This document shows positions 1-64,000 of a DNA stretch of 64,000 nt, in pieces. Position 1 is the first letter of the stretch. The number at the start of each line of letters is the position of its first letter. Position numbers and translations under genes: made by a program. The notes under the pieces were generated by a model. That model saw only the letters and a program-made list of their open reading frames with translations, had not been told where the DNA came from and did no database searches. Source of the DNA: Deltaproteobacteria bacterium (GTDB taxonomy: Bacteria > Myxococcota_A > UBA796 > UBA9615); assembly GCA_023954745.1 (NCBI GenBank), contig JAGSHC010000002.1, forward strand, positions 49,526-113,525. Direction: 5' to 3'.

Positions 1-311
1 GCAGCGAGGGCCAGCAAGAGCAGGAGAACCAAGAACAGCAGGAGCAGCAGGAAGGTGGCGCCGCCGAAGCCGCGGACATCGACCGCAGCTCGGAGGCCGG
101 CGACGACACACCCGCCGACGGCGCCGTATCCTCCTCCACCGAAGAGGCCGAAGGCGATGACCGCCCCAGGGCCGTGGTGGAGGGTGCCCTGACCGAAGAA
201 CAGGCCGAGCAGCTCCTCAAGGCGCTGGAAGCGGACCAGTCGAACCGACGCGAAGAGCGCACGGAGCGCGAAGCGAAGCGTGGTCGGCGCGCGGCGGGCA
301 AGGACTGGTGA
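1..311 (+). CDS. C-terminal end of a BatC-like TPR protein (partial)
   Basis: An open frame enters from the left edge and stops at TGA 309-311. The visible ~102 residues are a Gln/Glu-rich low-complexity linker, then a conserved-looking tail with 'LTEEQAEQLLKALEADQ' and a final 'KDW'. That Lys-Asp-Trp ending is, from memory, typical of BatB/BatC TPR proteins of the aerotolerance operon. The TPR part lies outside the window. The stop overlaps the ATG of the next gene (TGATG), which fits translational coupling with batD. The family assignment rests on the tail and on the batD neighbour, so it is inferred. Confidence 0.65.
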   Translation, partial: SEGQQEQENQEQQEQQEGGAAEAADIDRSSEAGDDTPADGAVSSSTEEAEGDDRPRAVVEGALTEEQAEQLLKALEADQSNRREERTEREAKRGRRAAGKDW

Positions 312-2032
312 TGGTTCGTACTCTCATCGTCAGCTTCGTCGTCGCCGTGTGCATCGGGCTCCCTGGCCTGGCGAGGGCCCAGAGCGTCACGCTCGTGTGT
401 GACCGGCCCATCGTCGCGCTCAACGGGTCAGCCACGGTCGAGGTGGTGGTGCAGGGCGGCACGAACATCACGGGCAACCCGAGCTTTCCCCGCAGCAACG
501 GATTCGCGCTGGCGTTCGCCGGGCAGTCCAGCTCCTTCCAGATGGCGCGGGGCAGCGTCTCCCAGTCGGTCACCTACAGCTACCGCCTCACTGCCAAGAC
601 GGTGGGCGACTGGACCCTCGGGCCGGCCGAGGTGAGCATGGGGGGCAAGAAGCTGAAGAGCGCCCAGCTCGAGCTGAAGGTGGTGAAGGGCAACGCCAAC
701 GCCAACAGCGCCGCCGCCGCGCCCCCCGCCGGGGCCGAGCACTACGCCCGCGCCAGAGTCAGCAACCCAACCCCCTACGTGGGTGAGGCCTTCACGTGGT
801 TCCTCGAGGTGGGTAGCTCGGGCAGAGTGCGCCAGCCGAGCTTGCCGGGGCTGCCCGACTTCGACGGCCTGAGCTCCGAGCCCGGCATCGAGCCACAGTG
901 GACCAACACGCGGGTGATGCGGGATGGGCGGCGCCTCGAAGTGTTTACCGCGGGACTGCCCGTCTTCGCGGTGGAGTCGGGGACGACCACCATCGGGCGA
1001 GCGGCCGTGACCCTCCCGGAGGTGCTGCGCGGACAAGGGCTCTTCGCCCGGGTGCGCGACCTTCAGTTGGAAGCGAAGGCCGTGCCGGTCAGCGTCCGAG
1101 CGCTGCCGGCCCGCAAGCCCAAGGACTTCAGCGGCGCAGTGGGACGCTTTACCTTGCGGGCTACCCCCGACACGACCGAGGTGAACGCAGGAGAGACCCT
1201 GACGTTGACGGTGCGGCTGAGCGGGACCGGGGCGCTCCGAGCACCCGAGCTCGTCACGAACCTGCCCGACACGTTGCGCGTGTACGACGAAGACCCGGAC
1301 GTGCAGGTCTCGCTCGTCGATGGCGAGGTCCACAGTCGCGCGATCTTCCGCAAGGCCATCGTGCCCCTGGAGCCAGGCACGTTCACCGTGCCGCCCCTGC
1401 GATTCACCTACTTCGACCCCACGTCCGGGAGCTACCAGACCGCCGCCAGCACCCCCATCGTGGTGCAGGTGACGGGAGCCGCCGTCGCCGAGCCCACGGT
1501 GGCTCGCAGCGAGGGCATCGCAGCGGGCAAGGAGGGCGTGGAGATCCTGGCGTCGGACATCCTCCCCCTTCGCACCGGAGACCGCCTGATGGGGCGTCAG
1601 GGGGTCGGCCTGGGCAGCCCAATCATTCTCGCCCTGCTGCTGCTTCCGTTGTTGGGATTCGGAGGCGCCGCGGCGCTGCGGGCCCGGGATCAGGCCGCGG
1701 GATCCGACCGGGGGCGACGCGCCGCGCTGGGCAAGGAGGCGAAGGCCGCCCTGAAGCGCGCCGGAGACGCAGCGAAGAGTGGGAGTCACGAGGAGGCCGA
1801 GAAGGCAGTCCGCGATTGGCTCACGACCCGCATGGAGCGGTCGGGCGCGAGCCTGTCCGCTGGGGAGGCCGCGGCCGCCCTCACCTCGGCTGGATGCCCC
1901 GCCGCGCTCGCCCAGGGACTGTCCGCGCTCCTGGAGCGGTCGGAGGGCGTGCGCTACGGCGGCGAGTCGCCGGGGACCCTCGCCGACGACTACGCGACCT
2001 GGGTCGCTGCGGCCCAAGGAGGCTGGCGATGA
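311..2032 (+). CDS. batD: BatD-like oxygen-tolerance membrane protein
   Basis: 573-residue exported protein. A signal peptide (residues ~1-24, ending ARAQ) is followed by repeated beta-rich domains with proline-rich interruptions (~25-420), typical of the BatD family. One membrane helix lies at ~437-457 and a ~110-residue cytoplasmic helical tail follows. BatD works with the BatA/BatB VWA proteins in an envelope complex linked to aerotolerance, but its biochemical role is poorly defined. I chose ATG 311 because it overlaps the previous stop; a GTG sits three bases upstream. The stop overlaps the ATG of the next gene (ATGA), so the Bat genes form one translationally coupled operon. Confidence 0.85.
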   Translation: MVRTLIVSFVVAVCIGLPGLARAQSVTLVCDRPIVALNGSATVEVVVQGGTNITGNPSFPRSNGFALAFAGQSSSFQMARGSVSQSVTYSYRLTAKTVGDWTLGPAEVSMGGKKLKSAQLELKVVKGNANANSAAAAPPAGAEHYARARVSNPTPYVGEAFTWFLEVGSSGRVRQPSLPGLPDFDGLSSEPGIEPQWTNTRVMRDGRRLEVFTAGLPVFAVESGTTTIGRAAVTLPEVLRGQGLFARVRDLQLEAKAVPVSVRALPARKPKDFSGAVGRFTLRATPDTTEVNAGETLTLTVRLSGTGALRAPELVTNLPDTLRVYDEDPDVQVSLVDGEVHSRAIFRKAIVPLEPGTFTVPPLRFTYFDPTSGSYQTAASTPIVVQVTGAAVAEPTVARSEGIAAGKEGVEILASDILPLRTGDRLMGRQGVGLGSPIILALLLLPLLGFGGAAALRARDQAAGSDRGRRAALGKEAKAALKRAGDAAKSGSHEEAEKAVRDWLTTRMERSGASLSAGEAAAALTSAGCPAALAQGLSALLERSEGVRYGGESPGTLADDYATWVAAAQGGWR

Positions 2033-2802
2033 AGACTCCCCTGCTCCTCCTCCTGGTCACGGCGCTCCTCCTGCCGAGCCTCGGGTCGGCCACGCCCCAG
2101 TCCGACGGCTGCGTCACCCAATACAACGAGGGCGCCTACGCCGACGCTGCGGCGTGTTTCCAGGGACTCGAGGCCGAGGGCCACCTCACGGGAGACCTGC
2201 TCTACGACCAGGGCAACGCCTGGTACCGGGCGGGCGAGCTCGGGCAGTCCATCCTCGCGTGGCGCCGGGCGATGCTCCTCATGCCCCGGGACGGCGATCT
2301 CATCGCGAACCTCGACGCGGCACAGGAACGCACCCGCGACGAGATTCCGACTCCACGTGCCCGGGGCTTCGTTCTCGGTGCCCTGCTGCTTCCGGTGGAC
2401 CGGATGTCTGCGAGCGAGCTGTTGCTCCTCGGCGCACTCGGCTGGGCCCTGCTCTTTGGCGTGGGGGCGGTGCGCCTGCGGCGCGAGTTCCCGGGGGCGG
2501 CCGGACTGATGGCTCTGGGCGCGCTGTGCGCGGTCCTTGGTCTCGGAGGCTGGCTCTTCACCACTTGGGAAGAAGCCAACCACCCCGTGGCCGTCGTCCT
2601 CCTCGATGAAGTGACCGTGCGGTCGGGACGGGATCTGGGCAGCCGAGACCTCCTCGTCCTGCACGAGGGTGCGCAGGTCATCGTGGCCGAGGCCGACGCC
2701 GAGTGGGTGCAGGTCGGAATCGTCGACGGGCCGCGAGGGTGGGTCCCAGCAGAGTCGGTCGGCGTCGTTGAGTTATCCTCCGCCGACCGTGAGACCCGGT
2801 AG
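2029..2802 (+). CDS. BatE-like TPR/SH3 membrane protein
   Basis: 257 residues. A signal peptide (~1-21) precedes a periplasmic TPR-like segment (~25-95, with 'YDQGNAWYRAGELGQSI'), two membrane helices (~126-147 and ~160-182) and a C-terminal bacterial SH3-like domain (~190-250, with 'GRDLGSRDLLVLHEG' and 'GPRGWVP'). This order of TPR, two helices and SH3 is that of BatE. It is the last Bat gene here and its ATG overlaps the batD stop by four bases. The TPR probably scaffolds the Bat complex and the SH3 may bind peptidoglycan or a partner; both points are inference from domain type. Confidence 0.8.
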   Translation: MKTPLLLLLVTALLLPSLGSATPQSDGCVTQYNEGAYADAAACFQGLEAEGHLTGDLLYDQGNAWYRAGELGQSILAWRRAMLLMPRDGDLIANLDAAQERTRDEIPTPRARGFVLGALLLPVDRMSASELLLLGALGWALLFGVGAVRLRREFPGAAGLMALGALCAVLGLGGWLFTTWEEANHPVAVVLLDEVTVRSGRDLGSRDLLVLHEGAQVIVAEADAEWVQVGIVDGPRGWVPAESVGVVELSSADRETR

Positions 2803-2859
2803 GCCCGGTCCTACTTCGCGGACTGAACCGGACGCATGACGTCCAGCCCGAGGACACCG

Positions 2860-3582
2860 ATGAAGCGTTGGCTCTCCCCCCTGATTCTCCTGCTCTGCAT
2901 GGCTGTCGCCACCCCCGCCCTGGCGGGCCAGGTGAACATGAAGAAGCTCAAGAAGTGGCCCGACTCCGACAAGGTGTTGGCGCGCTCCTTCGACGTCTGG
3001 ATGACGGACGACGAGGTGAAGGTCTTCGAGAAGCTCACCTCGACTGAGGAGCGCCAGCAGTTCCTCGAGCAGGCGGGCTACTGGCAGATGTGGAAGGGCA
3101 TCGAGGACGAGATGATGCCGCTCGTCGTCAAGGGGGACGTCGTCAAGGGGATGAACCAGGACGAGGTCTACATGTGCTGGGACAAGCCCGTGAAGATCCG
3201 GAAGGACTTCAAGAAGGACGCCTACGTCGACATCCTCTACTACACCTTCGAGATCGACCGAAAGGGCAACGAGTTCCTCCTCGTCGAGGGCTCTCCCACC
3301 GCCTACAAGAACGACGAGGTCACCTACTACGTCTACATGGACAACGGCACCGTCTTCGCGGTGGTCGAGGCTGGTCAGGAGGAGGGCGTCCTCGACGACT
3401 TGCTCGAGGAGAAGAAGAAGGCCGCCGAGGAGAAGGACGCCGCGCGCCCCGTGGTCTCCGAGGACGACGCTCCCTCCTGGGACGACGCCGGGGAAGCCAA
3501 GGAAGGCGACGCCAAGGAAGGCGACGCCAAGGAAGGCGACGCCAAGGAAGGCGACGCCAAGGCGAAGGAAGCCTCTGACTAG
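2860..3582 (+). CDS. Secreted GWxTD-like domain protein
   Basis: 240 residues from ATG 2860; a further ATG at 2836 would add eight residues before an otherwise ideal signal peptide (KRWLSP...ALAG). After the signal, 'DVWMTDDEVKVFEKLTSTEERQQF' resembles the GWxTD domain found in secreted proteins of Bacteroidetes and delta-proteobacterial relatives. A mixed alpha/beta region (~90-165) follows, with a pattern like an outer-membrane assembly lipoprotein fold. The last 60 residues are charged, with four perfect EGDAK-type repeats. It follows the Bat operon at 57 bases, so it may be cotranscribed. Function unknown. Confidence 0.65.
   Translation: MKRWLSPLILLLCMAVATPALAGQVNMKKLKKWPDSDKVLARSFDVWMTDDEVKVFEKLTSTEERQQFLEQAGYWQMWKGIEDEMMPLVVKGDVVKGMNQDEVYMCWDKPVKIRKDFKKDAYVDILYYTFEIDRKGNEFLLVEGSPTAYKNDEVTYYVYMDNGTVFAVVEAGQEEGVLDDLLEEKKKAAEEKDAARPVVSEDDAPSWDDAGEAKEGDAKEGDAKEGDAKEGDAKAKEASD
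3496..3555 (+). repeat. Four perfect 15-bp tandem repeats inside a coding tail
   Basis: The unit gccaaggaaggcgac occurs four times in perfect register and a decayed fifth copy follows. It encodes AKEGD in the C-terminal tail of the GWxTD-like protein. Copy number can change by slippage without breaking the frame, so length variation between strains is expected. Confidence 0.95.
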
Positions 3583-3653
3583 ATCAGGAGGCGGGTTCCC
3601 ACCCGTGAGTCGCGCCGCCCCGCGCCCCCCGGACTGCTAGGCTCGCCCAGTCG

Positions 3654-5732
<2,079 letters not shown>

Positions 5733-5771
5733 TCAAGGGCGCTGCTCGCCAGGGTCTCTGGTGGGACCCAC

Positions 5772-7775
5772 TCACGCGCCGGCGACGACCACCAGGACCA
5801 GCTCCCAGGACGCGAGCACCGAGCCCCCATCGCTCACGATCTGCATGGGGAACACGAACACCTGGTCCTGCGGAATCAGCGACACCCCTGGGAACAGAGT
5901 CAAATCGAAGGTCACTGTGGTGCCCACCGTGACGTTCGGGGCCACCGCAGGCTGGATGTCCACGACGAAGTCCAGCGGGTCGTCATCCACTTCGAGGGTC
6001 AGATCGAACTGCCCCGAGTCGGTCAGGGCCTCGATGCCGTCGATGACGAAGGTGGTGACCTGACTGTCGAGCCCCACGAACACCATGGGCTCGACGGTGC
6101 CGTTGCCGTCGAGGTCCGCCAGTGAGCCGGTCTGATTCGCGAGGCCGTTCATCTGAGCCTGGGGCGTGGGGTCGGTGCCGATGCCGATGAACTTCGCGCC
6201 CAGGCTGTCCGCGGCGGTGACCACTGAGCTGAGCCCCGCGGCCGGAGAGCCCCCGGTCGGGTAGGAGAAGGTGGCGGGCTGATCCGCGTCACGCATCAGG
6301 TTGTCGGTCGTGTACACGAGAATGGGCACCGACCCGGCCCGGAACCCGGCGCCACCGATGGTGCCCGTTCCGGGGGTCCCCGGCGCGTTGGAGCCGGTGG
6401 CCGAGCCGCCGAAAGCGTCGCTGGCGCTGGCGATGAACGGGGGCACGTCGCTGTTGTCGGCGGTGCCGAAGGTCTGGTCGAGGACGTTGTCCCCATCCAT
6501 GTCGTACCCGACTCCCGTCAGAGACTGGTAGAGCGCTTCCAGGCTCGACTCCGGGAAGTCGCCCCCGTCGTGGTAGATGGGCGTCAGCCCGTCCAGAGCC
6601 TGCTGTACGAGCGCCGTGCTGGTGGTGATCTGCTGGTTCAGGGTGAAGGGCTTGTCGTTGAACCACCAGAACCCGAACGGGTCCAGCGCGTAGTCCTGGA
6701 ACTCCGCGACGCCAAACGCCAGGTCCGGGATGGTGATGTCCGAGACCACGTCGCTGAAGTTGTCCGCCATGCCCTCGAGTTCGTCCGTCATCGAGCACGT
6801 CGAGTCCAACACGAACAACACGTCCGCCTGGATGATCTCGGGCGTGAAGGGCACCTGCAGCGTGGTGTTCGCGCGGGGAGTGAGCTCGGCGTAGTACCCG
6901 GTGATGACGGAGGCAGCGTTGGTGGGGTTGGTGCCCGCGGCGATCTCGGCGAGGTCCGTGAAACCGTCGCCGTCGGTGTCCCGGTTGAAGGGGTCGGTGC
7001 CGTGGCTGGGCTCGATGTTGTCGTTGATCCCGTCGTTGTCCGAGTCGGCGTCCTCGAAGTCGTAGAAGCCGTCGTTGTCGGAGTCCAGCGGGTTGGAGGG
7101 ATCCGGGCCGATCTCGTCGGGGTCCAGGATTCCGTCGCCGTCCGCGTCGTCGTCGAGGTACGAGGGGACGCCGTCCCCGTCGGGGTCATCGTAGCCCTCG
7201 AGCTCGTCGGAGACTCCATCGCCGTCGCTGTCGAGGTCTTCGTGGTCGGGAAGCCCGTCCCCGTCGCTGTCCGGAGGGTCTCCGTCGGTGCCCGCCTCGA
7301 TGGAGTCCGGGATGCCGTCGCCGTCGTTGTCCGTGTCCGCGGCGTCGTGCACGCCGTCGCCGTCGAGGTCTCCCGCCCCCTCGGTGCTGTCCGGAATGCC
7401 GTTGCCGTCGCTGTCCGCGTCGAGGAAGTCCGGGATGTCGTCGCTGTCGCTGTCGATGGGCGAGGTGTTGGGGTCGCTGTCCCCCGCCTCGAGGCTGTCC
7501 GGCAGGCCGTCATCGTCGCTGTCGAGGTCGTCCGCGTTCGCGGCGCCGTCCCCATCGGCGTCGTCCTCGCCCTCGTGGATGTCGAGGATCGTGTCGCCGT
7601 CACGGTCCCCGGGGGCGGACGCGTCGTCGTCATCCCCGGAGGCGTCGTCGTCGTCGCTCCCGACGAGGTCGTCATCGTCGCCCGAGGGGTTCCAGCCGTC
7701 GCCGCCCCACGGGTTCTGACAGCCGGTCAGGGCGAGGAGCAAGACGAAGGGCAGACACCGGAGGGCGAAAAGCAT
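5772..7775 (-). CDS. VWA-domain lipoprotein with TSP3-type calcium repeats
   Basis: 667 residues. The N-terminus is a lipoprotein signal (lipobox LTGC) followed by an Asp-rich linker (several DDDD blocks). From ~45 to ~280 are thrombospondin type-3-like repeats (D-x-D-x-DG-x-x-D), which bind Ca2+ in known proteins. A VWA-like domain follows, with 'FVLDSTCSM' near residue 324 as a MIDAS-like motif (D-x-T-x-S) and an internal TSP3-like Ca loop. It is probably surface- or periplasm-anchored and adhesive or metal-dependent. It is convergent with the histidine kinase and sits 32 bases after the kinase operon. A promoter with a -10 only six bases before the ATG suggests a leaderless transcript. Confidence 0.85.
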   Translation of the reverse strand: MLFALRCLPFVLLLALTGCQNPWGGDGWNPSGDDDDLVGSDDDDASGDDDDASAPGDRDGDTILDIHEGEDDADGDGAANADDLDSDDDGLPDSLEAGDSDPNTSPIDSDSDDIPDFLDADSDGNGIPDSTEGAGDLDGDGVHDAADTDNDGDGIPDSIEAGTDGDPPDSDGDGLPDHEDLDSDGDGVSDELEGYDDPDGDGVPSYLDDDADGDGILDPDEIGPDPSNPLDSDNDGFYDFEDADSDNDGINDNIEPSHGTDPFNRDTDGDGFTDLAEIAAGTNPTNAASVITGYYAELTPRANTTLQVPFTPEIIQADVLFVLDSTCSMTDELEGMADNFSDVVSDITIPDLAFGVAEFQDYALDPFGFWWFNDKPFTLNQQITTSTALVQQALDGLTPIYHDGGDFPESSLEALYQSLTGVGYDMDGDNVLDQTFGTADNSDVPPFIASASDAFGGSATGSNAPGTPGTGTIGGAGFRAGSVPILVYTTDNLMRDADQPATFSYPTGGSPAAGLSSVVTAADSLGAKFIGIGTDPTPQAQMNGLANQTGSLADLDGNGTVEPMVFVGLDSQVTTFVIDGIEALTDSGQFDLTLEVDDDPLDFVVDIQPAVAPNVTVGTTVTFDLTLFPGVSLIPQDQVFVFPMQIVSDGGSVLASWELVLVVVAGA

Positions 7776-7781
7776 GAATCG

Positions 7782-7811
7782 AGGCTAGAAGCGGGCCTCG
7801 ACAACCGTCAA
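7782..7811 (-). promoter_or_regulatory. Sigma70-type promoter of the VWA lipoprotein gene
   Basis: On the minus strand TTGACG (7811-7806), an 18-base spacer and TAGCCT (7787-7782) can be read. Only six bases separate the -10 from the ATG at 7775, so the transcript would start at or within a base or two of the start codon. The -35 box overlaps the stop codon of the upstream kinase gene. Confidence 0.6.
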
Positions 7812-9424
7812 GGCTCAGTGAATGGGCTCAGTTCGGGAACAGTGGAAGCGCCCGGCGCAGAGGCGAATGGCTCCAGAGCGAGACGAAATTGTTCCATCGA
7901 TGAGTACCGACGATCCGGGTCCTTGGAGAGCGCTCGGATGAGGATTCCATCCAGTCCCTTGGGCACCTTGCCCGGCTCGAGAGCAAGGGAGGGCGGCTCC
8001 GGCGGCTCCTCCATGGTCTTCCAGAGCAACTCCTCCATCGTGGACGCCAGGAACACCGGCCGCCCGGTCAGCAGGTGATACGCCGAAGCTGCCAGCGAGT
8101 ACTGGTCTGCGCGGTGGTCGGCGCCCCCTCCTTCCAGAACCTCGGGCGCCACATAGAGGGGCGTCCCCATCACCGTGCCCACCGCGGTGAGGTTGGCGTC
8201 GGAGTTGCTCATCCTGGCGGCGGTCTTGCCGAGGCGGCGGCCACGGTCTCCGCGCTGGGTGTTGCCGTCGGTGACCTTACGGGCGATGCCGAAGTCGAGG
8301 ACCTTCACGACCTCGCGGCCGTCGGCGGTGCTCGCCAAGAACAGGTTGTCCGGCTTGATGTCGCGGTGGATGAGGTCCCGGGTGTGGGCTTCGGCGAGCG
8401 ACTCGCAGGCGTAGCAGACCCACCGGCACACCCGAGAGAACTCCTGGGGCCCCATCTTGTCGAGTTGTTCCTGAAGTGAGAGGCCCTCGAGGTACTCCAT
8501 CACGTAGAAGAGCTGACCCTGCTGGGTGACGCCGAAGTCGAAGACCTGCACGGTGTAGGGGGACCGAAGGAGCGAGGTCTCTCGCGCTTCGCGCTCGAAG
8601 CGTCGGCGCAACGCGCCGGAGGTGTCCCGGTCGGGATTGACGATCTTGATGACGCAGGGACGCCCCAGGTCCCGGTGCCAGGCCAGGTAGACGACCCCCA
8701 TGGCACCGCGACCCAGCTCCTTCTTGATCTTGTAGCGGCCCAGCGACCGCGCCGAGATCAAGCGCTGGTGCATGGCGTGGATCATGTCCGACGCCACGAG
8801 CCCCACGCCGGCGATGGCGAACAGCGGAAACAGGTTGGCTGCGAGGTACCCCATGGTGTCGGCGTTGCCGAACCAGGCGCGGTAGTCCCCTCCCGCGGGT
8901 CCGAACAGGAAACAGGTGATCGGATAGGAGAGGACCAGGAAGGACACCACGGGGATGTGCTTCATGGCGGGGCCCGGGACCAGGATGGTGCGGGCCATGA
9001 CGAGCAAGGTCGTGCCCGCGACGTACGGGCTCGCAGTGCCGCCCGTGGCCGCGGTCATGTATCCCAGAGCGAGACCCGGGGGCGCGAAGATGAGCCAGTC
9101 CATGGCCGCCACCGGCAAGCGGCGAGCGGCTCGCAGGAACACCCACAAGGCCACGAACCACAGCGTGATGCCGAAGCGGAGCACCAGGAACCCGGCGAGG
9201 GGGAGCTCGGGACGCCAGCTCTGCGCCGCAAGGAAGTCCACGACTCCGAACAGGGGCGACAGGATTGCGCCGAACATGGCAGCGGTGAGGAGGCGGGTGC
9301 GGAACAGCTCGTCGGTCTCGCGACGGTGCCGAGCTCCGAGGTTCTCTCGGATCTGAGTCTGACCCGCAGCACCGGCGCTCGAGGAAGCGCGCCTCGCGAG
9401 GTTCGGCGCTTTGCCCCGAGCCAT
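7808..9424 (-). CDS. Membrane Ser/Thr protein kinase, N-terminal polytopic domain
   Basis: 538 residues from ATG 9424, one base after the stop of the upstream kinase. Unlike most bacterial kinases, the membrane part comes first: about five to six hydrophobic helices between ~45 and ~215. The kinase domain follows at ~230-495, with glycine loop 'LGRGAMGVVY', VIK lysine (~260), catalytic 'HRDIKPDN' (353-360), 'DFG' (~379) and 'GTPLYVAPE'. The catalytic set is complete, so it should be active. An insert of ~25 basic residues lies in the activation segment between DFG and GTP. The membrane domain may sense a ligand or the lipid phase (inference). Last gene of a five-gene operon. Confidence 0.9.
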   Translation of the reverse strand: MARGKAPNLARRASSSAGAAGQTQIRENLGARHRRETDELFRTRLLTAAMFGAILSPLFGVVDFLAAQSWRPELPLAGFLVLRFGITLWFVALWVFLRAARRLPVAAMDWLIFAPPGLALGYMTAATGGTASPYVAGTTLLVMARTILVPGPAMKHIPVVSFLVLSYPITCFLFGPAGGDYRAWFGNADTMGYLAANLFPLFAIAGVGLVASDMIHAMHQRLISARSLGRYKIKKELGRGAMGVVYLAWHRDLGRPCVIKIVNPDRDTSGALRRRFEREARETSLLRSPYTVQVFDFGVTQQGQLFYVMEYLEGLSLQEQLDKMGPQEFSRVCRWVCYACESLAEAHTRDLIHRDIKPDNLFLASTADGREVVKVLDFGIARKVTDGNTQRGDRGRRLGKTAARMSNSDANLTAVGTVMGTPLYVAPEVLEGGGADHRADQYSLAASAYHLLTGRPVFLASTMEELLWKTMEEPPEPPSLALEPGKVPKGLDGILIRALSKDPDRRYSSMEQFRLALEPFASAPGASTVPELSPFTEP

Positions 9425-9425
9425 C

Positions 9426-11270
9426 TCAGGGGTCCCCGAAGCGCACGATCTTCTTGACCGTCTCTCCGTCGCGGACCTTGAAGCTGACGCTCTTCTTCTC
9501 TGCGGGTACGCAGCTTCCGCAATGGAACTCGAGCTTGTGCGACCCGGCGGAGACCTCCAGGCCGATCTTCGGGGTCTGGCCGATGTACGCCCCGTCGAGA
9601 TACAGGTTGGACCAGGGCTTGCTGTTGGCGTCGAGCTTCCCGCTGCCCGTCGCTGCCACCGGTGCCGGGGTCGGCTCCGGGGTCGGATCTGGCTTTGGCG
9701 CAGGTGTGGGGTCCGGCCTGGGCGCGGGCGTGGGGTCTGGCTTCGGCGCGGGCGTGGGGTCTGGCTTCGGCGCAGGCGCAGGCGTGGAGTCCGGGATCGG
9801 GGCCGGGGTCGGATCGGGGAGCGGAGGCGTGGGGTCGGTCTCCACGACCCCATCCCCGGCGAGATCAGCTCGGAGAACGGGCGAGTCCCCGGGATCGACC
9901 GTGGGACTGGTGACCTCCGGGCCGGGGGCGTCGTCGCTCGGGATGAGCAGGAACGCCACCAAGGCGAGCAGGAGGGCCGCGGTGACCAGGAGGATCGGCA
10001 GCGGCGACTTCTTCCGCTTGATCGTCTTCTGAATCCTGGTGGCGTCGATGGGGGCCGGGCGGGCGGCCCCCTCTCCCTCCGTCGCAAAGAAGTCCGCGGT
10101 CATGGGCCCAATGGGCGGCGGTGGACTGGAGCCCGCCACGGCGAGGGTCTCCGCGTAGGCCCCAGCGGACCCGGCCGAGGCGACGGGAGCCGGGGATCCC
10201 GGGGTAGAGCCGCCGAGGTACTGGACGTCCCCCGTGTCCAGGGTCTCGATGCCCCCGGTCTCGCCCTGGGACGACCCCGCGCCGAGCACCACGAGGGGCG
10301 CCGGCGGGCCATCCGGGCCCCAGGTGTCGTTGGCGGTGGGCGCCGGGAGAATCGACTCCCCTTCCTCTTCGAGCCACTCACTGAGGGTCGGTCCGGGCGG
10401 GAGCCCGCGCTTCACCTCCCGCAGAGCCTTCTCGATCGCTCCTGCAGACTCGAAGCGCCCCTCGCGGTCCTGAGACATGCACTTCTCCACCAAGGGGGCG
10501 AGAGGCGGGAGGCGCTTGGCGACCTCCGCCACGGCGGACTCGGAGTTGGCGTTGAGCACCGCGTGCATGATGGCGAGGAGGTTGTCGCCCTTGAACGGCA
10601 CATCGAGCGTGACCAGCTCGACCATGATGCTGCCGAGCGAGAAGAGGTCGGAGCGGGCGTCGAGCTTCTCGCCGGTCACCTGCTCGGGCGACATGTAGAC
10701 CGGAGTGCCCTTGGTCACGTCCGCCGCCGTGGTCTTGTAGAGGTTGCTGTCCGCCTTCGCGATGCCGAAGTCCAGGACCTTGACGTCCCCGCCCCGGCTG
10801 ACGATGACGTTGCCCGGCTTCAGATCACGGTGCACCAGATTCATGGGCTGGCCGTCGCGGCTCGACAGTGTGTGGGCGAAGTGCAGCCCCCTGCAGATGC
10901 CCGCGAGGATCTCGACGATGACCGAGGGTGGAAGCTCGATCCGTTGGCGGCGCGCCCTCTCGAGGAGCGCGTCCAGGGTCCACCCATCCACGAACTCCAT
11001 GGCCATGAAGTAATGGTTCTGGACCGAGTTGAACTCGTAGATCTCGACGATGTTCTTGTGGCGGAGCTGGCCACCGAGGCGGGCCTCGTTGATGAGGCTG
11101 CGCACCATCCGCTCGTCCTCCGTGAGGCGAGGATCGAGCCGCTTGAGCGCCACGTCCTTCTCGAAGCCCATGGGACCCGAGAGCACCGCGCGATACACCT
11201 TGGCCATGCCGCCCTCACCGAGGAGGCACATGAGGCGATAGCGACCGAAGGGGATCCCTTCAGAAATCAA
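9426..11270 (-). CDS. Ser/Thr protein kinase with C-terminal PEGA domain
   Basis: 614 residues. The kinase domain is at ~10-275, with 'LGEGGMAKVY', the VALK lysine (K43), 'HRDLKPGN' (147-154), 'DFG' (167-169) and 'GTPVYMSPE'. A Pro/Ala/Gly-rich juxtamembrane linker leads to one membrane helix (~424-444). Outside lies a repetitive Pro linker with P-x-P-D-P-T-P-A-P units, then a PEGA-type domain (~545-614, 'NLYLDGAYIGQTPKIGLEV'). This is the classic layout of a transmembrane kinase with an extracytoplasmic PEGA module, thought to contact surface structures. The stop is one base before the ATG of the next kinase, implying translational coupling. Confidence 0.92.
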   Translation of the reverse strand: MISEGIPFGRYRLMCLLGEGGMAKVYRAVLSGPMGFEKDVALKRLDPRLTEDERMVRSLINEARLGGQLRHKNIVEIYEFNSVQNHYFMAMEFVDGWTLDALLERARRQRIELPPSVIVEILAGICRGLHFAHTLSSRDGQPMNLVHRDLKPGNVIVSRGGDVKVLDFGIAKADSNLYKTTAADVTKGTPVYMSPEQVTGEKLDARSDLFSLGSIMVELVTLDVPFKGDNLLAIMHAVLNANSESAVAEVAKRLPPLAPLVEKCMSQDREGRFESAGAIEKALREVKRGLPPGPTLSEWLEEEGESILPAPTANDTWGPDGPPAPLVVLGAGSSQGETGGIETLDTGDVQYLGGSTPGSPAPVASAGSAGAYAETLAVAGSSPPPPIGPMTADFFATEGEGAARPAPIDATRIQKTIKRKKSPLPILLVTAALLLALVAFLLIPSDDAPGPEVTSPTVDPGDSPVLRADLAGDGVVETDPTPPLPDPTPAPIPDSTPAPAPKPDPTPAPKPDPTPAPRPDPTPAPKPDPTPEPTPAPVAATGSGKLDANSKPWSNLYLDGAYIGQTPKIGLEVSAGSHKLEFHCGSCVPAEKKSVSFKVRDGETVKKIVRFGDP

Positions 11271-11352
11271 ACTGGTAGCGCTCCCCTCGGTCCATCAGCA
11301 ACGTCGCATTCTACGTGCGCAACCCGCCGGCGGCCACCGGGCCCGACAGCGT

Positions 11353-14300
11353 TCAACCGCCAGCGAGGGCTCTGGCAATGGCTCCCGCTGCGCTCCGCGC
11401 CTCCTTGGCGCTCACCACTTCGTCGGACGCCTCCCAGCGTTCCGCGAGTGCGTCGAGGATTTCGATGGCGCCATACCGCGCATCAGCTGACGGCGGAAGC
11501 GCCCGGAGGCCTTCACGGAGGTGCGCCCGGGCGGCCGCGTCGTCGTGTCCCGCCTCGCACAGCGCCAGGGTCAGGGAGAAGGGACCGCGCAACCAGACAG
11601 GGGGGGCTCCGTCACCATCCTCCAGGGCCCGCAGCTGCTCGCGACCCTGCAGACCGCGACCTCGTTCAGCCTCGAGTCGCGCCAGATTCAGGACCGCGAG
11701 GCGAGGCCCGGGGCCCGGGACCAGGTGGAGGAGCGCGGCGCTCTCCCCGTAGTGATGGGCAGCGGCTTCCAGGGCTCCGCGTCCGCGGTACAGCTCGCCC
11801 AACTCGTTGTGGGCCCGGGCGACCATCGGGTGACGCCCCAGAGCGCTCGCGAGGCGGGTGCACTCGGTGAGATGGGTCAAGGCGTCCTCGGTGCGACCCG
11901 CCCGACGCTCGGCCCATCCGAGGTCATAGAGCGCGGTGACGATGGCCGACCGGTGATGGGCCGCCCTCGCGCTGTTGACGGCCTCTCGATGGTGGGCCAT
12001 CGCTCCCGTCATGTCCCCCGCCCTCGCTGCCAGGACCCCGAGGCTGCCTGCGATTGCGTACCGGTCCTGGGGGCGCGTCGCCACGCGCAGCGACTCTGCA
12101 GACCAATCCGGCAGCTCGATGTCCGTGAGGCTCTGGGCTGCTTCCTGGAGGGCAGCGAGCCCCCGGCTGGTCTCTCTCGCCGCCGCCGGGTGTGGCAGAT
12201 GACTCGTCAGGACCTCGATGCCCTCGACCAGCCGTTGCGCCGCGTCCCGGGGTCGCCGGGCTCCCAGCAAGGCGCGGCCCCAGCCGATGAGCAGCCGCCC
12301 GTGAGGGAGGCCATCGGCGACGAGCCCGCCATCGGCAAGGCCCTCGTAGAACCCAATCGCTTCCTCGTATCGCGCCCGAAGTCTCGCAACCTCGGCCCCC
12401 GCCTCGAGGGCCGCGCGACGCGTGCGATCGGGGGCGGACGCAACAGAGGACAGCGCCAGCAGACGCGCCGCGTCCCCGAGCCGTCCGGCGTCCCGCGCCC
12501 GCAGACCGGCCACGAGGGCGGGGCCGGGCAACTCGTCGTCGGCTCCGCTCAACTCCAACAGACGCACCGTGCTCTCCGCCAGTCGATCGCGCGCCGGGGC
12601 CTCCCACCCCAGGATGAAACGAGCCAGCTCCCGCGCGCGGCGTCGCCCGCGACGGCTGGCTCCGAGTCGCGCCAAGACCAGGTCCCTCAGCGAGGGGTGC
12701 TCCCAGGCCAGCTGATCACCGACGACGTGCGGCGGTTCGGCGAACACGCCCGCCGCGATGAGTTCATCGAGCGCTTCGTCCACCGCCGAAGACGCGGCGT
12801 CCGTGCCCAGGACCGTGAGGCCCTCCACGGCGTCGTCCACCAGGAACTGAAGCCCGAGACCGGCCGCCACGTCGAGCAAACGCTCGGCCAGGTCCGGGGC
12901 CGACGCCGCGCGGGTGGCGGCGTCGATGCGATGACCCCAGAGCTCTCGGAGACTTCCCGGCAGAGCGTCCCGCAAGTCCATCCCCCCGACGATCCCCATC
13001 CGAGAGCCGACGGGGACGAGCTGTTCGCCGGCCTCGAGGTGACGAATGAGCTGGAGCGCGACCAGCGGGAGTCCGGCGGCCTTCGCCGCGACGGCCCCCG
13101 ACGCTTGAGGGGTCAGTGGGAGGTTCGCCTCGACGATGGCCACGATGGACGGGTCGGGCAGCCGCTTGAGGGGAAGCTGAACCACGACGTCCGAGACGGC
13201 CAGGCCCGCGCCGGCCACAGTGCTCCACTCCCCCGAGGACTCCCCGCGCCGCGCCCGGGTGACCATCACCCAGACCGGATACGGGTCCAGACGCTGCGCC
13301 GCGGCGAAGCTGGCGAGCCAGCCCTGCGCGGCGGGCCCCCCGCTCTCGAAGTCATCGAGGGACAACACGACGGGGCGCTCGCGGGAGACGAGACGGAGAA
13401 ACCGCTCCACGAGGGCATCGGACCAACCGGCCTCACTGTGTGAGTGCCCCGCGTCACTCTCGGGGCGCAGCCAGGCGATGAGCGCGGCGCGCTCCTCGTC
13501 CGAGAGGGTGGCGCCGGCCCCGGACAGCGTGCCCGCGAGGCGCTGGCGGAGGTGGTCGAGGCCAAGGCTGCGGCTCCCGAGAAGGTCTTCGATCGACTGC
13601 CTCAGCGGGGCCAGAGAGGCGACTCCGGCGACCGCCGCCCCCCGACCGACGTGAGCGCGGGCGGTCTCAGCGAGGCCGGCGACGAACTCGGCCACCAGCC
13701 GCGAGCAGCCGACTCCTTCGACTCCCTCGACGAACACAATCCCGCCTCGCCCCCCGGCGACGTCGTTGAAGTGTCCGTGCAGACGAGAGAGCTCTTCGTC
13801 ACGGCCCAGAAAGGGCTCACGGGGAACCAATTGACCGGTCGCGATGGTCGGCGGAAGCTCAACAACCGCCGCGCTGGGCAGGGTGGGAACCGCCGCGCGC
13901 GGAGACCTCGAAGGGGCGCCCTGCGCCTTCCGGAGAGCATCCCGCATGGCGGCCGCCGAGGGATAGCGGTCGCGGGGGTGCTTCGCGAGGGACCTCTGGA
14001 CCACGTCGATGACCAACGCGGGGACCTCCAGGTGGGCGGCGGGGCTCAGGCGGGGCGCGACCCGGAACGCGTGACTGCGCATCACCTCCATCACGGGTCC
14101 CGTGAACGGAGGACGGCCCGAGAACCACTCGTACAGGATGATGCCGACCGCATAGACGTCCGACTCGGGGCGCACGGGCTGGCCGAGGGCCTGCTCCGGG
14201 GACATGTACAGCGGGGTCCCGACGACGGTGCCCTCGCGGGTGAGCGGGTCGTCGCCGTCGTCCTCGCCGGAGAGCACGGCCGCGATTCCGAAGTCCACCA

Positions 14301-14763
14301 GCACCAATTGGGTTGGGTCGCCATCCCGAATGAGCATGTTGGCGGGCTTGAGATCGCGGTGGAGCACGTCCCGCGCATGGGCCGCGGCCAGACCGGTGAG
14401 CATCCCATCGGCTGCATCGAGGAACGCGCCGACCGGTGGAGAGGTTCGTGCCCACGCGCCCACAGTCGGCCCCGGGACCAACTCCATGACGAGGAAGGGA
14501 TCCCCGTCCTCGGTCTCGCCGTAGTCGTGCACCTGAACAACATGCGGGTTACGAATTCGAGCGACGGCCCGCGCCTCCCGGTGCAGGCGCCGCCGCGCCC
14601 GACCGTCGACGTCTTCGCCCCGCAAGACCTTGATGGCCACATCGCGGTCCAGGAGGCGCTGGCGACCGCGATACACGCTCCCCATGACGCCGCCGCCGAC
14701 GTGGTTCACCACTTCGTAGCGGCCCGCGAGGATGGTGTTCAGGAACGGATCAACCCCCTCCAC
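11353..14763 (-). CDS. PknK-like giant kinase with AAA/STAND ATPase and TPR repeats
   Basis: 1136 residues starting at GTG 14763, two bases after the upstream stop. The kinase domain is at ~14-278, with 'VGGGVMGSVY', 'VAIKVL', 'HRDLKPAN', 'DFG' and 'GTPLYMSPE'. A linker leads to a AAA_16-like ATPase domain from ~318 ('FLGRDEELSRL'), with a Walker B-like 'VVLSLDDF'. The rest, ~650-1120, is TPR-like helical repeats. The P-loop reads G-V-E-G-V-G-C-S, so the invariant lysine is replaced by Cys353, and ATP hydrolysis by this module is doubtful. The architecture is that of the PknK/STAND kinases, which integrate signals and often drive transcription. Confidence 0.88.
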   Translation of the reverse strand: MEGVDPFLNTILAGRYEVVNHVGGGVMGSVYRGRQRLLDRDVAIKVLRGEDVDGRARRRLHREARAVARIRNPHVVQVHDYGETEDGDPFLVMELVPGPTVGAWARTSPPVGAFLDAADGMLTGLAAAHARDVLHRDLKPANMLIRDGDPTQLVLVDFGIAAVLSGEDDGDDPLTREGTVVGTPLYMSPEQALGQPVRPESDVYAVGIILYEWFSGRPPFTGPVMEVMRSHAFRVAPRLSPAAHLEVPALVIDVVQRSLAKHPRDRYPSAAAMRDALRKAQGAPSRSPRAAVPTLPSAAVVELPPTIATGQLVPREPFLGRDEELSRLHGHFNDVAGGRGGIVFVEGVEGVGCSRLVAEFVAGLAETARAHVGRGAAVAGVASLAPLRQSIEDLLGSRSLGLDHLRQRLAGTLSGAGATLSDEERAALIAWLRPESDAGHSHSEAGWSDALVERFLRLVSRERPVVLSLDDFESGGPAAQGWLASFAAAQRLDPYPVWVMVTRARRGESSGEWSTVAGAGLAVSDVVVQLPLKRLPDPSIVAIVEANLPLTPQASGAVAAKAAGLPLVALQLIRHLEAGEQLVPVGSRMGIVGGMDLRDALPGSLRELWGHRIDAATRAASAPDLAERLLDVAAGLGLQFLVDDAVEGLTVLGTDAASSAVDEALDELIAAGVFAEPPHVVGDQLAWEHPSLRDLVLARLGASRRGRRRARELARFILGWEAPARDRLAESTVRLLELSGADDELPGPALVAGLRARDAGRLGDAARLLALSSVASAPDRTRRAALEAGAEVARLRARYEEAIGFYEGLADGGLVADGLPHGRLLIGWGRALLGARRPRDAAQRLVEGIEVLTSHLPHPAAARETSRGLAALQEAAQSLTDIELPDWSAESLRVATRPQDRYAIAGSLGVLAARAGDMTGAMAHHREAVNSARAAHHRSAIVTALYDLGWAERRAGRTEDALTHLTECTRLASALGRHPMVARAHNELGELYRGRGALEAAAHHYGESAALLHLVPGPGPRLAVLNLARLEAERGRGLQGREQLRALEDGDGAPPVWLRGPFSLTLALCEAGHDDAAARAHLREGLRALPPSADARYGAIEILDALAERWEASDEVVSAKEARSAAGAIARALAGG

Positions 14764-14765
14764 GA

Positions 14766-15518
14766 CTATCGGCAGCCCCCTCCGCGCTCGCGGCGCTCCT
14801 CGGCGGGGCGCTTTGCGAACACCCCCAGCGCAATGGGCACAGGCGTGCCGCCCGGTTCATCCACCTGAAGACCGCCACTTCGCACGACCAGCTGCGAACT
14901 GGGTCCACCGTCCAGATTGAGTGCGTTCTTGCAGCCCAGGCCGGTCAGGTACTTCGCGAGGTCCGCGGCACCGACGGAGTCCGCGGTCACCAGGGCGACC
15001 ACCTTTCCGCTCGACTTCGTGCAAACCGCGGTGCGACGCGCGGACTGCGGCTTGAGCGCGAGGGGCTGACTGTCGACGACGAGCCGCGGCCCCACCTGGA
15101 AGGCCTGCTTCGTTCCGCTTCCGCCGCCGTAGTCGCTGGTGTGCACGATGTGGGCACCCGCCCCGTCGGTGTAGAACACCCCCCAGTCGGCCCGGCGAAG
15201 CGCTTGACGCTGCGCGCCGTCCACAACCAGAAGCCCCATGGGCGAGCCGTCGACGTCGAAGAAGGGTCCGTTGAGCACGGCGGCGGCTCCGGTGGCCTCG
15301 ACGAACTCCTGAGCCGTCATGGCTTCGCGCTCGTGGTCGCGAGAGTCGAGGACGCGGAGCTCGGCGGACAGCAAATCGATCTCGAGTTGGTGCGCCTGAC
15401 CCGCTCCCGGAATCGTCACGCGCTGATAGACGAGGTCGGCGTCGCCAGCGTCGCCTCCAGCCTCTCCGAAACAGAGCAGAGAGAGCACGCCGAGCATCCA
15501 GGCGGAGCGGCGTGGCAC
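14766..15518 (-). CDS. Exported phosphodiester glycosidase (NAGPA-like)
   Basis: About 250 residues from GTG 15518, which gives a proper export signal (basic PRR, then a hydrophobic stretch ending near residue 25); ATG 15497 is the alternative. Motifs of the NAGPA/DUF2233 fold are clear: 'AAAVLNGPFFDVDGSPMGL' early, and 'ALNLDGGPSSQLV' at the C-terminus, the latter being the family signature. Members cleave GlcNAc-1-phosphodiester-type bonds or process exopolysaccharide. It lies between a CHAT-like protein and a kinase with spacings of two bases on each side, so it is a true operon member. An extracytoplasmic sugar enzyme inside a kinase operon suggests envelope or polysaccharide signalling (inference). 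Confidence 0.82.
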   Translation of the reverse strand: MPRRSAWMLGVLSLLCFGEAGGDAGDADLVYQRVTIPGAGQAHQLEIDLLSAELRVLDSRDHEREAMTAQEFVEATGAAAVLNGPFFDVDGSPMGLLVVDGAQRQALRRADWGVFYTDGAGAHIVHTSDYGGGSGTKQAFQVGPRLVVDSQPLALKPQSARRTAVCTKSSGKVVALVTADSVGAADLAKYLTGLGCKNALNLDGGPSSQLVVRSGGLQVDEPGGTPVPIALGVFAKRPAEERRERGGGCR

Positions 15519-15520
15519 CG

Positions 15521-16465
15521 TCAAGGAGCCGCGCCTCGCGTTGCTTCGAGGGCAGCCCGAGCGCGCTCCAGCCCCTCCTCCCAACGGTTGAGGCGCGCGA
15601 TGCTCTCGACGAGCCGGCTCCATCCGGCGGGGTCGCGGTCCCGGTTGATCTCCTCTACGTCAGCCTTCACTGCGTCGAGCTCCTCCTGCCGCTGACTGGC
15701 TTGGCCCGCAATGTCGTGCCAGGGGCCCGACTCTTCCTCGGGGCGCGCAGCCTCCAGCTCCCGGAGGAAGCTTCGCAGGGCGCTCCCGCCCTCCTCGATG
15801 CGGCGACGATGGTTCTCGAGGAGTCGTCCGAGATCGAGGCCGTGGCGACGGCCGGGGGGCTGAAAGATGGTCACCCGAGGGGTCCGGTGGCCTGCTGCGT
15901 CGGTGACGGCGCGGGCGAGAGGCCAGTCGTGCAGGATCCGCTCGAAGAGAGTCTCCACGAAGGTGTCGGCGTCCCCCTCGGCCCACCCCTGAGGAACCAC
16001 CACCGCGGGGGGCGAGCCCCGGTCCGCCAGACGCAGACACAGGGCATCCCGACGGTCCACGGCGCCCCCGGACGGGGGCTGCAGCACGATGAACCTCGTC
16101 TCTGAGTCGGCGAGCAGGAGGAACAGCGCGTCGAGCAAGCCATCGGCGGGCTCACTCGGGTCGTCGTACGCCCCAGGAAGGTCTGTGTCGCTGAAGAAGA
16201 CGGCGTCGTACCGCCCTGGCTCGAGGCCCTCCCCGAGATGCGCCCAGTCCGTGAAGGAATGCGCAGCGACGCGCACGCCCGCGCCCACACCCAGTTCGTC
16301 GGCGAGACGCGCCAGGCGCGACGCCAGTCTCCGGCGCTCCTCCCCCTGATCTCCTTCGCGGCTGAGGACCAGCACACGCACAGGAAGCTTCGGGAGACGC
16401 GCCAGGGGAGGACATGGTGCCGAGGTCTCGATGAGCCGCGGGCCGGGGTACTCTTCTTCCGTCAT
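15521..16465 (-). CDS. Uncharacterised protein, CHAT-like alpha/beta domain with coiled-coil tail
   Basis: 314 residues, first gene of the five-gene kinase operon; no signal or membrane helix. Residues ~25-195 form an alternating beta/alpha pattern ('VRVLVLSRE', 'YDAVFFSDTD', 'RFIVLQPPSG', 'AVVVPQGW', 'WPLARAV') that resembles CHAT caspase-like domains in order and spacing. The expected His and Cys catalytic residues are not obvious. The last ~100 residues are helical and Arg/Glu-rich, probably coiled coil. The resemblance was judged by eye and is weak, so the function is unknown. It starts at ATG 16465, 17 bases after a TATACT box, with no evident Shine-Dalgarno. Confidence 0.7.
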   Translation of the reverse strand: MTEEEYPGPRLIETSAPCPPLARLPKLPVRVLVLSREGDQGEERRRLASRLARLADELGVGAGVRVAAHSFTDWAHLGEGLEPGRYDAVFFSDTDLPGAYDDPSEPADGLLDALFLLLADSETRFIVLQPPSGGAVDRRDALCLRLADRGSPPAVVVPQGWAEGDADTFVETLFERILHDWPLARAVTDAAGHRTPRVTIFQPPGRRHGLDLGRLLENHRRRIEEGGSALRSFLRELEAARPEEESGPWHDIAGQASQRQEELDAVKADVEEINRDRDPAGWSRLVESIARLNRWEEGLERARAALEATRGAAP

Positions 16466-16481
16466 GAATATGAGCGACGCG

Positions 16482-16487
16482 AGTATA
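16482..16487 (-). promoter_or_regulatory. Probable -10 box of the five-gene kinase operon
   Basis: TATACT on the minus strand lies 16 bases upstream of the first ATG (16465). This would give a leader of about ten bases without a ribosome-binding site. No convincing -35 hexamer is seen at 16-18 bases. The shared 72-base space also holds the start of the divergent CAP-domain gene. Confidence 0.4.
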
Positions 16488-16537
16488 CCGGTGCGGGATC
16501 GACGGAGGTCCCGCGTTGAAGCGAGAGGGGTCCTGGA

Positions 16538-17335
16538 TTGGCTCTCGACCCCGTGATCGTCGGCCTCGCCGCCATGCTCGTCACCTTCGCTGCGGTCGTG
16601 TGGATTGCGGTTCTCACGGCGCGACAGCCCGGCGAGGGTTCGGTACCGGACCCGGGGGTGAGCTGGGGGAGCCTCAACTCGGGGACGATCGAGAGTGCGG
16701 TCCGCAGCAGCCTAGGAGAGCCCGACGACGACCCCGCGCTGAGGGAGCTCGCGCGCCACCACGCGTTTGCGATGGCCGCCCGCGGCTTCGCTGGCGAACG
16801 CTCTCCCGAGGGGGAGGACCACGCGGACCGACGGGCGCGGCTGGCGCCTCTCTTCGTGGGCATCACCCGGGAACGTCAGGTCAGCTTCGCGCGGGAAAAG
16901 GGCGCGAGAGAGGATGCGGTCGCGTCGAAGGCCTCCGCACTCCTGGAGGCCTCGGGCTTGGTGGTGACGCCCAACGACTGCCTCGGCCTCGGCGCCGCCG
17001 TCGAAGGGGGCCGGTGCGCAGTCGTCGCGGTCGTGGGGCGCCGCATCGCCACCCTCGAGGCGCCCCCGACCCGTGGAGTCGACGCTGGGCACTGGTCTGT
17101 GGTCGGACGCATGGAGAAGGGACCCGGGGACGCCCCCATCCGAGCAGAGGTCCGGCGTGGTGGGGGTCCTTGGGAGGGGAGCGGCACCAGCGCGGAGAAG
17201 GAGACCCGGCTCGGAAGCCCAGACCCTGGCCGTTTCGAGCTGGAGCTGGACCTGCCCGGAGGCGCCGAGCGCCTCGATGTCCGCCTGCTCCAGGGCGCGG
17301 ACGAAGTCCTCATCGTGACCGTGCGCGAGGGCTGA
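16538..17335 (+). CDS. Membrane-anchored CAP/SCP-like domain protein
   Basis: 265 residues from TTG 16538, chosen because GAGAGGGG lies seven bases upstream; a GTG sits five codons later. One N-terminal membrane helix (~6-28) anchors the protein. Residues ~60-165 match the CAP fold pattern: 'LRELARHHAFAMAARGF', 'ERSPEGEDHADR', then 'CLGLGAAV' and 'CAVVAVVG'. The usual second His of the CAP cavity is not in place, so metal binding may be lost. The C-terminal ~90 residues form a separate beta-rich domain. It is divergent from the kinase operon with 72 bases between, and may share its regulation (inference). Confidence 0.65.
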   Translation: MALDPVIVGLAAMLVTFAAVVWIAVLTARQPGEGSVPDPGVSWGSLNSGTIESAVRSSLGEPDDDPALRELARHHAFAMAARGFAGERSPEGEDHADRRARLAPLFVGITRERQVSFAREKGAREDAVASKASALLEASGLVVTPNDCLGLGAAVEGGRCAVVAVVGRRIATLEAPPTRGVDAGHWSVVGRMEKGPGDAPIRAEVRRGGGPWEGSGTSAEKETRLGSPDPGRFELELDLPGGAERLDVRLLQGADEVLIVTVREG

Positions 17336-17482
17336 CCTCCGGGACCCGGTGCCAGTCAGGGGGTGGTGGGAGTCCCGATCACCGTCACTCCCCTCGCCCC
17401 CTGTGGCTGGCGTGGGTCCCACGGACCAGCCAGCGCTGCTTCGCACGGCAGCGGCCGTCGGCCGAGGGCCGCCGAACGAGCG

Positions 17483-17749
17483 CTACTTGCGACCCGTCGG
17501 GTTGGGCTTCGCGAGGTCGATGACCAGGTTCCGGTTCCCGATGCTGGCGCCAGTCAGCTTGTTGCGGGACATCACCGCCAGCTCGTGAGTCTCGAGCTCG
17601 ACGAAGCCAAAGCCCTTCGAGAGACCCGTACCGCGGTCCATGATCACGCGCACGCTCGTGGGCTCGATGTTCACGGTTTTGAAGAGCTCACGTACATCGT
17701 CGTCGGTGCAGGAGTAGGGCAAGTTGCCGACGTAGAGTCGTGCGGACAT
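17483..17749 (-). CDS. Small single-RRM RNA-binding protein
   Basis: 88 residues, almost entirely one RRM fold. RNP2 'LYVGNL' is at residues 5-10 and RNP1 'KGFGFVEL' is complete with both aromatic RNA-contacting residues. Such orphan RRM proteins occur in cyanobacteria and some proteobacteria and bind single-stranded RNA, some acting in cold response. It follows infA by 60 bases on the same strand and has no obvious promoter of its own, so the two may be cotranscribed. The RNA target cannot be told from the sequence. Confidence 0.92.
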   Translation of the reverse strand: MSARLYVGNLPYSCTDDDVRELFKTVNIEPTSVRVIMDRGTGLSKGFGFVELETHELAVMSRNKLTGASIGNRNLVIDLAKPNPTGRK

Positions 17750-17809
17750 CAGAGATCCTTTCCGGCGCAGGGATGCGCTCGGGTCGGGCGTGGAGAAGGA
17801 GCTAGGGGA

Positions 17810-18028
17810 TCAGCGCTGGCGGTAGGTGATACGGCCGCGCGTGAGGTCGTAGGGCGAGACTGCGACAATCACGCGGTCGCCTCGCAGAACTCGGATGCGG
17901 AACTTGCGCATCTTGCCGCCCAGGTGGGCCAGAATCTCATGTTCCTCATCAGTCACGACACGGAAGGTCCCTCCAGGGAACACCTCAGTGACGGTGCCTT
18001 CCATCTCGATGGAATCGTCGTTCGCCAT
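17810..18028 (-). CDS. infA: Translation initiation factor IF-1
   Basis: 72 residues, the usual IF-1 length, from ATG 18028 (an in-frame ATG at 18049 would add seven residues). The S1/OB fold is clear: '[18 protein letters not shown]', '[22 protein letters not shown]' and '[13 protein letters not shown]'. The normal 'N' of the G-K-M-R-K-N motif is replaced by Phe. IF-1 binds the 30S A site with IF-2 and IF-3. It is not in a ribosomal-protein cluster here; the partner is the downstream RRM gene. A good sigma70 promoter lies ~75 bases upstream. Confidence 0.95.
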
Positions 18029-18106
18029 CCAGTCCTCTCTTTGGGCCACACGTAGAAAAGCCCGAGCCGAAAATGGCGCGGGCAGCGGGAACCCATCAGC
18101 GGCGGA

Positions 18107-18135
18107 AAGCTAACCATGCTCGGGGGCCCCGTCAA
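18107..18135 (-). promoter_or_regulatory. Sigma70-type promoter of infA
   Basis: On the minus strand TTGACG (18135-18130), a 17-base spacer and TAGCTT (18112-18107) are present. Transcription from here gives an infA leader of roughly 70 bases. The site lies just ahead of the divergent rlmD-like gene. Confidence 0.65.
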
Positions 18136-18146
18136 GCAAGGCCCAC

Positions 18147-19526
18147 GTGTGCCATCGTCCCTTGATGGCGATGCAGGGACCCATGCCCGGAGACCGGATC
18201 CAGCTGAGCGCCGGCCCATGGAACCTCCGGGGCGAGGCCTGCTCTCCGATCGACGGCATCGAAGTGCGTGTGCCGGGACTGATTCCCGACGAGCAGGCCC
18301 TCGTGACCATCACGGGCCGGAGTCGAGGCGGGCCGGTGGCTTGGGGGACAGCGGAGGTGCCCCCTCCCACCTCACGACGACGCGCTCCCCCGTGCCAGAT
18401 CCATGGGTCGTGTGGAGGGTGCGGGCTTCAGTACGCCACGGAGGAGGCGCGCTTCGCTGCTCTCGTGGCAGGCCGCACCGCCCTCCTGCCCCCCAGCGTC
18501 GCCGCGACGCTCGCGCCTGAGAACCAGTGGGTCCGGTCGCCCGGGTTCGGGTGGCGACACAAGGCGGTCCTGCTTCCTTCGTGGCGCCGGGGGCAACTGC
18601 TCCTCGGTGGGTACGGCCGGGGCACGCACGAGGTGGTTGACCAGCCCGACTGTCGGGTCCTCAGCGACGCGCTGCGCCAGGCGCGACGGACCGTGGGCGA
18701 TTCCCTGTCCGAGCTCGTGCGGGCCGGGCTCCGCCTCGCACCTCCGGGAGGTCGGTCCTCCCGCGGACTCCGGGCAATGGTCCTTCGCGCAAACCGGACC
18801 GGCGCAGTGCTCCTCACGGCGGTGGTCCGAGGTCCTGAGGACGTCGAACTGGTCCGGCCGTGGCTCGAGGACCTCGTCTCGTCCGGCGATCTGGCGGGAG
18901 CCTTCCACCAGGTCTTCGCTGCCCCCTCGGACGCAGTGCACGGGCGCACTCCACCTCAATGGGTGGCAGGCGTGCGGTCTCTCACCGAGACCGTGGGAGG
19001 AGTGCCCCTCCCGGTGCAGCCCCTGGCCTTCTTTCAGGTCAACCCCGGGGTGCTCGAGGGCATCGTCGATGTGCTGCGTGGCCTCGCCTTGCCCACCGAA
19101 ACCCTGCTCGACGCCTACTGCGGGGTGGGCGCCCTCGGACTCGCCATCGTCGGTCAGGAGGAGGTGCGCCCTCGCATCGTGGGGTGTGACGTCGTCCCTG
19201 GAGCCATCGCGGCAGCAGAGAAGGCGGCCCAGGCGCTGGGGCTCGACGCTCGCTACGTGCTCGGCTCTCCCTCCGACATCCAAGAGGCAGTGGGCGTCGC
19301 CGTCGTCGATCCGCCGCGGAAGGGTTGCTCGGCAAAGGAGCTGGCGGCGCTCGTGGCCTGCGCTCCGGAGCGCATCCTCTACGTGAGCTGCTCGGCACCG
19401 TCCCTCGCCCGGGACACTGCGCGCCTGCTCGAGTCCGGCTATCGGGCCACGGGGCTCTGGCCCGCCGACATGCTTCCTCAGACTGCGCACCTCGAGATGG
19501 TGGCCTCGTTCGAGCGGGTTCCCTGA
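18147..19526 (+). CDS. rlmD: 23S rRNA (uracil-5)-methyltransferase, RlmD/RumA type
   Basis: 459 residues from GTG 18147; ATGs at 18165, 18171 and 18183 are alternatives, the last giving a start directly at the TRAM domain. A short TRAM domain precedes the iron-sulfur cysteines (Cys83-x5-Cys89-x2-Cys92 in 'CQIHGSCGGC', with a fourth Cys in 'QPDCRVL'). The SAM site is 'LLDAYCGVGALGL', followed by 'VVDPPRKGC' and the catalytic-nucleophile motif 'YVSCSAPSLARD'. This is the COG2265 family, which makes m5U in rRNA or tRNA. The exact target (U1939, U747 or U54) cannot be fixed from sequence alone. Confidence 0.88.
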   Translation: MCHRPLMAMQGPMPGDRIQLSAGPWNLRGEACSPIDGIEVRVPGLIPDEQALVTITGRSRGGPVAWGTAEVPPPTSRRRAPPCQIHGSCGGCGLQYATEEARFAALVAGRTALLPPSVAATLAPENQWVRSPGFGWRHKAVLLPSWRRGQLLLGGYGRGTHEVVDQPDCRVLSDALRQARRTVGDSLSELVRAGLRLAPPGGRSSRGLRAMVLRANRTGAVLLTAVVRGPEDVELVRPWLEDLVSSGDLAGAFHQVFAAPSDAVHGRTPPQWVAGVRSLTETVGGVPLPVQPLAFFQVNPGVLEGIVDVLRGLALPTETLLDAYCGVGALGLAIVGQEEVRPRIVGCDVVPGAIAAAEKAAQALGLDARYVLGSPSDIQEAVGVAVVDPPRKGCSAKELAALVACAPERILYVSCSAPSLARDTARLLESGYRATGLWPADMLPQTAHLEMVASFERVP

Positions 19527-19544
19527 CCAGGGGAGGTGACGAAA

Positions 19545-19559
19545 GGCGGCTCTGCCGCC
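19545..19559. terminator. Short GC hairpin between convergent genes
   Basis: GGCGGC-TCT-GCCGCC lies in the 37-base gap between the rlmD-like gene and the FHA-GGDEF gene. It has no U-tract, so it is only a possible bidirectional terminator. Confidence 0.35.
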
Positions 19560-19563
19560 GAGC

Positions 19564-20589
19564 TCAGCTCGCGTCGTCGCCAGGGGGCCCCTCGTAGGTC
19601 AGGCCGGCCTTCACCTCGAGCTCCGTCTCGAACATCGGCCCGTCGGTCCTGACGCCCTCCGCTCCTGGCGCCGAGGGCGAAGCGATGTGCACCCGGTCGC
19701 GGCCGCCGCTCTTGGCGGTGTAGAGGGCCGAGTCTGCGCGCTCGATCCAGTCGTCGACACCCTCGTTCCGGCCACGCAGCGCGATGCCCTGAGAGGCAGT
19801 GACGCAGAGCTGCGGAACCAGGTCGGCGAAGTCGATGCCTCGGATGGTGATGCGGAGGCGTCCCGCCGTCTCGGCCGCCTCGGTCAGGGAGGCGTTCATG
19901 AGCACGACGAGGAATTCCTCGCCGCCATACCGCACCGCGAGGTCGGTGGTGCGCAACGCCTCGGAGATGGCCTTGCTGGCCCGTCGGATCACGGCGTCAC
20001 CCACGAGATGACCGTGGTCGTCGTTGATCCTCTTGAAGTGGTCGAGGTCGAGGAGAATGCAGCAGACGCTCTGACGGCGTCGCTCGGCTTCGTAGAGCCG
20101 TGAGGGAAGTCGGTCCTGGACGAAGGCGCGGGTGAGCAGCCCGGTCAGGGGGTCCCGCGCGGCTTGCATCAGCTTCGACGAAACGCCTGACGCGTACTGG
20201 ATCTCATCGTCGCTCATCCACTGGAACCGGAGGAGTACGTCCCCAAGTCGCAGCTTGTCGCCGCTGTCCAGCCAGGCCTCCTTCAGGCTCTCGCCGTTGA
20301 CCTTGATGCCGTTGGTGGAGCCGTTGTCATCGATGCGGACGCGCCGCTGGTTGCCGTCAGACTGCACGACCGCAATGGCGTGATAGCGGGACACGGAGGG
20401 CGCTTGAATCTGCACGTCGGCCTTCTCGCCGCGCCCGAGACGGTGCGCCCGGCGGCTCGAGTCCAACACGTGCAGGACCCCAATGCCGGGGCCCTCGATC
20501 ATGGTGAAGGTAGGCGTGAGGACACGGTCGCCTCGGCGGCGGAGCCGCCTGGCATCGAGCACCTGAGTACTTGGCTCGTCGTGGCTCAT
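19564..20589 (-). CDS. FHA-GGDEF diguanylate cyclase
   Basis: 341 residues, no membrane segment. An FHA domain occupies ~35-125, with 'RLGRGEKADVQI', 'VSRYHA' and 'DDNGSTNGIKVNG', the phosphothreonine-binding signature. A GGDEF domain follows at ~145-300, with 'RDPLTGLLTRAF', 'LDLDHFKRINDDHGH' and an intact 'RYGGEEF' active site. It should make c-di-GMP when recruited to a phosphothreonine partner, linking the Ser/Thr kinases of this genome to second-messenger output. No R-x-x-D inhibitory site is seen five residues before GGEEF. The C-terminal ~35 residues are unstructured. Confidence 0.93.
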   Translation of the reverse strand: MSHDEPSTQVLDARRLRRRGDRVLTPTFTMIEGPGIGVLHVLDSSRRAHRLGRGEKADVQIQAPSVSRYHAIAVVQSDGNQRRVRIDDNGSTNGIKVNGESLKEAWLDSGDKLRLGDVLLRFQWMSDDEIQYASGVSSKLMQAARDPLTGLLTRAFVQDRLPSRLYEAERRRQSVCCILLDLDHFKRINDDHGHLVGDAVIRRASKAISEALRTTDLAVRYGGEEFLVVLMNASLTEAAETAGRLRITIRGIDFADLVPQLCVTASQGIALRGRNEGVDDWIERADSALYTAKSGGRDRVHIASPSAPGAEGVRTDGPMFETELEVKAGLTYEGPPGDDAS

Positions 20590-20612
20590 CGAGTCGGATG
20601 CCTCTACGAGAA

Positions 20613-20646
20613 CGGCCGGCAGCCCGGAACCCCGGACCGCCGGCCG
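20613..20646 (-). terminator. GC-rich hairpin downstream of the DsbA-like gene
   Basis: Complementary arms (GGCCGGC near 20614-20620 and GCCGGCC near 20639-20645) flank an 18-base loop that holds a second CCGG pair. It lies 22 bases after the stop of the minus-strand gene ending at 20668 and before the FHA-GGDEF start. There is no U-tract. Confidence 0.4.
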
Positions 20647-20667
20647 CTCAGTCGAAGAACAGTGCGA

Positions 20668-21777
20668 TCAGAGGTTCTTGCGCTTCAGCTCGTCATCGAT
20701 CACATCGGCGAACGCCTCGAAGGGGCGCGCACCGTTGATGAACACGCCGTTCACGAAGAACGCCGGGGTGCCGGAGACGCCAGCAGCCTCGCCGGACTTC
20801 TTGTCGTCGGCGACGCGGTCGGCGTACTTGTTGGAGGCAAGGCACTCGTCGAACTTGGCGGCGTCGAGACCGACCTCACCAGCGTACTTCTTGAGGTCCT
20901 CGTCCTTTTGGGCACGCTGGTTCTCGAAGAGCACGTCGTGGTACTCCCAGAACTTGCCCTGGTCCTGGGCGCAGTAGCTGGCCTCGCCGGCGCGGGGCGC
21001 CTCCTTGTGCATGGGCAGCGGGAAGTTGCGGAAGGCGACGGCCACCTTGTCTCCGTACTTCTCGGCGACCTGCTCGAGGGTCGGGTTGACCCGGCTGCAG
21101 TAGGGGCACTGGAAGTCGGAGTACTCGACGATCTGGATGGGAGCCGCGTTGGCACCCTTGATGGGGTCGGCCTCGGAGAAGGTCACGTCGAACCGCATGG
21201 GCTCGAGGAAGATCTCGACGCCAGCGGCCTCACGCAGGGAGCCGATGAAGGCGGTGCGCGCGTCCTGGGTGTTCTTCTTGCCGAGGTAGTCCTTGATGCG
21301 GTCCTTCATGCGGTCGAAGTCGACATTGCCGCGCGGAGGGTTCTTCTCGAAGAAGGCGCGAGCCTCCTCGTCGGTGATCTCGGGAGCCTTGGCCTCGACC
21401 TCGGTCTTGACCAGGTCATCGACGGAGACGCCGCGCTTCTTGGCTTCGGCCTCCAGCAGGCGGGTGTCGATGAGCTCATCGAGGGTCTGCTTGCGGATCT
21501 CGTAGGCCTGGGTGCGGAGGCGGACGAGCTTGGCGGACGCCTTCTCGTCGAGTTGTGCGTAGGTGATCTCCTCGCCGTTGACCTTGGCCGCGGCGCCGCT
21601 CAGGGCGGGAATGAGGTCGTCGCTCGAGCCACCTTGAGCGGTGACCGCCGAGGTGGTGCTCGTTGCGGCCGCCGGAGCGTCCGCCGAGGGAGAGTCAGAG
21701 TCGGTGGAAGAGCCGCCGCAACCGACCGACAGAGCGAGCAGAAGGGACAGAGGGAGTCGAAGATCAGGAAGTCGCAT
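20668..21777 (-). CDS. DsbA-family thioredoxin-fold lipoprotein with SurA-like N-domain
   Basis: 369 residues from ATG 21777 (CGAGG five bases upstream); longer ATG starts would spoil the lipoprotein signal, lipobox SVGC. Residues ~65-190 are helical and resemble the N-terminal chaperone part of SurA/peptidyl-prolyl isomerases ('KVNGEEITYAQLDEKA'). The C-terminal ~170 residues are a DsbA-like thioredoxin fold with CPYC active site (~223-226) and the cis-Pro loop 'GVSGTPAFFVNG'. It is probably an outer- or inner-membrane-anchored thiol oxidoreductase acting on exported proteins. The combination is found in Myxococcota and related groups. Confidence 0.9.
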   Translation of the reverse strand: MRLPDLRLPLSLLLALSVGCGGSSTDSDSPSADAPAAATSTTSAVTAQGGSSDDLIPALSGAAAKVNGEEITYAQLDEKASAKLVRLRTQAYEIRKQTLDELIDTRLLEAEAKKRGVSVDDLVKTEVEAKAPEITDEEARAFFEKNPPRGNVDFDRMKDRIKDYLGKKNTQDARTAFIGSLREAAGVEIFLEPMRFDVTFSEADPIKGANAAPIQIVEYSDFQCPYCSRVNPTLEQVAEKYGDKVAVAFRNFPLPMHKEAPRAGEASYCAQDQGKFWEYHDVLFENQRAQKDEDLKKYAGEVGLDAAKFDECLASNKYADRVADDKKSGEAAGVSGTPAFFVNGVFINGARPFEAFADVIDDELKRKNL

Positions 21778-21915
21778 GGGGCCTCGTTTGGGGTGTCTTT
21801 GCGAAAGGCGCGGCATGCTAACATCGAGCCTTCGCATGGTCATCCGGTTTCCTCCGCCGAGACGGGGATGGCTGGAACAGGCGACTTAGACCCCCCAGAG
21901 CATTCGAGGATTCCC

Positions 21916-22323
21916 ATGACCCCACGGGCACTCAAGGACCACGGCCGCGAAATCATCGAGACCGCCAAGGACCACCTGGTCGCGGCGCTCGCGAGCGCGC
22001 CCGCCGCTGGCTGGACCGCCGCGGAGTGGGCCGATGCGGCTGGGGTGCTCATCGATGGCGCAAAGTTCCCAGCTGTGTTGGCGCACCACGTGGCACCCGT
22101 GCTGGTGTCCGAGGGTCGGATCTTGTTGGCCTCAGAGGATGGTGGGATCGCTCGATACGGTGCTGCGGCGCCGCGAAGCACCCCTCACGGCACCGGCCGC
22201 GTCGCCTCTGCGACCGCCGCCCCGCAGGTGTGGGCCCCGGCCACCGACCCCACCGACGAGACAGGCGAGAGCGAGATCGTCCTCAGCCCACCCGTCGTGA
22301 GCTCGGGCCACGGCCCAACCTGA
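21916..22323 (+). CDS. Small uncharacterised protein
   Basis: 135 residues from ATG 21916, with AGGA five bases upstream. The first ~85 residues look like a compact helical domain with a small hairpin ('WTAAEWADAAGVL', 'VLVSEGRILLASEDG', 'IARYGAAA'), in the style of a winged-helix fold. The rest is Pro/Thr/Ser-rich and disordered. A longer open frame upstream is the antisense of the neighbouring genes and is not coding. No family recognised. A tRNA-Arg promoter begins 25 bases after its stop. Confidence 0.6.
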   Translation: MTPRALKDHGREIIETAKDHLVAALASAPAAGWTAAEWADAAGVLIDGAKFPAVLAHHVAPVLVSEGRILLASEDGGIARYGAAAPRSTPHGTGRVASATAAPQVWAPATDPTDETGESEIVLSPPVVSSGHGPT

Positions 22324-22347
22324 GGCCGCAAAGACACGGGTCGTCTG

Positions 22348-22376
22348 TTGACGACTTCGGGGACGTGCCTTAAGGT
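22348..22376 (+). promoter_or_regulatory. Sigma70 promoter of tRNA-Arg
   Basis: TTGACG (22348-22353), exactly 17 bases of spacer and TAAGGT (22371-22376). The expected start is ~34 bases before the mature tRNA, leaving a short 5' leader for RNase P. Confidence 0.7.
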
Positions 22377-22416
22377 CCCGCTCCGCCTCCAAGGGGGCAC
22401 TGAATACATAGGTTTT

Positions 22417-22493
22417 GCACCCGTGGCTCAGCTGGATAGAGCACCGGACTACGAATCCGGGGGTCGCAGGTTCGAATCCTGCCGGGTGTACCA
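22417..22493 (+). tRNA. tRNA-Arg (anticodon ACG)
   Basis: 77 bases with encoded CCA (22491-22493). The acceptor GCACCCG pairs with CGGGTGT (first pair G-U). The D arm contains AGCTGGATAGAGC, the anticodon arm CCGGA-CTACGAA-TCCGG gives anticodon ACG, and the T loop is TTCGAAT. It reads CGN codons after A34-to-inosine editing. Confidence 0.97.
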
Positions 22494-22499
22494 CCTCTG

Positions 22500-22525
22500 A
22501 AACGGCGACCTTCGGGTCGCCGTTT
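22500..22525 (+). terminator. Hairpin after tRNA-Arg
   Basis: AAACGGCGACC-TTCG-GGTCGCCGTTT, an 11-bp stem with a stable UUCG tetraloop, starts seven bases after the tRNA CCA. It lacks a long U run, but the A/T flanks and the position support transcription termination or 3' processing. Confidence 0.75.
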
Positions 22526-22656
22526 CCACTTGGGGCCGGCAGGTCGTCCGCTTCGCCCCGGTGCGAGCCCCTTGAGCCTTCTCCGGCGTTGGGAGGCGCG
22601 GCCCACGAGGATTCGCTCCTCCGCTCCGCTCTGGTGGCCGTCCGCACCCGGCCGAC

Positions 22657-22662
22657 TACACT
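22657..22662 (+). promoter_or_regulatory. Possible leaderless -10 box of the first B12 radical-SAM gene
   Basis: TACACT lies six bases before the GTG start at 22669, and no ribosome-binding site is visible. No -35 box is convincing. It follows the same pattern as the better-supported promoter at 7782-7811. Confidence 0.35.
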
Positions 22663-22668
22663 GCCGCC

Positions 22669-24180
22669 GTGCACGTCGTTGTCTGCAACCGTCTGACCGA
22701 GTACCAGGGCATCGAGATCATCTCGGCGGTCCTGAAGAACGCTGGTCACCGAGTCGATCTGGTCTTCGAGCCCGACCTCCTGACGGCGGCCTTCCTGCGC
22801 AGCCTGCCGGGCCCCCTCGCCAAGCGCGTGGACTCGGTGCGACGTGCCGCCCGCCGCGTCCTCGAGCTTTCACCCGACGTCGTCCTCTTTCCCAGCGAGA
22901 TCAACAGCTTCGACTGGTGCTCACGCGTGGGCGCGCGCGTGAAGCAGGACAGCCCCGAGACCTTCATGGTCCATGGAGGCTTCCACGTGACCTCGAGCCC
23001 CGAGCAGTGCATCGCGCGAGACGGCGTCGACGTGCTCTGCATCGGCGAAGGAGACCACGCCCTCCCCGAGTTCGTGCAGGCCCTCGCGGAGGGCGACGAC
23101 CATCGAGCGATCGCGAACCTGTGGGTCAAGGACCCCGACGGCACCGTCCATCGGAACAAGCCGCGGCCCTTGATCGCGGACCTGGATTCGCTGCCGTTTC
23201 CCGACAAGGCGCTCTACTACGACGAGCTCCCCGGGCTCGCCAAGGAGTACGTCTGCGTCGCCTCGCGCGGCTGTCACTGGGCGTGCAGCTTCTGCTTCTA
23301 CACCACGCTCTACGACATCTATGGGCGCAACGGATTCGTGCGCGCCCGCTCCCCACAGCACGTCCTCGGTGAGCTCATGGAGGCCAAGCGCCGCTGGAGC
23401 CCGGAGTACATCGTCTTCCACGACGACATCTTCCCCACGTCCCTGAAGTGGCTGAAAGAGTTCGCGCCCCTGTACATCGAGCACATCGGGCTTCCCTTCT
23501 CGTGCATCACCCACCCACAGCTGGTGCGACAAGAGACGGCCGACCTGCTCGGGGCCATGGGCTGCAAGTACGTGATCATGGGGAGCCAGACGGCCAACGA
23601 GGACTCCCGCCACGAGGACGTACTCAACCGCACGGAGTCGAGTGAGGAGATCGCGGTGGCTACGAAGCGTCTCCGCGCCCACGGGATCTTCGTGTTGCTC
23701 GATCACATCTTCGGGGTGCCCGGCGAGACGGAAGAGGACCAGGAAACGGCGCTGCGCTTCTACCTGGATGCGTCTCCCGACGTCGTGAAGCCGTTCTTCA
23801 TGAGCTACTTCCCGGGGACGGACCTCACGAAGCGGGCCGAGGAGGCTGCGTCGGTCGCGAAGGACGAGCTCGACCGGAACGTGGACGGCGGCTGGGACCA
23901 CTTCATGTTCGAGGGGGCCATCCACGGCAACGACTACCGGCCGTACAACCTCGCGTACGCCATGTGGCCGATGCTGGGCACGCGCGGACGCCGCGCGATG
24001 ATCGACCTGCAGCTCCACAAGAAACTCGCACCCATCGGCGGCCTCCCCGGCCTGGGAAACATCATTCTCTTTCCGCGACTGTTCACGGGATTGATGACCG
24101 ACCGCGACATCCGCCCGAAGCTCTACCTGAACTACCTGAAGACGATCCTCAGCTATCAGGTCAAGCAGGGCCTGCGGTAG
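22669..24180 (+). CDS. B12-binding radical-SAM enzyme (paralogue A)
   Basis: 503 residues from GTG 22669. Residues ~1-160 form a cobalamin-binding-type Rossmann domain ('VVLFPSEIN', 'FMVHGGFHVT', 'VLCIGEGDHALPEF'), without the DxHxxG motif of classic B12 domains. The radical-SAM core has Cys202-x3-Cys206-x2-Cys209 ('RGCHWACSFCFY') and later 'VIMGSQTANEDS' and 'FGVPGETEEDQ'. The ~110-residue C-terminal part is hydrophobic and basic. It is a close relative of the gene at 28937, with cysteines at identical positions. Class B enzymes of this kind methylate or rearrange unactivated carbons. The substrate is unknown. Confidence 0.88.
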   Translation: MHVVVCNRLTEYQGIEIISAVLKNAGHRVDLVFEPDLLTAAFLRSLPGPLAKRVDSVRRAARRVLELSPDVVLFPSEINSFDWCSRVGARVKQDSPETFMVHGGFHVTSSPEQCIARDGVDVLCIGEGDHALPEFVQALAEGDDHRAIANLWVKDPDGTVHRNKPRPLIADLDSLPFPDKALYYDELPGLAKEYVCVASRGCHWACSFCFYTTLYDIYGRNGFVRARSPQHVLGELMEAKRRWSPEYIVFHDDIFPTSLKWLKEFAPLYIEHIGLPFSCITHPQLVRQETADLLGAMGCKYVIMGSQTANEDSRHEDVLNRTESSEEIAVATKRLRAHGIFVLLDHIFGVPGETEEDQETALRFYLDASPDVVKPFFMSYFPGTDLTKRAEEAASVAKDELDRNVDGGWDHFMFEGAIHGNDYRPYNLAYAMWPMLGTRGRRAMIDLQLHKKLAPIGGLPGLGNIILFPRLFTGLMTDRDIRPKLYLNYLKTILSYQVKQGLR

Positions 24181-24187
24181 CGAGGCG

Positions 24188-24733
24188 TCAGTCGGGCTGG
24201 CTGTCCGAGTCGCTGTCGCTGTCCGAGTCGCTGTCGCTGTCCGAGTCGCTGTCCGCCCGGGCCCGCCCGTCTCCACCCACCGGTCGGCTCCCCGCCCCCT
24301 CATCCTCGGTCGACGAGCCGAGGGTGGCGTCGAGGCCGGCAACCAACGCAGCGGTCTCTTCGGGATTCAGCCGGGCACCCCGGTGCATCGCCAGATAGTA
24401 GAGAGGTGGCATCTCCCCCTCCAGGACCTCTTCGCCAGCCTCGTGCGCTTCGTGCTGGGGACGGTGCATCTCAGAGAAGTTGAGTGCGTGGCGACCCTCG
24501 TCCACATGGCGACGCACGAGCCAGGCGCTCGGAGCGACCCGGCCGTACCAGGGAACGATGACCTCGTTCGAGTGACAGTCGAAGCAGGCGCGACGGGCGA
24601 GGGCCTCGGTCTCGGCAGAGTCCCACTGAGGCTCCTGCTCGACCGGGGGGTTGTGCACTCGGTAGGGGATCAGCTGAATCGTCCCGAAGAGGATCGCAGC
24701 CAAAGCAAGGGACACTGAGATTGCGCGGTTCAT
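24188..24733 (-). CDS. Haem-binding (c-type) exported protein with Ser-Asp tail
   Basis: 181 residues with AAGGAGG four bases before ATG 24733. An N-terminal signal or anchor helix (~1-22) precedes a domain with a CFDCH haem-attachment site (~50-54), 'VPWYGRVAPSAWLV', 'HVDEGR' and 'LNFSEM', the pattern of the Haem_bd family. A distal Met ligand may come from 'GEMPPL'. The last ~20 residues are a Ser-Asp dipeptide repeat, encoded by 18-bp DNA repeats. It ends seven bases from the convergent stop of radical-SAM paralogue A. Probably a periplasmic electron carrier (inference). Confidence 0.85.
   Translation of the reverse strand: MNRAISVSLALAAILFGTIQLIPYRVHNPPVEQEPQWDSAETEALARRACFDCHSNEVIVPWYGRVAPSAWLVRRHVDEGRHALNFSEMHRPQHEAHEAGEEVLEGEMPPLYYLAMHRGARLNPEETAALVAGLDATLGSSTEDEGAGSRPVGGDGRARADSDSDSDSDSDSDSDSDSQPD
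24201..24253 (-). repeat. 18-bp tandem repeats coding a Ser-Asp tail
   Basis: Nearly three copies of an 18-bp unit built on ctgtccgagtcgctgtcg encode the (SD)n tail of the haem-binding protein. Changes by whole units keep the frame. Confidence 0.9.
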
Positions 24734-24789
24734 GGGGCCTCCTTGCCTCGTACCCTGCCCCCCAAACCTCCCCGGAGACCATCCGGCAA

Positions 24790-25248
24790 ATGACAGGTGC
24801 AGACGAGAACACCGTTGCGGCCGGGCTCTTCGCCGCGATCGCCGTCCTGGTTGGGGCGGACCTTCTGGCGGATGCCGGGTCCGGTGCGGGAGCAGTTCAC
24901 CTCGGAGCGGAGGGGCTGGCCACCTTCGTGGCCCTGGCCGGCGCGGGGTGGTTCCTTGTTCGGTTTCGGAAGCAGAGGGCGGAGACTCGGCAGCTTCGCG
25001 CCCGGGCCGATGAGCTCCTCGGAGGAGTCGGAGGCACCATCGAGAAGCAGTTTGCTGCCTGGCGGCTCACGCCCGCCGAAGCCGAGGTCGCGCTGCTACT
25101 CCTCAAGGGGCTCGCCTTCAAGGAGATCGCAGGCGTGCGTGGGACCGGCGAGCGCACAGCCCGTGAACAGGCACGCACCGTCTACAAGAAGGCGGCCGTC
25201 GGTGGGAGGGCTGAGCTCTCCGCGTGGTTCATCGAGGACCTGCTCTGA
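24790..25248 (+). CDS. Membrane-anchored LuxR-type HTH protein
   Basis: 152 residues from ATG 24790. Two membrane helices (~10-30 and ~40-60) and a short basic/coiled linker precede a LuxR/GerE-type HTH at ~88-150: 'WRLTPAEAEVALLLLKGLAFKEIA' then 'SGER'-like recognition region 'GERTAREQARTVYKKAAVGGRAEL'. It has no receiver domain, so DNA binding would take place at the membrane. It is divergent from the haem-binding protein gene with 56 bases between and may regulate it (inference). Confidence 0.85.
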   Translation: MTGADENTVAAGLFAAIAVLVGADLLADAGSGAGAVHLGAEGLATFVALAGAGWFLVRFRKQRAETRQLRARADELLGGVGGTIEKQFAAWRLTPAEAEVALLLLKGLAFKEIAGVRGTGERTAREQARTVYKKAAVGGRAELSAWFIEDLL

Positions 25249-25285
25249 GCGGAGCCGCCCGAGGTCAAGGAGGCAAGGAAGGAGA

Positions 25286-25325
25286 GGAACCCGTCGGGTT
25301 CCTTCGGAGTTCGCCAGCGAACTCC
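25286..25325. terminator. Two tandem hairpins between convergent genes
   Basis: GGAACCC-GTC-GGGTTCC (25286-25302) is followed by GGAGTTCGC-CA-GCGAACTCC (25306-25325). They lie between the LuxR-type gene and the convergent TonB-like gene and could stop transcription from both sides. Neither has a long U-tract. Confidence 0.6.
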
Positions 25326-25393
25326 TGGGTCAGCGGTTTGGCACCACCGACGCCCGCAGCCGACACTGAGATCGGGTGCCCCCCGCGCTCCCT

Positions 25394-26662
25394 TCAGCGC
25401 TTGAAGGCGAAGGTCCAGGTCACCTCGGCGTCCTCGCCGTCGTCAGTCTCCGGCAACTCCAGGTCCTCGACCGCGTCGGCGATGTCGTCCTCGAAGTCGT
25501 CGGCGTCGCGGGACTTCACGATGTCGACCTCTTCGACCTCTCCGTCACCGTTCACGGTCACGCGCACCTTGACCATGGCGTGGAACGCCTTCGCGGGGCG
25601 CCAGGCCTTGTCGACCTTGCCCACGATGGCCTCGAAGGCCTTGGCGACATCGCGACGATCGAGCTCGCCGTCGATGTCCCCAGCGATGTAGCCGACGCGT
25701 GAGTTCTGCCACTCGGGTCCCTTGCGGTCCCCGTCGTCGTCGCGGTCGCGGTCGCGGTCGCGTTCAGCGCGGTCACGGCGCTCCTCCTCACGACGGCGCT
25801 CGGCCTTGGCTTCCTCGCGCTCGCGCCGCTCGGCGTCGCGACGAGCGTCCTCCTTCTTGCGGCGCTCGTACTCGCGGCGCGCTTCCTCGCGCTCCTGCTC
25901 CTCCTCGCGACGCTCCTCTTCCGCCCGAGCCTCCTCGGCGCGACGACGCTCCATCTCGCGGCGGCGCTGCTTCTCGCGCTTCGCGTCGTCCTTGCTCTGC
26001 TTGCTGCTGCCGCGGTCGTCTTCGTCGTCGAGGTCCAGGTCGTCGTCCTCGTACTCGTCGTCCTCGTACTCGTCGTCCTCGTACTCATCCTCGTCTTCGT
26101 ACTCGTCGTCCTCGTACTCGTCCTCGTCGTCGAGGTCGACGTCCTCATCGAGGTCGATGTCGTCCTCCACGTCGTCCTCATCGAGGTCCACCGAGTCGTC
26201 ATCGGACGCAGCCTCCTTCTTCGGCTTGGCCTTCTTCTTCGGCGGCGGCTGGCTGGATGCCTTCTCGCCGGTGGGGGCGAGGATCAACACGAGGGTGACT
26301 TCGATGTCCTCGGACGGCGTCGGCCACTTCACTCCGGCGAGGGCGCGCCCGACGCACTGAACCTCCACCCGCTTTGCGTCGCGGGCGGTGTCGGGAAGGA
26401 GCGTGGCCTTCTCCGGGGTCATCTCGAGGATCAACTTCACGATGGCCGGCTTCTTGGGCCGGGTATCCATGAAGTCCTTGCCGCACTGGTCAGCCCGGTA
26501 GAGCTCCTTGCCGAGGATCTTCTGGATCAGGGCCGCAGCGTCGTCGTTCTCAGCGGTGACCTCGGAGATGCTGACAAAGGCAGCAGCGTCGGCCTGACTC
26601 GGCAGAGCCAGAACAGCGAGGACGGACAGCATCAGGGTCCACAGGGCAATCACACGCGACAT
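25394..26662 (-). CDS. Exported protein with acidic linker, charged helix and TonB/AgmX-like C-terminal domain
   Basis: 422 residues. Signal peptide (~1-27), then an uncharacterised ~110-residue domain ('ALIQKILGKELYRADQCGKDF', 'VEVQCVGRALAG'). Residues ~150-215 are almost entirely Asp/Glu with Tyr (EYEDDEYED repeats). About 90 residues of Arg/Glu/Lys follow, which should form one long charged helix. The last ~95 residues ('VTVNGDGEVEEVDIVKSRDADDFED') resemble the AgmX/TonB C-terminal fold. The layout suggests a periplasm-spanning rod with folded ends, as in gliding or TonB-like energy transfer in Myxococcota. This is inference. Confidence 0.75.
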   Translation of the reverse strand: MSRVIALWTLMLSVLAVLALPSQADAAAFVSISEVTAENDDAAALIQKILGKELYRADQCGKDFMDTRPKKPAIVKLILEMTPEKATLLPDTARDAKRVEVQCVGRALAGVKWPTPSEDIEVTLVLILAPTGEKASSQPPPKKKAKPKKEAASDDDSVDLDEDDVEDDIDLDEDVDLDDEDEYEDDEYEDEDEYEDDEYEDDEYEDDDLDLDDEDDRGSSKQSKDDAKREKQRRREMERRRAEEARAEEERREEEQEREEARREYERRKKEDARRDAERREREEAKAERRREEERRDRAERDRDRDRDDDGDRKGPEWQNSRVGYIAGDIDGELDRRDVAKAFEAIVGKVDKAWRPAKAFHAMVKVRVTVNGDGEVEEVDIVKSRDADDFEDDIADAVEDLELPETDDGEDAEVTWTFAFKR

Positions 26663-26804
26663 GGCAGTCTCCAGCGGGCCTACTCGCCCGAAGCGGCGCA
26701 GACCATAATCCCACTTGCTCGCACACGCGAGACACAGGATGTAACGACCGGTTTTCTGCGGCAGATGGGATCAAGGCTTCGGGGCACCTTCGTGCCAGAT
26801 GTCC

Positions 26805-27653
26805 CTACCGCGCCGCGCAGACGATGCTTCGGTCGTCGAGCTCCAGGGTCTTGATCACCGTGTTGGCCCCCGCAGCCTCGGACTGAGCGCAGATGTCATC
26901 GATGTCGACGCTCCGCCCCGCGTCCTGCCACTCCGACGGGTACTCGACATTGAAGACGGGCTTGCCCGAGGGCAGGAACGCCGCTCCCCGGTCGCACTCC
27001 TCATGGAGCACGCAGCTCTCCAGCAGGAGCGCCTCCATGGACGGCTCGAGATCGTCGACGAGCTCCACCGCGTTCTTGTGGATGACGCTCAGGCCGCGGT
27101 CCTGCGCCTCCGACACCAGGGCGGCCGCGTACGCGCGCGCGTCCTGCTCGGTGATGCCCAGGCCCGTCGGGTTGGCGTAGGCATCCATGTTGTCGAACTC
27201 CACCAGGGTGAAGCCCTTGTCGACGCAGGTGCGAAAACGCTCCGACATGAGATCCAGGAAGACGGGGTACCGGGCGATGTCGAGCCAGCGCTCCCCAGGC
27301 CACGCGGCCAGATCGTCGCCGAGGATCGAGGGGTTCCCTCCATCCCGTTCGGCGTTGTCCAGAGCCACGAATGCCGCCCAATCGTCGCGCCAGTCCTCGG
27401 CGGTCCCCACGGACACGTAGCACCAGGCCCGGGTCCCATTCGCGACGGCTTCGTCCACGTACCGCGCGTCCGTGTCGAACGCGTCCAGGCCCAGATAGTC
27501 CACTGCGGGTGGCGACGACGGGATCGCGCCTTCGTCGAGGATCCACTCCCAGGACGGAATCCCGGCGGGGACCCCACTCCACTGGGACGCATCGCCCCAG
27601 GGAAGGCATCCCGTCAGCAGGGCGAACCCGAGCAGCAGCGACAAAGCTCTCAT
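26805..27653 (-). CDS. GH114-like endo-alpha-1,4-polygalactosaminidase lipoprotein
   Basis: 282 residues, lipoprotein signal with lipobox LTGC. The mature part is a TIM-barrel-type glycosidase: 'WEWILDEGAI', 'YLGLDAF', 'RAWCYVSVGTAEDWRDDWAAF', 'GERWLDIARYP', 'LVEFDNMDAY' and 'IHKNAVEL'. These match the GH114 family, whose known member cleaves galactosaminogalactan; the D-x-D in 'VEFDNMD' holds the likely catalytic acids. The gene is divergent from the radical-SAM pair. It may remodel an external amino-sugar polymer, which would fit the phosphodiester glycosidase elsewhere in the window. Confidence 0.85.
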   Translation of the reverse strand: MRALSLLLGFALLTGCLPWGDASQWSGVPAGIPSWEWILDEGAIPSSPPAVDYLGLDAFDTDARYVDEAVANGTRAWCYVSVGTAEDWRDDWAAFVALDNAERDGGNPSILGDDLAAWPGERWLDIARYPVFLDLMSERFRTCVDKGFTLVEFDNMDAYANPTGLGITEQDARAYAAALVSEAQDRGLSVIHKNAVELVDDLEPSMEALLLESCVLHEECDRGAAFLPSGKPVFNVEYPSEWQDAGRSVDIDDICAQSEAAGANTVIKTLELDDRSIVCAAR

Positions 27654-27771
27654 GGTCAGAAGAATCGCCCGGGGCGGGCCTCAGGGCCAGCAAGGTTTCA
27701 GGGCGCAATCGACCTGTCGCCGGGACTCAGACCCGGTGCTACGTTGCCTCCATCCACTTCCCGGAGAGTGC

Positions 27772-28896
27772 ATGCCCGCCTTGAATGATGGACCGTTCGC
27801 TGAAGCCCGCCAGTTCGTGGGCCTTGTTCGCAACCACCTCGGTACCGTGCTGAAGCGAAAGCCCCAGCTGATTCCGAAGCTGGCGGTGAACTACGCGCGC
27901 ATGAACCTGATGGACCAGGACGTGCTCCGCACCGCGTCGGTGAACATCGAGTCCGCATGCAACGCCACGTGCGACCACTGCTCGGCCGACGACATCATGG
28001 ACGAGACGGCTCGGAACGAGAATCAGCTCTCGCTCGACGAGTACCGTCGGGCCATCGACGGCTTCCTCCGCGCCGGCGCGGTCTCCGTGAACCTCACGGG
28101 CGGTGAGCCGCTGCTCAACCCGAACATCTACGAGATCATCAAGATGGTCCCGCCCTGGCGCGGCGTCGTGAACGTGCAGACCAACGGTCTGAGCCTCGAT
28201 GACGCCACGGCGCGCAAGCTGCGCGAGGCCGGCCTCTACATCGTGATGATCTCGCTGCACAGCCACCGGGCCGAGTATCACGACGACCTGCTGAATGTGC
28301 CCGGCGCCTTCGACAAGGTCATGGACGCCATCGACAACTGCCATCGCTACGGCATGGACGTCATCCTCAACTGCACCATGACCCACGAGAAGGTCCAGGA
28401 CGGCACGTTGTGGGAGATGGTCCGCCTCGCCCGCGACAAGGACGTCACCGTGAACTTCGTGCAGCCCTGCACCACCGGGAAGTGGGCCGACAACAAGGGC
28501 ATCCGCATGCAGCCGGACGACTACGAGGAGTTCGACAAGGCGATGAAGCTCCCCTGGGTCGTGTGGGAGGGCAAGTCGAACTACAAGGAGAACGGCTGCC
28601 GCCCCGGCCTCGAGCGCATGTACATGAGCAACGCGGGCGACGTGATCCCCTGCGCGTTCATCCACCTGAACTTCGGCAACGTGCGCAAGGAGACCGTGGG
28701 CACCATCTGGGAGCGCATGAAGAGCTTCGAGTACTTCCAGGAGACGAAGGAGCGTTGCATCGCCAGCAACGACGAGACCTTCTACAACGAGTACATCGAG
28801 CCCATCATCGAGCACGACAACGCGCTGTTCCCCATCGAGGAGCACCCCAAGTACCAGCAGACGAATCCTGAGGAAGCCGCCACGGTCATCCGCTGA
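27772..28896 (+). CDS. Radical-SAM enzyme with SPASM-like C-terminus
   Basis: 374 residues from ATG 27772. A basic N-terminal helix (~15-50) precedes the radical-SAM core with Cys63-x3-Cys67-x2-Cys70 ('ESACNATCDHCSA'), 'NLTGGEPLLNP', 'VQTNG' and 'MISLHS'. The C-terminal part has three more cysteines ('NGCRPG', 'DVIPCAF', 'KERCIAS') in a SPASM/twitch-like arrangement that may bind auxiliary Fe-S clusters. It lies 40 bases before B12 radical-SAM paralogue B, so they are probably an operon. No precursor peptide gene is adjacent, so the substrate may not be a RiPP. Confidence 0.87.
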   Translation: MPALNDGPFAEARQFVGLVRNHLGTVLKRKPQLIPKLAVNYARMNLMDQDVLRTASVNIESACNATCDHCSADDIMDETARNENQLSLDEYRRAIDGFLRAGAVSVNLTGGEPLLNPNIYEIIKMVPPWRGVVNVQTNGLSLDDATARKLREAGLYIVMISLHSHRAEYHDDLLNVPGAFDKVMDAIDNCHRYGMDVILNCTMTHEKVQDGTLWEMVRLARDKDVTVNFVQPCTTGKWADNKGIRMQPDDYEEFDKAMKLPWVVWEGKSNYKENGCRPGLERMYMSNAGDVIPCAFIHLNFGNVRKETVGTIWERMKSFEYFQETKERCIASNDETFYNEYIEPIIEHDNALFPIEEHPKYQQTNPEEAATVIR

Positions 28897-28936
28897 GTCG
28901 GGTGATCCCAGCGCGCCGCTCCGTAGCCGAGGTCCC

Positions 28937-30634
28937 ATGAAGGTCGTCTTCTGCAATCAGCTGACTGAGATGCTGGGCGTCCAGCTGCTCTCGGCCGTGT
29001 TGAAGAAGGCCGGCCACGAGACCGCGCTCGTCTTCGAGCCGAACCTCTTCGCCACCGGAGCCATCAAGGATCCGAAGCTCGTCGAGTTCCTGAGCAACGA
29101 CGACCTCGTGGTGGAGGACATCCTCGCTGAGGAGCCCGACCTCGTCGGCTTCCCCATCGAGATCAACGGCTTCCACTGGGCCTGCGAGATCGCCGGGCGA
29201 CTCAAGTCCCGCCGGCCCGATCTGCCCATCATCATGGGCGGCATCCACGCCACCATGTGCCCCGAGAACGTCATCGACCGCCCCGAGGTGGACTACGTCG
29301 CCGTGGGCGAGGCCGAGGTGACCCTGCTGGAGCTGGCCGACATCCTCGACGGTCGCAAGGAGGGGGATCCCACCGCGATCCGCGGCATCTGGGCGCGCGA
29401 CGGCGAAGGCAACGTCATCGACAACGGCGTCGCCGCCGAGCCCCGCGACCTCGACCAGTTCCCCTACTACGACAAGTCGATCTACTACGACAAGCTGCCG
29501 GGCCTCGGCTGCGAGTACATGACGACGATCTCGCGGGGCTGTCCGTACAACTGCACGTTCTGCTTCTACAACGCGGTGCACGACATCGTGGGCAACCGAA
29601 AGGTGCGCCTGCGCACGCCCCAGCACGTGGTCGACGAGCTCGTGGCGGCGAAGAAGCTGTACCCCCAGATGGAGTCGGTGCTCTTCCACGACGACATCTT
29701 CCCCGTGAGGGTCCGCTGGCTTCAGGAGTTCGCGCCCCTCTACAAGGAGCAGGTGGGCCTGCCCTTCGCCTGCATCACCTATCCCCTGCTCGTGACCGAG
29801 TACATGGCGGATCTGCTGGCCGACGCCGGCTGCGTCAGCGTCATCATGGGCGTGCAGAGCCTCAGCGAGGAGAGCCGCGCCAACACCATGGCGCGCTACG
29901 AGAAGAACGTGGACATCTTCAACGCCATCCGGCGACTGAGGGAGCGGGACATCTTCGTCACGTGCGACCACATCCTCGGCACGCCCGGTGAGACCCTCAA
30001 GGACCAGGACGACGCCCTGCTGTTCTACAGCGACGCCGACCCCAGCGTGGTGAAGCCGCTGCCGCTCACCTACCTGCCGAAGACGGGCATGACGCGCATC
30101 GCCATCGAGCAGGGCGTCATCTCGGAGCAGGACGAAGCGGACGCCGCGGACGGCTACCTGAACTCCCTGATGTTCAAGGGCTCCGGCTACGAGAAGGAGT
30201 TCCGCCCCTACTTCATGATGTACGGGCTCAAGCCGATTCTCCCGAAGTCGCTCTTCGTGAAGATCGTGCAGAACGGATGGCACCGGCATCTGGGCAAGGT
30301 GCCCAACGTCTCGGGGATCGACCCAGTGGTGTTCTTCGTGCCCCGTCTGCTCAGCGGCGTGGTGCGCGGCTACGACGTGCGCAGCAAGTTCTTGGCCTGG
30401 CGCTTCTTCGAGATGTTCCAGTACTCCATGGCGCGCAAGCTCCGAGCCCAGGTCATGGGGCTCGACGGCGAGGCGCGCAAGGCGAAGACCGAGCCCACCC
30501 CGGCCAGCCGGTTGGCGAGCAAGTTGCTCAAGCGCCGCCGCTTCTTCGGGCGGTTCCGCGACCACCATCCGGTGCACTACGCGCCCGGTGGAGGAGCGGC
30601 CGCTCACCCTGGAGGGGCGACTCCTCGGACCTGA
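28937..30634 (+). CDS. B12-binding radical-SAM enzyme (paralogue B)
   Basis: 565 residues from ATG 28937. It opens 'MKVVFCNQLTEMLGVQLLSA', parallel to paralogue A. A cobalamin-type domain is at ~1-165 ('LVGFPIEIN', 'IIMGGIHATMCPENV', 'VAVGEAEVTL'). The radical-SAM core has Cys202-x3-Cys206-x2-Cys209 ('RGCPYNCTFCFY'), the same numbers as paralogue A, and 'VIMGVQSLSEES' and 'LGTPGETLKDQDD'. The C-terminus is ~60 residues longer, with hydrophobic/aromatic stretches and a basic disordered end. The tail could sit on a membrane, pointing to a lipid substrate (inference). It is cotranscribed with the SPASM-like radical-SAM gene. Confidence 0.9.
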   Translation: MKVVFCNQLTEMLGVQLLSAVLKKAGHETALVFEPNLFATGAIKDPKLVEFLSNDDLVVEDILAEEPDLVGFPIEINGFHWACEIAGRLKSRRPDLPIIMGGIHATMCPENVIDRPEVDYVAVGEAEVTLLELADILDGRKEGDPTAIRGIWARDGEGNVIDNGVAAEPRDLDQFPYYDKSIYYDKLPGLGCEYMTTISRGCPYNCTFCFYNAVHDIVGNRKVRLRTPQHVVDELVAAKKLYPQMESVLFHDDIFPVRVRWLQEFAPLYKEQVGLPFACITYPLLVTEYMADLLADAGCVSVIMGVQSLSEESRANTMARYEKNVDIFNAIRRLRERDIFVTCDHILGTPGETLKDQDDALLFYSDADPSVVKPLPLTYLPKTGMTRIAIEQGVISEQDEADAADGYLNSLMFKGSGYEKEFRPYFMMYGLKPILPKSLFVKIVQNGWHRHLGKVPNVSGIDPVVFFVPRLLSGVVRGYDVRSKFLAWRFFEMFQYSMARKLRAQVMGLDGEARKAKTEPTPASRLASKLLKRRRFFGRFRDHHPVHYAPGGGAAAHPGGATPRT

Positions 30635-31021
30635 GCGAGGCAAGTCCGCCAGGTCAGTCGTTCTCCCGGCCCCTTCTCCCCTGACTCCCTCTGGCTCGTG
30701 ACGGGAGCTGGGACGGAGATGTGCGCGGCGGGTCGCTGGACTCCCTCCAGGTGGAGCCCGCGGTCATGGGCGCCGAGCTCGAGACCGCCTGGGGGATCGA
30801 CGCGGACGCCGTCCTCGCCCTGTAGGCGTCCTCCCTCGGCGGTGCGCCCCAGGGCTGGTCTCCGGACTGACCAGTCCCCTCCCGCCACAACCGCACTTGT
30901 GGAGGCGATGAACACGAGCGCAACAAACAAACCACCTCGCGATCGATCGTCTCGCAACACGCCCGGAGGAAAAAGGGGCCGCTCCGCAAGGAACCTCCCC
31001 CGAAGCGAACGGTCTGCCCCC
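30635..31021. other. 387-bp intergenic region with an acyl-carrier-like remnant
   Basis: No full gene is seen. Frame +1 from GTG 30721 to TAG 30825 encodes 34 residues with 'SLDSLQVEPAVMGAELETAWGID', which resembles the phosphopantetheine-site region of an acyl carrier protein (DSL, then an LE-x-x-W/F-G-I pattern). It lacks both ends of such a protein, so it would be a remnant or a coincidence. CTCCCG and CGGGAG arms around 30664-30706 could form a hairpin after the radical-SAM operon. The region before 31022 is comparatively A-rich and probably contains the phospholipase promoter, but no clear boxes are found. Confidence 0.35.
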
Positions 31022-32965
31022 ATGAAGCGACACCAGCTCCTCGCCCTCCTCCTCCTCGCCCTGCCCACGCTCGGAAACGATGACTGTGGCGGCGTCGAAG
31101 CCGAGCTCCCGGGCGACACCGAGGTGGACCTTCCCGGCGGCATCACCGACGGCGCAGAGCTGAGCGACCTGGCTGGAGAGTGCGCGCCGGCTTCCTTCCT
31201 CTACTGCGGCAACACGGTGGAGGGCGACACCACCGACTGGAACACCGGCATCACCGACGTCATCGACGGGTACCCCGTCAGCGTCGGCAGCTACGCCGGT
31301 GGCGAGATCGCCTGGGCCTTCCGCGCCACGGTCACTGAGACGGCGAGCTTCTCTCTCATCGACCCCGAGCCCACGGTCATCAACCACGACATCTTCATCC
31401 TCGAGGCGGGCAGCGAAGGCACCTGCCAGTCGGCCGATGCGGTGGCGCGGGGCTTCAACTCCATCGACTTCGACGTGGTCGCCGGGAACACCTACTTCGT
31501 CGTGCTCGACAGCTTCGAGGGTGAAGGCGGCGCTTTCTCCGCCGAGCTCAGCTGCACCGGCGAGGCCGGAGAGGTCACCCCTCCCCCGACGGCCGACCTG
31601 CCCAGCACTGAGGTCTACTTCTCTCCCCTCGCCGAGGAGGACAGCCACCTCGCCCGCACCGCCGAGCTCATCGACGGCGCGCAGTCGACCCTCGACATCG
31701 CGATGTACAGCTTCAGCTACACGCCCATGATGGACGCCCTGCAGCGGGCCCAGGACCGCGGGGTCTCCATCCGGATCATGACCTTCGACTCGGCGAAGCA
31801 CCGCAAGAGCCCCGAGGACACGCGCTCGGCAGCGCTCGAGGACATGGGTATCGAGGTCCGATGGGTCAACAAGATCCAGCATCACAAGTTCGTCATCGTC
31901 GACGGCCCACGGGACGACCTCAGCAAGGCCGACGACGCCTGGCTCGTCACCGGCTCGGGCAACTGGTCCTGGTCGGCGGGCACTCGCTACGACGAGAACA
32001 CGGTGGTCGTGCAAGGAGACGAGGCCCTGGTGCTCTCCTTCCAGCAGGAGTTCGACCTGCTGTGGGACAACAGCCGCGATCTCGTCTGGAACGAGAGCAT
32101 CGGCCACATCGACAGCGCCGGTGTCACCGATGCCGACATCGACGCCGCCGACAGCTTCGCCGAGCCGACCTTCACGTCGGCGAACATGACGACCTTCGTG
32201 CACTCCACCCACGGCCCGGGGTTCCGCACCACCAGCGGGAGCGGCGCCGCCCGCAACGAGATCGCAGACGTCATCCTCAGCGCCGAGGACAGCATCTGGA
32301 TCGCCTCGGGCCACCTGCGCAGCCGTCAGATCGTGGATGCCCTGACGAAGGCCGTGGACGAGCGTCCCTCCCTCGATGTGCGGGTGTACCTCGATGGGCA
32401 GGAGTACACGAGCACGGAGCGCCACACGGTGGAGGTGGAGAAGTTCGACGCCTGCATGGCGAACGCGTCGACCCCCACGCAGCGGAACAACTGCAACGAC
32501 ATGGGCGTGCACTTCGGATACGACCTCGCTGAGGCGAACATTCCGCTCCGCTACAAGCACTACAGCTACCGCTGGCACTACAGCTACGCGGTCCAGATGC
32601 ACCACAAGTACGTCATCGTCGACGGAACGCGGGTGGCGTCGGGCTCCTACAACTTCAGCAACAACGCCGAGCACGACACCATGGAGAACGTGGTGGTCTA
32701 CGAGGCCGTGGACTACCCCGCCCTGGTGGCCGGCTTCGTCGAGAACTTCGAGACCATCTGGGTCACCGGCCTCGACGGTCGCTACGACGCCCTGCTGGAC
32801 GAGGTGAGCAACGGCACCGGCGAGATCCCGCTGGTCTACGACTCCATGGCGCTGACGCACCAGCAGGTGAAGGCCCTCAAGGACGCCATCGCCGCCGCCT
32901 GCGCGGACATCGACACCGAGGACTTCCGGCGCTTTCCCCGCCGTCACACCACCTGCGCCCGCTGA
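31022..32965 (+). CDS. Secreted phospholipase D-superfamily protein with two HKD motifs
   Basis: 647 residues from ATG 31022 with a signal peptide (~1-20). A pre-peptidase C-terminal-like beta domain spans ~60-180 ('GEIAWAFRATVTETASFSL', 'GNTYFVVLDSF'). Two PLD halves follow. The first has 'HHKFVIVD' (~286-293, HxK-x4-D) and the second 'HHKYVIVD' (~526-533), each followed by the Gly/Ser-Asn segment ('SGNWSW', 'GSYNFSN'). Both catalytic HKD sets are intact, so phosphodiesterase activity on lipid or nucleic acid is expected outside the cell. Substrate unknown. Confidence 0.9.
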   Translation: MKRHQLLALLLLALPTLGNDDCGGVEAELPGDTEVDLPGGITDGAELSDLAGECAPASFLYCGNTVEGDTTDWNTGITDVIDGYPVSVGSYAGGEIAWAFRATVTETASFSLIDPEPTVINHDIFILEAGSEGTCQSADAVARGFNSIDFDVVAGNTYFVVLDSFEGEGGAFSAELSCTGEAGEVTPPPTADLPSTEVYFSPLAEEDSHLARTAELIDGAQSTLDIAMYSFSYTPMMDALQRAQDRGVSIRIMTFDSAKHRKSPEDTRSAALEDMGIEVRWVNKIQHHKFVIVDGPRDDLSKADDAWLVTGSGNWSWSAGTRYDENTVVVQGDEALVLSFQQEFDLLWDNSRDLVWNESIGHIDSAGVTDADIDAADSFAEPTFTSANMTTFVHSTHGPGFRTTSGSGAARNEIADVILSAEDSIWIASGHLRSRQIVDALTKAVDERPSLDVRVYLDGQEYTSTERHTVEVEKFDACMANASTPTQRNNCNDMGVHFGYDLAEANIPLRYKHYSYRWHYSYAVQMHHKYVIVDGTRVASGSYNFSNNAEHDTMENVVVYEAVDYPALVAGFVENFETIWVTGLDGRYDALLDEVSNGTGEIPLVYDSMALTHQQVKALKDAIAAACADIDTEDFRRFPRRHTTCAR

Positions 32966-32996
32966 GGTCAGGGGGCAGCAGCCCCTCGCTCGCGGC

Positions 32997-33419
32997 TCAG
33001 CCCTTCGGGTACCGCTCGGCCATCACGGACAGCGAGTCCGTCACGAGCTCTCGGAGCACCGTGGCGTCGACGTCGGTGAGACGCTTGATGTAGAGGCAGG
33101 ACTTGCCGAGCTTGTGCTTGCCCAACCGGGTGAGAAGCTCGGCTCGCTCTTCGTAGCCATCCATGATGTAGAGCGTCAGGTCACGCTTGCGCGGGGCGAA
33201 CCCGATCCGCATCCACTCGCCCTCGCGCCCCGAGGCGTAGCGGTAGTGGTAGTGCCCGAACCCAACAATGGTCTTGCCCCACATGCGCGGCGGCGCGCCG
33301 GAGACCTCCTCCATCAGCGCGGCGATGGCGACACAATCGGCGCGCTTTGCGTCGTCCTCGATGGAGTCGAGGAACGACTGCACGCTTGCGTCGTTCTCCT
33401 TGGTCTTGAGCTCGGCCAT
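32997..33419 (-). CDS. DUF1801 family protein
   Basis: 140 residues from ATG 33419, chosen for GGAGG five bases upstream; an ATG at 33455 adds twelve residues but lacks a site. The sequence 'VQSFLDSIEDDAKRADC', 'MWGKTIVGFGHYHYRY' and 'KLGKSCLYIKRLTDVD' is typical of DUF1801/YdhG-like proteins, which share the frataxin-like fold and have no settled function. Probably cytoplasmic. It is divergent from the methyltransferase gene, and the -10-like box of that gene overlaps its upstream side. Confidence 0.85.
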   Translation of the reverse strand: MAELKTKENDASVQSFLDSIEDDAKRADCVAIAALMEEVSGAPPRMWGKTIVGFGHYHYRYASGREGEWMRIGFAPRKRDLTLYIMDGYEERAELLTRLGKHKLGKSCLYIKRLTDVDATVLRELVTDSLSVMAERYPKG

Positions 33420-33455
33420 CACTGCCTCCGGTCGCGGGTACGCCATCGTACTCAC

Positions 33456-33461
33456 TAGACT
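33456..33461 (+). promoter_or_regulatory. Possible leaderless -10 box of the class I methyltransferase gene
   Basis: TAGACT ends eight bases before ATG 33470 and no Shine-Dalgarno lies between. No recognisable -35 box is found at the right distance. Confidence 0.35.
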
Positions 33462-33469
33462 GCCCCCCG

Positions 33470-34405
33470 ATGAACACCGACCCGACCGAAGGGGTGCGAT
33501 CGCGGGGCATGGCTCCAGGAGGCACCCCGCGCACCAGCTGCCCCCTGTGTGAGGGCACGAGTCTGAAGCCCACCCTCCGCCTGCGCGACCGCCAGCTGCT
33601 CACCTGCAGCGAGTGTGGGGTGCGGGTCACGGACACCTACGCCGATGGCGACGCGGTCGCCGACTACTACACCGAGATCGAGGCCCACCACGGCAAGCTC
33701 GGGACGAGTCTCGCGGACCGCGACGGAGCCTTGCGGGCCATCGCTCGGGACCAGGCAGACCGCATGGAGTCCCTGTGCGGCCCTCGACGGTTCGGCACCT
33801 TCCTCGAGATTGGATGTTCTCGCGGGCATCTGCTGGAAGAGATGCAGAACCGTGGCTGGCGCGTGCAAGGGATCGAGGTGTCACGCCGCTCCGCCGCCGA
33901 GGCGGCCGGCCGAATCGACGGGAGCGTGCACTGCGGCACGCCGGAGGACGCGCCCTTCGCGCCCGGGAGCATGCAACGCATCGCCATGTTCGACGTGCTT
34001 GCGCACCTTCCGGAGCCGCGGCGCACGCTGGCTGCGGTCGAGCGGCTCCTCGCCCCGGGTGGCGAGCTGTTGCTGAGCACCGTCAACGAAGACTGGCGTC
34101 TGGTGCCCGCGTTCCTCGCGGCCTTCAAGCTCGCCCCGGCGCGCACGGCGGGCATGCGGGACGAGATGTACGAGGGGCAGCACTACTGCTACTTCCGGGC
34201 GAGCAACGTAGGTCAGCTGCTGGAGTCAGTGGGCCTGACCCTGCACGCCGTGCGACCCATCGAGCCCCTCAGCACACGGTTCTTCGTGCACCAGTACGGC
34301 TGGAAGCGGAGGCTGGCGCTGCTGGGGATGGTGCAGGCAGACCGCCTGCTGCGGTCGAGCCGCAAGATGATCGTGCTGGCGAAGAAACCAGCGCCGAAGT
34401 TCTAG
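33470..34405 (+). CDS. SAM-dependent methyltransferase with N-terminal zinc ribbon
   Basis: 311 residues from ATG 33470 (a second ATG is 13 codons later). An N-terminal zinc-ribbon-like motif pairs 'CPLC' and 'CSEC' (~24-47), a feature of the Methyltransf_23-type enzymes acting on sugars or lipids. The Rossmann core has motif I 'FLEIGCSRGHLLEEM', then 'IEVSRRSAAEA', 'IAMFDVLAHLPEP' and 'LLAPGGELLLST'. The C-terminal part is helical and basic. Substrate unknown. The gene is convergent with the secreted helical protein gene (17 bases between stops). Confidence 0.85.
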   Translation: MNTDPTEGVRSRGMAPGGTPRTSCPLCEGTSLKPTLRLRDRQLLTCSECGVRVTDTYADGDAVADYYTEIEAHHGKLGTSLADRDGALRAIARDQADRMESLCGPRRFGTFLEIGCSRGHLLEEMQNRGWRVQGIEVSRRSAAEAAGRIDGSVHCGTPEDAPFAPGSMQRIAMFDVLAHLPEPRRTLAAVERLLAPGGELLLSTVNEDWRLVPAFLAAFKLAPARTAGMRDEMYEGQHYCYFRASNVGQLLESVGLTLHAVRPIEPLSTRFFVHQYGWKRRLALLGMVQADRLLRSSRKMIVLAKKPAPKF

Positions 34406-34422
34406 TCGGGCCGCAGCGCGGG

Positions 34423-35220
34423 CTACTCGCCCTGCACCTTGTCCATGGCCTTCTCGGCGCCCTCTTCGACGGCTTCCTTGGCGTCCTCGGCGGTGTCCTC
34501 CGCCTTCTCGCCAGCGTCTTCTGCCGTGTCCTCGGCGTCGGCAGCGGTGTCCTCGGCCACCTCCTTCGCGTCGGCGGCGGTCTCCTCGACGGCCTCCTTG
34601 GCGTCGGCAGCGGTGTCGGCGGCCTCGGCGGCCTCCTTGCGCTCGACCTTGCGGTCACGGACCTTCGTCTCCTCGACGGGGGCCCCCGGCGCAGCGGCGG
34701 TCATCGTGGCGGCGGTGAAGGAGCTCGTCAGCGCCGCGCTCATGGCGTCGAGGTTCTCCATGCGAGCCTTCTTCTTGCCGTAGGCCACGGCCCGCATGAT
34801 GAGGTTGCGCCCCTCCCAGTGGAACACCCAGCTGCGCGACGAGGTCCGCATCTTGTGCTCGAGCACGACGCGGGCCTCTTGGCCGGCCACGGTCGTCTCC
34901 TGGATTCCACCGGGCGAACGACGCTCCGTGTAGTAGCGCCCCAGGTTGCTCATGATCAGGTCGATCTGCCCCGGGTCCTGCTTGTAGGGCGAGGGCACCT
35001 CGATGATGTTCACCTGGCCCCAGTCCCCGCCCAGCCACATGCGCTTCTGCTCGTTTCCGAGGTTGCTGTGGTCCTTGAGCCCCACACAGTCGACCTTGAC
35101 CTCGAAGGTTCCGAGGAGATCGGTGTAGGTGCAGTCCTCGGCGGCGGCGGGCGTGGCCAGGAGGGCAACTCCGGCGAGGCTGAGGAGCGCGACACACGCG
35201 CGGGAAGACAGAGACGACAT
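34423..35220 (-). CDS. Secreted protein with a long Ala/Glu/Asp repeat helix
   Basis: 265 residues with a signal peptide (~1-27, ATPAAAE). A globular domain of ~135 residues follows ('CTYTDLLGTFEVKVDC', 'LIMSNLGRYYTERRS'), with no family recognised. The last ~85 residues are low-complexity AAD-x-x-AE-x-x units ('DTAADAKEAVEE'), LEA-like, and should form a charged amphipathic helix or stay disordered. The domain could be a lipid- or protein-binding module, and the tail a spacer or stress-protective segment. Both are guesses. Confidence 0.65.
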   Translation of the reverse strand: MSSLSSRACVALLSLAGVALLATPAAAEDCTYTDLLGTFEVKVDCVGLKDHSNLGNEQKRMWLGGDWGQVNIIEVPSPYKQDPGQIDLIMSNLGRYYTERRSPGGIQETTVAGQEARVVLEHKMRTSSRSWVFHWEGRNLIMRAVAYGKKKARMENLDAMSAALTSSFTAATMTAAAPGAPVEETKVRDRKVERKEAAEAADTAADAKEAVEETAADAKEVAEDTAADAEDTAEDAGEKAEDTAEDAKEAVEEGAEKAMDKVQGE

Positions 35221-35290
35221 GGGCTTCTCCTAGAAGGCGCGGAGGATGCCAGCGGGCAGGGAGGGCGGCAAGTCAAGGCCTCGCAAGGCA

Positions 35291-35319
35291 TTGCGCAGCC
35301 ACGATGCGTCAAACACCCT
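35291..35319 (+). promoter_or_regulatory. Weak candidate promoter of infC
   Basis: TTGCGC (35291-35296), 17 bases and CACCCT (35314-35319). The spacing is right but both boxes are one or two bases off the in-window consensus. It would give a ~70-base RNA before the leader terminator. Confidence 0.3.
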
Positions 35320-35364
35320 CGCCAGCCCTGAGCGGGTGTGTTATCCCTCTTGCTGACTCAGGTA

Positions 35365-35396
35365 CCCCGATGCCCGAGAGGGCACCGGGGTTTTTT
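35365..35396 (+). promoter_or_regulatory. Intrinsic terminator (attenuator) in the infC leader
   Basis: CCCCG-A-TGCCC, loop GAGA, GGGCA-C-CGGGG forms a ten-pair stem with one A-C mismatch. It is followed immediately by six Ts (35391-35396), a textbook intrinsic terminator. It sits only 25 bases before the infC start codon and on the infC strand. A smaller stem (CCTGAG 35327-35332 with CTCAGG 35357-35362) precedes it. The arrangement fits transcription attenuation of infC, known for the infC leader of Bacillus where L20 is the effector. Which factor acts here is unknown. Confidence 0.85.
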
Positions 35397-35410
35397 CGTT
35401 CCAGAACACA

Positions 35411-35424
35411 GGAGGTGTGAAATT
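35411..35424 (+). promoter_or_regulatory. Strong ribosome-binding site that fixes an AUU start of infC
   Basis: GGAGGTG at 35411-35417 lies four bases before ATT 35422-35424, in frame with infC. The next ATG (35449) has no such site and lies 27 bases downstream. A strong site in front of an AUU codon is the hallmark of IF-3 autogenous control, in which IF-3 discriminates against its own start. Confidence 0.9.
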
Positions 35425-35979
35425 CGTCGCAGGCGTCATTTGCCGCAGATGCCCCAAAACCGGGGCCCGCGGATCAACCGGCAGATCCGTATCAGTCCCA
35501 TTCGACTGATTGACGGTGAGGGAAACCAGGTCGGAATCATCGAGACCTACGAGGCCATGAAGATGGCTGAGGAGTCTGGGCTGGACCTCGTCGAGGTGTC
35601 CCCCCAGGCCCGTCCACCAGTGTGCAAGCTGATGGACTACGGTCGCCACAAGTACGAAAAGAACCGGCAGGAGCGTGCGCAGAACAAGAAAACTGCGGAC
35701 AACACTCCTAAGGAAATCCGGTTCCGTCCCAACACGGACACGCACGATCTCGAAGTGAAGATCGGCAAGGCCCGCAAGTTCCTCGAGAACGGGAGCAAGG
35801 TGCGGATGACCGTGCGCTTCCGTGGCTCCGAGATGCGGCGTCAGGACGTGGGACGCGCAACGCTGCGCAAGGCCACCGAGATGCTCAAGGACATCGGCAA
35901 GCTCGAGAACTCGATTCCCGAGATGAACGGTCGCATGCTCTCGGTCACTATGGCTCCCGCCGCGCCTACGAAGTCGTAG
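35422..35979 (+). CDS. infC: Translation initiation factor IF-3 (AUU start)
   Basis: 185 residues from ATT 35422. The N-domain reads 'GPRINRQIRISPIRLI', 'LDLVEVSPQARPPVCKLMDYG'. A basic linker with 'KYEKNRQERAQNKK' follows, and the C-domain 'KEIRFRPNTDTHDLEVKIGKARKFLENG', 'MTVRFRGSEM'. All are diagnostic. IF-3 binds the 30S subunit, prevents 50S joining and proofreads the start codon. The usual partners rpmI and rplT do not follow; the next gene is convergent. Regulation should be double: the leader terminator and the AUU codon. Confidence 0.96.
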   Translation: MRRRRHLPQMPQNRGPRINRQIRISPIRLIDGEGNQVGIIETYEAMKMAEESGLDLVEVSPQARPPVCKLMDYGRHKYEKNRQERAQNKKTADNTPKEIRFRPNTDTHDLEVKIGKARKFLENGSKVRMTVRFRGSEMRRQDVGRATLRKATEMLKDIGKLENSIPEMNGRMLSVTMAPAAPTKS

Positions 35980-36003
35980 CCGGTCCGCCGTAGCGAACTG
36001 ATC

Positions 36004-36056
36004 GACGCCTCCCGAGGCGTCACCTGTCGAAGAGCCCCCTCCCGAGGGGGCTCTTC
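36004..36056. terminator. Two hairpins ending infC
   Basis: GACGCC-TCCCGA-GGCGTC (36004-36021) is followed by GAAGAGCCCCC-TCCCGA-GGGGGCTCTTC (36029-36056). The second stem is 11 perfect pairs and could act on both strands, since rlmN converges from the right. Both loops are the same TCCCGA. Confidence 0.85.
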
Positions 36057-36094
36057 TGCTTGGGGGAGCCCGGTGGCGAGGGCCCCCTTGTGCA

Positions 36095-37192
36095 TCACCC
36101 GGCGGAGGCGTCCTCCTGGAGGGCTCGGCTCGCGAGCATCCCGCAGGCCGCGTGACGCGCCTTGCCCCCCGAGTACCGGCGCACGATGGGCACGCCCAGG
36201 ACTTGTAGCCCGCTGAGGAACCGCGCCCGCTCGGCGTCCGACGGAGGTCTGAAGCCATCCGCGCGGGCATCGTTGACGTCGATGAGGTTCAGGCGGAGGG
36301 GCAGGTCTCCGAGTAGCTCCCGCAGCGCGTCGATCTCGGCCTGGTCCGTGTTGACCCCGGCCATGAGGACCCAGGCAACGGTCAACAGACCCGGTCGGGA
36401 CGCAGCGTGGTCCCGCAGCGTCTGTGCCACCTCCTCGAGCGGGAAGCGCCCCGCCACCGGCAACAGCTCCGCCCGGCGCTCGGCGAGCGCGGATGTCAGC
36501 GAGACGATGAGGCGAAAACGATGCCCCTCCTCGGTGAACCGCCGAATCGCGGGCAGCAAGCCAACCGTGGAGATGGAGATGGACTCGGCGCGAATGCGGC
36601 CGCCGCAGGGATGACTCAGCACCTCGGCGGCGCGGATCACCTCGTCGTAGTTGTGCAGCGGCTCGCCCTGTCCCATGAACACAGCGCCCGTCACCCGACC
36701 TGGCGCCTCGTCGCGCACGGTGAGAAACGCAGAGACCATCTCCCAGGCCTTCAGGTTGCGGGTCAGCCCGAGCCGGCCCGTCGCGCAGAAGACGCACTGC
36801 ATGGCGCAGCCCACCTGGCTGCTGAGGCACACCGTGAAGCGCCCCTCCTTGTGCAAGGGAATGCGCACTGCTTCGGTGAGCGCACCGTCGGGTGAGCGCA
36901 GCAGGTACTTGACGAAGCCATCGGCGGGGTCGGTGACGCGCTCCACGACCTCGAGGCGTTGGGCCTCGGTGTGAGCCAGGACGTCAGCGACGAACGACTT
37001 CGCCAGTGGCTTCCGGGTGGCGTACAGGTCGGACTCGCCATCGCTCAGGAGGTGCGCGAGCGCACGTCGGCATTGGTCGAGCCGAGCGGACACCCCGATG
37101 TCAGCAAGGTGCGCGTACAGGTCGTCGGGCCGCAATCCCAGGAGGGACGGACGGCCGCTGAACGTGTTCGGAGCGTCGTCGTTGCGCTGCAT
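36095..37192 (-). CDS. rlmN: 23S rRNA (A2503-C2)-methyltransferase, RlmN family
   Basis: 365 residues from ATG 37192, where RlmN homology starts; an open frame continues to 37420 without similarity. The radical-SAM site is Cys129-x3-Cys133-x2-Cys136 ('GCAMQCVFCATG'). The second catalytic cysteine is in 'FTVCLSS' (Cys122) and the methyl-carrying Cys near the end in 'HAACGML' (~350), so all RlmN/Cfr residues are present. 'MGQGEPLHN' is the SAM motif. It methylates A2503 of 23S rRNA, and in E. coli also A37 of some tRNAs. RlmN is the likelier role over Cfr in this housekeeping context. Confidence 0.9.
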   Translation of the reverse strand: MQRNDDAPNTFSGRPSLLGLRPDDLYAHLADIGVSARLDQCRRALAHLLSDGESDLYATRKPLAKSFVADVLAHTEAQRLEVVERVTDPADGFVKYLLRSPDGALTEAVRIPLHKEGRFTVCLSSQVGCAMQCVFCATGRLGLTRNLKAWEMVSAFLTVRDEAPGRVTGAVFMGQGEPLHNYDEVIRAAEVLSHPCGGRIRAESISISTVGLLPAIRRFTEEGHRFRLIVSLTSALAERRAELLPVAGRFPLEEVAQTLRDHAASRPGLLTVAWVLMAGVNTDQAEIDALRELLGDLPLRLNLIDVNDARADGFRPPSDAERARFLSGLQVLGVPIVRRYSGGKARHAACGMLASRALQEDASAG

Positions 37193-37292
37193 TGCACCTT
37201 CTATAGCCCCGCAGGACTGCTCATGGGCTGCCGCTGATATCCTCTCCACATCCACCAACCGAGCCGACCGTGCTCGAACCTGGGGAATCGTT

Positions 37293-38006
37293 GTGGCCGT
37301 GAACATGGACGTGGTGCTCGCCGAGTGGAAGGCGAGAACGCTCTCGGAATACCGATGCGCGAGCGTCACGGGAGAGTTGCTCCTGTGGCTGATGCGGCTG
37401 GGCTTCAGCTCGGAGGTCATTCAGCAGTGCCACAAGGTGCTGGGGGAGGAGCTCGAGCACAGCGACATCTGCTGGGAGGTCTACGCGACCCTCGGCGGGG
37501 ACGACGACCCGCTCGAGTGCGCCGAAGGCAGCCTCGTGATCCCCCACGCATACGGGGAGGCCAGCTTCGACCGGCTCGTGCTGTTCGTCATCGACCACTT
37601 CTGCATCGGTGAGACCCTCGCCGCGCCCCTCTTCGAGGCCATGACCGACAAGGTCGCCAAGGCGGGCCCGAAGACGGCCGTGAAGCGTCTCGCGAAGGAC
37701 ACGGCCGGGCACAAGGACTTCGGCTGGGCGGTGCTGGACGAGGCCATCGAGCAGGACGACACGTACGTCCTGAATCTCGCGAAGAAGCACCTGCCGACGT
37801 TCCTCACCCGGGTCGAGACGGCGTGGGGATACATCCCGGAGCGTTGGAAGGAGCCCGTCGGCCCCGAAGAGGGCAAGTACGGCCTCATTCCGCGCGCCGT
37901 CTACAAGCGCATCTTCTATCAGGAGATTGCCGAGAGCGTGCTCCCCGAGTTGGACGCCCGGAACCTCCCGGGTCGTCAGGCGTGGAGCAAGCGCAAGAAG
38001 AGGTGA
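37293..38006 (+). CDS. Ferritin-like (di-iron type) protein
   Basis: 237 residues from GTG 37293 (GGGGA six bases upstream; ATG 37305 is also possible). Two helix pairs carry the ferritin-like pattern. The first is 'SVTGELLLWLMRLGFSSEVIQQC' with 'GEELEHSDICWEVY' (E-x-x-H). The second is 'CIGETLAAPLFEAM' with 'AKDTAGHKDFGWAVLDEAI' (x-x-x-H). The last acid ligand is Asp/Thr rather than Glu, so metal binding may be altered. The ~60-residue basic C-terminal tail is extra. The stop is two bases from the aminopeptidase GTG. Function unknown; it could be an oxidase or a radical-generating enzyme. Confidence 0.7.
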   Translation: MAVNMDVVLAEWKARTLSEYRCASVTGELLLWLMRLGFSSEVIQQCHKVLGEELEHSDICWEVYATLGGDDDPLECAEGSLVIPHAYGEASFDRLVLFVIDHFCIGETLAAPLFEAMTDKVAKAGPKTAVKRLAKDTAGHKDFGWAVLDEAIEQDDTYVLNLAKKHLPTFLTRVETAWGYIPERWKEPVGPEEGKYGLIPRAVYKRIFYQEIAESVLPELDARNLPGRQAWSKRKKR

Positions 38007-38008
38007 GC

Positions 38009-39307
38009 GTGCCCGAGTCCGTCCCGCCAGCGACCCACGACCTGCTGGCCTTCGTCGAAGACAGCCCCACCCCCTGGCACGCCGTCGCAGAGGCCCAATC
38101 GCGCCTCGATGCGAAGGGCTACGTGCAGGTTCACGAAGCCGACGCCGAGTGGAACCTCGCACCCGGAACCAAGGCCTACGTCATCCGCGATGGCGGCTCG
38201 ATCGTCGCGTGGACGATGGGACGCAAGGCCGCGGTGGACGCCGGTTTCCGCATCATTGGTGCTCACACCGACTCTCCGAACCTGCGGCTGAAGACCAGGC
38301 CCTCGGTGACCAAGGAGGGCTACGCCCAGCTGGGCCTTCAGACCTACGGCGGCGTGCTGCTGCACACGTGGTTCGACCGCGACCTCAGCCTCGCGGGCCG
38401 GGTGACGGTGCGCACTGGGAGCAATCCCCTCACTCTGGAGACGCGGCTTCTGCGCATCGACCGCCCGCTGTGTCGGATCCCGAACCTCGCGATCCACCTG
38501 AACCGCTCGGTGCGGACCGACGGATTCAAGCCCAACCAGCAGAGCCACTTGCCTGCGGTCTGGGGGATGGCCAGTGATGACCTGAGTGTGGAGGGCTTCC
38601 TGGCCGACGAGCTCGGAGTCGCCACCGAGGAGGTGCTCGCCTGGGACATGTGCCTGTACGACGTGCAGCCGCCCGCGGTGAGCGGGGTAGACAACGCATT
38701 CATCCACTGCCCGCGCCTCGACAACCTCGGCTCCACGCACGCGGCGCTGCTCGCGCTCCTGGACGCCGACCAGGCAGACACCACCGGGGTCGTCACGCTC
38801 TTCGACCACGAGGAGATCGGTAGCCGCACCAGCCGGGGGGCTGCCGGCTCTCTGACGAAGGACGTGCTGCGTCGCCTCGCGGGGGGGACCATGGAGCTCG
38901 CGCGGGCCACGGGCCGCTCGATGATGGTGTCCGCCGACATGGCGCACGGGGTGCACCCAAACTACGCGGACAAGCACGAGCCGGAGCACAAGCCGATGCT
39001 CAACGGCGGGCCGGTCATCAAGGCCCACGCCGACTGGAAGTACGCCACCGAGGCCGAGTCTGCGGCGGCGTTCCGAGGCTTGTGCGAGGACCACGGCGTG
39101 CCCGTGCAGGACTTCGTCACCCGCAGCGACCTCGCCTGCGGCTCCACCATCGGGCCCATCGTGTCGAGCGCTCTGGGGATCCGCACGGTGGATGTGGGCA
39201 ACGCCATGTGGTCGATGCACTCGATCCGCGAGATGGCGGGCAGTGAGGACCAGCCGCACATGGTGGCGGCGATGACGGCCTTCCTCGGCTGGGACCAGTC
39301 CTTCTGA
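38009..39307 (+). CDS. apeB: M18 family aspartyl aminopeptidase
   Basis: 432 residues from GTG 38009 (AGAGG five bases upstream), the usual M18 length. The metal and active-site segments are clear: 'IIGAHTDSPNLRLK' (His ligand), 'VDNAFIHCPRLDNLGS', 'LFDHEEIGSRTSRGA' (Glu pair), 'SADMAHGVHPNY', and the C-terminal 'TVDVGNAMWSMHSIRE' (last His). It is a cytoplasmic, dodecameric zinc peptidase removing N-terminal Asp/Glu in known members. It is translationally linked on both sides, two bases after the ferritin-like gene and overlapping the queE start. Confidence 0.93.
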   Translation: MPESVPPATHDLLAFVEDSPTPWHAVAEAQSRLDAKGYVQVHEADAEWNLAPGTKAYVIRDGGSIVAWTMGRKAAVDAGFRIIGAHTDSPNLRLKTRPSVTKEGYAQLGLQTYGGVLLHTWFDRDLSLAGRVTVRTGSNPLTLETRLLRIDRPLCRIPNLAIHLNRSVRTDGFKPNQQSHLPAVWGMASDDLSVEGFLADELGVATEEVLAWDMCLYDVQPPAVSGVDNAFIHCPRLDNLGSTHAALLALLDADQADTTGVVTLFDHEEIGSRTSRGAAGSLTKDVLRRLAGGTMELARATGRSMMVSADMAHGVHPNYADKHEPEHKPMLNGGPVIKAHADWKYATEAESAAAFRGLCEDHGVPVQDFVTRSDLACGSTIGPIVSSALGIRTVDVGNAMWSMHSIREMAGSEDQPHMVAAMTAFLGWDQSF

Positions 39308-39969
39308 CGTACGCGCTCAAGGAGATCTTCTTCACACTGCAGGGCGAGGGAGCGCATGCCGGTCGGGCTGCGGTCTTCGCGCGCTTTGCGGGCTGCAACC
39401 TGTGGTCGGGTCGAGAAGAAGACCGGGCGGAGGCGGCCTGCTGGTTCTGCGACACCGACTTCATCGGAACCGATGGGCCAGGGGGCGGCAAGTTCGCGAC
39501 GCCTGCGGACCTTGCGGCGAAGCTCCGCCGGGTGTGGGACACCGGCGACTCCGAGGGGCGAGTCGGGGTGACCCAGCGGGTCGGCGGGCAGCCGTACGTG
39601 GTGTTCACTGGCGGGGAGCCGATGCTGCAGCTGGACGGCGAGCTCCTGGCGGCGTGCCATGGGGCAGGGCTCGAGGTGGGGGTGGAGACCAACGGCACCC
39701 TCCCCGTGCCCGAGGGCGTGGACTGGATCTGCGTGTCTCCGAAGCCCAACAGCGAGGTGGTGCAGAGGACCGGGCACGAGCTGAAGCTGGTCCACCCGCA
39801 CGAGGTGTCACCGGAGAGCGTGCAGGACTGGGAGTTCGAGCACTTCTTCCTGCAGCCGCGGGACAGCTTCGGGGGCGAGGACTTCACCGCCCAGTGCGTC
39901 GCCTATTGCATGGCCCACCCGCAGTGGCAGCTGTCGATGCAGACCCACAAGATGCTGGGGATTCCTTAG
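39304..39969 (+). CDS. queE: 7-carboxy-7-deazaguanine synthase, CTG start
   Basis: 221 residues. The frame opens after TGA 39244, and between there and GTG 39532 no ATG, GTG or TTG exists, yet the whole conserved N-terminus lies in that stretch: 'YALKEIFFTLQGEGAHAGR', 'FARFAGCNLWSGREEDR'. CTG 39304 gives the standard M-T-Y-x-x-K-E start and overlaps the aminopeptidase stop (CTGA). Cysteines 31, 46 and 49 make the C-x14-C-x2-C cluster typical of this QueE subtype. It converts carboxy-tetrahydropterin to 7-carboxy-7-deazaguanine for queuosine. A 'VFTGGEPMLQ' SAM motif is present. Confidence 0.9.
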   Translation: MTYALKEIFFTLQGEGAHAGRAAVFARFAGCNLWSGREEDRAEAACWFCDTDFIGTDGPGGGKFATPADLAAKLRRVWDTGDSEGRVGVTQRVGGQPYVVFTGGEPMLQLDGELLAACHGAGLEVGVETNGTLPVPEGVDWICVSPKPNSEVVQRTGHELKLVHPHEVSPESVQDWEFEHFFLQPRDSFGGEDFTAQCVAYCMAHPQWQLSMQTHKMLGIP

Positions 39970-39980
39970 GGGAACCCGCT

Positions 39981-40135
39981 CGGGGTCAACAGCCGGCGGC
40001 TGCGCCGTAACCCCGCCGCGTTGACGCTCTTTCGGGGTCAACGGCCCCAGGCTGCGCCGCACCCCCCTCCGCGTTGACGCTCTTTCGGGGTCAACCGCCC
40101 CAGGCTGCGCCGCACCCCCGCCGCGTTGACGCTCA
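39981..40135. repeat. Three tandem copies of a 52-53-bp hairpin repeat
   Basis: Copies start at 39981, 40033 and 40086, each opening cggggtcaac and closing gcgttgacgctc(ttt). Inside each, GTCAAC pairs with GTTGAC around a GC-rich middle (GGCTGCGCCG). Copies 2 and 3 are almost identical and copy 1 differs at several places. They follow queE and face the minus-strand membrane gene. They could be tandem terminators or an intergenic REP-like family. Confidence 0.85.
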
Positions 40136-40151
40136 GTGCAGGTGCGTGCCT

Positions 40152-40545
40152 TCATCCCCACGCTCGGGGCCGTCCGGGTCCGTCTCTTCCTTCAAGCTCC
40201 TGGGCCAGGAGCTTGAAGGCGTAGGCGAGCATCCCCACCGCCGCGGCGAGGAAGCCTCCCCACACGATGCGATCGTGGCCGGTCCAATCGGAGGCGTAGA
40301 GCAGGTAGTGGAGCGGGTAGATGGTAATGCTCACCAGGAGGAGCTGTATCCCCTCCTTCTTCGAGGGGGGGGGCCTTCCGAACTGCGTATCCCAGGCCCA
40401 GGCCAACCCAGAGCCCCGTGGCCAGCCCCGCCCATCTCGCCTCGGGGAAGAAGTTCTTGACCACCGTGAACGCGACGACGCCAACACCAAGGACGGCCAT
40501 CACTCGAACGACTCGGTGGACGTTCGATGACTCGGGGTCCGCCAC
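40152..40545 (-). pseudogene. Small membrane protein gene interrupted by a frameshift at a nine-C tract
   Basis: From GTG 40545 one frame encodes 'VMAVLGVGVVAFTVVKNFF' and 'GLATGLWVGLGLGYAVRKAPP', two membrane helices. The coherent protein then continues in another frame as 'KKEGIQLLLVSITIYPLHYLLYASDW' and 'GGFLAAAVGMLAYAFKLLAQEL', two more helices. The switch is at nine Gs (plus strand 40365-40373); removing one base restores a ~130-residue four-helix protein. This is either a sequencing error, a true frameshift or a phase-variable tract. The start lies two bases after the upstream cytochrome gene stop. Function unknown. Confidence 0.7.
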
Positions 40546-40547
40546 TC

Positions 40548-41870
40548 CTAGTTCCCCGCCGTCACGTAGGCGACACACATCTCTTCGTCCTCGGCCCAGT
40601 TCAGGTCGCGCGGGGTCTCGACCGTGCCGTTGACGGTCCGCTGGTTGCGGCCGGTGTTGTCGAAGTGGCACTCGACCAGCAGGCGATCGTCGGGGTCCAG
40701 AGCAATGGTCTGCTCGAGGATGTAGTCCGTCTGCCAGTCGTAGGACCAGCGGTCCACTTGGAGCAGGCAGGTGGTGGAGCCATTGGGGTGCAAGATGGCG
40801 ACCTGACCGTGGCTGCCGCGCTCGTGCATGTGCAGGTTCACCGCCACAAGGTCCCGCGAACCCCCGTCCTCCCGCGGCGCCGGCGTCGAGACGAACGAGT
40901 GCACCACGTCCTCCTCGTTCGCCGGGATACGGAGGTCACCCGAGAGCCAGGCCGGGTCGTAGACGGACAGCGACTCCAGCGTGCCCGGGACCTCGTCAGC
41001 CAGCATCAGGTCAAGGGTCGTCTGGTCGGGTGACGGTTCGGACGAGACCACCGAGTAGTGAATGGAGAGGATGATCTTGCTGCCCGGCAGGACCTCGTGC
41101 CCGCGTCCGCCGGGGTTCTCCTGCCCCTCCCAGCCCGGAGACCACCCGCCAAGCCAGCCAGTTGCTCCCCAAACCACCCCTCCGGGGCAATCCCAGCCCG
41201 GACCCGCGTCGGCCGCATCCAAGGTCTCGAACCCGGACACCACCTCGGGCCCGGCGATGAGGGCGATGGCGTGGTGCACCACCTCGGCGTTTCCGGGGCG
41301 CACCCCGAGACCGGTGACAAAGCGGGTTTGCTCCTCGGGCCAGTCGAGGAGGAAGCACCGCGAGAGATCGGTCTCACCAGGCACGAGCTCCGGTAGATAG
41401 GGGGCGTCCATGGTCAGGGAGAGGTCGACTCGCGGCAGGGCTGTGTCAGGGATGACCGGGGCGACGTAGTCCGTGGGATCGCCTTCGGGGGCATCGCCAT
41501 CGGCCCATGCCTGGATCGCGGCGACGTCGGCGGGACCGAGCCCGAAGTCGTTGGCGTAGCTCTGGCAGCAGTCCGCAGCTGGCCAGGGCGGCATGGTCTT
41601 GTTGGCGACGGCGAGGGAGGCGGGGACTGCCCAGTCGGCGGCGAGAGCGTAGGACGAGAGATCGAAGCCCGCGGGGCCGCCGTCGTAGTGACAGCGCACG
41701 CAGGACGCCTCGTAGATGGGGCGCACGGTTCCATGCCACGTGGGGGTCTCATCGGCGGGGGCGGGGATCGGCGGCTCCTCGCAGGTGGCGTATTCCGGGT
41801 CGCGGCAGCCGGACCCAAAAAGGCCGAAGAGCGAGGCGAGCAGGGCAATCCAGAGTGAGGAGCGGATCAC
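40548..41870 (-). CDS. Lipoprotein with c-type haem site and copper type II monooxygenase-like domain
   Basis: 440 residues from GTG 41870, with AAGGAGGG five bases upstream; the frame extends to 42029 through the antisense of a tRNA, which is not coding. Lipobox FGSGC, then a haem site CVRCH (~56-60) in a cytochrome-like domain ('MPPWP' may give the Met ligand). The rest resembles the ascorbate-dependent copper monooxygenase fold, with 'EVVHHAIAL', 'LSIHYSV', 'NLHMHERGSHGQV' and 'ECHFDNTG' as probable His copper ligands. Fusion of a haem domain would feed electrons to copper (inference). Confidence 0.8.
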   Translation of the reverse strand: MIRSSLWIALLASLFGLFGSGCRDPEYATCEEPPIPAPADETPTWHGTVRPIYEASCVRCHYDGGPAGFDLSSYALAADWAVPASLAVANKTMPPWPAADCCQSYANDFGLGPADVAAIQAWADGDAPEGDPTDYVAPVIPDTALPRVDLSLTMDAPYLPELVPGETDLSRCFLLDWPEEQTRFVTGLGVRPGNAEVVHHAIALIAGPEVVSGFETLDAADAGPGWDCPGGVVWGATGWLGGWSPGWEGQENPGGRGHEVLPGSKIILSIHYSVVSSEPSPDQTTLDLMLADEVPGTLESLSVYDPAWLSGDLRIPANEEDVVHSFVSTPAPREDGGSRDLVAVNLHMHERGSHGQVAILHPNGSTTCLLQVDRWSYDWQTDYILEQTIALDPDDRLLVECHFDNTGRNQRTVNGTVETPRDLNWAEDEEMCVAYVTAGN

Positions 41871-41897
41871 GTGTTCCCTCCTTGTCCGCTGGGGGGG

Positions 41898-41926
41898 TTG
41901 CGGGAGCGGCTCCACTGATTTAGTTT
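41898..41926 (+). promoter_or_regulatory. Promoter of the tRNA-Ser pair
   Basis: TTGCGG (41898-41903), 17 bases and TAGTTT (41921-41926), with the first tRNA starting 17 bases after the -10. Both boxes match the style of the other promoters in the window. Confidence 0.6.
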
Positions 41927-41942
41927 CCGTCACCCTCGTTAC

Positions 41943-42028
<86 letters not shown>

Positions 42029-42064
42029 TAGGGCACCCAGACGAGGGACGACAGACTGACGGTC

Positions 42065-42157
42065 GGAGAGGTGACCGAGAGGCCGATGGTGCTCGCCTGC
42101 TAAGCGAGTGTGGGGTTTATAGCTCCACCGAGGGTTCAAATCCCTCCCTCTCCGCCA
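42065..42157 (+). tRNA. tRNA-Ser (anticodon GCT)
   Basis: 93 bases with encoded CCA. The acceptor GGAGAGG pairs with CCTCTCC, the anticodon loop CTGCTAA gives GCU, and a long variable arm (TGTGGGGTTTATAGCTCCACC) precedes TTCAAAT. It reads AGC/AGU. It is 36 bases after tRNA-Ser(UGA), so the two are cotranscribed. Its 3' half is antisense to the end of the MopE-like ORF. Confidence 0.97.
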
Positions 42158-44009
42158 GTCTAGTCCTCGTTTCACTCGAACAAGATGGCGTCGCTCGACC
42201 CCCCTTCCAGCGGGGTCGGCCCCCCACTGCACAGGAGCGCACGCGGCGGGGCCGCCGTCCGATGAGGGCCCCGCCGAGCAAGAGCAAGGCGAACGCCCTG
42301 GGAGGCACGCCGCCCCCACCGGCGACGCTGTTCCCACCGCAGCCACCACCGTCCTGGCCGCCACCACCGGTGGAGTCGTCGTCGTCCGCCGCGTCGTCGT
42401 CGTCCGCCGCGTCGTCGTCGTCCGCCGCGTCGTCGTCGTCCGCTGCATCGTCGTCATCGGCTGCGTCGTCGTCGTCGGCTGCGTCGTCGTCGTCCCCGCT
42501 GGCGCTGCCGTCCTCGTCGTCATCGAGGTAGGCGGGAATCCCGTCGCCGTCCGCGTCGCCCACGCCCTCATCAACGTCGTTGACGCCGTCGTTGTCCGAG
42601 TCCTCGTCCAGATAGTTGGGCACGCCGTCGCCGTCCACATCGGTGTCTGGCTGCCCATCCCCATCGATGTCCGTCTGGTTCTCGGTCGCGGTCTCGATCT
42701 CATCCCCGTCATCGTCCGGGTCGTCCGCGTCGATGAAGCCGTCCCCGTCCTCGTCCGGAGGGTTGCTCGGGTTGCCGTCCACCTCGGTGAAGTCGTCCAC
42801 GCCGTCCCCATCGGTGTCGTCGTTCAGCGGATTGGTCCCAGCCAGAATCTCCTCGGAATCGAGCAACCCGTCGCCATCGTCGTCGTCGTCGACACAGTCC
42901 GCGTCCCCGTCTCCGTCCGTGTCGGTGCTTCCCTCGTCCACGTCGCCGTCACAGTCGTTGTCGACCCCGTCGCAGGTCTCGCTGGACGCAGGGTTCACGC
43001 CACCGTCGCTGTCGTCACAGTCCAGCTCGTTCGTCGCGGTGCCCGGCGGCTGGGCACAGGACTGGCTCCCCGAGCCGGTGGCGCCGTACCCATCCATGTC
43101 GCTGTCGGAGTAGTACGTCGTCTGGCCCACGACTCCCGAGTCGGCGTCGTCGACGAGCCCGTCACAGTCGTTGTCGACCCCGTCGCACACCTCGGCGGCC
43201 CCGGGGTTGATGGCCGCGTTGCTGTCGTTGCAATCGACACCATCGTCGTAGCCGTCTCCGTCCGCGTCGGTCACGGCGGAGGTCGTGGTGCACGACGCGG
43301 TCGGGCCCACGGTCTCGGCGTCGTACAAGTCGATGGAGGTGATTCGGTAGTAGTAGGTCGTGCCGGGGGTGAGGTTGGCGTCGACGCGGTTCTGGAGCCC
43401 CCAGGAGGCCTGGGTGTAGACGGTGGTCCATGGCCCCGACGGACTCGGCGCGCGCTCGAGCACGCTGAGGTTCCAGTCATCCCAGGAACTGAGCGTCAGC
43501 CCCGACCAGTAGACGTAGCACTCGGTCTCGTCGTCCGGGACGTTGGCGTAGGCGCTCAGCGACGGCCAGGCCGGCGGCGCCTGATTGCTGACCGGGATGT
43601 AGTTCGCGGCGCCGGGGTCGTAGGTCGTCAGCCCCAGGCTGGAGACGTAGTAGTTCCCGGAGCTGCTCGTGAACTGGATCCCGCCGGGGCTGTAGACAGT
43701 CACGTTGCCGAGGGTGTCCTCGAAGGTGATCTCGAAGACGTACGTGTATTGCCCGGCGCTGTACTGGTAGAGCCCCGAGATCTGCTGGCAGTACCCCTGC
43801 CCCGGGGTGATGTTCTGGAAGCTGTACTCCGTCAGGAAGTCGGTGATGTCGCCGGCGTTCCAGTCGGAGTTGGCGAGGACGTACAGGTCGCCCTGGCTGA
43901 AGGTCCCCACGCCATCGTTGCGCACACACAGGTTCGCGGAGACCGCCGCCGCGGACGATGTCAGCAAGGTGGTGCAGAGGAAGACAACGAGGCTCAATCG
44001 CAGACGCAT
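42117..44009 (-). CDS. Surface protein with MopE/TSP3 metal-binding repeats and MYXO-CTERM-like tail
   Basis: 630 residues from ATG 44009 with a signal peptide. After ~240 residues of beta-rich and fibronectin-like sequence come MopE-type motifs ('GVDCNDSNAAINPGAAEVCDGVDND') and TSP3-type Asp repeats (~240-480), which bind Cu or Ca in relatives. Seven DDDD-AA units follow. A sorting-like end has 'GGGCGG', a hydrophobic helix (FALLLLGGALIG) and an Arg cluster, as in MYXO-CTERM signals. The ORF then runs 34 more residues and stops at 42117 inside the antisense of tRNA-Ser(GCU); a frame loss near the true end is possible. Confidence 0.82.
   Translation of the reverse strand: MRLRLSLVVFLCTTLLTSSAAAVSANLCVRNDGVGTFSQGDLYVLANSDWNAGDITDFLTEYSFQNITPGQGYCQQISGLYQYSAGQYTYVFEITFEDTLGNVTVYSPGGIQFTSSSGNYYVSSLGLTTYDPGAANYIPVSNQAPPAWPSLSAYANVPDDETECYVYWSGLTLSSWDDWNLSVLERAPSPSGPWTTVYTQASWGLQNRVDANLTPGTTYYYRITSIDLYDAETVGPTASCTTTSAVTDADGDGYDDGVDCNDSNAAINPGAAEVCDGVDNDCDGLVDDADSGVVGQTTYYSDSDMDGYGATGSGSQSCAQPPGTATNELDCDDSDGGVNPASSETCDGVDNDCDGDVDEGSTDTDGDGDADCVDDDDDGDGLLDSEEILAGTNPLNDDTDGDGVDDFTEVDGNPSNPPDEDGDGFIDADDPDDDGDEIETATENQTDIDGDGQPDTDVDGDGVPNYLDEDSDNDGVNDVDEGVGDADGDGIPAYLDDDEDGSASGDDDDAADDDDAADDDDAADDDDAADDDDAADDDDAADDDDSTGGGGQDGGGCGGNSVAGGGGVPPRAFALLLLGGALIGRRPRRVRSCAVGGRPRWKGGRATPSCSSETRTRLAEREGFEPSVEL
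42374..42499 (-). repeat. 18-bp repeats encoding a DDDDAA linker
   Basis: About seven copies of an 18-base unit (four Asp and two Ala codons) form the linker before the C-terminal sorting region. The copies on the left are nearly perfect, those on the right have silent changes. Confidence 0.92.
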
Positions 44010-44049
44010 GCGCGCTCCAGGAGGGTCCAGATCGACCATACCCGCGGCC

Positions 44050-44709
44050 TCAGGGGCGGGGCTTCGCCAGCAGCAGCCGATTCTCCGGCGTGATGTCCTC
44101 GGGGATCGTGGCGGTGCGCACCAAGAAGCCGGCGGAGCGCATGCGCGCAGCGCGGGTGGCGTCGACGGCCAACGCCGGAGGCAACCAACCCTCCAGAGAG
44201 CCGAGGTCGCACCGCTCGACGCTGTGGCAGCAGGGCATCACCGCGACGCGAGCTGCTCCGTCGATGGCCCGATCGAGGATCCGGTCGGTGAGTGGCCCGC
44301 AGGCATGCACCCCCACCAACATCGCCTCCTCGGGGACCTCGAAGTCCTCAATGCGCATCTCGGCGTACAGCACCCTCCCCCGCAACCGAGGCCAGACAGC
44401 GCACAGCGCCTCCTCGAGGCGCCCAAACGACGCGGGCCTCCGCTTGTCGACCACCACGGCATGAGGCGACGAGTCGTCCAGGAGAAGCATCGCGAAGGCA
44501 ACGAGACCGTGGCCACCCGCGTAGTCCACGACCGTCCCTCCTCGAAAGCGCCGGCGCACACGCTTCGCGACCTCCCACGCTTCGTACAACTCCTTGCGCG
44601 GCAGACACTCCGCCTCGCACACGGTGCGCGCAAGCCGATCGAAGAGCGTGTCTCCCGGGAACCGGGGAATCTGGTGTCGGGTCAGCCGACTGCGGGAACT
44701 GCGACGCAC
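44050..44709 (-). CDS. Methyltransferase-like protein (METTL25/RRNAD1-like)
   Basis: 219 residues from GTG 44709, one base after the upstream stop. 'CLPRKELYEAWEVAKRV' precedes motif I 'TVVDYAGGHGLVAFAML', then 'AVVVDKRRPASFGRL', 'MLVGVHACGPLTDRILD' and 'VAVMPCCHSVERCD'. These 'HACG' and 'PCCH' signatures occur in the methyltransferase group that includes eukaryotic METTL25 and bacterial relatives. The C-terminus returns to a Rossmann-like strand ('FLVRTATIPEDITPENRLLLA'). Target unknown; small RNA or protein are both possible. Translationally coupled to a DUF6116-like gene. Confidence 0.78.
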   Translation of the reverse strand: MRRSSRSRLTRHQIPRFPGDTLFDRLARTVCEAECLPRKELYEAWEVAKRVRRRFRGGTVVDYAGGHGLVAFAMLLLDDSSPHAVVVDKRRPASFGRLEEALCAVWPRLRGRVLYAEMRIEDFEVPEEAMLVGVHACGPLTDRILDRAIDGAARVAVMPCCHSVERCDLGSLEGWLPPALAVDATRAARMRSAGFLVRTATIPEDITPENRLLLAKPRP

Positions 44710-44710
44710 G

Positions 44711-44986
44711 TCAGGAAGGAGGCGCCTCGGAGGCTGCCGACGCAGCCGCCTCGGCCTCGCGAGCCAGTCGCCGCGTCTTGCGACGCCCCAGCATCGTCGC
44801 CACGAGAGTGGAGGCAACGGTCGCCAACACCGCTTCGTCGATGAAGGGCAGCGCGTCGGGAATCGCCACGTCCAAGCCGAGCATGGCGAAGAAGCCAGCG
44901 GTCATGAAGGCGAGGAGGCGATCAGGGATGCGGTCGAGGAGTTTCAAGTCGGGCTCTCCGTCTGGTTCACTGTAGCCGCTCGCCAC
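44711..44986 (-). CDS. Small membrane protein, DUF6116-like
   Basis: 91 residues from GTG 44986. The core 'RIPDRLLAFMTAGFFAMLGLDVAIPDALPFIDEAVLATVASTL' gives two hydrophobic helices with a conserved-looking P-D-x-x-P-F-x-D-E loop, as in the DUF6116 family. The tail is Arg-rich then Ala/Glu. A longer open frame to 45460 is antisense to the stress-protein gene and is rejected. Its start codon is 28 bases from that of the divergent universal stress protein, so promoters must overlap the coding starts. Confidence 0.65.
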   Translation of the reverse strand: MASGYSEPDGEPDLKLLDRIPDRLLAFMTAGFFAMLGLDVAIPDALPFIDEAVLATVASTLVATMLGRRKTRRLAREAEAAASAASEAPPS

Positions 44987-45014
44987 AACCGGCCGGCACA
45001 CCGAGGATGGACCC

Positions 45015-45524
45015 ATGGCAGCCCCAACTCTGGTCGTCGCCGTTGATCTGGCGAACAACAGCGCACACGTCACCGACTTCGCAGTGGAGATGGCGGGGCG
45101 CCTCAAGGCACGGGTGGCCCTGGTGCACGCCATGACTCTCGCTCCAGGCGTGCGGGCCGACACGATCGTCTCCGCACCAGGCAAGGAGGCCATCGGCGCC
45201 CTCGACCTCCTCGAGGCGGACGCCCGCAAGCACACGGCGGCGTTGGTCTCCCTCTTCGAGGGCGCGGGGATCCCCACAGAGCTCGTCCTCGGACACGGCG
45301 CTCCGGCGGAGGTGATCGGGAACGCGGCATCGGAGCAAGGCGCCTTCATGGTGTTGCTCGGTGCCCCGAAGACGAGTCGGATGCCCAAGCTCTGGGGCCA
45401 GGACTTGTGCACGGCCGTCGTCGAGCGATGCTCGGCGCCGGTCCTTCTCGTGAAGCGCACCGAGAAGGCCGAGCAGACCTACAGCACGGCGCAGTTCCAG
45501 ATGATGGCCGAGGTCGACGGGTGA
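45015..45524 (+). CDS. Universal stress protein (UspA family)
   Basis: 169 residues from ATG 45015. The UspA fold is visible: 'TLVVAVDLANNSAHVTDFAVEMA', 'ARVALVHAM', 'IPTELVLGHGAPAEVIGNAASEQGAFMVLLGAP' and 'VVERCSAPVLLV'. The ATP-binding G-2x-G-9x-G(S/T) motif is degenerate (GAPKTSRMPKLWGQD), so it may not bind ATP. The stop overlaps the GTG of the methyltransferase gene (GTGA), coupling the two. Confidence 0.9.
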   Translation: MAAPTLVVAVDLANNSAHVTDFAVEMAGRLKARVALVHAMTLAPGVRADTIVSAPGKEAIGALDLLEADARKHTAALVSLFEGAGIPTELVLGHGAPAEVIGNAASEQGAFMVLLGAPKTSRMPKLWGQDLCTAVVERCSAPVLLVKRTEKAEQTYSTAQFQMMAEVDG

Positions 45525-46270
45525 CTCAGCGTCCCCCGAGTCGCCCCCCGACTGCGCGCATGAGCGCTCCCTGGCTGCCCGGTGTGCACAGCGCCCCGAA
45601 CATCCAGAGCGCCCCTGCCATCTACGAGATTGAGAACCTCGCGCTCGACCGCGAGCGGCTCATCACGGACGCCATGTGGAGCGTCATGCCGTGGGATGAG
45701 GCGGTGGTCTGCGACCTGGGCGCGGGGGCGGGGTTCTGGGCTAGCGAGTTCCAGGCGGCGGCAAAGCACGTCTTCCTGGTGGAGCCCCACGGCCCCTCGC
45801 GCCTGCTCGCGGCGATGCGCGTCGCCAAGCACCGCTGGGAGAACGTCTCAGTGATGGCGGGCTCGGCCTCCAAGAGCCACCTCGCCACCGGCACCGTGGA
45901 CTTCGTGCAGTCCCGCTTCGCCTACTTCTGGGGACCCGGCTGCGAGCCCGGGATCAAGGAAGTCGAGCGCATCCTCCGGCCTGGCGGCGCCTTCGTGATG
46001 ATCGACAACGATCTGCGCGCCGGGACCTTCGCCGAGTGGCTGCGCAAGCTGCCAGAGCGATACCAGCGCGACCCCTACGAGATCGATGCCTTCTGGCGCT
46101 CCCAAGGGTTCCAGCTGAGCACCGTACGCTCGTCCTGGAGGTTCGACCGACGCTCCGACCTCGAGGCCGTCGTGAAGCTCGAACTGCCCTCGATCTGTGA
46201 CGAGGTGCTCGCGCAACACGAAGGACTCGAAGTCGACTACGGCTTCCGAATCATCAGCAAGCGATTCTGA
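45521..46270 (+). CDS. Class I SAM-dependent methyltransferase
   Basis: 249 residues from GTG 45521, which overlaps the stress-protein stop; ATG 45560 is the alternative. Motif I 'AVVCDLGAGAGFWASEF' is followed by 'VFLVEPHGPSRLLAAM', 'VSVMAGSASK', 'VDFVQSRFAYFWG' and 'ILRPGGAFVMIDND'. The C-terminal ~80 residues are helical with aromatic residues. The substrate is unknown. It is convergent with thrS with six bases between stops. Confidence 0.85.
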   Translation: MTQRPPSRPPTARMSAPWLPGVHSAPNIQSAPAIYEIENLALDRERLITDAMWSVMPWDEAVVCDLGAGAGFWASEFQAAAKHVFLVEPHGPSRLLAAMRVAKHRWENVSVMAGSASKSHLATGTVDFVQSRFAYFWGPGCEPGIKEVERILRPGGAFVMIDNDLRAGTFAEWLRKLPERYQRDPYEIDAFWRSQGFQLSTVRSSWRFDRRSDLEAVVKLELPSICDEVLAQHEGLEVDYGFRIISKRF

Positions 46271-46276
46271 GCCGGT

Positions 46277-48052
46277 TCAGCGCGCCTTCGTCTCGACCTC
46301 GTCCTTGAGACGCGCGATGAAGTCCTCGACGGAGAATGAGCCCTGGTCGCCGTCCTTGCGCTTGCGCACGCCGACGGTGCCAGCCTCCGCCTCGCGGCCG
46401 CCGAGGATGAGCGCGTAGGGCACCTTCTCCAGCTCCGCCTTGCGGATCTTGTAGCCGAGCTTCTCGTCGGAGTCGTCGAGCTGAACCCGGAGCCCTGCGG
46501 CCCGCAGCTTCTGCTCCACCTCGCGCCCGTAGTCGACGAACTTCGCCGAAAGCGGCAGCACCTTGGCCTGCACCGGCGCCAGCCACGGCGGGAAGTTGCC
46601 CGCGTAGTGCTCGATGAGGATGCCGAAGAAGCGCTCGAGAGACCCGAGCAGCGCCCGGTGGATCATGATGGGGCGATGCCCGGCGTTGTCCGTGCCCACG
46701 TAGCTGAGGTCGAAGCGCTCGGGCTGGGTGAAGTCGAGCTGCACGGTCGTCAGCTGCCAGGTGCGACCGATGGTGTCGACCACCTTGATGTCGATCTTCG
46801 GCCCGTAGAACGCTGCTTCGCCCTCGATGCGCTTGTACTCGATGTCGCGGTCGCCCAGGACCTTGGCGAGCGTGGACTCGCTCAGCTCCCAGATCGCGTC
46901 ATCGCCCAGGTACTTCTCCTTGTTCTCCGGGTCGCGCGCGGACAGCTCCACCTTGTACTCGGGGAAGCCGTAGGTGCTGTACATCAGCTGCGCGATGTCG
47001 AGGCAGGCGCCGAGCTCCTGCTCCAGCGTGTCCTCGGTGCAGAAGATGTGGGCGTCGTCCTGGGTGAAGCCGCGCACGCGCATGAGGCCATGCAGCGCGC
47101 CGCTGCGCTCGTAGCGATAGACCGTGCCGAGCTCCGCGTACCGGATGGGGAGCTCGCGGTAGCTGCGCACGCGGTTCTTGAACGCGCCGATGTGGAACGG
47201 GCAGTTCATGGGCTTGAGCTGATACAGCTCCTCATCCACGGCGATGGCCCCGTACATCGAGTCGGTGTAGTGGTCGGTGTGGCCGGAGCGGTCCCACAGG
47301 GCGCGGGGCGCGATGTGGGGCGTGAAGAGGAACTCGTAGCCGTGGGCGAGGTGCGCCTCGCGCCAGAAGTCCTCGATCTCCTTGCGGATGTAGGCCCCGT
47401 TGGGCAGCCAGATCACCAACCCGCCGCCGTACTCCTGCGTGATGCGGAACAGCTCGAGGTCCTTGCCGATGCGACGGTGATCCCGCTTCTTGGCCTCCTC
47501 GAGCATCTCGAGGTGGGCGTCGAGGTCCTCGCGCTTCTCGAACGCAACGCCGTAGACGCGCGTGAGCATCTTGTTCTTCTCGTCGCCGCGCCAGTAAGCG
47601 CCGGCCACCCGGGTGAGCTTGTAGTGCTTGAGCTTCTTGCTGTAGCGGACGTGCGGGCCAGCGCACATGTCCGTGAAGTCGCCGTGCTTGAAGAAGCTGA
47701 TCTTCGCGTCGTCCAGACCCTCGATGAGCTCGACCTTGTAGGGCTGGTCGTTCTCCTCGGCCCAGGCGATGGCGTCCTCACGGTCGAGCAGCGAGTGCTC
47801 GAACTTGTGGTTGCCCTTGGCGATCTTCTTCATCTCGGCCTCGATGGCCGGAAGGTCCGCCTCGGAGATGCTCTCGGGCATCTCCATGTCGTAGTAGAAG
47901 CCGTGATCGATGTGCGGCCCGATGCCGAACTTCGTGCCGGGGTAGAGATGCGCGATGGCCGACGCCATGAGGTGCGCTGTGCTGTGACGCACCGTCTCGA
48001 CGGGGTTCAGTTCGCGGGGGACGAAGTCGTACTCTTCAGCGGAGTCGGCCAT
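46277..48052 (-). CDS. thrS: Threonyl-tRNA synthetase lacking the TGS domain
   Basis: 591 residues; standard bacterial ThrRS is ~640. The N-terminal TGS domain is absent and the protein begins directly at the N2 editing domain, whose zinc-like motifs are intact: His23 and His27 in 'RHSTAHLMA' and 'DMCAGPHV'. The class II core has 'LKPMNCPFHI' (zinc Cys), 'RYAELGTVYRYERSG', 'RVRGFTQDDAHIF' and 'PIMIHRALLGSLERF', and an anticodon-binding C-domain follows. The start ATG has AGGAGG five bases upstream and a clear promoter ~30 bases upstream. Confidence 0.96.
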   Translation of the reverse strand: MADSAEEYDFVPRELNPVETVRHSTAHLMASAIAHLYPGTKFGIGPHIDHGFYYDMEMPESISEADLPAIEAEMKKIAKGNHKFEHSLLDREDAIAWAEENDQPYKVELIEGLDDAKISFFKHGDFTDMCAGPHVRYSKKLKHYKLTRVAGAYWRGDEKNKMLTRVYGVAFEKREDLDAHLEMLEEAKKRDHRRIGKDLELFRITQEYGGGLVIWLPNGAYIRKEIEDFWREAHLAHGYEFLFTPHIAPRALWDRSGHTDHYTDSMYGAIAVDEELYQLKPMNCPFHIGAFKNRVRSYRELPIRYAELGTVYRYERSGALHGLMRVRGFTQDDAHIFCTEDTLEQELGACLDIAQLMYSTYGFPEYKVELSARDPENKEKYLGDDAIWELSESTLAKVLGDRDIEYKRIEGEAAFYGPKIDIKVVDTIGRTWQLTTVQLDFTQPERFDLSYVGTDNAGHRPIMIHRALLGSLERFFGILIEHYAGNFPPWLAPVQAKVLPLSAKFVDYGREVEQKLRAAGLRVQLDDSDEKLGYKIRKAELEKVPYALILGGREAEAGTVGVRKRKDGDQGSFSVEDFIARLKDEVETKAR

Positions 48053-48081
48053 TGCAGCCTCCTATGGGGCGAGGGACCGGG

Positions 48082-48110
48082 AGGGTATGGCTCCTCTGAA
48101 AAGGGGTCAA
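48082..48110 (-). promoter_or_regulatory. Sigma70 promoter of thrS
   Basis: On the minus strand TTGACC (48110-48105), exactly 17 bases and TACCCT (48087-48082). The leader would be ~25 bases and contains the AGGAGG site. No T-box or other long leader is present. Confidence 0.75.
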
Positions 48111-48249
48111 GGGGACGACGAACCGAGCGGCGCGGCGGCGCGGTCAACCCTGACGAGACCACTGCGCGGCCACCTCAACCCCGGGTAGACTGCGACGCAG
48201 CGACACGGCTGGGCGAGAGGGCGCTCCCAGCCAGTTCTGGAGCCTCCCC

Positions 48250-48378
48250 ATGGCCGTGCACCGGCTGCTGCTGTCCACCATCCATCGCGCCCCCCTCAAG
48301 CGGCCTGCGGACGGCTCGGTTCTCGCGCGCCAGATCCGTGCCATCCTCAGCGACATGGCCTCCCAGGCGACTCGATGA
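48250..48378 (+). CDS. 42-residue small ORF coupled to a Ser/Thr kinase
   Basis: ATG 48250 to TGA 48378 encodes 42 residues ('MAVHRLLLSTIHRAPLKRP' then 'VLARQIRAILSDMASQ'), basic and mostly helical. TGGAG lies 7-8 bases before the ATG. Its stop overlaps the kinase ATG as ATGA, the same coupling seen at other gene pairs here. A -10-like TAGACT (48186-48191) lies ~60 bases upstream. It has no recognisable family. It may be a real small protein or a leader ORF controlling kinase translation. Confidence 0.45.
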   Translation: MAVHRLLLSTIHRAPLKRPADGSVLARQIRAILSDMASQATR

Positions 48379-49424
48379 AGCGAAGCAAGCCCCACGCTCC
48401 GGTGCCCACGCGGCCGATGCCCGCCGCAGGCGCGAAGCGGGACCCTCAAGCGACGCGCCCCATGCCTGGCCGTGGCGAGAGCCACCTTCGCGGCGGCACC
48501 CACGGCGCAGGAACGGCGGGAGAGAGCGGAGATTGGTCGCTGCCGGCTGAGTCTCTCGAGTCCCTCCCGGCCATCGCCATCACCAACCTCGACGACACGG
48601 ACGGGCGCATCGGGGAGCGCTACACCATTCTCAGCATGCTCGGTCAGGGGGCGTCGGCGACGGTGTACGAGGTCCGCGACGAGCACACCGGCGACACCCA
48701 CGCCCTGAAGCTGCTCGATCTGGACAGTCAGGTCGAAGTCACTCGCTTTCGGCGCGAGCAAGCCCTGCTGCGCAAGCTCGAGCACCCCAACCTCGTGACG
48801 GTGACCGACTCGGGCGAGTGGGATGGGCGCGAGTTCATGGTGATGACCATTCTGCGAGGCGGCAGTCTCCTGGACTGGCTGCGGGACAGCGGCGGCGGCA
48901 TGGACTACGTCCGCGCCTGCAGGCTGTTCCGCGGGGCGGCGGAGGCTCTGCACCAGGCGCACCTCGCCGGTGTGGTGCACCGGGACATCAAGCCCGGCAA
49001 TCTGGCGCTGGAGCCAGGCTCCGAGGAGAAGCTGCTGGTCCTGGACTTCGGAATCGCCAAGAGCATGAACACCAGCGCGTCACTGACGGACGCGGGCATG
49101 GTCATGGGCTCCCCCGCCTACATGTGCCCCGAGCGCCTGTTCAGCGGAGCCAAGGCCACGGACTCGTGGGACGTGTACTCCCTCGGGGTCGTCATGTACG
49201 AGGTGATCACCGGCACCCCCTTGTTCCGAGGGCGCAGCTGGATGGACACCATGACGAAGATTCAGCGGTTCACGCCGCCCTTCATCAGCACCATTCGGGA
49301 CGACGCGCCGCCCGCTCTCGACTGGCTCATCTCCGAGATGATCGCCAAGGAGCCCCAGGGGCGCCCCAGCGGCTGTGACGTCATCGCGCGGCGGCTGCTG
49401 CGCATCGAGCGCCAGCTCGGCTAG
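48375..49424 (+). CDS. Soluble Ser/Thr protein kinase
   Basis: 349 residues, no membrane helix. A disordered Pro/Arg N-terminal ~75 residues precede the kinase domain (~80-345): 'LGQGASATVYEVRD', 'ALKLLD', 'HRDIKPGN', 'DFGIAKSM', 'GSPAYMCPERL' and 'WDVYSLGVVMYEVITG'. All catalytic residues are present, with an unusual CPE in place of APE. No sensor domain is visible, so activation may depend on the N-terminal tail or on the coupled small ORF. The stop codon lies in the first copy of a 22-bp direct repeat. Confidence 0.9.
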   Translation: MKRSKPHAPVPTRPMPAAGAKRDPQATRPMPGRGESHLRGGTHGAGTAGESGDWSLPAESLESLPAIAITNLDDTDGRIGERYTILSMLGQGASATVYEVRDEHTGDTHALKLLDLDSQVEVTRFRREQALLRKLEHPNLVTVTDSGEWDGREFMVMTILRGGSLLDWLRDSGGGMDYVRACRLFRGAAEALHQAHLAGVVHRDIKPGNLALEPGSEEKLLVLDFGIAKSMNTSASLTDAGMVMGSPAYMCPERLFSGAKATDSWDVYSLGVVMYEVITGTPLFRGRSWMDTMTKIQRFTPPFISTIRDDAPPALDWLISEMIAKEPQGRPSGCDVIARRLLRIERQLG

Positions 49425-49462
49425 GGCCTCGAAGACCGACGGCTAGGGCCTCGAAGACCGAC
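49419..49462. repeat. Perfect 22-bp tandem duplication at the kinase stop codon
   Basis: ggctagggcctcgaagaccg plus ac occurs twice, 49419-49440 and 49441-49462, without mismatch. The first copy carries the TAG stop, so the second lies just outside the gene. It looks like a recent slippage duplication. Confidence 0.95.
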
Positions 49463-49595
49463 AGCTTGCCCCGCGCGGCAAGTCGGTGTCCTTCACGTGG
49501 GGGCCACCCAGGTTGGCGCCCTCACGAAGCGCGCCTCGCAGCCCAGGCCCTCTGCGTGGTCTGAGCAAGGCGGGCCGTCGCGCGGCGGGCACGGG

Positions 49596-49601
49596 TACCC
49601 T
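49596..49601 (+). promoter_or_regulatory. Possible leaderless -10 box of the ECF sigma gene
   Basis: TACCCT ends six bases before GTG 49608 and no ribosome-binding site lies between. No standard -35 is present, so the site could also be used by an alternative sigma factor. Confidence 0.35.
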
Positions 49602-49607
49602 CGACGG

Positions 49608-50225
49608 GTGGATCGAGCCACCGAACGCGCAGTCCTGACCGCCTATCGAGAGCACTACGCGGAGGGCACACCCATCCCCCGCGCCCTCGCGGCGCAAGTC
49701 GATGGGCTGTTCGCGAGCTGCCAGCGTCGGGTCTACGCGGTGTGCCGGCGCATGTCGGGCAGCGAGGAAGCGGCTCTGGACCTCGCGCAAGACACCTTGC
49801 TCACCGGCTACCGCAAGCTGCACGAGTTCCGCGGAGACTCCGCGTTCGGAACCTGGCTCTACGGCATCGCCCGGGGGCTGTGCATGAACGCCATCCGCCG
49901 CCGACGCGAGGTGCTGAGCGAGGACGGTCTGCTCGAGACCGGTGACGACCGCGCATCGGTGCTCGCTGGTCTTCGGCGGGAGGAGCGTGAGGAGCTGGTG
50001 AGGCAGGCGGCGTCTACGTTGTCGCCTCTGGAGCAAGAAGCCGTCTACCTGCGGTACGTGGAGGACCTCCCCCAGGACCGCATCACGAAGCTGCTCGGAA
50101 TCACCCAGGCGAGTGGGGCCCGCGGGGTCCTCCAGAAGTGCCGACGCACCCTCGCTCGTGAGCTGCGCGCCCGGCTCGACGCCCTGGGCCACGGGACCTC
50201 GTTCTTCCGCGCGTCGATCACCTGA
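49608..50225 (+). CDS. ECF-type RNA polymerase sigma factor
   Basis: 205 residues from GTG 49608. Region 2 reads 'LFASCQRRVYAVCRRMSGSEEAALDLAQDTLLTGYRKLHEFRGDSAFGTWLYGIARGLCMNAIRRRR'-like in its key pieces (DLAQDTL for -10 melting, FGTWLYGIA). Region 4 has 'LSPLEQEAVYLRYVEDLPQDRITKLLGITQASGARGVLQKCRRTL'-like -35 recognition. It is a two-domain ECF factor. TGATG overlap couples it to the zinc-finger kinase downstream, which is probably its anti-sigma regulator. The target promoters are not visible. Confidence 0.92.
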   Translation: MDRATERAVLTAYREHYAEGTPIPRALAAQVDGLFASCQRRVYAVCRRMSGSEEAALDLAQDTLLTGYRKLHEFRGDSAFGTWLYGIARGLCMNAIRRRREVLSEDGLLETGDDRASVLAGLRREEREELVRQAASTLSPLEQEAVYLRYVEDLPQDRITKLLGITQASGARGVLQKCRRTLARELRARLDALGHGTSFFRASIT

Positions 50226-52882
50226 TGGAGCACCTGCCCTCCTCTGCCCTCCAGCCCGGAGAGCCGCTCGACGACGCTGCTCTGGCCCATCTCGAGGGAT
50301 GCGCCCGCTGTCGGGTCGAGCAGAGGCTCGTGACGGTGTTCTACGAAGAGCCGGATGTCCCCGAGGTCGAACTGGCGGCTGTGGGCACCATCCTCGACAC
50401 CGTGCGAGGCGAGCTGACCCTCTCGATGCAGGAGCGCTCGCTGCTCTGGGTCGAAGGCCAGACGCCCTCGGAGCTCGTGCCCGACCCCGACGAGCGCTAT
50501 CGAGTGGAGGGACAGCTCGGCGCGGGCGGCATGGGCGAGGTCCTCGCCGTCCACGACCACACCCTCGCCCGGCGCGTGGCGATGAAGGTGGCCAGCGACC
50601 GTCTACAGAGAGACCACCAGTCCCTGGCGCGCTTCGTGGAGGAGGCCCAGGTGGGGGCGCAGCTCCAGCACCCCGGCATCGTCCCCGTGCACGACCTCGG
50701 CCGCCTCCCCGACGGGCGCGCGTACTTCACGATGAAGGAGATCGACGGGGTGACCCTGGGCGAAGCCATCGCCGGGGTGCACGCGGCGAGCAGCGGGGGT
50801 TGGGCGGCCTCATCCTCCGGGTGGACCTTCCGACGGCTGGTGGACGCCCTTCGCAGGGTGGCGGAGACCGTCGGCTACGCGCACTCCCGGGGGGTGGCGC
50901 ACCGCGACCTCAAGCCCGCCAACGTCATGCTCGGCCCGTGGGGCGAGGTGCTGGTGGTGGACTGGGGTCTCGCCAAGATGCTGGGCACCCACTCCCCCGA
51001 GTCGACAGAGGTGGTGAGTCCGCGAGCCGGCGACGACGCCCTCGCCACGCGGCAGGGCTCGGTGGCGGGAACCCCTGGATTCATGGCGCCCGAGCAGGCT
51101 CGAGGCGAGCTCGACCAGGTCGGAGCACCCGCGGATGTCTACGCCCTCGGCGCCATTCTGCGGGTGATTCTCACGGGACGCGCCCCCTACTCAGGCGGCG
51201 GCGCCATGGAGCTGCTCGCCCGCGTCGTCGCCGGGGCCCCTCCGGCGATGGAGCAGCGGTCCGGGCCCCTCCCCGACGACCTCGTGGAGATCTGCGAGCG
51301 AGCCATGCAGCGAGACCCGGCGGCCCGCTTCGCGAGCGCCGGGGAGGTGGCCGAAGCGGTGGGGGCGTGGCTGGACGGGGCGGCGCGCACAGAGCGAGCG
51401 CTGGCCTCCCTCGCCGAGGCCCAGACGCTTCTCCCCCAAGCTGCGCGGGCACGGATGGAGGCGCGCACCCGCGAAGCCGAGGCCTCTTCGGTGCTGTCTC
51501 CGCTGAGCTCCTTCGACTCCGAGGCCGCGAAGCAACGGGGCTGGGCGCTGGAAGACGAGGCGGCGGCCTTGCGCGCCGAGGCGGAGATGCTGGAGCTCCG
51601 ATTCACGGAGGGCGTGCGCTCGGCGTTGGTCCACGACCCCGACCTGCCCGCAGCCCACCGCGCCCTCGCCTCCCACCATCGTCGGGCCCACGAAGCCGCC
51701 GAACATCGTGGGGCCGCGAGTGAAGCCGCCCGAAGCGAGGTGCTGCTGCGCGCCCATGACCGGGGGGAACACGAGGACTACCTGCGGGGAGTGGGCTGGC
51801 TGAGCCTCGCCACCGACGTCCCGGCGCAAGTCACTGCGGTCCGTCTGGAGACCCGGGGACGGCGTCTCGTGGAGGGACCGCCGACGAGACTGGGGACCAC
51901 TCCGCTGGTGAGGGTCGAGCTCGACATCGGCTCCTGGGTGCTCGTCATCGCGGCGCCCGACCGAGCCGAAGTGCGCCTCCCCGTCGTGATTCGCCGCGCC
52001 GAGACGAGCGACCGACTTCGACCGGGCGCTGAGTCTGAAGCCGTTCTGGCGCTCCCCCAGGTCGACGCCATGTCCCCGGGGGATGTGTACGTCCCCGCGG
52101 GCTGGTTCGAGGGCGGCGGCGACCCATCCGCGCCCAGCAGCCTCCCGGCGCGGCGGGTATGGCTCGACGCCTTCGTCATTCAGCGGGACCCGGTCACCCA
52201 CGACGAGTACCTCGCGTTCCTCGACGCCCTCGTGGCGTCCGGTCGCGAAGAGGAGGCCTTTCAGTGGGCTCCTCGGGAGCGCCCCTCGAAGCCCGGCGAG
52301 CCCGGAGCGCTGCTGGTGGAACACGCGCCCGGTGTGGGTTTCGCGCTGCGCGTCGACGCCGAGGGGGACACCTGGGAGCCGGACTGGCCAGCGTGGATGG
52401 TGTCGTGGAGTGGCGCCCGGGCCTACGGGCGATGGCGCGCGGAAGTGGACGGCCTCCCCTGGCGACTCCCCTGGGAGCTCGAGTGGGAGAAGGCGGCGCG
52501 CGGCGTCGATGGCCGGGCGTGGCCGTGGGGCGACTTCGCCGACCCCACCTGGGCCTGTGTGCACGGCAGCCGCGAAGGCCGGCCAATGCCCTCAGCGGTG
52601 GGCGAGCATCCAGTGGACGTCTCGGTCTACGGGATGCGAGGAGCCGGGGGCGGTGTCTGCGACTGGACCCTCGATGTCTTCGACGAGGAGGGCACGCCGG
52701 TCGGTAGCGACGGTCTCTTCGACCCGGACCAGCCCGTTCCTTCCGCTGACGACCGGAGCCGCTGCGTCAAGGGCGGCTCCTGGAGCAACCCCACCTCCCA
52801 TGCGCGGGCGGCCTTCCGGGACGGGCGGCATCCCGGCGACCGACGTTGGGTCATCGGATTCCGGCTGGCGCGCAGCCTCTGA
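50225..52882 (+). CDS. Zinc-finger Ser/Thr kinase with C-terminal FGE-sulfatase domain
   Basis: 885 residues. The N-terminus holds H22-x3-C26-x2-C29 ('AHLEGCARC'), the ZAS motif of zinc-binding anti-sigma factors. The kinase domain (~92-385) has 'LGAGGMGEVLAVHD', 'VAMKVA', 'HRDLKPAN' and 'DWGLAKML', a DWG in place of DFG as in some active kinases, then 'GTPGFMAPEQ'. A helical/TPR-like middle (~395-600) follows, and an FGE-sulfatase fold (~640-885: 'RDPVTHDEYLAFLDAL', 'WPAWMVSW', 'GVCDWTLDVF', 'KGGSWSNP', 'GFRLARSL'). No membrane helix. It couples to the sigma gene through TGATG. Confidence 0.9.
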   Translation: MEHLPSSALQPGEPLDDAALAHLEGCARCRVEQRLVTVFYEEPDVPEVELAAVGTILDTVRGELTLSMQERSLLWVEGQTPSELVPDPDERYRVEGQLGAGGMGEVLAVHDHTLARRVAMKVASDRLQRDHQSLARFVEEAQVGAQLQHPGIVPVHDLGRLPDGRAYFTMKEIDGVTLGEAIAGVHAASSGGWAASSSGWTFRRLVDALRRVAETVGYAHSRGVAHRDLKPANVMLGPWGEVLVVDWGLAKMLGTHSPESTEVVSPRAGDDALATRQGSVAGTPGFMAPEQARGELDQVGAPADVYALGAILRVILTGRAPYSGGGAMELLARVVAGAPPAMEQRSGPLPDDLVEICERAMQRDPAARFASAGEVAEAVGAWLDGAARTERALASLAEAQTLLPQAARARMEARTREAEASSVLSPLSSFDSEAAKQRGWALEDEAAALRAEAEMLELRFTEGVRSALVHDPDLPAAHRALASHHRRAHEAAEHRGAASEAARSEVLLRAHDRGEHEDYLRGVGWLSLATDVPAQVTAVRLETRGRRLVEGPPTRLGTTPLVRVELDIGSWVLVIAAPDRAEVRLPVVIRRAETSDRLRPGAESEAVLALPQVDAMSPGDVYVPAGWFEGGGDPSAPSSLPARRVWLDAFVIQRDPVTHDEYLAFLDALVASGREEEAFQWAPRERPSKPGEPGALLVEHAPGVGFALRVDAEGDTWEPDWPAWMVSWSGARAYGRWRAEVDGLPWRLPWELEWEKAARGVDGRAWPWGDFADPTWACVHGSREGRPMPSAVGEHPVDVSVYGMRGAGGGVCDWTLDVFDEEGTPVGSDGLFDPDQPVPSADDRSRCVKGGSWSNPTSHARAAFRDGRHPGDRRWVIGFRLARSL

Positions 52883-52909
52883 GCAAGCCTCCTCGGGGGA
52901 AGCGCAGGC

Positions 52910-53710
52910 CTACTGCACCGCGGCGATCCAGGCCCGCATGTCGGTGACCGTCAGATCTTCGAGGTTCGCCCCGCTGAACATGCTGGTCCCGTGCTGCTGG
53001 CCCCGCTCCACGAAGGACCAGGCCCCGGGTGCATCCGGCACGAACGCGTTGGAGTAGGGCTCGTTGGTGGGGTAGAGCCACAAGATGGGGAAGCTGAGGC
53101 TCCACTGGCGGTCATCCTGGTTGGGCTCCAGGGGGTTCTGCGCTTCGGTGTACTGGCCCGGCGACATGAAGATGACCGCCGCCGGGAAGGGCAGGTCGTC
53201 GTCCCCCTCGACTACGTAGTCGTACACGGACGTGGTGCCGTTGCTCGCCCCCACGAGCACGAGGGCATCGGGGTTCACGTCGCAGCCGCGCTCGGAGTCC
53301 AACGCGAACGACACGGCAGCCTCGACGTCCAGGCGCCCACCGTCTCCGAAGTAGGCGTCCTCGGCGTCCCCGCCAGACCCGCCGGCGCCGCGTCGGTCCA
53401 CGTTGAGGATGGCGACGTCCTCTTCGGCGAAGGCGTCGCGCACACGCTCGGGGTAGCCGGTGCGGTCGTTCTGGGGCGGAATCATGTGGAAGAGCACCAG
53501 CACGCCGCGGCCGGGCTCCGACGCAGGGCGCCAGTCGGCTTCGAGGTCGACCCCGTCGCTGGTGGTGAAGCTCACGACCTCCTCGTCCGCCCCGCAGTTG
53601 GCGTCGTTGGTCGCGGCGTCGTCGTCGTTCGAGGCGTCGTCGTCATCGCCGCCCGTCGGGCATCCGACGAGAAAGAGCGAAAGAAATCCGATCCAAAAAA
53701 GCTTATCCAT
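52910..53710 (-). CDS. Lipoprotein alpha/beta hydrolase
   Basis: 266 residues, lipobox LVGC and a short Asp-rich linker (DDDDASNDDDAA). The alpha/beta hydrolase core has an oxyanion region 'VLVLFHMIPP', 'VDRRGAGGSGG', the nucleophile elbow 'VLVGASNGTTS' (Ser of G-x-S-x-G) and a C-terminal His in 'ERGQQHGTSMF'. The Asp of the triad is probably in 'YPTNEPYSNAFVPDAPG'. It should be an envelope-anchored esterase or dienelactone-hydrolase-like enzyme. TAAGGT lies six bases before ATG 53710, so the mRNA may be leaderless. Confidence 0.85.
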   Translation of the reverse strand: MDKLFWIGFLSLFLVGCPTGGDDDDASNDDDAATNDANCGADEEVVSFTTSDGVDLEADWRPASEPGRGVLVLFHMIPPQNDRTGYPERVRDAFAEEDVAILNVDRRGAGGSGGDAEDAYFGDGGRLDVEAAVSFALDSERGCDVNPDALVLVGASNGTTSVYDYVVEGDDDLPFPAAVIFMSPGQYTEAQNPLEPNQDDRQWSLSFPILWLYPTNEPYSNAFVPDAPGAWSFVERGQQHGTSMFSGANLEDLTVTDMRAWIAAVQ

Positions 53711-53843
53711 GTCGGCACCTTAGAGAGGTTCGTCTCATTTTCTTCGGGTTTTTTCGGGCCCTCCTGTGACTCGCTGGGAGCTCGAGACACAGACCCATTG
53801 AACGGCAGGGATGAACCCGGCCAACCCACCCGGAGATGAGACC

Positions 53844-54452
53844 ATGACCCACGCCATCAAGATTCTGCTTGCCCTCTCTTTTGTCCTGACCGCCGGCTGC
53901 CTCGACGACACCCGCCTGCGCAACAACCCCGGCGGCGCCTACGTCCCCGACGCCCCCGCCGAGGAGGTGATTGAGGATGAGGACATCAACGACGACGAGC
54001 AGGTCGAGGACGAGGACGAGCAGATTGAGGACGAGGAGGAGATCGAGGAGGAGATCGAGACGTCCTTCGAGGACAACGACACCTTCGACGACCCGCTCTT
54101 CACGTACTCGTTCCTCGGCTCCGGCACCCAGGACAACTTCGCTGTCGCCGACGACGTCTCCGCCCCCTTCGGCGACGTGCACGACTGGGTCGGCTTCACG
54201 ACCCCTGCGCCGCAGAACAGCCTCGTGAACGTGACCCTCACCCTGGACTGCGACAGCGACGACCTGCGCGCCCAGCTCTTCGAGGACACCAACAGCGGTC
54301 CCCTTGCCCTGGGAGCCAGCTACCAGGTGAGCTGCGGCGAGACCGACACCTTCCTCATCCCCATCAACAGCGACTACCTGGTGCGGATTCACTTCCCCCA
54401 GGGCACCGACGAGCAGCGCATCGTCGACTGGGAGCTCGCCGTCTCCTGGTAG
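53844..54452 (+). CDS. Acidic lipoprotein
   Basis: 202 residues from ATG 53844; an ATG at 53811 would put eleven residues before the lipoprotein signal (lipobox LTAGC). Residues ~35-85 are almost all Glu/Asp (EDEDEQIEDEEEIEEEI). The C-terminal ~110 residues form a beta-rich domain resembling pre-peptidase C-terminal modules ('VADDVSAPFGDVHDWVGF', 'LTLDCDSDDLRAQLFED', 'YLVRIHFPQG'). It is probably surface-exposed. The divergent neighbour is the lipoprotein hydrolase, with 133 bases between. Confidence 0.75.
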   Translation: MTHAIKILLALSFVLTAGCLDDTRLRNNPGGAYVPDAPAEEVIEDEDINDDEQVEDEDEQIEDEEEIEEEIETSFEDNDTFDDPLFTYSFLGSGTQDNFAVADDVSAPFGDVHDWVGFTTPAPQNSLVNVTLTLDCDSDDLRAQLFEDTNSGPLALGASYQVSCGETDTFLIPINSDYLVRIHFPQGTDEQRIVDWELAVSW

Positions 54453-54507
54453 TCGACATCGCTCGGCGCAGCGGAGCAATCACTGCGAGCCCGGTTGAGC
54501 ACGACTG

Positions 54508-54540
54508 CAAGCCCCACCCGAAACTCTCGGGTGGGGCTTG
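54508..54540. terminator. Strong hairpin between the acidic lipoprotein and glnS
   Basis: CAAGCCCCACCCGA-AACTC-TCGGGTGGGGCTTG is a perfect 14-bp stem. The ends of both convergent genes flank it, so it probably ends both transcripts. There is no long U run. Confidence 0.88.
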
Positions 54541-54584
54541 GAGCCTTGGGGGTGGTCGCCCGAGAGGGCAAAATGGGGGGACAA

Positions 54585-56765
54585 CTAGCCGAGCTTCTCC
54601 CGCAGCACCGCGGAGACCGCCTTCGGGTCTCCCTTGCCCTGCAGCTCGCGCATCACCTGGCCCATGAAGAAGCCCATGAGCCGTTTCTCACCGCCCCGGT
54701 ACCGGGCCAGCTCGTCGGGGTTGGCCGCGAGGGCCGCATCCACCGCATCGCTCAGCGCCGACGTGTCGGACACCTGAGCCAAACCGAGGGCCGCCACGAC
54801 GTCCGCCGGATTCGCGGGCTGCTCCAGCAACACCTCGAGCACCGGCCGCACCGCGGAGCGGTTGATGGTGCCCTCGTCGAGCAGCCTGATGAGCCCTGCC
54901 AGCTCGTTGCCCTCGATGCGCAGGTTGTCGACGGCGGGTCCGCCCAACTCCCGACGCAGCTCGTTGAGCACGATGGACTTCGCCGTGTCGGCGTGTGCGC
55001 CCGCCGCGTGGGCCGATGCGATGAGGGACTGCTCGACCCCGCTCAACCAGGCTTCCTTGGGGCCCGTAGACACCGCCGGCGCCTTCTTCTCCTTCGGAGC
55101 CGCCTTCACGGGGGCCGGCTTCGCCTTCGCCCAGCCATCCCGCAGCGTGGCGATGCGGTTGAGCACGAGCGCGTCTGCCGTGGAGTCGTCGTCCCGCCAG
55201 AAGTAGCCCATGCGCTGCAGCTGCACGCGCACATCCTCGGCGGTGGAACCAAAGGCAGGCTCCACGTACCCCGAGGTCACGGTGAGCGAGTCAGGGTTGA
55301 GGTTGTCGCGCCAATCGCCAGCGTCCGGGTCCGGCGTCGCGAAGAGCCGATCGTAGAGCCGGAACTCCACCGCCAGCGCGCCGTCGGCGGCCACCCAGTG
55401 GATGGTGCCCTTCGGCTTGCGCCCATCGGGCGAGCTTCCACCCCGCGTGGCCGCGTCGTAGGTCGCTCGCACCCGCACGACCTTGCCGTCGTCGTCCACG
55501 TCGATGCCGGTGCAGGTGACGAAGTAGGCGCCGTAGAGCCGCACTTCCCAGCCCGGGGCGAGCCGCTTCCAGCCCTTGGGGGGCTCCAGCGCGACGTCCT
55601 CCCGCTCGATCCACAGTCGCTTGCCAAAGGGAACCGCGCGGCGCCCGAGATCGGCCTTCGGGTGGTGCGAGAGGTCGAAGGACTCGGCGTGGTCGTCGGG
55701 GAGGTTCTCGATGACCAGCTCGACGGGGTCCACGACGCCCATCACCCGGGGGACGTTCTCCTCGAGGTCCTTGCGGATGAGGCCCTCGAAGAACTCGTAC
55801 TCCACCGTGCTGTTGGCCTTCGCGACCCCCACCTTCTCGACGAACTCGCGCACGGCCTGCGGGCGCACGCCCAGCCGACGAAGCCCCGCGAGGGTCGGCA
55901 TCCGTGGGTCGTCCCAACCGACGACCGCGCCCTCCTCCACCAGAGCGAGCAGCTTGCGCTTGCTCATGACGATGTAGGTGAGTCCGAGGCGCGCGAACTC
56001 CGTCTGCTCGGGACGGTGCTCCTTGCCCAGAGAAGCCAGGTACCAGTTGTACAGCTCCCGGTTGTTCTCGAACTCCAGCGAGCACAGCGACTGCGTCACG
56101 CCCTCGTAGCAATCCTCGAGGCAGTGGGCGTAGTCGTAGAGCGGGTAGGCCTTCCAGCGGTCGCCCACCTGGTGATGCTCGGCGTGCATCACGCGGTAGA
56201 ACGGCGGATCCCGCATCTTCATGTTGGGGTCGGCCATGTCGATCTTGGCGCGCAGGGTCATGGACCCTTCGGCCACATCACCGTTGAGCATCTTGTCGAA
56301 GAGCTCCAGGCTCTCCTCGTAGGGACGGTCGCGGTACGGCGAGTTGGTCCCGGCCTCGGTGACGGTGCCGCGCTGGGCCCTCATCTCCTCCAGCGACAGC
56401 TCATCGACGTAGGCGAGCCCCTTGCGGATCAACGCCCGGGCATCCTCGGCCATCTGCTCGAAGTAGTCCGACGCGAAGTACAGGTGCTCGCCCCAGTCGA
56501 AGCCGAGCCACTTGATGTCGTTCTTGATGCCCTCGACGTACTCGACGTCTTCCTTGGTGGGGTTGGTGTCGTCGAAGCGCAGGTGGCAGCGGCCGCCGTA
56601 CTCCTCGGCGAGGCCGAAGTTGATGCAGAGCGCCTTGGCGTGCCCGATGTGCAGGTATCCGTTGGGTTCCGGAGGGAACCGCGTGATGACCTGGCCGCCG
56701 TACTTGCCCGACGCGTTGTCGGCTTCGATCTTCTGGCGAATGAAGTGACGGACTCGCTCGGTCAT
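54585..56765 (-). CDS. glnS: Glutaminyl-tRNA synthetase with C-terminal YqeY-like domain
   Basis: 726 residues; plain GlnRS is ~550. ATG 56765 is preceded by GGAGG at six bases and overlaps the serS stop (TGATG). The class I core has 'RFPPEPNGYLHIGHAKAL', 'RFDDTNPTKEDVEYV' and the KMSKS-like 'VMSKRKLLALVEEG', and the two anticodon beta-barrels follow. A Lys/Ala-rich linker (~555-570) joins a ~155-residue helical YqeY/GatB-tail-like domain ('SIVLNELRRELGG', 'LEVLLEQPANPADVVAALGL', 'GFFMGQVMREL'). The same fusion is known in Deinococcus, where it increases tRNA-Gln affinity. Confidence 0.95.
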   Translation of the reverse strand: MTERVRHFIRQKIEADNASGKYGGQVITRFPPEPNGYLHIGHAKALCINFGLAEEYGGRCHLRFDDTNPTKEDVEYVEGIKNDIKWLGFDWGEHLYFASDYFEQMAEDARALIRKGLAYVDELSLEEMRAQRGTVTEAGTNSPYRDRPYEESLELFDKMLNGDVAEGSMTLRAKIDMADPNMKMRDPPFYRVMHAEHHQVGDRWKAYPLYDYAHCLEDCYEGVTQSLCSLEFENNRELYNWYLASLGKEHRPEQTEFARLGLTYIVMSKRKLLALVEEGAVVGWDDPRMPTLAGLRRLGVRPQAVREFVEKVGVAKANSTVEYEFFEGLIRKDLEENVPRVMGVVDPVELVIENLPDDHAESFDLSHHPKADLGRRAVPFGKRLWIEREDVALEPPKGWKRLAPGWEVRLYGAYFVTCTGIDVDDDGKVVRVRATYDAATRGGSSPDGRKPKGTIHWVAADGALAVEFRLYDRLFATPDPDAGDWRDNLNPDSLTVTSGYVEPAFGSTAEDVRVQLQRMGYFWRDDDSTADALVLNRIATLRDGWAKAKPAPVKAAPKEKKAPAVSTGPKEAWLSGVEQSLIASAHAAGAHADTAKSIVLNELRRELGGPAVDNLRIEGNELAGLIRLLDEGTINRSAVRPVLEVLLEQPANPADVVAALGLAQVSDTSALSDAVDAALAANPDELARYRGGEKRLMGFFMGQVMRELQGKGDPKAVSAVLREKLG

Positions 56766-58048
56766 CACACACCTCCGATGGTAGTGACGCCTCCCATGTA
56801 GGGGCGCAGCACGTCCGGCACGGTGATGGTGCCGTCCGCCTGCTGGTAGTTCTCCATGACCGCCACCAGCGTGCGACCGAGGGGAAGCGCCGACCCGTTG
56901 AGGGTATGCGCGAACTCGGGCTTCGCCCCCGCCTCACGACGGAAGCGGATGCCGGCGCGGCGGGCCTGGAAGTCGCGGAAGTTGCTGCACGAGCTGATCT
57001 CGCGGTACGCGCCCTGGCCGGGCAGCCACACCTCGAGGTCGTAGCAACGCCAGGCAGCGAAGCTGGTGTCGCCGCTGCTGAGGAGCATCTTGCGGTAGTG
57101 CAGGCCGAGGGCCTGAAGCAGGGCCTCGCTCTGGCCCGTGAGGTCCTCGTGGGCCTGCTCGCTGTCCTCGGGAGCCACGATCTGGACGAGCTCCACCTTC
57201 TCGAACTGGTGCTGGCGAATCAGCCCGCGGGTGTCTCGCCCGTAGCTGCCCGCCTCGGCGCGGAAGCACGGCGTGTAGGCCGTGTAGCGCTTCGGGAGAG
57301 CGCCCGGCGGCAGGATCTCGCCCGCGTGCAGGTTGGTCACCGGCACCTCGGCCGTGGGCACGAGGTAGTAGTTGTCGGGGTTCTGTAGCCGGAAGAGATC
57401 ATCCCCGAACTTCGGGAGCTGGCTCGTTCCCCTGAGCGAGTCGGCGTTGACGATGAATGGCGGCAGCACCTCGCCGTACCCGGCGGCGGTGTTCTGGTCG
57501 AGGAAGTACATCATCAGCGCGCGGCTCAGGCGCGCGGCGCCCCCGTGCAACACCGTGAAGCGCGAGCCCGTGACCTTGGCGCCCTGCTCGAAGTTGAGGA
57601 TCCCGAGCTCCTCGCCCAGGTCGTGGTGGTCCTTCGCCTCGAAGTCGAACTCGGGCACCTCGCCCCAGCTGGCGACCTCGATGTTGCTCTCCTCGTCCCC
57701 GCCGTCGGGCACGTTGTCCGCCAGCAGGTTGGGCAGAGTCAGGAGCAGCCCATCGATCTTGGCCTGCAGATCCTTCGTCTCGCTGTCGAGCTGCGCGATC
57801 TCCTTGCCGAGCAGGGCCAGGCGCTCGCGCTTGGCCTGGGCCTCATCGCGCTTGCCGGCCTTGAAGAGGGCGCCCACTTCCTTGCTGCCGCTGTTCCGCT
57901 CCGCCTGCAGACCCTGCAGGTGCTCGAGCTTGAACTTGCGGTGGTGGAGGAGGCCGAGAATCTCTTCCATGTCCACGTGCGACCGGCGGGCGGCCAGCGT
58001 GGCGGTGATGAGCTCGGCGTTTTCTTCGACAAACCGTGCGGCGAACAT
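56765..58048 (-). CDS. serS: Seryl-tRNA synthetase
   Basis: 427 residues from ATG 58048, normal length. The N-terminal coiled coil ('LLHHRKFKLEHLQGLQAERN', 'LLGKEIAQLDSETKDLQ') is followed by the class II core: motif 1 'ALMMYFLDQNTAAGYGEVLPP', motif 2 'YTPCFRAEAGSYGRDTRGLIRQHQFEKVE'-type and motif 3 'NGSALPLGRTLVAVMENYQ'. It charges tRNA-Ser, two of which are encoded in the window. It heads an operon with glnS through a one-base stop/start overlap. Confidence 0.97.
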   Translation of the reverse strand: MFAARFVEENAELITATLAARRSHVDMEEILGLLHHRKFKLEHLQGLQAERNSGSKEVGALFKAGKRDEAQAKRERLALLGKEIAQLDSETKDLQAKIDGLLLTLPNLLADNVPDGGDEESNIEVASWGEVPEFDFEAKDHHDLGEELGILNFEQGAKVTGSRFTVLHGGAARLSRALMMYFLDQNTAAGYGEVLPPFIVNADSLRGTSQLPKFGDDLFRLQNPDNYYLVPTAEVPVTNLHAGEILPPGALPKRYTAYTPCFRAEAGSYGRDTRGLIRQHQFEKVELVQIVAPEDSEQAHEDLTGQSEALLQALGLHYRKMLLSSGDTSFAAWRCYDLEVWLPGQGAYREISSCSNFRDFQARRAGIRFRREAGAKPEFAHTLNGSALPLGRTLVAVMENYQQADGTITVPDVLRPYMGGVTTIGGV

Positions 58049-58103
58049 CGCGCGTTCCTCTGCATGTCCACTCGCGGGCGGGCGCGCCCGTGTGGGGAGG
58101 CGG

Positions 58104-58132
58104 ACGGTAGGGACCCGCCCGGGGGAGGTCAA
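58104..58132 (-). promoter_or_regulatory. Sigma70 promoter of serS-glnS
   Basis: On the minus strand TTGACC (58132-58127), exactly 17 bases and TACCGT (58109-58104). The leader is ~50 bases with no T-box-like structure evident. Confidence 0.7.
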
Positions 58133-58195
58133 TCCGTGCGGGGTGCAGTACCCTGACAGGCCCGCCGCCCGGCGGTGCAGTACGGAGCCCAACCC

Positions 58196-59263
58196 ATGGC
58201 CCGGCGCGCTCGCGCTCATCTCGTCCGTCTCTTCCCCCCTGCTCCCCACGGCGGAGTGGTCCCTCATGCCTTCGAGGGCGCGAGGATGACGCTGGGAACT
58301 GCCGACGATTGCTCCATTCGTCTCGAGGGCACGGGCATCGCGCCCCACCACGCTCGCCTCGACCGGCTGCGTTCGGGAAGCACGCTGCGCGCGTTTCCCC
58401 TGGGCGAAGCACCGGTGTGGATCAACGGGCGCCGCGTCCCGAAGGGCGGGCAGGACCTGGAGGAGGGCGCAGTCCTCCGTCTGGGCGACGTGGTGCTGCT
58501 GCATCGGCAGTGGCTCGACGAGGAGGCGCAGTCCGCTGCGCTCCCCCCGCTGCCCGGCCCCGTGAACTCCTGCCACCCCACGGTGGTCCGAGGCCTGCTC
58601 CGACTTCAGGGCAAGCGCCACAGCGGCGGGACCTTCTGGCTCACCGGCGAAGAGGGCTGCGGGCGCAGCGTGGTCATCTATCACCTCCGCGCGCTGCTCG
58701 AGGAGAGCTCCGAGCGAGACTGGATCACCGGGGGCCCGAGCTTCGAGTCCGCCGCCGAGGCTCCACCGGACGCCGACCCGTCCCGCACGCTTGCGCTCCC
58801 GCCGCTCCGCAATCGCGGGGAGGACCTGCTGGTGCTCATGGCGTCGATTTGCGGCGGCGCCCTCCCCCACCTCTCGCCCCAGCTCGTCGAAGCGCTGCTG
58901 CTCTACGACTGGCCCGGCAACATCCGTGAGCTGCGCCTCTCCGTCGCTCGCTGTCACGACCCCCGATTCGGCGCCGAGGACATCGAGCGCTGGGATCTGC
59001 CCGACTTCCCGGACGTGCAGCGTCACTACGGCGAGCGCGTCGGGACCCACGACCCCATCACCCTTCAGGCTCCGAAGAGGGACCTGCCGGGAACCGAGCC
59101 CGAGATGAGGCGCCTGCTCGACGCGCACTGGTGGCGCATCCATCCGCTCGCGGCCGCGACGGGGCAGAGCCGAAGCGACGTGCTGGCCCACATCTTCAGC
59201 CTCGGGATTCGCGAACCCTGGTGGCGAGCAGACCCCGGCGCGAGCAACCTCTCGAGGTCGTAG
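58196..59263 (+). CDS. FHA protein with degenerate sigma54-activator-type AAA+ and HTH-like end
   Basis: 355 residues from ATG 58196 (GGAG eight bases upstream; GTG 58175 possible). An FHA domain lies at ~20-105 ('RMTLGTADDCSIRLEGTGIAPHHARL', 'APVWINGRRV'). Then a shortened AAA+ region has a P-loop-like 'GEEGCGRSV' without the lysine, 'ALPPLRNRGEDLLVLM' and 'LYDWPGNIRELRLSV', the motif of enhancer-binding proteins. The GAFTGA loop that contacts sigma54 is absent and the ATPase is ~100 residues too short. The C-terminus resembles a Fis-type helix pair. It is probably a phosphothreonine-reading regulator that cannot remodel sigma54. Confidence 0.8.
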   Translation: MARRARAHLVRLFPPAPHGGVVPHAFEGARMTLGTADDCSIRLEGTGIAPHHARLDRLRSGSTLRAFPLGEAPVWINGRRVPKGGQDLEEGAVLRLGDVVLLHRQWLDEEAQSAALPPLPGPVNSCHPTVVRGLLRLQGKRHSGGTFWLTGEEGCGRSVVIYHLRALLEESSERDWITGGPSFESAAEAPPDADPSRTLALPPLRNRGEDLLVLMASICGGALPHLSPQLVEALLLYDWPGNIRELRLSVARCHDPRFGAEDIERWDLPDFPDVQRHYGERVGTHDPITLQAPKRDLPGTEPEMRRLLDAHWWRIHPLAAATGQSRSDVLAHIFSLGIREPWWRADPGASNLSRS

Positions 59264-59293
59264 CTCGCGCGGAGGCCCCCCCGGCCTCAGGGT

Positions 59294-62143
59294 TCAGTTG
59301 GCCAGCGCGGTCTGTCCCGGATTCAGGGCGCCCCAGCTGCTGTTGTTCGCATCGGTCCAGTCGACTCGGCTGTTGGTGTCGGTCTCGTCGACGCGCCCGA
59401 GAGTGGTCCCGCTCGGGGTGGTGCCCGTCGCCGAGGCATCCCGCACCGCGTTGAGGCAGAAGTCCTCGTCGTAGAAGGACGGCGTCGCGCCGGCCGGCGT
59501 CGTCCATCCTCCTCGGTCGGAGATCCAGTCCGCCCGCGCCTCGGTCGAGTTGGCGGTGACGAACCCGGAACAGACGCTCGTGCCCGCGATCAGCACCGCG
59601 TCGATGAGGTCTCCCCCCAGCTCGGTCTTCAGCCAGATGGCGTTGTCGTGCGCGGTCACGTTCTCGCTCGCCGACGTCCAGAAGTCCCAGGCCCCGTCAT
59701 GGTTCTGCGGGTAGGACGACGCGGGGTACTCGTCCTTTGAGGTCGACTCGTTGCCCGAGCCATCCTCGTTGCAGTCCGCTCCGTCCAGGTGAAGGACGAT
59801 GAGGTCGTCGACGGTCACCTCGACCGCCGGGAAGGTGAAGAACTTGTAGGAGCCGCCGAACTGGGTCCCGCGACCTCGGATCTCCATCCCGCCCAAGGAC
59901 CCGGCCTCCACCGCGCGGAGCTCGATGCGGTTGCACTCCTGGCTTGCGCTCGCGCCCACGACCGTGGCCGTGAGCTCGTTGATGACGAGGTTCGCGAGGC
60001 CGAAGAAGCCCTCGAAGGAGCCAGACCGCCCTTCCTCGGGGATCTCCTGCCCCAAGGCATCGACGGCGGTGGCGGCGATGACGAGCTCGTAGGACGCGTT
60101 GGCTTCCTGCGCGCTCGTCGTGAGGGTCGCGAGGGGGCCTGCCACGACCACGTCGGTCACCGTGAGCCCCGCGATGGAGAACATCGAGGCGGTGAGGGCG
60201 GTGCTCCAGTCCCAGCTGAGCTCCACCGTCACGGTGGTGCTGTCGACGGCGATGATCTCGACGATGGAAGGGGGGGCGCCGTCGTTGTCGGCGGCGCAGG
60301 GGTCCTCACCACAGGGAGTGCTGGCGACCCCGGGGCCGCTGGGATCCAGGAACGCCGTCACGAGGTCGAACAGGCCTGACCACTGGAGCGCTCCGTGGGC
60401 CCCGGTCGTGTCAGGCGGGTTGTTGCCGGTCGGGGAGGGCCCGAGCTGCGGGTCGTACTGAAAGAGGATCGGGTCGCCCGGCCCCAGAGGGCCCGACTCC
60501 ACGGGGATACCCCAGGGTGCGGAGTGAGAGGGAGCCAGGAGCGTCAGGCCGCCCGCCCTCGCGAGGTTCTCGGTTGCGATGTTCCACACCGTGTCGTCAC
60601 CCATGTTCTCGACGTACAGGCGGGACCCGGCGATGCTCTCGGGGTAGTTGATTCCATCCACCGCGTCGGTGAAGAGCTGGAAGAGAGCGAACGCTCGCCG
60701 GCGACTCGTCGGTTCAGGGATCGCCTCCGCGAATGCCTCCAGCAGGTCGGCGACCTGGGCGGCTCGGGGGATGACGAAGCCCAGGGGACCTCCCCCCACC
60801 GTCATGACCGCAGCGTCGACGTCGACCCCTTCCTGGGCCAGGAGCGCGGTACCCATGACCGAGCCCACCGACACCCCGAGGTACGAGAGCGAGCTGTTGT
60901 CCACGAGGGCCTGGCCCTGAGCGCCCTGGAACACCTCGTCCTGGAACAGGGCGCCGTCCTCGATGACGTCGACCAGCACCCGCGTGTTCACCATCGCCTG
61001 CACGAGCCGGTTGGCGACCCCGATGAGTCGCTCGGGGTTCTGGTCGAGCGTCAGCAGGTCGTCCAGGTCGTTGAACTCGAGACCCCGCCAGGTGGTCGCG
61101 AGCACGATCATCCCGTTCCGCTCCGCAGCCACGACCGCCGGGTGCCGCCAGTTGGGGGTGTTGAGGTCGTAGGAGGGGTGCGCCGTGGCGCCGTGGCCGT
61201 AGAGGAGCACGGGCACCGACCCCGCCGGAGCGTCGGCTACGGAGCTCGGGATGATCGCGAAGACGTCGATGTCGGTCGTGCCCGTCTGGCTGATCGTCCC
61301 GTCCGGGGCGACGTCGAGGAACATGTCGTCGCGCAGGAAGTCCTGGACCGTCAGCTTCGCGCGGGCGTAGCGCCATGTCTCGTTGTGCAGGGCGTTGCTC
61401 TCACCCAGGTCCCGCACGTCGTAGAAGTCCCATTCTGTGGGCAAGGTCCGCTGGGCGAGGCCCGACTCCAGCTGCGCGTTCCCCATGTCCACGGGGAAGT
61501 CCCAGGCCAACGCGACCCCATCGGAGGAGACCCCTGCCCCGGCCAGGTCCTCCATGAGCGCTCGATAGTGGAGGGCGGCGCCGCCGTAGTCCGCCGGCGG
61601 CGTGCCTGCCACGAGGGCCTCGAACCGCTCGGGGCGGGGGAGCGCGTCCGTCGTCACCACCACTGCAGCCCGCCCAGGGGCTGTCAGCGGCCGCACGGGC
61701 TGGATCAGCAAGGCAGGGCTCCGGCCTGGGACCACGTTCTCGTCGAGCTCCGCGATGACGGGCACCCGGTCGCCGGTGACGAGGTCGACCATGAAGACCG
61801 CGTCGTCGCTCGCGTCCCCGTCCGAGCCGTCGGGCAGACCGTCGCCGGAGAGGCCTTCAATGGTGGCGACGATGGGCTGGTTGCGAGAGAACCCCTGCCG
61901 CCAGGCGATGGCCTCGGTAGGGAGTCCACCGAACCACGCCGGGTCGAGGTCCAGCCGGCCGTCCTCAGCGCCCAGGAACGCGTTGGGGAATGGGTCCTCG
62001 GGCCCCACACCGAAGAGCCCGCCCGACACGTCCGTGCCGAAGTCGACGGGGGCTGGGGTCGGCTCCGCCGGCTCGTCCGGCTCACCGGAGGGGCAAGCGG
62101 CGAGGCCGCAGCAGAGAGTCAGGGCGAGGATGATGCGGGTCAT
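59294..62143 (-). CDS. Large lipoprotein with esterase-like and lamin-tail-like domains
   Basis: 949 residues, lipobox LAAC. Residues ~35-600 contain an alpha/beta hydrolase-like core: 'VPVLLYGHGATAHPSYD', 'IVLATTWRGLEFND' and a nucleophile elbow 'YLGVSVGSVMGT' (Ser in G-x-S-x-G), with a His candidate in 'DTTGAHGALQW'. A fibronectin-like segment follows (~620-720), then a lamin-tail-like domain (~725-945: 'LVINELTATVVG', 'NRIELRAVEAGSL', 'DDLIVLHLDG'). It is probably a surface esterase or lipase attached by a lipid. It is transcribed alone, after a ~110-base gap from the M56 gene. Confidence 0.78.
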   Translation of the reverse strand: MTRIILALTLCCGLAACPSGEPDEPAEPTPAPVDFGTDVSGGLFGVGPEDPFPNAFLGAEDGRLDLDPAWFGGLPTEAIAWRQGFSRNQPIVATIEGLSGDGLPDGSDGDASDDAVFMVDLVTGDRVPVIAELDENVVPGRSPALLIQPVRPLTAPGRAAVVVTTDALPRPERFEALVAGTPPADYGGAALHYRALMEDLAGAGVSSDGVALAWDFPVDMGNAQLESGLAQRTLPTEWDFYDVRDLGESNALHNETWRYARAKLTVQDFLRDDMFLDVAPDGTISQTGTTDIDVFAIIPSSVADAPAGSVPVLLYGHGATAHPSYDLNTPNWRHPAVVAAERNGMIVLATTWRGLEFNDLDDLLTLDQNPERLIGVANRLVQAMVNTRVLVDVIEDGALFQDEVFQGAQGQALVDNSSLSYLGVSVGSVMGTALLAQEGVDVDAAVMTVGGGPLGFVIPRAAQVADLLEAFAEAIPEPTSRRRAFALFQLFTDAVDGINYPESIAGSRLYVENMGDDTVWNIATENLARAGGLTLLAPSHSAPWGIPVESGPLGPGDPILFQYDPQLGPSPTGNNPPDTTGAHGALQWSGLFDLVTAFLDPSGPGVASTPCGEDPCAADNDGAPPSIVEIIAVDSTTVTVELSWDWSTALTASMFSIAGLTVTDVVVAGPLATLTTSAQEANASYELVIAATAVDALGQEIPEEGRSGSFEGFFGLANLVINELTATVVGASASQECNRIELRAVEAGSLGGMEIRGRGTQFGGSYKFFTFPAVEVTVDDLIVLHLDGADCNEDGSGNESTSKDEYPASSYPQNHDGAWDFWTSASENVTAHDNAIWLKTELGGDLIDAVLIAGTSVCSGFVTANSTEARADWISDRGGWTTPAGATPSFYDEDFCLNAVRDASATGTTPSGTTLGRVDETDTNSRVDWTDANNSSWGALNPGQTALAN

Positions 62144-62256
62144 GGAGCGCTCCGTCGACGACGGGGCAGCAAGACCAGCCCACCCCCGAACGGTGTTACC
62201 ACGGGGGCCTCCGGGGGGACGTGGGAGAACACGCCCCAGCCCAGTCTCGGCCGCTC

Positions 62257-63789
62257 CTACTGTTCGCCGGGGGTGCTCTCGGCGTCGAGAAGCGACGGGT
62301 CTTCGAGGAGCAGGACCGAGGTCATCACCATCGGGACGTAGTGGTTCAGGGCTCCGCGCTCGGAGAGGGTGAGCACGTCACGGGTGCCTTCGGTCTCGAT
62401 GGCGGTGCGCACGGCGCGCGCTCCCTGGTTGTAGCCGGCGAGGGCCAGGCCCCAGTCGCCAAACTCCGCGTAGAGGTCGCTGAGCAGACGCATCGCGGCG
62501 TCGGTCTCCTTGACCGGATCGAGGCGCTCGTCCGTGGTGTCGTCCACTTGCAGGCCGTAGCGCCGGGCGGTGGCAGGGATGAACATCCAAAGCCCCTTGC
62601 CAGGCACTCCTGGGGCGGCAGAGAGGCCCTCCTTGTACTCACCCAGGTTCGCGTAGCCCGACTCGACGAGGGGAACCGCGGCCAGCTGCGGCGGCAGGTC
62701 GTAGCGGGCGAGGGCCCCATCCACGAGCTCCGCCCACTCGGCACGCTTGTCGAGGCCCCCCGCGAAGAACGCGGCGGTCTTGGGGCGATTCACGATGCGG
62801 TCGAGGGCGCCCGCGATGGCCGCGTGGTCCCGCACGACGAATGTCTCGTCCGATGCCGCGGCCGAGACCGCAACCCGCTGCTCTGCGTCGACGGTGCGGG
62901 TCTCCACGAGTCCCGAAGCAGCCCACGCCGTCCCGAAGAGGGTGAGGGAGAGCCCGAGGGCGAAGGGAACAGCGAGGAGGCGGCGGGGAGCGGGAGGTGA
63001 GGTCAGCATCTGGATTCTCCGACGGAGCAGCGTGGGGTGGTGAAGGCCGGCGGCCATGGGGAGCGGGGGGGACGCGGCGGCGCGCAAGAGGCAGCCGCCG
63101 TATTCACGGGCGGAGACGTTGGTTCGGGACACCACCGCCTCGTCACAGGCGAGCTCCTCCAGCTCGGCAATCCGTCGGGCGAGGAGATGGGCGAATGGGT
63201 TCCAGAAACAGGTGGTGCGCAGGGCGAGGAGGAACCAGGCGATGCGGGGGTCTCCGTGGCGGTGGTGCTGGAGTTCGTGGGCGAGAGCGAGCCGGTGGTC
63301 TCGGTGTCGAGTGAGAAGCCCGCGCTCGAGCACGATGTAGCGCCGGCCGGGGCGCCAGGCGGCGAAAGACCGGTCACCGAGGCGAAGCTCGAGGCGTCCG
63401 ATGCGTCGGAGGAGGGTGGTGTCCCGCAGCGCGCGGCGCAGGGTCAGGACACACAGGGCGGCCCAGACGGCAGCGAGCGAGAGGAAGGCCGCGAGGGCGA
63501 CGAGCGCGGCGGTGCCGGAGCCGGAAGGCAGGACGAGGGCGGGGGTGTCGGCCGCGAGGCGAAGGGCGACGGCACCGCTGGCGAGGGTCTCCGAGAACAC
63601 CTGGGGCTCCGGGCGCCAGGCCGGCGATTCCGGGACCAGGGTGGCGGCGAGGGGGGCGACGATGGCGGCAGCGAGACCAGCGCGAACCACGGTGAGGGCC
63701 GCTCGACGCGACATGGGAATACGCAGAAGAGCCAACGCCCCGATCCACAGCACGGCCAACAGCAACTGCACGCTGAGGTAGGCGCTCAC
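62257..63789 (-). CDS. M56 (BlaR1-type) membrane peptidase fused to a lytic transglycosylase domain
   Basis: 510 residues from GTG 63789, overlapping the BlaI-like stop by four bases (GTGA). Three to four membrane helices and a cytoplasmic zinc-peptidase segment with 'LAHELQHH' (HExxH, ~171-175) and 'EELACDEAVV' match BlaR1/MecR1 peptidases. After the last helix (~275-295) the sensor domain is not a penicillin-binding fold but a lytic-transglycosylase-like one ('LAAVPLVESGYANLGEYKEGLSAAPGVPGKGLWMFIPATARRYGL', 'LAGYNQGA'), with Glu in 'VESGY' as the likely catalytic acid. It may sense or process muropeptides. Confidence 0.9.
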   Translation of the reverse strand: MSAYLSVQLLLAVLWIGALALLRIPMSRRAALTVVRAGLAAAIVAPLAATLVPESPAWRPEPQVFSETLASGAVALRLAADTPALVLPSGSGTAALVALAAFLSLAAVWAALCVLTLRRALRDTTLLRRIGRLELRLGDRSFAAWRPGRRYIVLERGLLTRHRDHRLALAHELQHHRHGDPRIAWFLLALRTTCFWNPFAHLLARRIAELEELACDEAVVSRTNVSAREYGGCLLRAAASPPLPMAAGLHHPTLLRRRIQMLTSPPAPRRLLAVPFALGLSLTLFGTAWAASGLVETRTVDAEQRVAVSAAASDETFVVRDHAAIAGALDRIVNRPKTAAFFAGGLDKRAEWAELVDGALARYDLPPQLAAVPLVESGYANLGEYKEGLSAAPGVPGKGLWMFIPATARRYGLQVDDTTDERLDPVKETDAAMRLLSDLYAEFGDWGLALAGYNQGARAVRTAIETEGTRDVLTLSERGALNHYVPMVMTSVLLLEDPSLLDAESTPGEQ

Positions 63790-64000
63790 TGCTCTCTCCC
63801 GAGCTTGTCGTCCAGCAGAGACTGGAGCTCGGCGAGCTCATCGGCCGCTACAGGTTCGCTGTCGATGAGCTGCCGCAGCAGCGCGACGCGGTCTCCGCCG
63901 AACAGCGCACCCAGCATGTGCCGCACCGAGCGCGCTTCGTAGCGGGGCTTCTCCTCCGCCGGGACGTAGACGTGGGAGCGCCCCTCCTTGCGGGTGGTGA
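63786..64000 (-). CDS. BlaI/MecI-family repressor (C-terminal part)
   Basis: The frame enters from the right edge and ends at TGA 63788-63786. The ~71 visible residues include 'TRKEGRSHVYVPAEEKPRYEARS' style winged-helix wing and the C-terminal dimer region 'HMLGALFGGDRVALLRQLIDSE', typical of BlaI/MecI/CopY repressors. The HTH itself is outside the window. It is translationally coupled to the M56 peptidase, as in bla/mec operons, so peptidase-triggered cleavage of this repressor is the expected circuit. Confidence 0.88.
   Translation of the reverse strand, partial: TTRKEGRSHVYVPAEEKPRYEARSVRHMLGALFGGDRVALLRQLIDSEPVAADELAELQSLLDDKLGREQ

Follow-up and report, generated by a model that had tools for sequence, protein, structure and literature searches.

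The closest described counterparts of the locus reported here are the BlaR1/MecR1-BlaI/MecI systems of Staphylococcus and Bacillus licheniformis, in which an M56 gluzincin of the membrane carries a penicillin-binding domain as its C-terminal extracytoplasmic sensor and works with a BlaI-type repressor that has a scissile Asn-Phe bond. By cryo-EM, the catalytic or stabilising residues of BlaR1 are H201, H205, D210, E242, D246 and Y261, its loop EL1 (residues 56-96) sits in the groove of the sensor until the drug expels it, and the receptor is shed by signal peptidase at Gly331 (PMC9834060). BlaI/MecI/CopY repressors elsewhere recognise TACA/TGTA boxes, often in pairs (PMC7253601). The other point of comparison is MltD of Pseudomonas aeruginosa, a family 1 lytic transglycosylase (LT); the consensus of this family reads ES-GLMQ-AYNAG (PMC8517470), and its Ser and GLMQ motif have been described as essential to the architecture of the active site (PMC550655). 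The literature searches made turned up no M56-transglycosylase fusion.

An M56 protease and a transglycosylase domain in one protein

The last gene of the window (the whole 64,000-nucleotide stretch of DNA that was analysed) lies at 62257-63789 on the minus strand, as do all features below unless a sign is given, and is an open reading frame of 510 aa with a GTG start. Its product matches Peptidase_M56 (PF05569) over residues 151-262 (63004-63339; 69.4 bits, E = 4e-19, cut-off 31) and SLT (PF01464) over residues 362-471 (62377-62706; 66.8 bits, E = 2e-18, cut-off 21.3), and it is a member of both families. Two NCBIfam equivalog models aligned at the expected positions with scores below their cut-offs, blaR1_generic at 21.7 bits (cut-off 400) and MltD (NF008050) at 53.5 bits (cut-off 508). 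A Pfam search of the fusion protein up to E = 1 returned no penicillin-binding/transpeptidase family (SXXK/KTG-type sensor); lacking that sensor, the protein is not a BlaR1. The first-pass annotation had described a BlaR1-type M56 peptidase in which an SLT-like domain with a catalytic Glu replaces the penicillin-binding sensor, and both halves of this description hold; it had also named beforehand two observations that would speak against it, a penicillin-binding signature in the C-domain and loss of the M56 motif, and neither was made.

Of the 71 genomes of the class, 13 yielded full-length M56-SLT fusions in protein and profile searches, and these 13 fall in five families (f1, f3, f4, f6 and f7 in our working numbering). 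A sample of about 308 further genomes from the phylum yielded none; a pattern-based scan for relatives was of limited sensitivity and missed ten of them, so absence elsewhere is not proven. The 12 relatives share 37-58% identity with the window protein, and both Pfam families are matched above cut-off in all 13 fusions. An assembly artefact or frameshift as the source of the fusion was ruled out by the 12 orthologues in further genomes. A search for plasmid-borne relatives gave separate M56 or SLT matches only, none covering 80%.

The protease half retains all catalytic residues of the BlaR1/MecR1 gluzincins. The HELQH zinc/catalytic motif occupies residues 171-175 (63265-63279), with H-E-x-x-H invariant in 13/13 rows, and the gluzincin motif E212xxxD216 lies at 63142-63156; H171, E172, H175, D180, E212, D216 and Y230 are all invariant in the alignment of the 13 fusions. 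Counted from the first His, H175, D180, E212, D216 and Y230 stand at +4, +9, +41, +45 and +59, a spacing equal to that of H201/H205/D210/E242/D246 in BlaR1 (E212 follows H171 by 41 residues, as E242 follows H201), with Y230 within one residue of Y261.

Hydropathy, charge and the helices of an AlphaFold2 model (mean pLDDT 76.8, pTM 0.50) agree with a four-TM N-out/C-out topology, the layout of BlaR1/MecR1. Hydropathy and model together place TM1 at residues 4-22 (63724-63780; helix 2-23 in the model), TM2 at 34-52 (63634-63690), TM3 at 96-114 (63448-63504) and a signal-peptide-like TM4 at 271-289 (62923-62979), while the predicted cytosolic loop 119-265 is basic (25 K/R vs 13 D/E) and EL1 and the C-terminus are acidic. 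EL1, the predicted extracellular loop between TM2 and TM3 (residues 53-92; 63514-63633), corresponds to the BlaR1 loop in position and equals it in length, and it carries a P-x-x-QV-[WYF] motif in most orthologues; the model leaves it unresolved (pLDDT below 50), so that EL1 docking and a coupling of EL1 to the groove would follow by analogy with BlaR1. TM4 is followed by [A/G]-x-A in 13/13 rows, with A290 nearly invariant, and in the window protein the A-W-A at residues 288-290 (62920-62928), aligned by eye, is a possible signal-peptidase site, matching the signal-peptidase-like site after TM4 in BlaR1/MecR1. An [AS]-[GAP]-[LFMA] stretch in the loop that follows the helix of Y230 could be an autocleavage site, judging by the preference at the BlaI cut.

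A BlaI partner and its predicted operator

Immediately upstream of the fusion gene, and overlapping it by 4 nt (GTGA), which couples both genes, lies blaI. The window holds the 3' part only (63786-64000, the last ~70 codons): the contig ends at window base 64000 (contig position 113525), so the N-terminus of BlaI and the promoter of this genome are missing. The fragment scores 38.8 bits against Penicillinase_R (PF03965; cut-off 22.6), full-length BlaI proteins of orthologues score 104 and 116 bits, and a BlaI gene stands immediately upstream on the same strand in 12/12 relatives, which confirms the partner assigned at first reading. Neighbours other than BlaI differ in every genome and no conserved target gene adjoins the operon; because the neighbouring genes are not conserved, the BlaI-fusion pair is a stand-alone unit. 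The gene neighbourhoods show no linked resistance gene and no LT besides the fusion itself, and the operon, unlike BlaR1/MecR1 systems, has no linked beta-lactamase or PBP.

Downstream of the fusion, 59294-62143 encodes a lipoprotein-like secreted protein of 949 aa with a GxSxG-like stretch (GVSVGS); neither Pfam nor NCBIfam matched this protein at E<=1, and its gene is not conserved beside the fusion in other genomes. Further along, 58175-59263 (+) encodes an FHA domain and, after it, what appears to be a degenerate AAA+ segment of the sigma-54-activator type, in which the lid domain matches and the core is weak. The same genome has two further BlaI/M56 pairs (L055:6890-9057 and L056:8107-9443, on contigs C331 and C328), in whose M56 proteins (575 and 310 aa) Pfam recognised no C-terminal sensor.

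Mapping of the BlaI operator, a check suggested with the original annotation, was carried out in the promoters of the relatives, the window's own promoter lying beyond the contig. The predicted operator, a 16-bp WACKAA-N4-TTMGTW palindrome, is present upstream of blaI in 12/12 relatives with an intact promoter, and 11 of these promoters carry two palindromes, 22-23 bp centre to centre, around the -35 box. In these 11, a -35-like hexamer (TTGAC-) begins at offset 14 of the first palindrome, and a -10-like hexamer follows 16-18 bp further; since the operator pair encloses both the -35 box and the promoter spacer, binding of repressor and binding of polymerase should be mutually exclusive. BlaR1/MecR1 systems also have a pair of operators at their promoter, and the CopY/BlaI/MecI-type tandem operators of the cop operon likewise have two palindromes per promoter, one at -35 and one proximal (PMC7253601). 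The predicted sites differ from BlaI/MecI operators in having WACKAA half-sites where those are TACA/TGTA-centred, and the fusion operon differs from cop both in this half-site and in having no metal control.

The exact pattern occurred 23 times in 13 whole genomes, vs 5 hits in all for reversed-pattern controls, and nearly all exact sites precede blaI genes, either those of the fusion operons or those of other BlaI/M56 pairs in two genomes (G030 and G002), so that the WACKAA motif appears to serve BlaI-type repressors in general as an operator within the lineage. A wider regulon was rejected: outside the fusion operons, zero-mismatch sites lie before BlaI/M56 pairs (G030:C1, G002:C716), in an rne-like reading frame (G301:C288) and near a gene for a regulator (G267:C167). 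Ten long loci (about 183 kb), scanned with up to two mismatches allowed, contained almost no further site, and one-mismatch hits in four f6 genomes were at or near the control level; the window's own genome gave 14 one-mismatch sites vs 3 in the control, most of them in coding sequence. Because the scans of the relatives' genomes revealed almost no sites except before blaI, BlaI would chiefly control its own operon. The proposal that the receptor induces the target of the repressor is hereby refined: the predicted operator was mapped, and the sole confident target is the blaI-receptor operon, so the receptor/transglycosylase itself is most likely what is induced.

Two further sites were recorded. 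In the window's own genome, a one-mismatch site (TACTAACCGGTCAGTA; L131:1545, G000:C374:8644) is located 18 bp ahead of the gene for a hemolysin-III-like membrane protein, which may be an additional target. The other belongs to G030, where two operator palindromes separated by 1 bp lie ahead of a BlaI/M56 pair (L103:5607-7634; M56 protein of 535 aa); these palindromes stand where a divergent aconitase-like gene begins, and that gene may be a target in G030.

The bond that is cut in MecI, Asn101-Phe102, aligns to Gln-Leu in the window BlaI and to x-Leu in 12/12 relatives, so that in the alignment to MecI the P1' position is Leu in every BlaI compared, unlike the Asn-Phe of MecI and BlaI.

The transglycosylase half

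The SLT domain is MltD-like and GH23-type, and it occupies the place that a penicillin-binding domain holds in BlaR1. Among solved proteins, P. aeruginosa MltD is the closest in sequence (8rhe, E = 3e-11). Structure prediction, proposed earlier for the C-domain, led to the same protein: a Foldseek search with the AlphaFold2 model returned MltD (8rhf, E = 3.9e-6), and with the whole model BlaR1 (8ext, E = 2.5e-4; also 8exp, 8exs and 8exq). The domain shares with MltD the SLT fold, the ES catalytic pair (Glu376-Ser377 in VPLVESGY, 62659-62664, invariant in 13/13 fusions) and the YN motif (Y453-N454 invariant in 13/13, YNxG invariant or nearly so). It differs in being joined to a membrane protease, in that no LysM was found, in a longer loop between ES and GLW, and in the change of GLWQ to GLWM.

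By alignment, Met402 (62584-62586) takes the position of the Gln in the GLMQ/GLWQ motif of free LTs. Gln is replaced by Met in 12/13 fusions, that of locus L048 being the exception, and is kept in 30/30 rows of free transglycosylases compared, which represent 29 loci since two rows cover one gene. Met402 may alter the SLT active site, and the change would fit either weaker catalysis or a different specificity. In the SLT tree, all fusions and three free LTs (L052-L054) form one clade with support of 100/100; the substitution may therefore have happened only once, and the 12 cases do not count as independent evidence. The SLT domains of 12 fusions make up one supported clade (96/87), and that of the thirteenth, L048, groups with the free LT L054 (90/87, fork not starred), so the fusion may have arisen once, with losses, or twice. 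The three free proteins (L052:16878-17609, L053:13218-13949 and L054:2802-3431) are exported SLT proteins with no BlaI/M56 gene nearby, and they are either ancestors of the fused domains or escaped sensor domains. An EL1-like motif considered in L052 and L053, as part of an EL1-SLT unit, was discarded, its PSSM score being not above random (P about 0.2).

A proposed self-regulated receptor circuit and its alternatives

The domains, motifs, gene pairing, operator/promoter architecture and the lack of other strong operators in the relatives can be read directly from the sequences. The window protein very probably works like BlaR1, and it is best read as a transmembrane protease receptor resembling BlaR1, with a sensor derived from an enzyme of wall turnover. 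We consider it likely, with some reserve, that the two genes form a self-regulated receptor circuit of the BlaI/BlaR1 kind. In such a circuit, BlaI dimers would bind the two 16-bp palindromes around the -35 box and spacer of the blaI promoter and keep the operon off, and the fusion protein would cross the inner membrane by four TM helices, its M56 zinc protease in the cytosol and its SLT domain in the periplasm. Occupation of the SLT groove by a ligand, the likeliest being glycan ends or turnover products of peptidoglycan, would shift the EL1-TM3 coupling, as in BlaR1, so that a signal, presumably running in this direction, would reach the M56 site. The protease would then cut BlaI at the predicted Gln-Leu site, in the place of Asn101-Phe102 of MecI/BlaI, and the operon would be switched on. 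Repression at the start of this chain and induction at its end have strong backing in the sequences. The product that matters under this regulation would be the membrane-bound or shed transglycosylase/receptor itself; since the operon is the sole confident target, the fusion protein would be both receptor and regulated product. It is plausible that the SLT domain reads peptidoglycan or muropeptides, and the receptor probably reads the state of the wall, or drugs blocking wall-cutting enzymes, and induces its own gene. More tentatively, and with less confidence than the circuit itself, we suggest a class-restricted receptor family whose LT-derived groove senses peptidoglycan or an LT inhibitor of the bulgecin type and in which catalysis has been partly traded for signalling by the change of Gln to Met; the relation of such a sensor to transglycosylases would mirror that of the BlaR1 sensor to penicillin-binding enzymes.

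That the fusion protein is itself the regulated product keeps alive another explanation, in which the SLT domain is mainly an output, a membrane-tethered or signal-peptidase-released transglycosylase whose production the attached protease and BlaI would adjust, giving a homeostatic feedback on wall cutting. The invariant Glu-Ser and Tyr-Asn, the operon as sole confident target, the signal-peptide-like TM4 ending in [A/G]-x-A and the existence of related free LTs without M56 (L052-L054) all agree with it. Against it, the Gln-to-Met change in 12/13 fusions suggests altered catalysis, a separate MltD-like LT in every listed fusion genome outside f1 would make a further LT redundant, and BlaR1 has a signal-peptidase site too, yet its sensor is not an output (PMC9834060). 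We regard this explanation as unlikely.

Less probable still is a drug sensor by target mimicry, an LT-like decoy for natural LT inhibitors such as bulgecin, comparable to the PBP-like decoy for PBP inhibitors in BlaR1. Its receptor logic would be the same as that of BlaR1, and the nearest solved structures of the SLT domain (8rhe, 8rhf and 8rhi) are of MltD with bulgecin A bound; however, no resistance gene and, apart from the fusion, no LT is linked to the operon, there is no sign that these organisms encounter LT inhibitors, and Met402 may disturb the inhibitor site. Ordinary domain accretion, with an M56-BlaI module that senses through its membrane part and an SLT domain that merely anchors the protein to the wall, finds a parallel in the pairs of the same genome without a recognised sensor (L055, L056) and is the most improbable of all, given SLT active-site residues that are invariant over 37-58% identity, beyond an anchor's needs, in a domain that takes the exact topological place of the BlaR1 sensor.

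The reading of wall state by Gram-negative-type cells is known mainly via muropeptides that enter the cytosol. The BlaR1-like receptor favoured here, if true, would provide a direct periplasmic read-out of the wall in which repressor, operator and cleavage event are all defined. It would also indicate that sensors from other wall enzymes can be fitted to the BlaR1 chassis, and it would hint at receptors for transglycosylase-inhibiting antibiotics.
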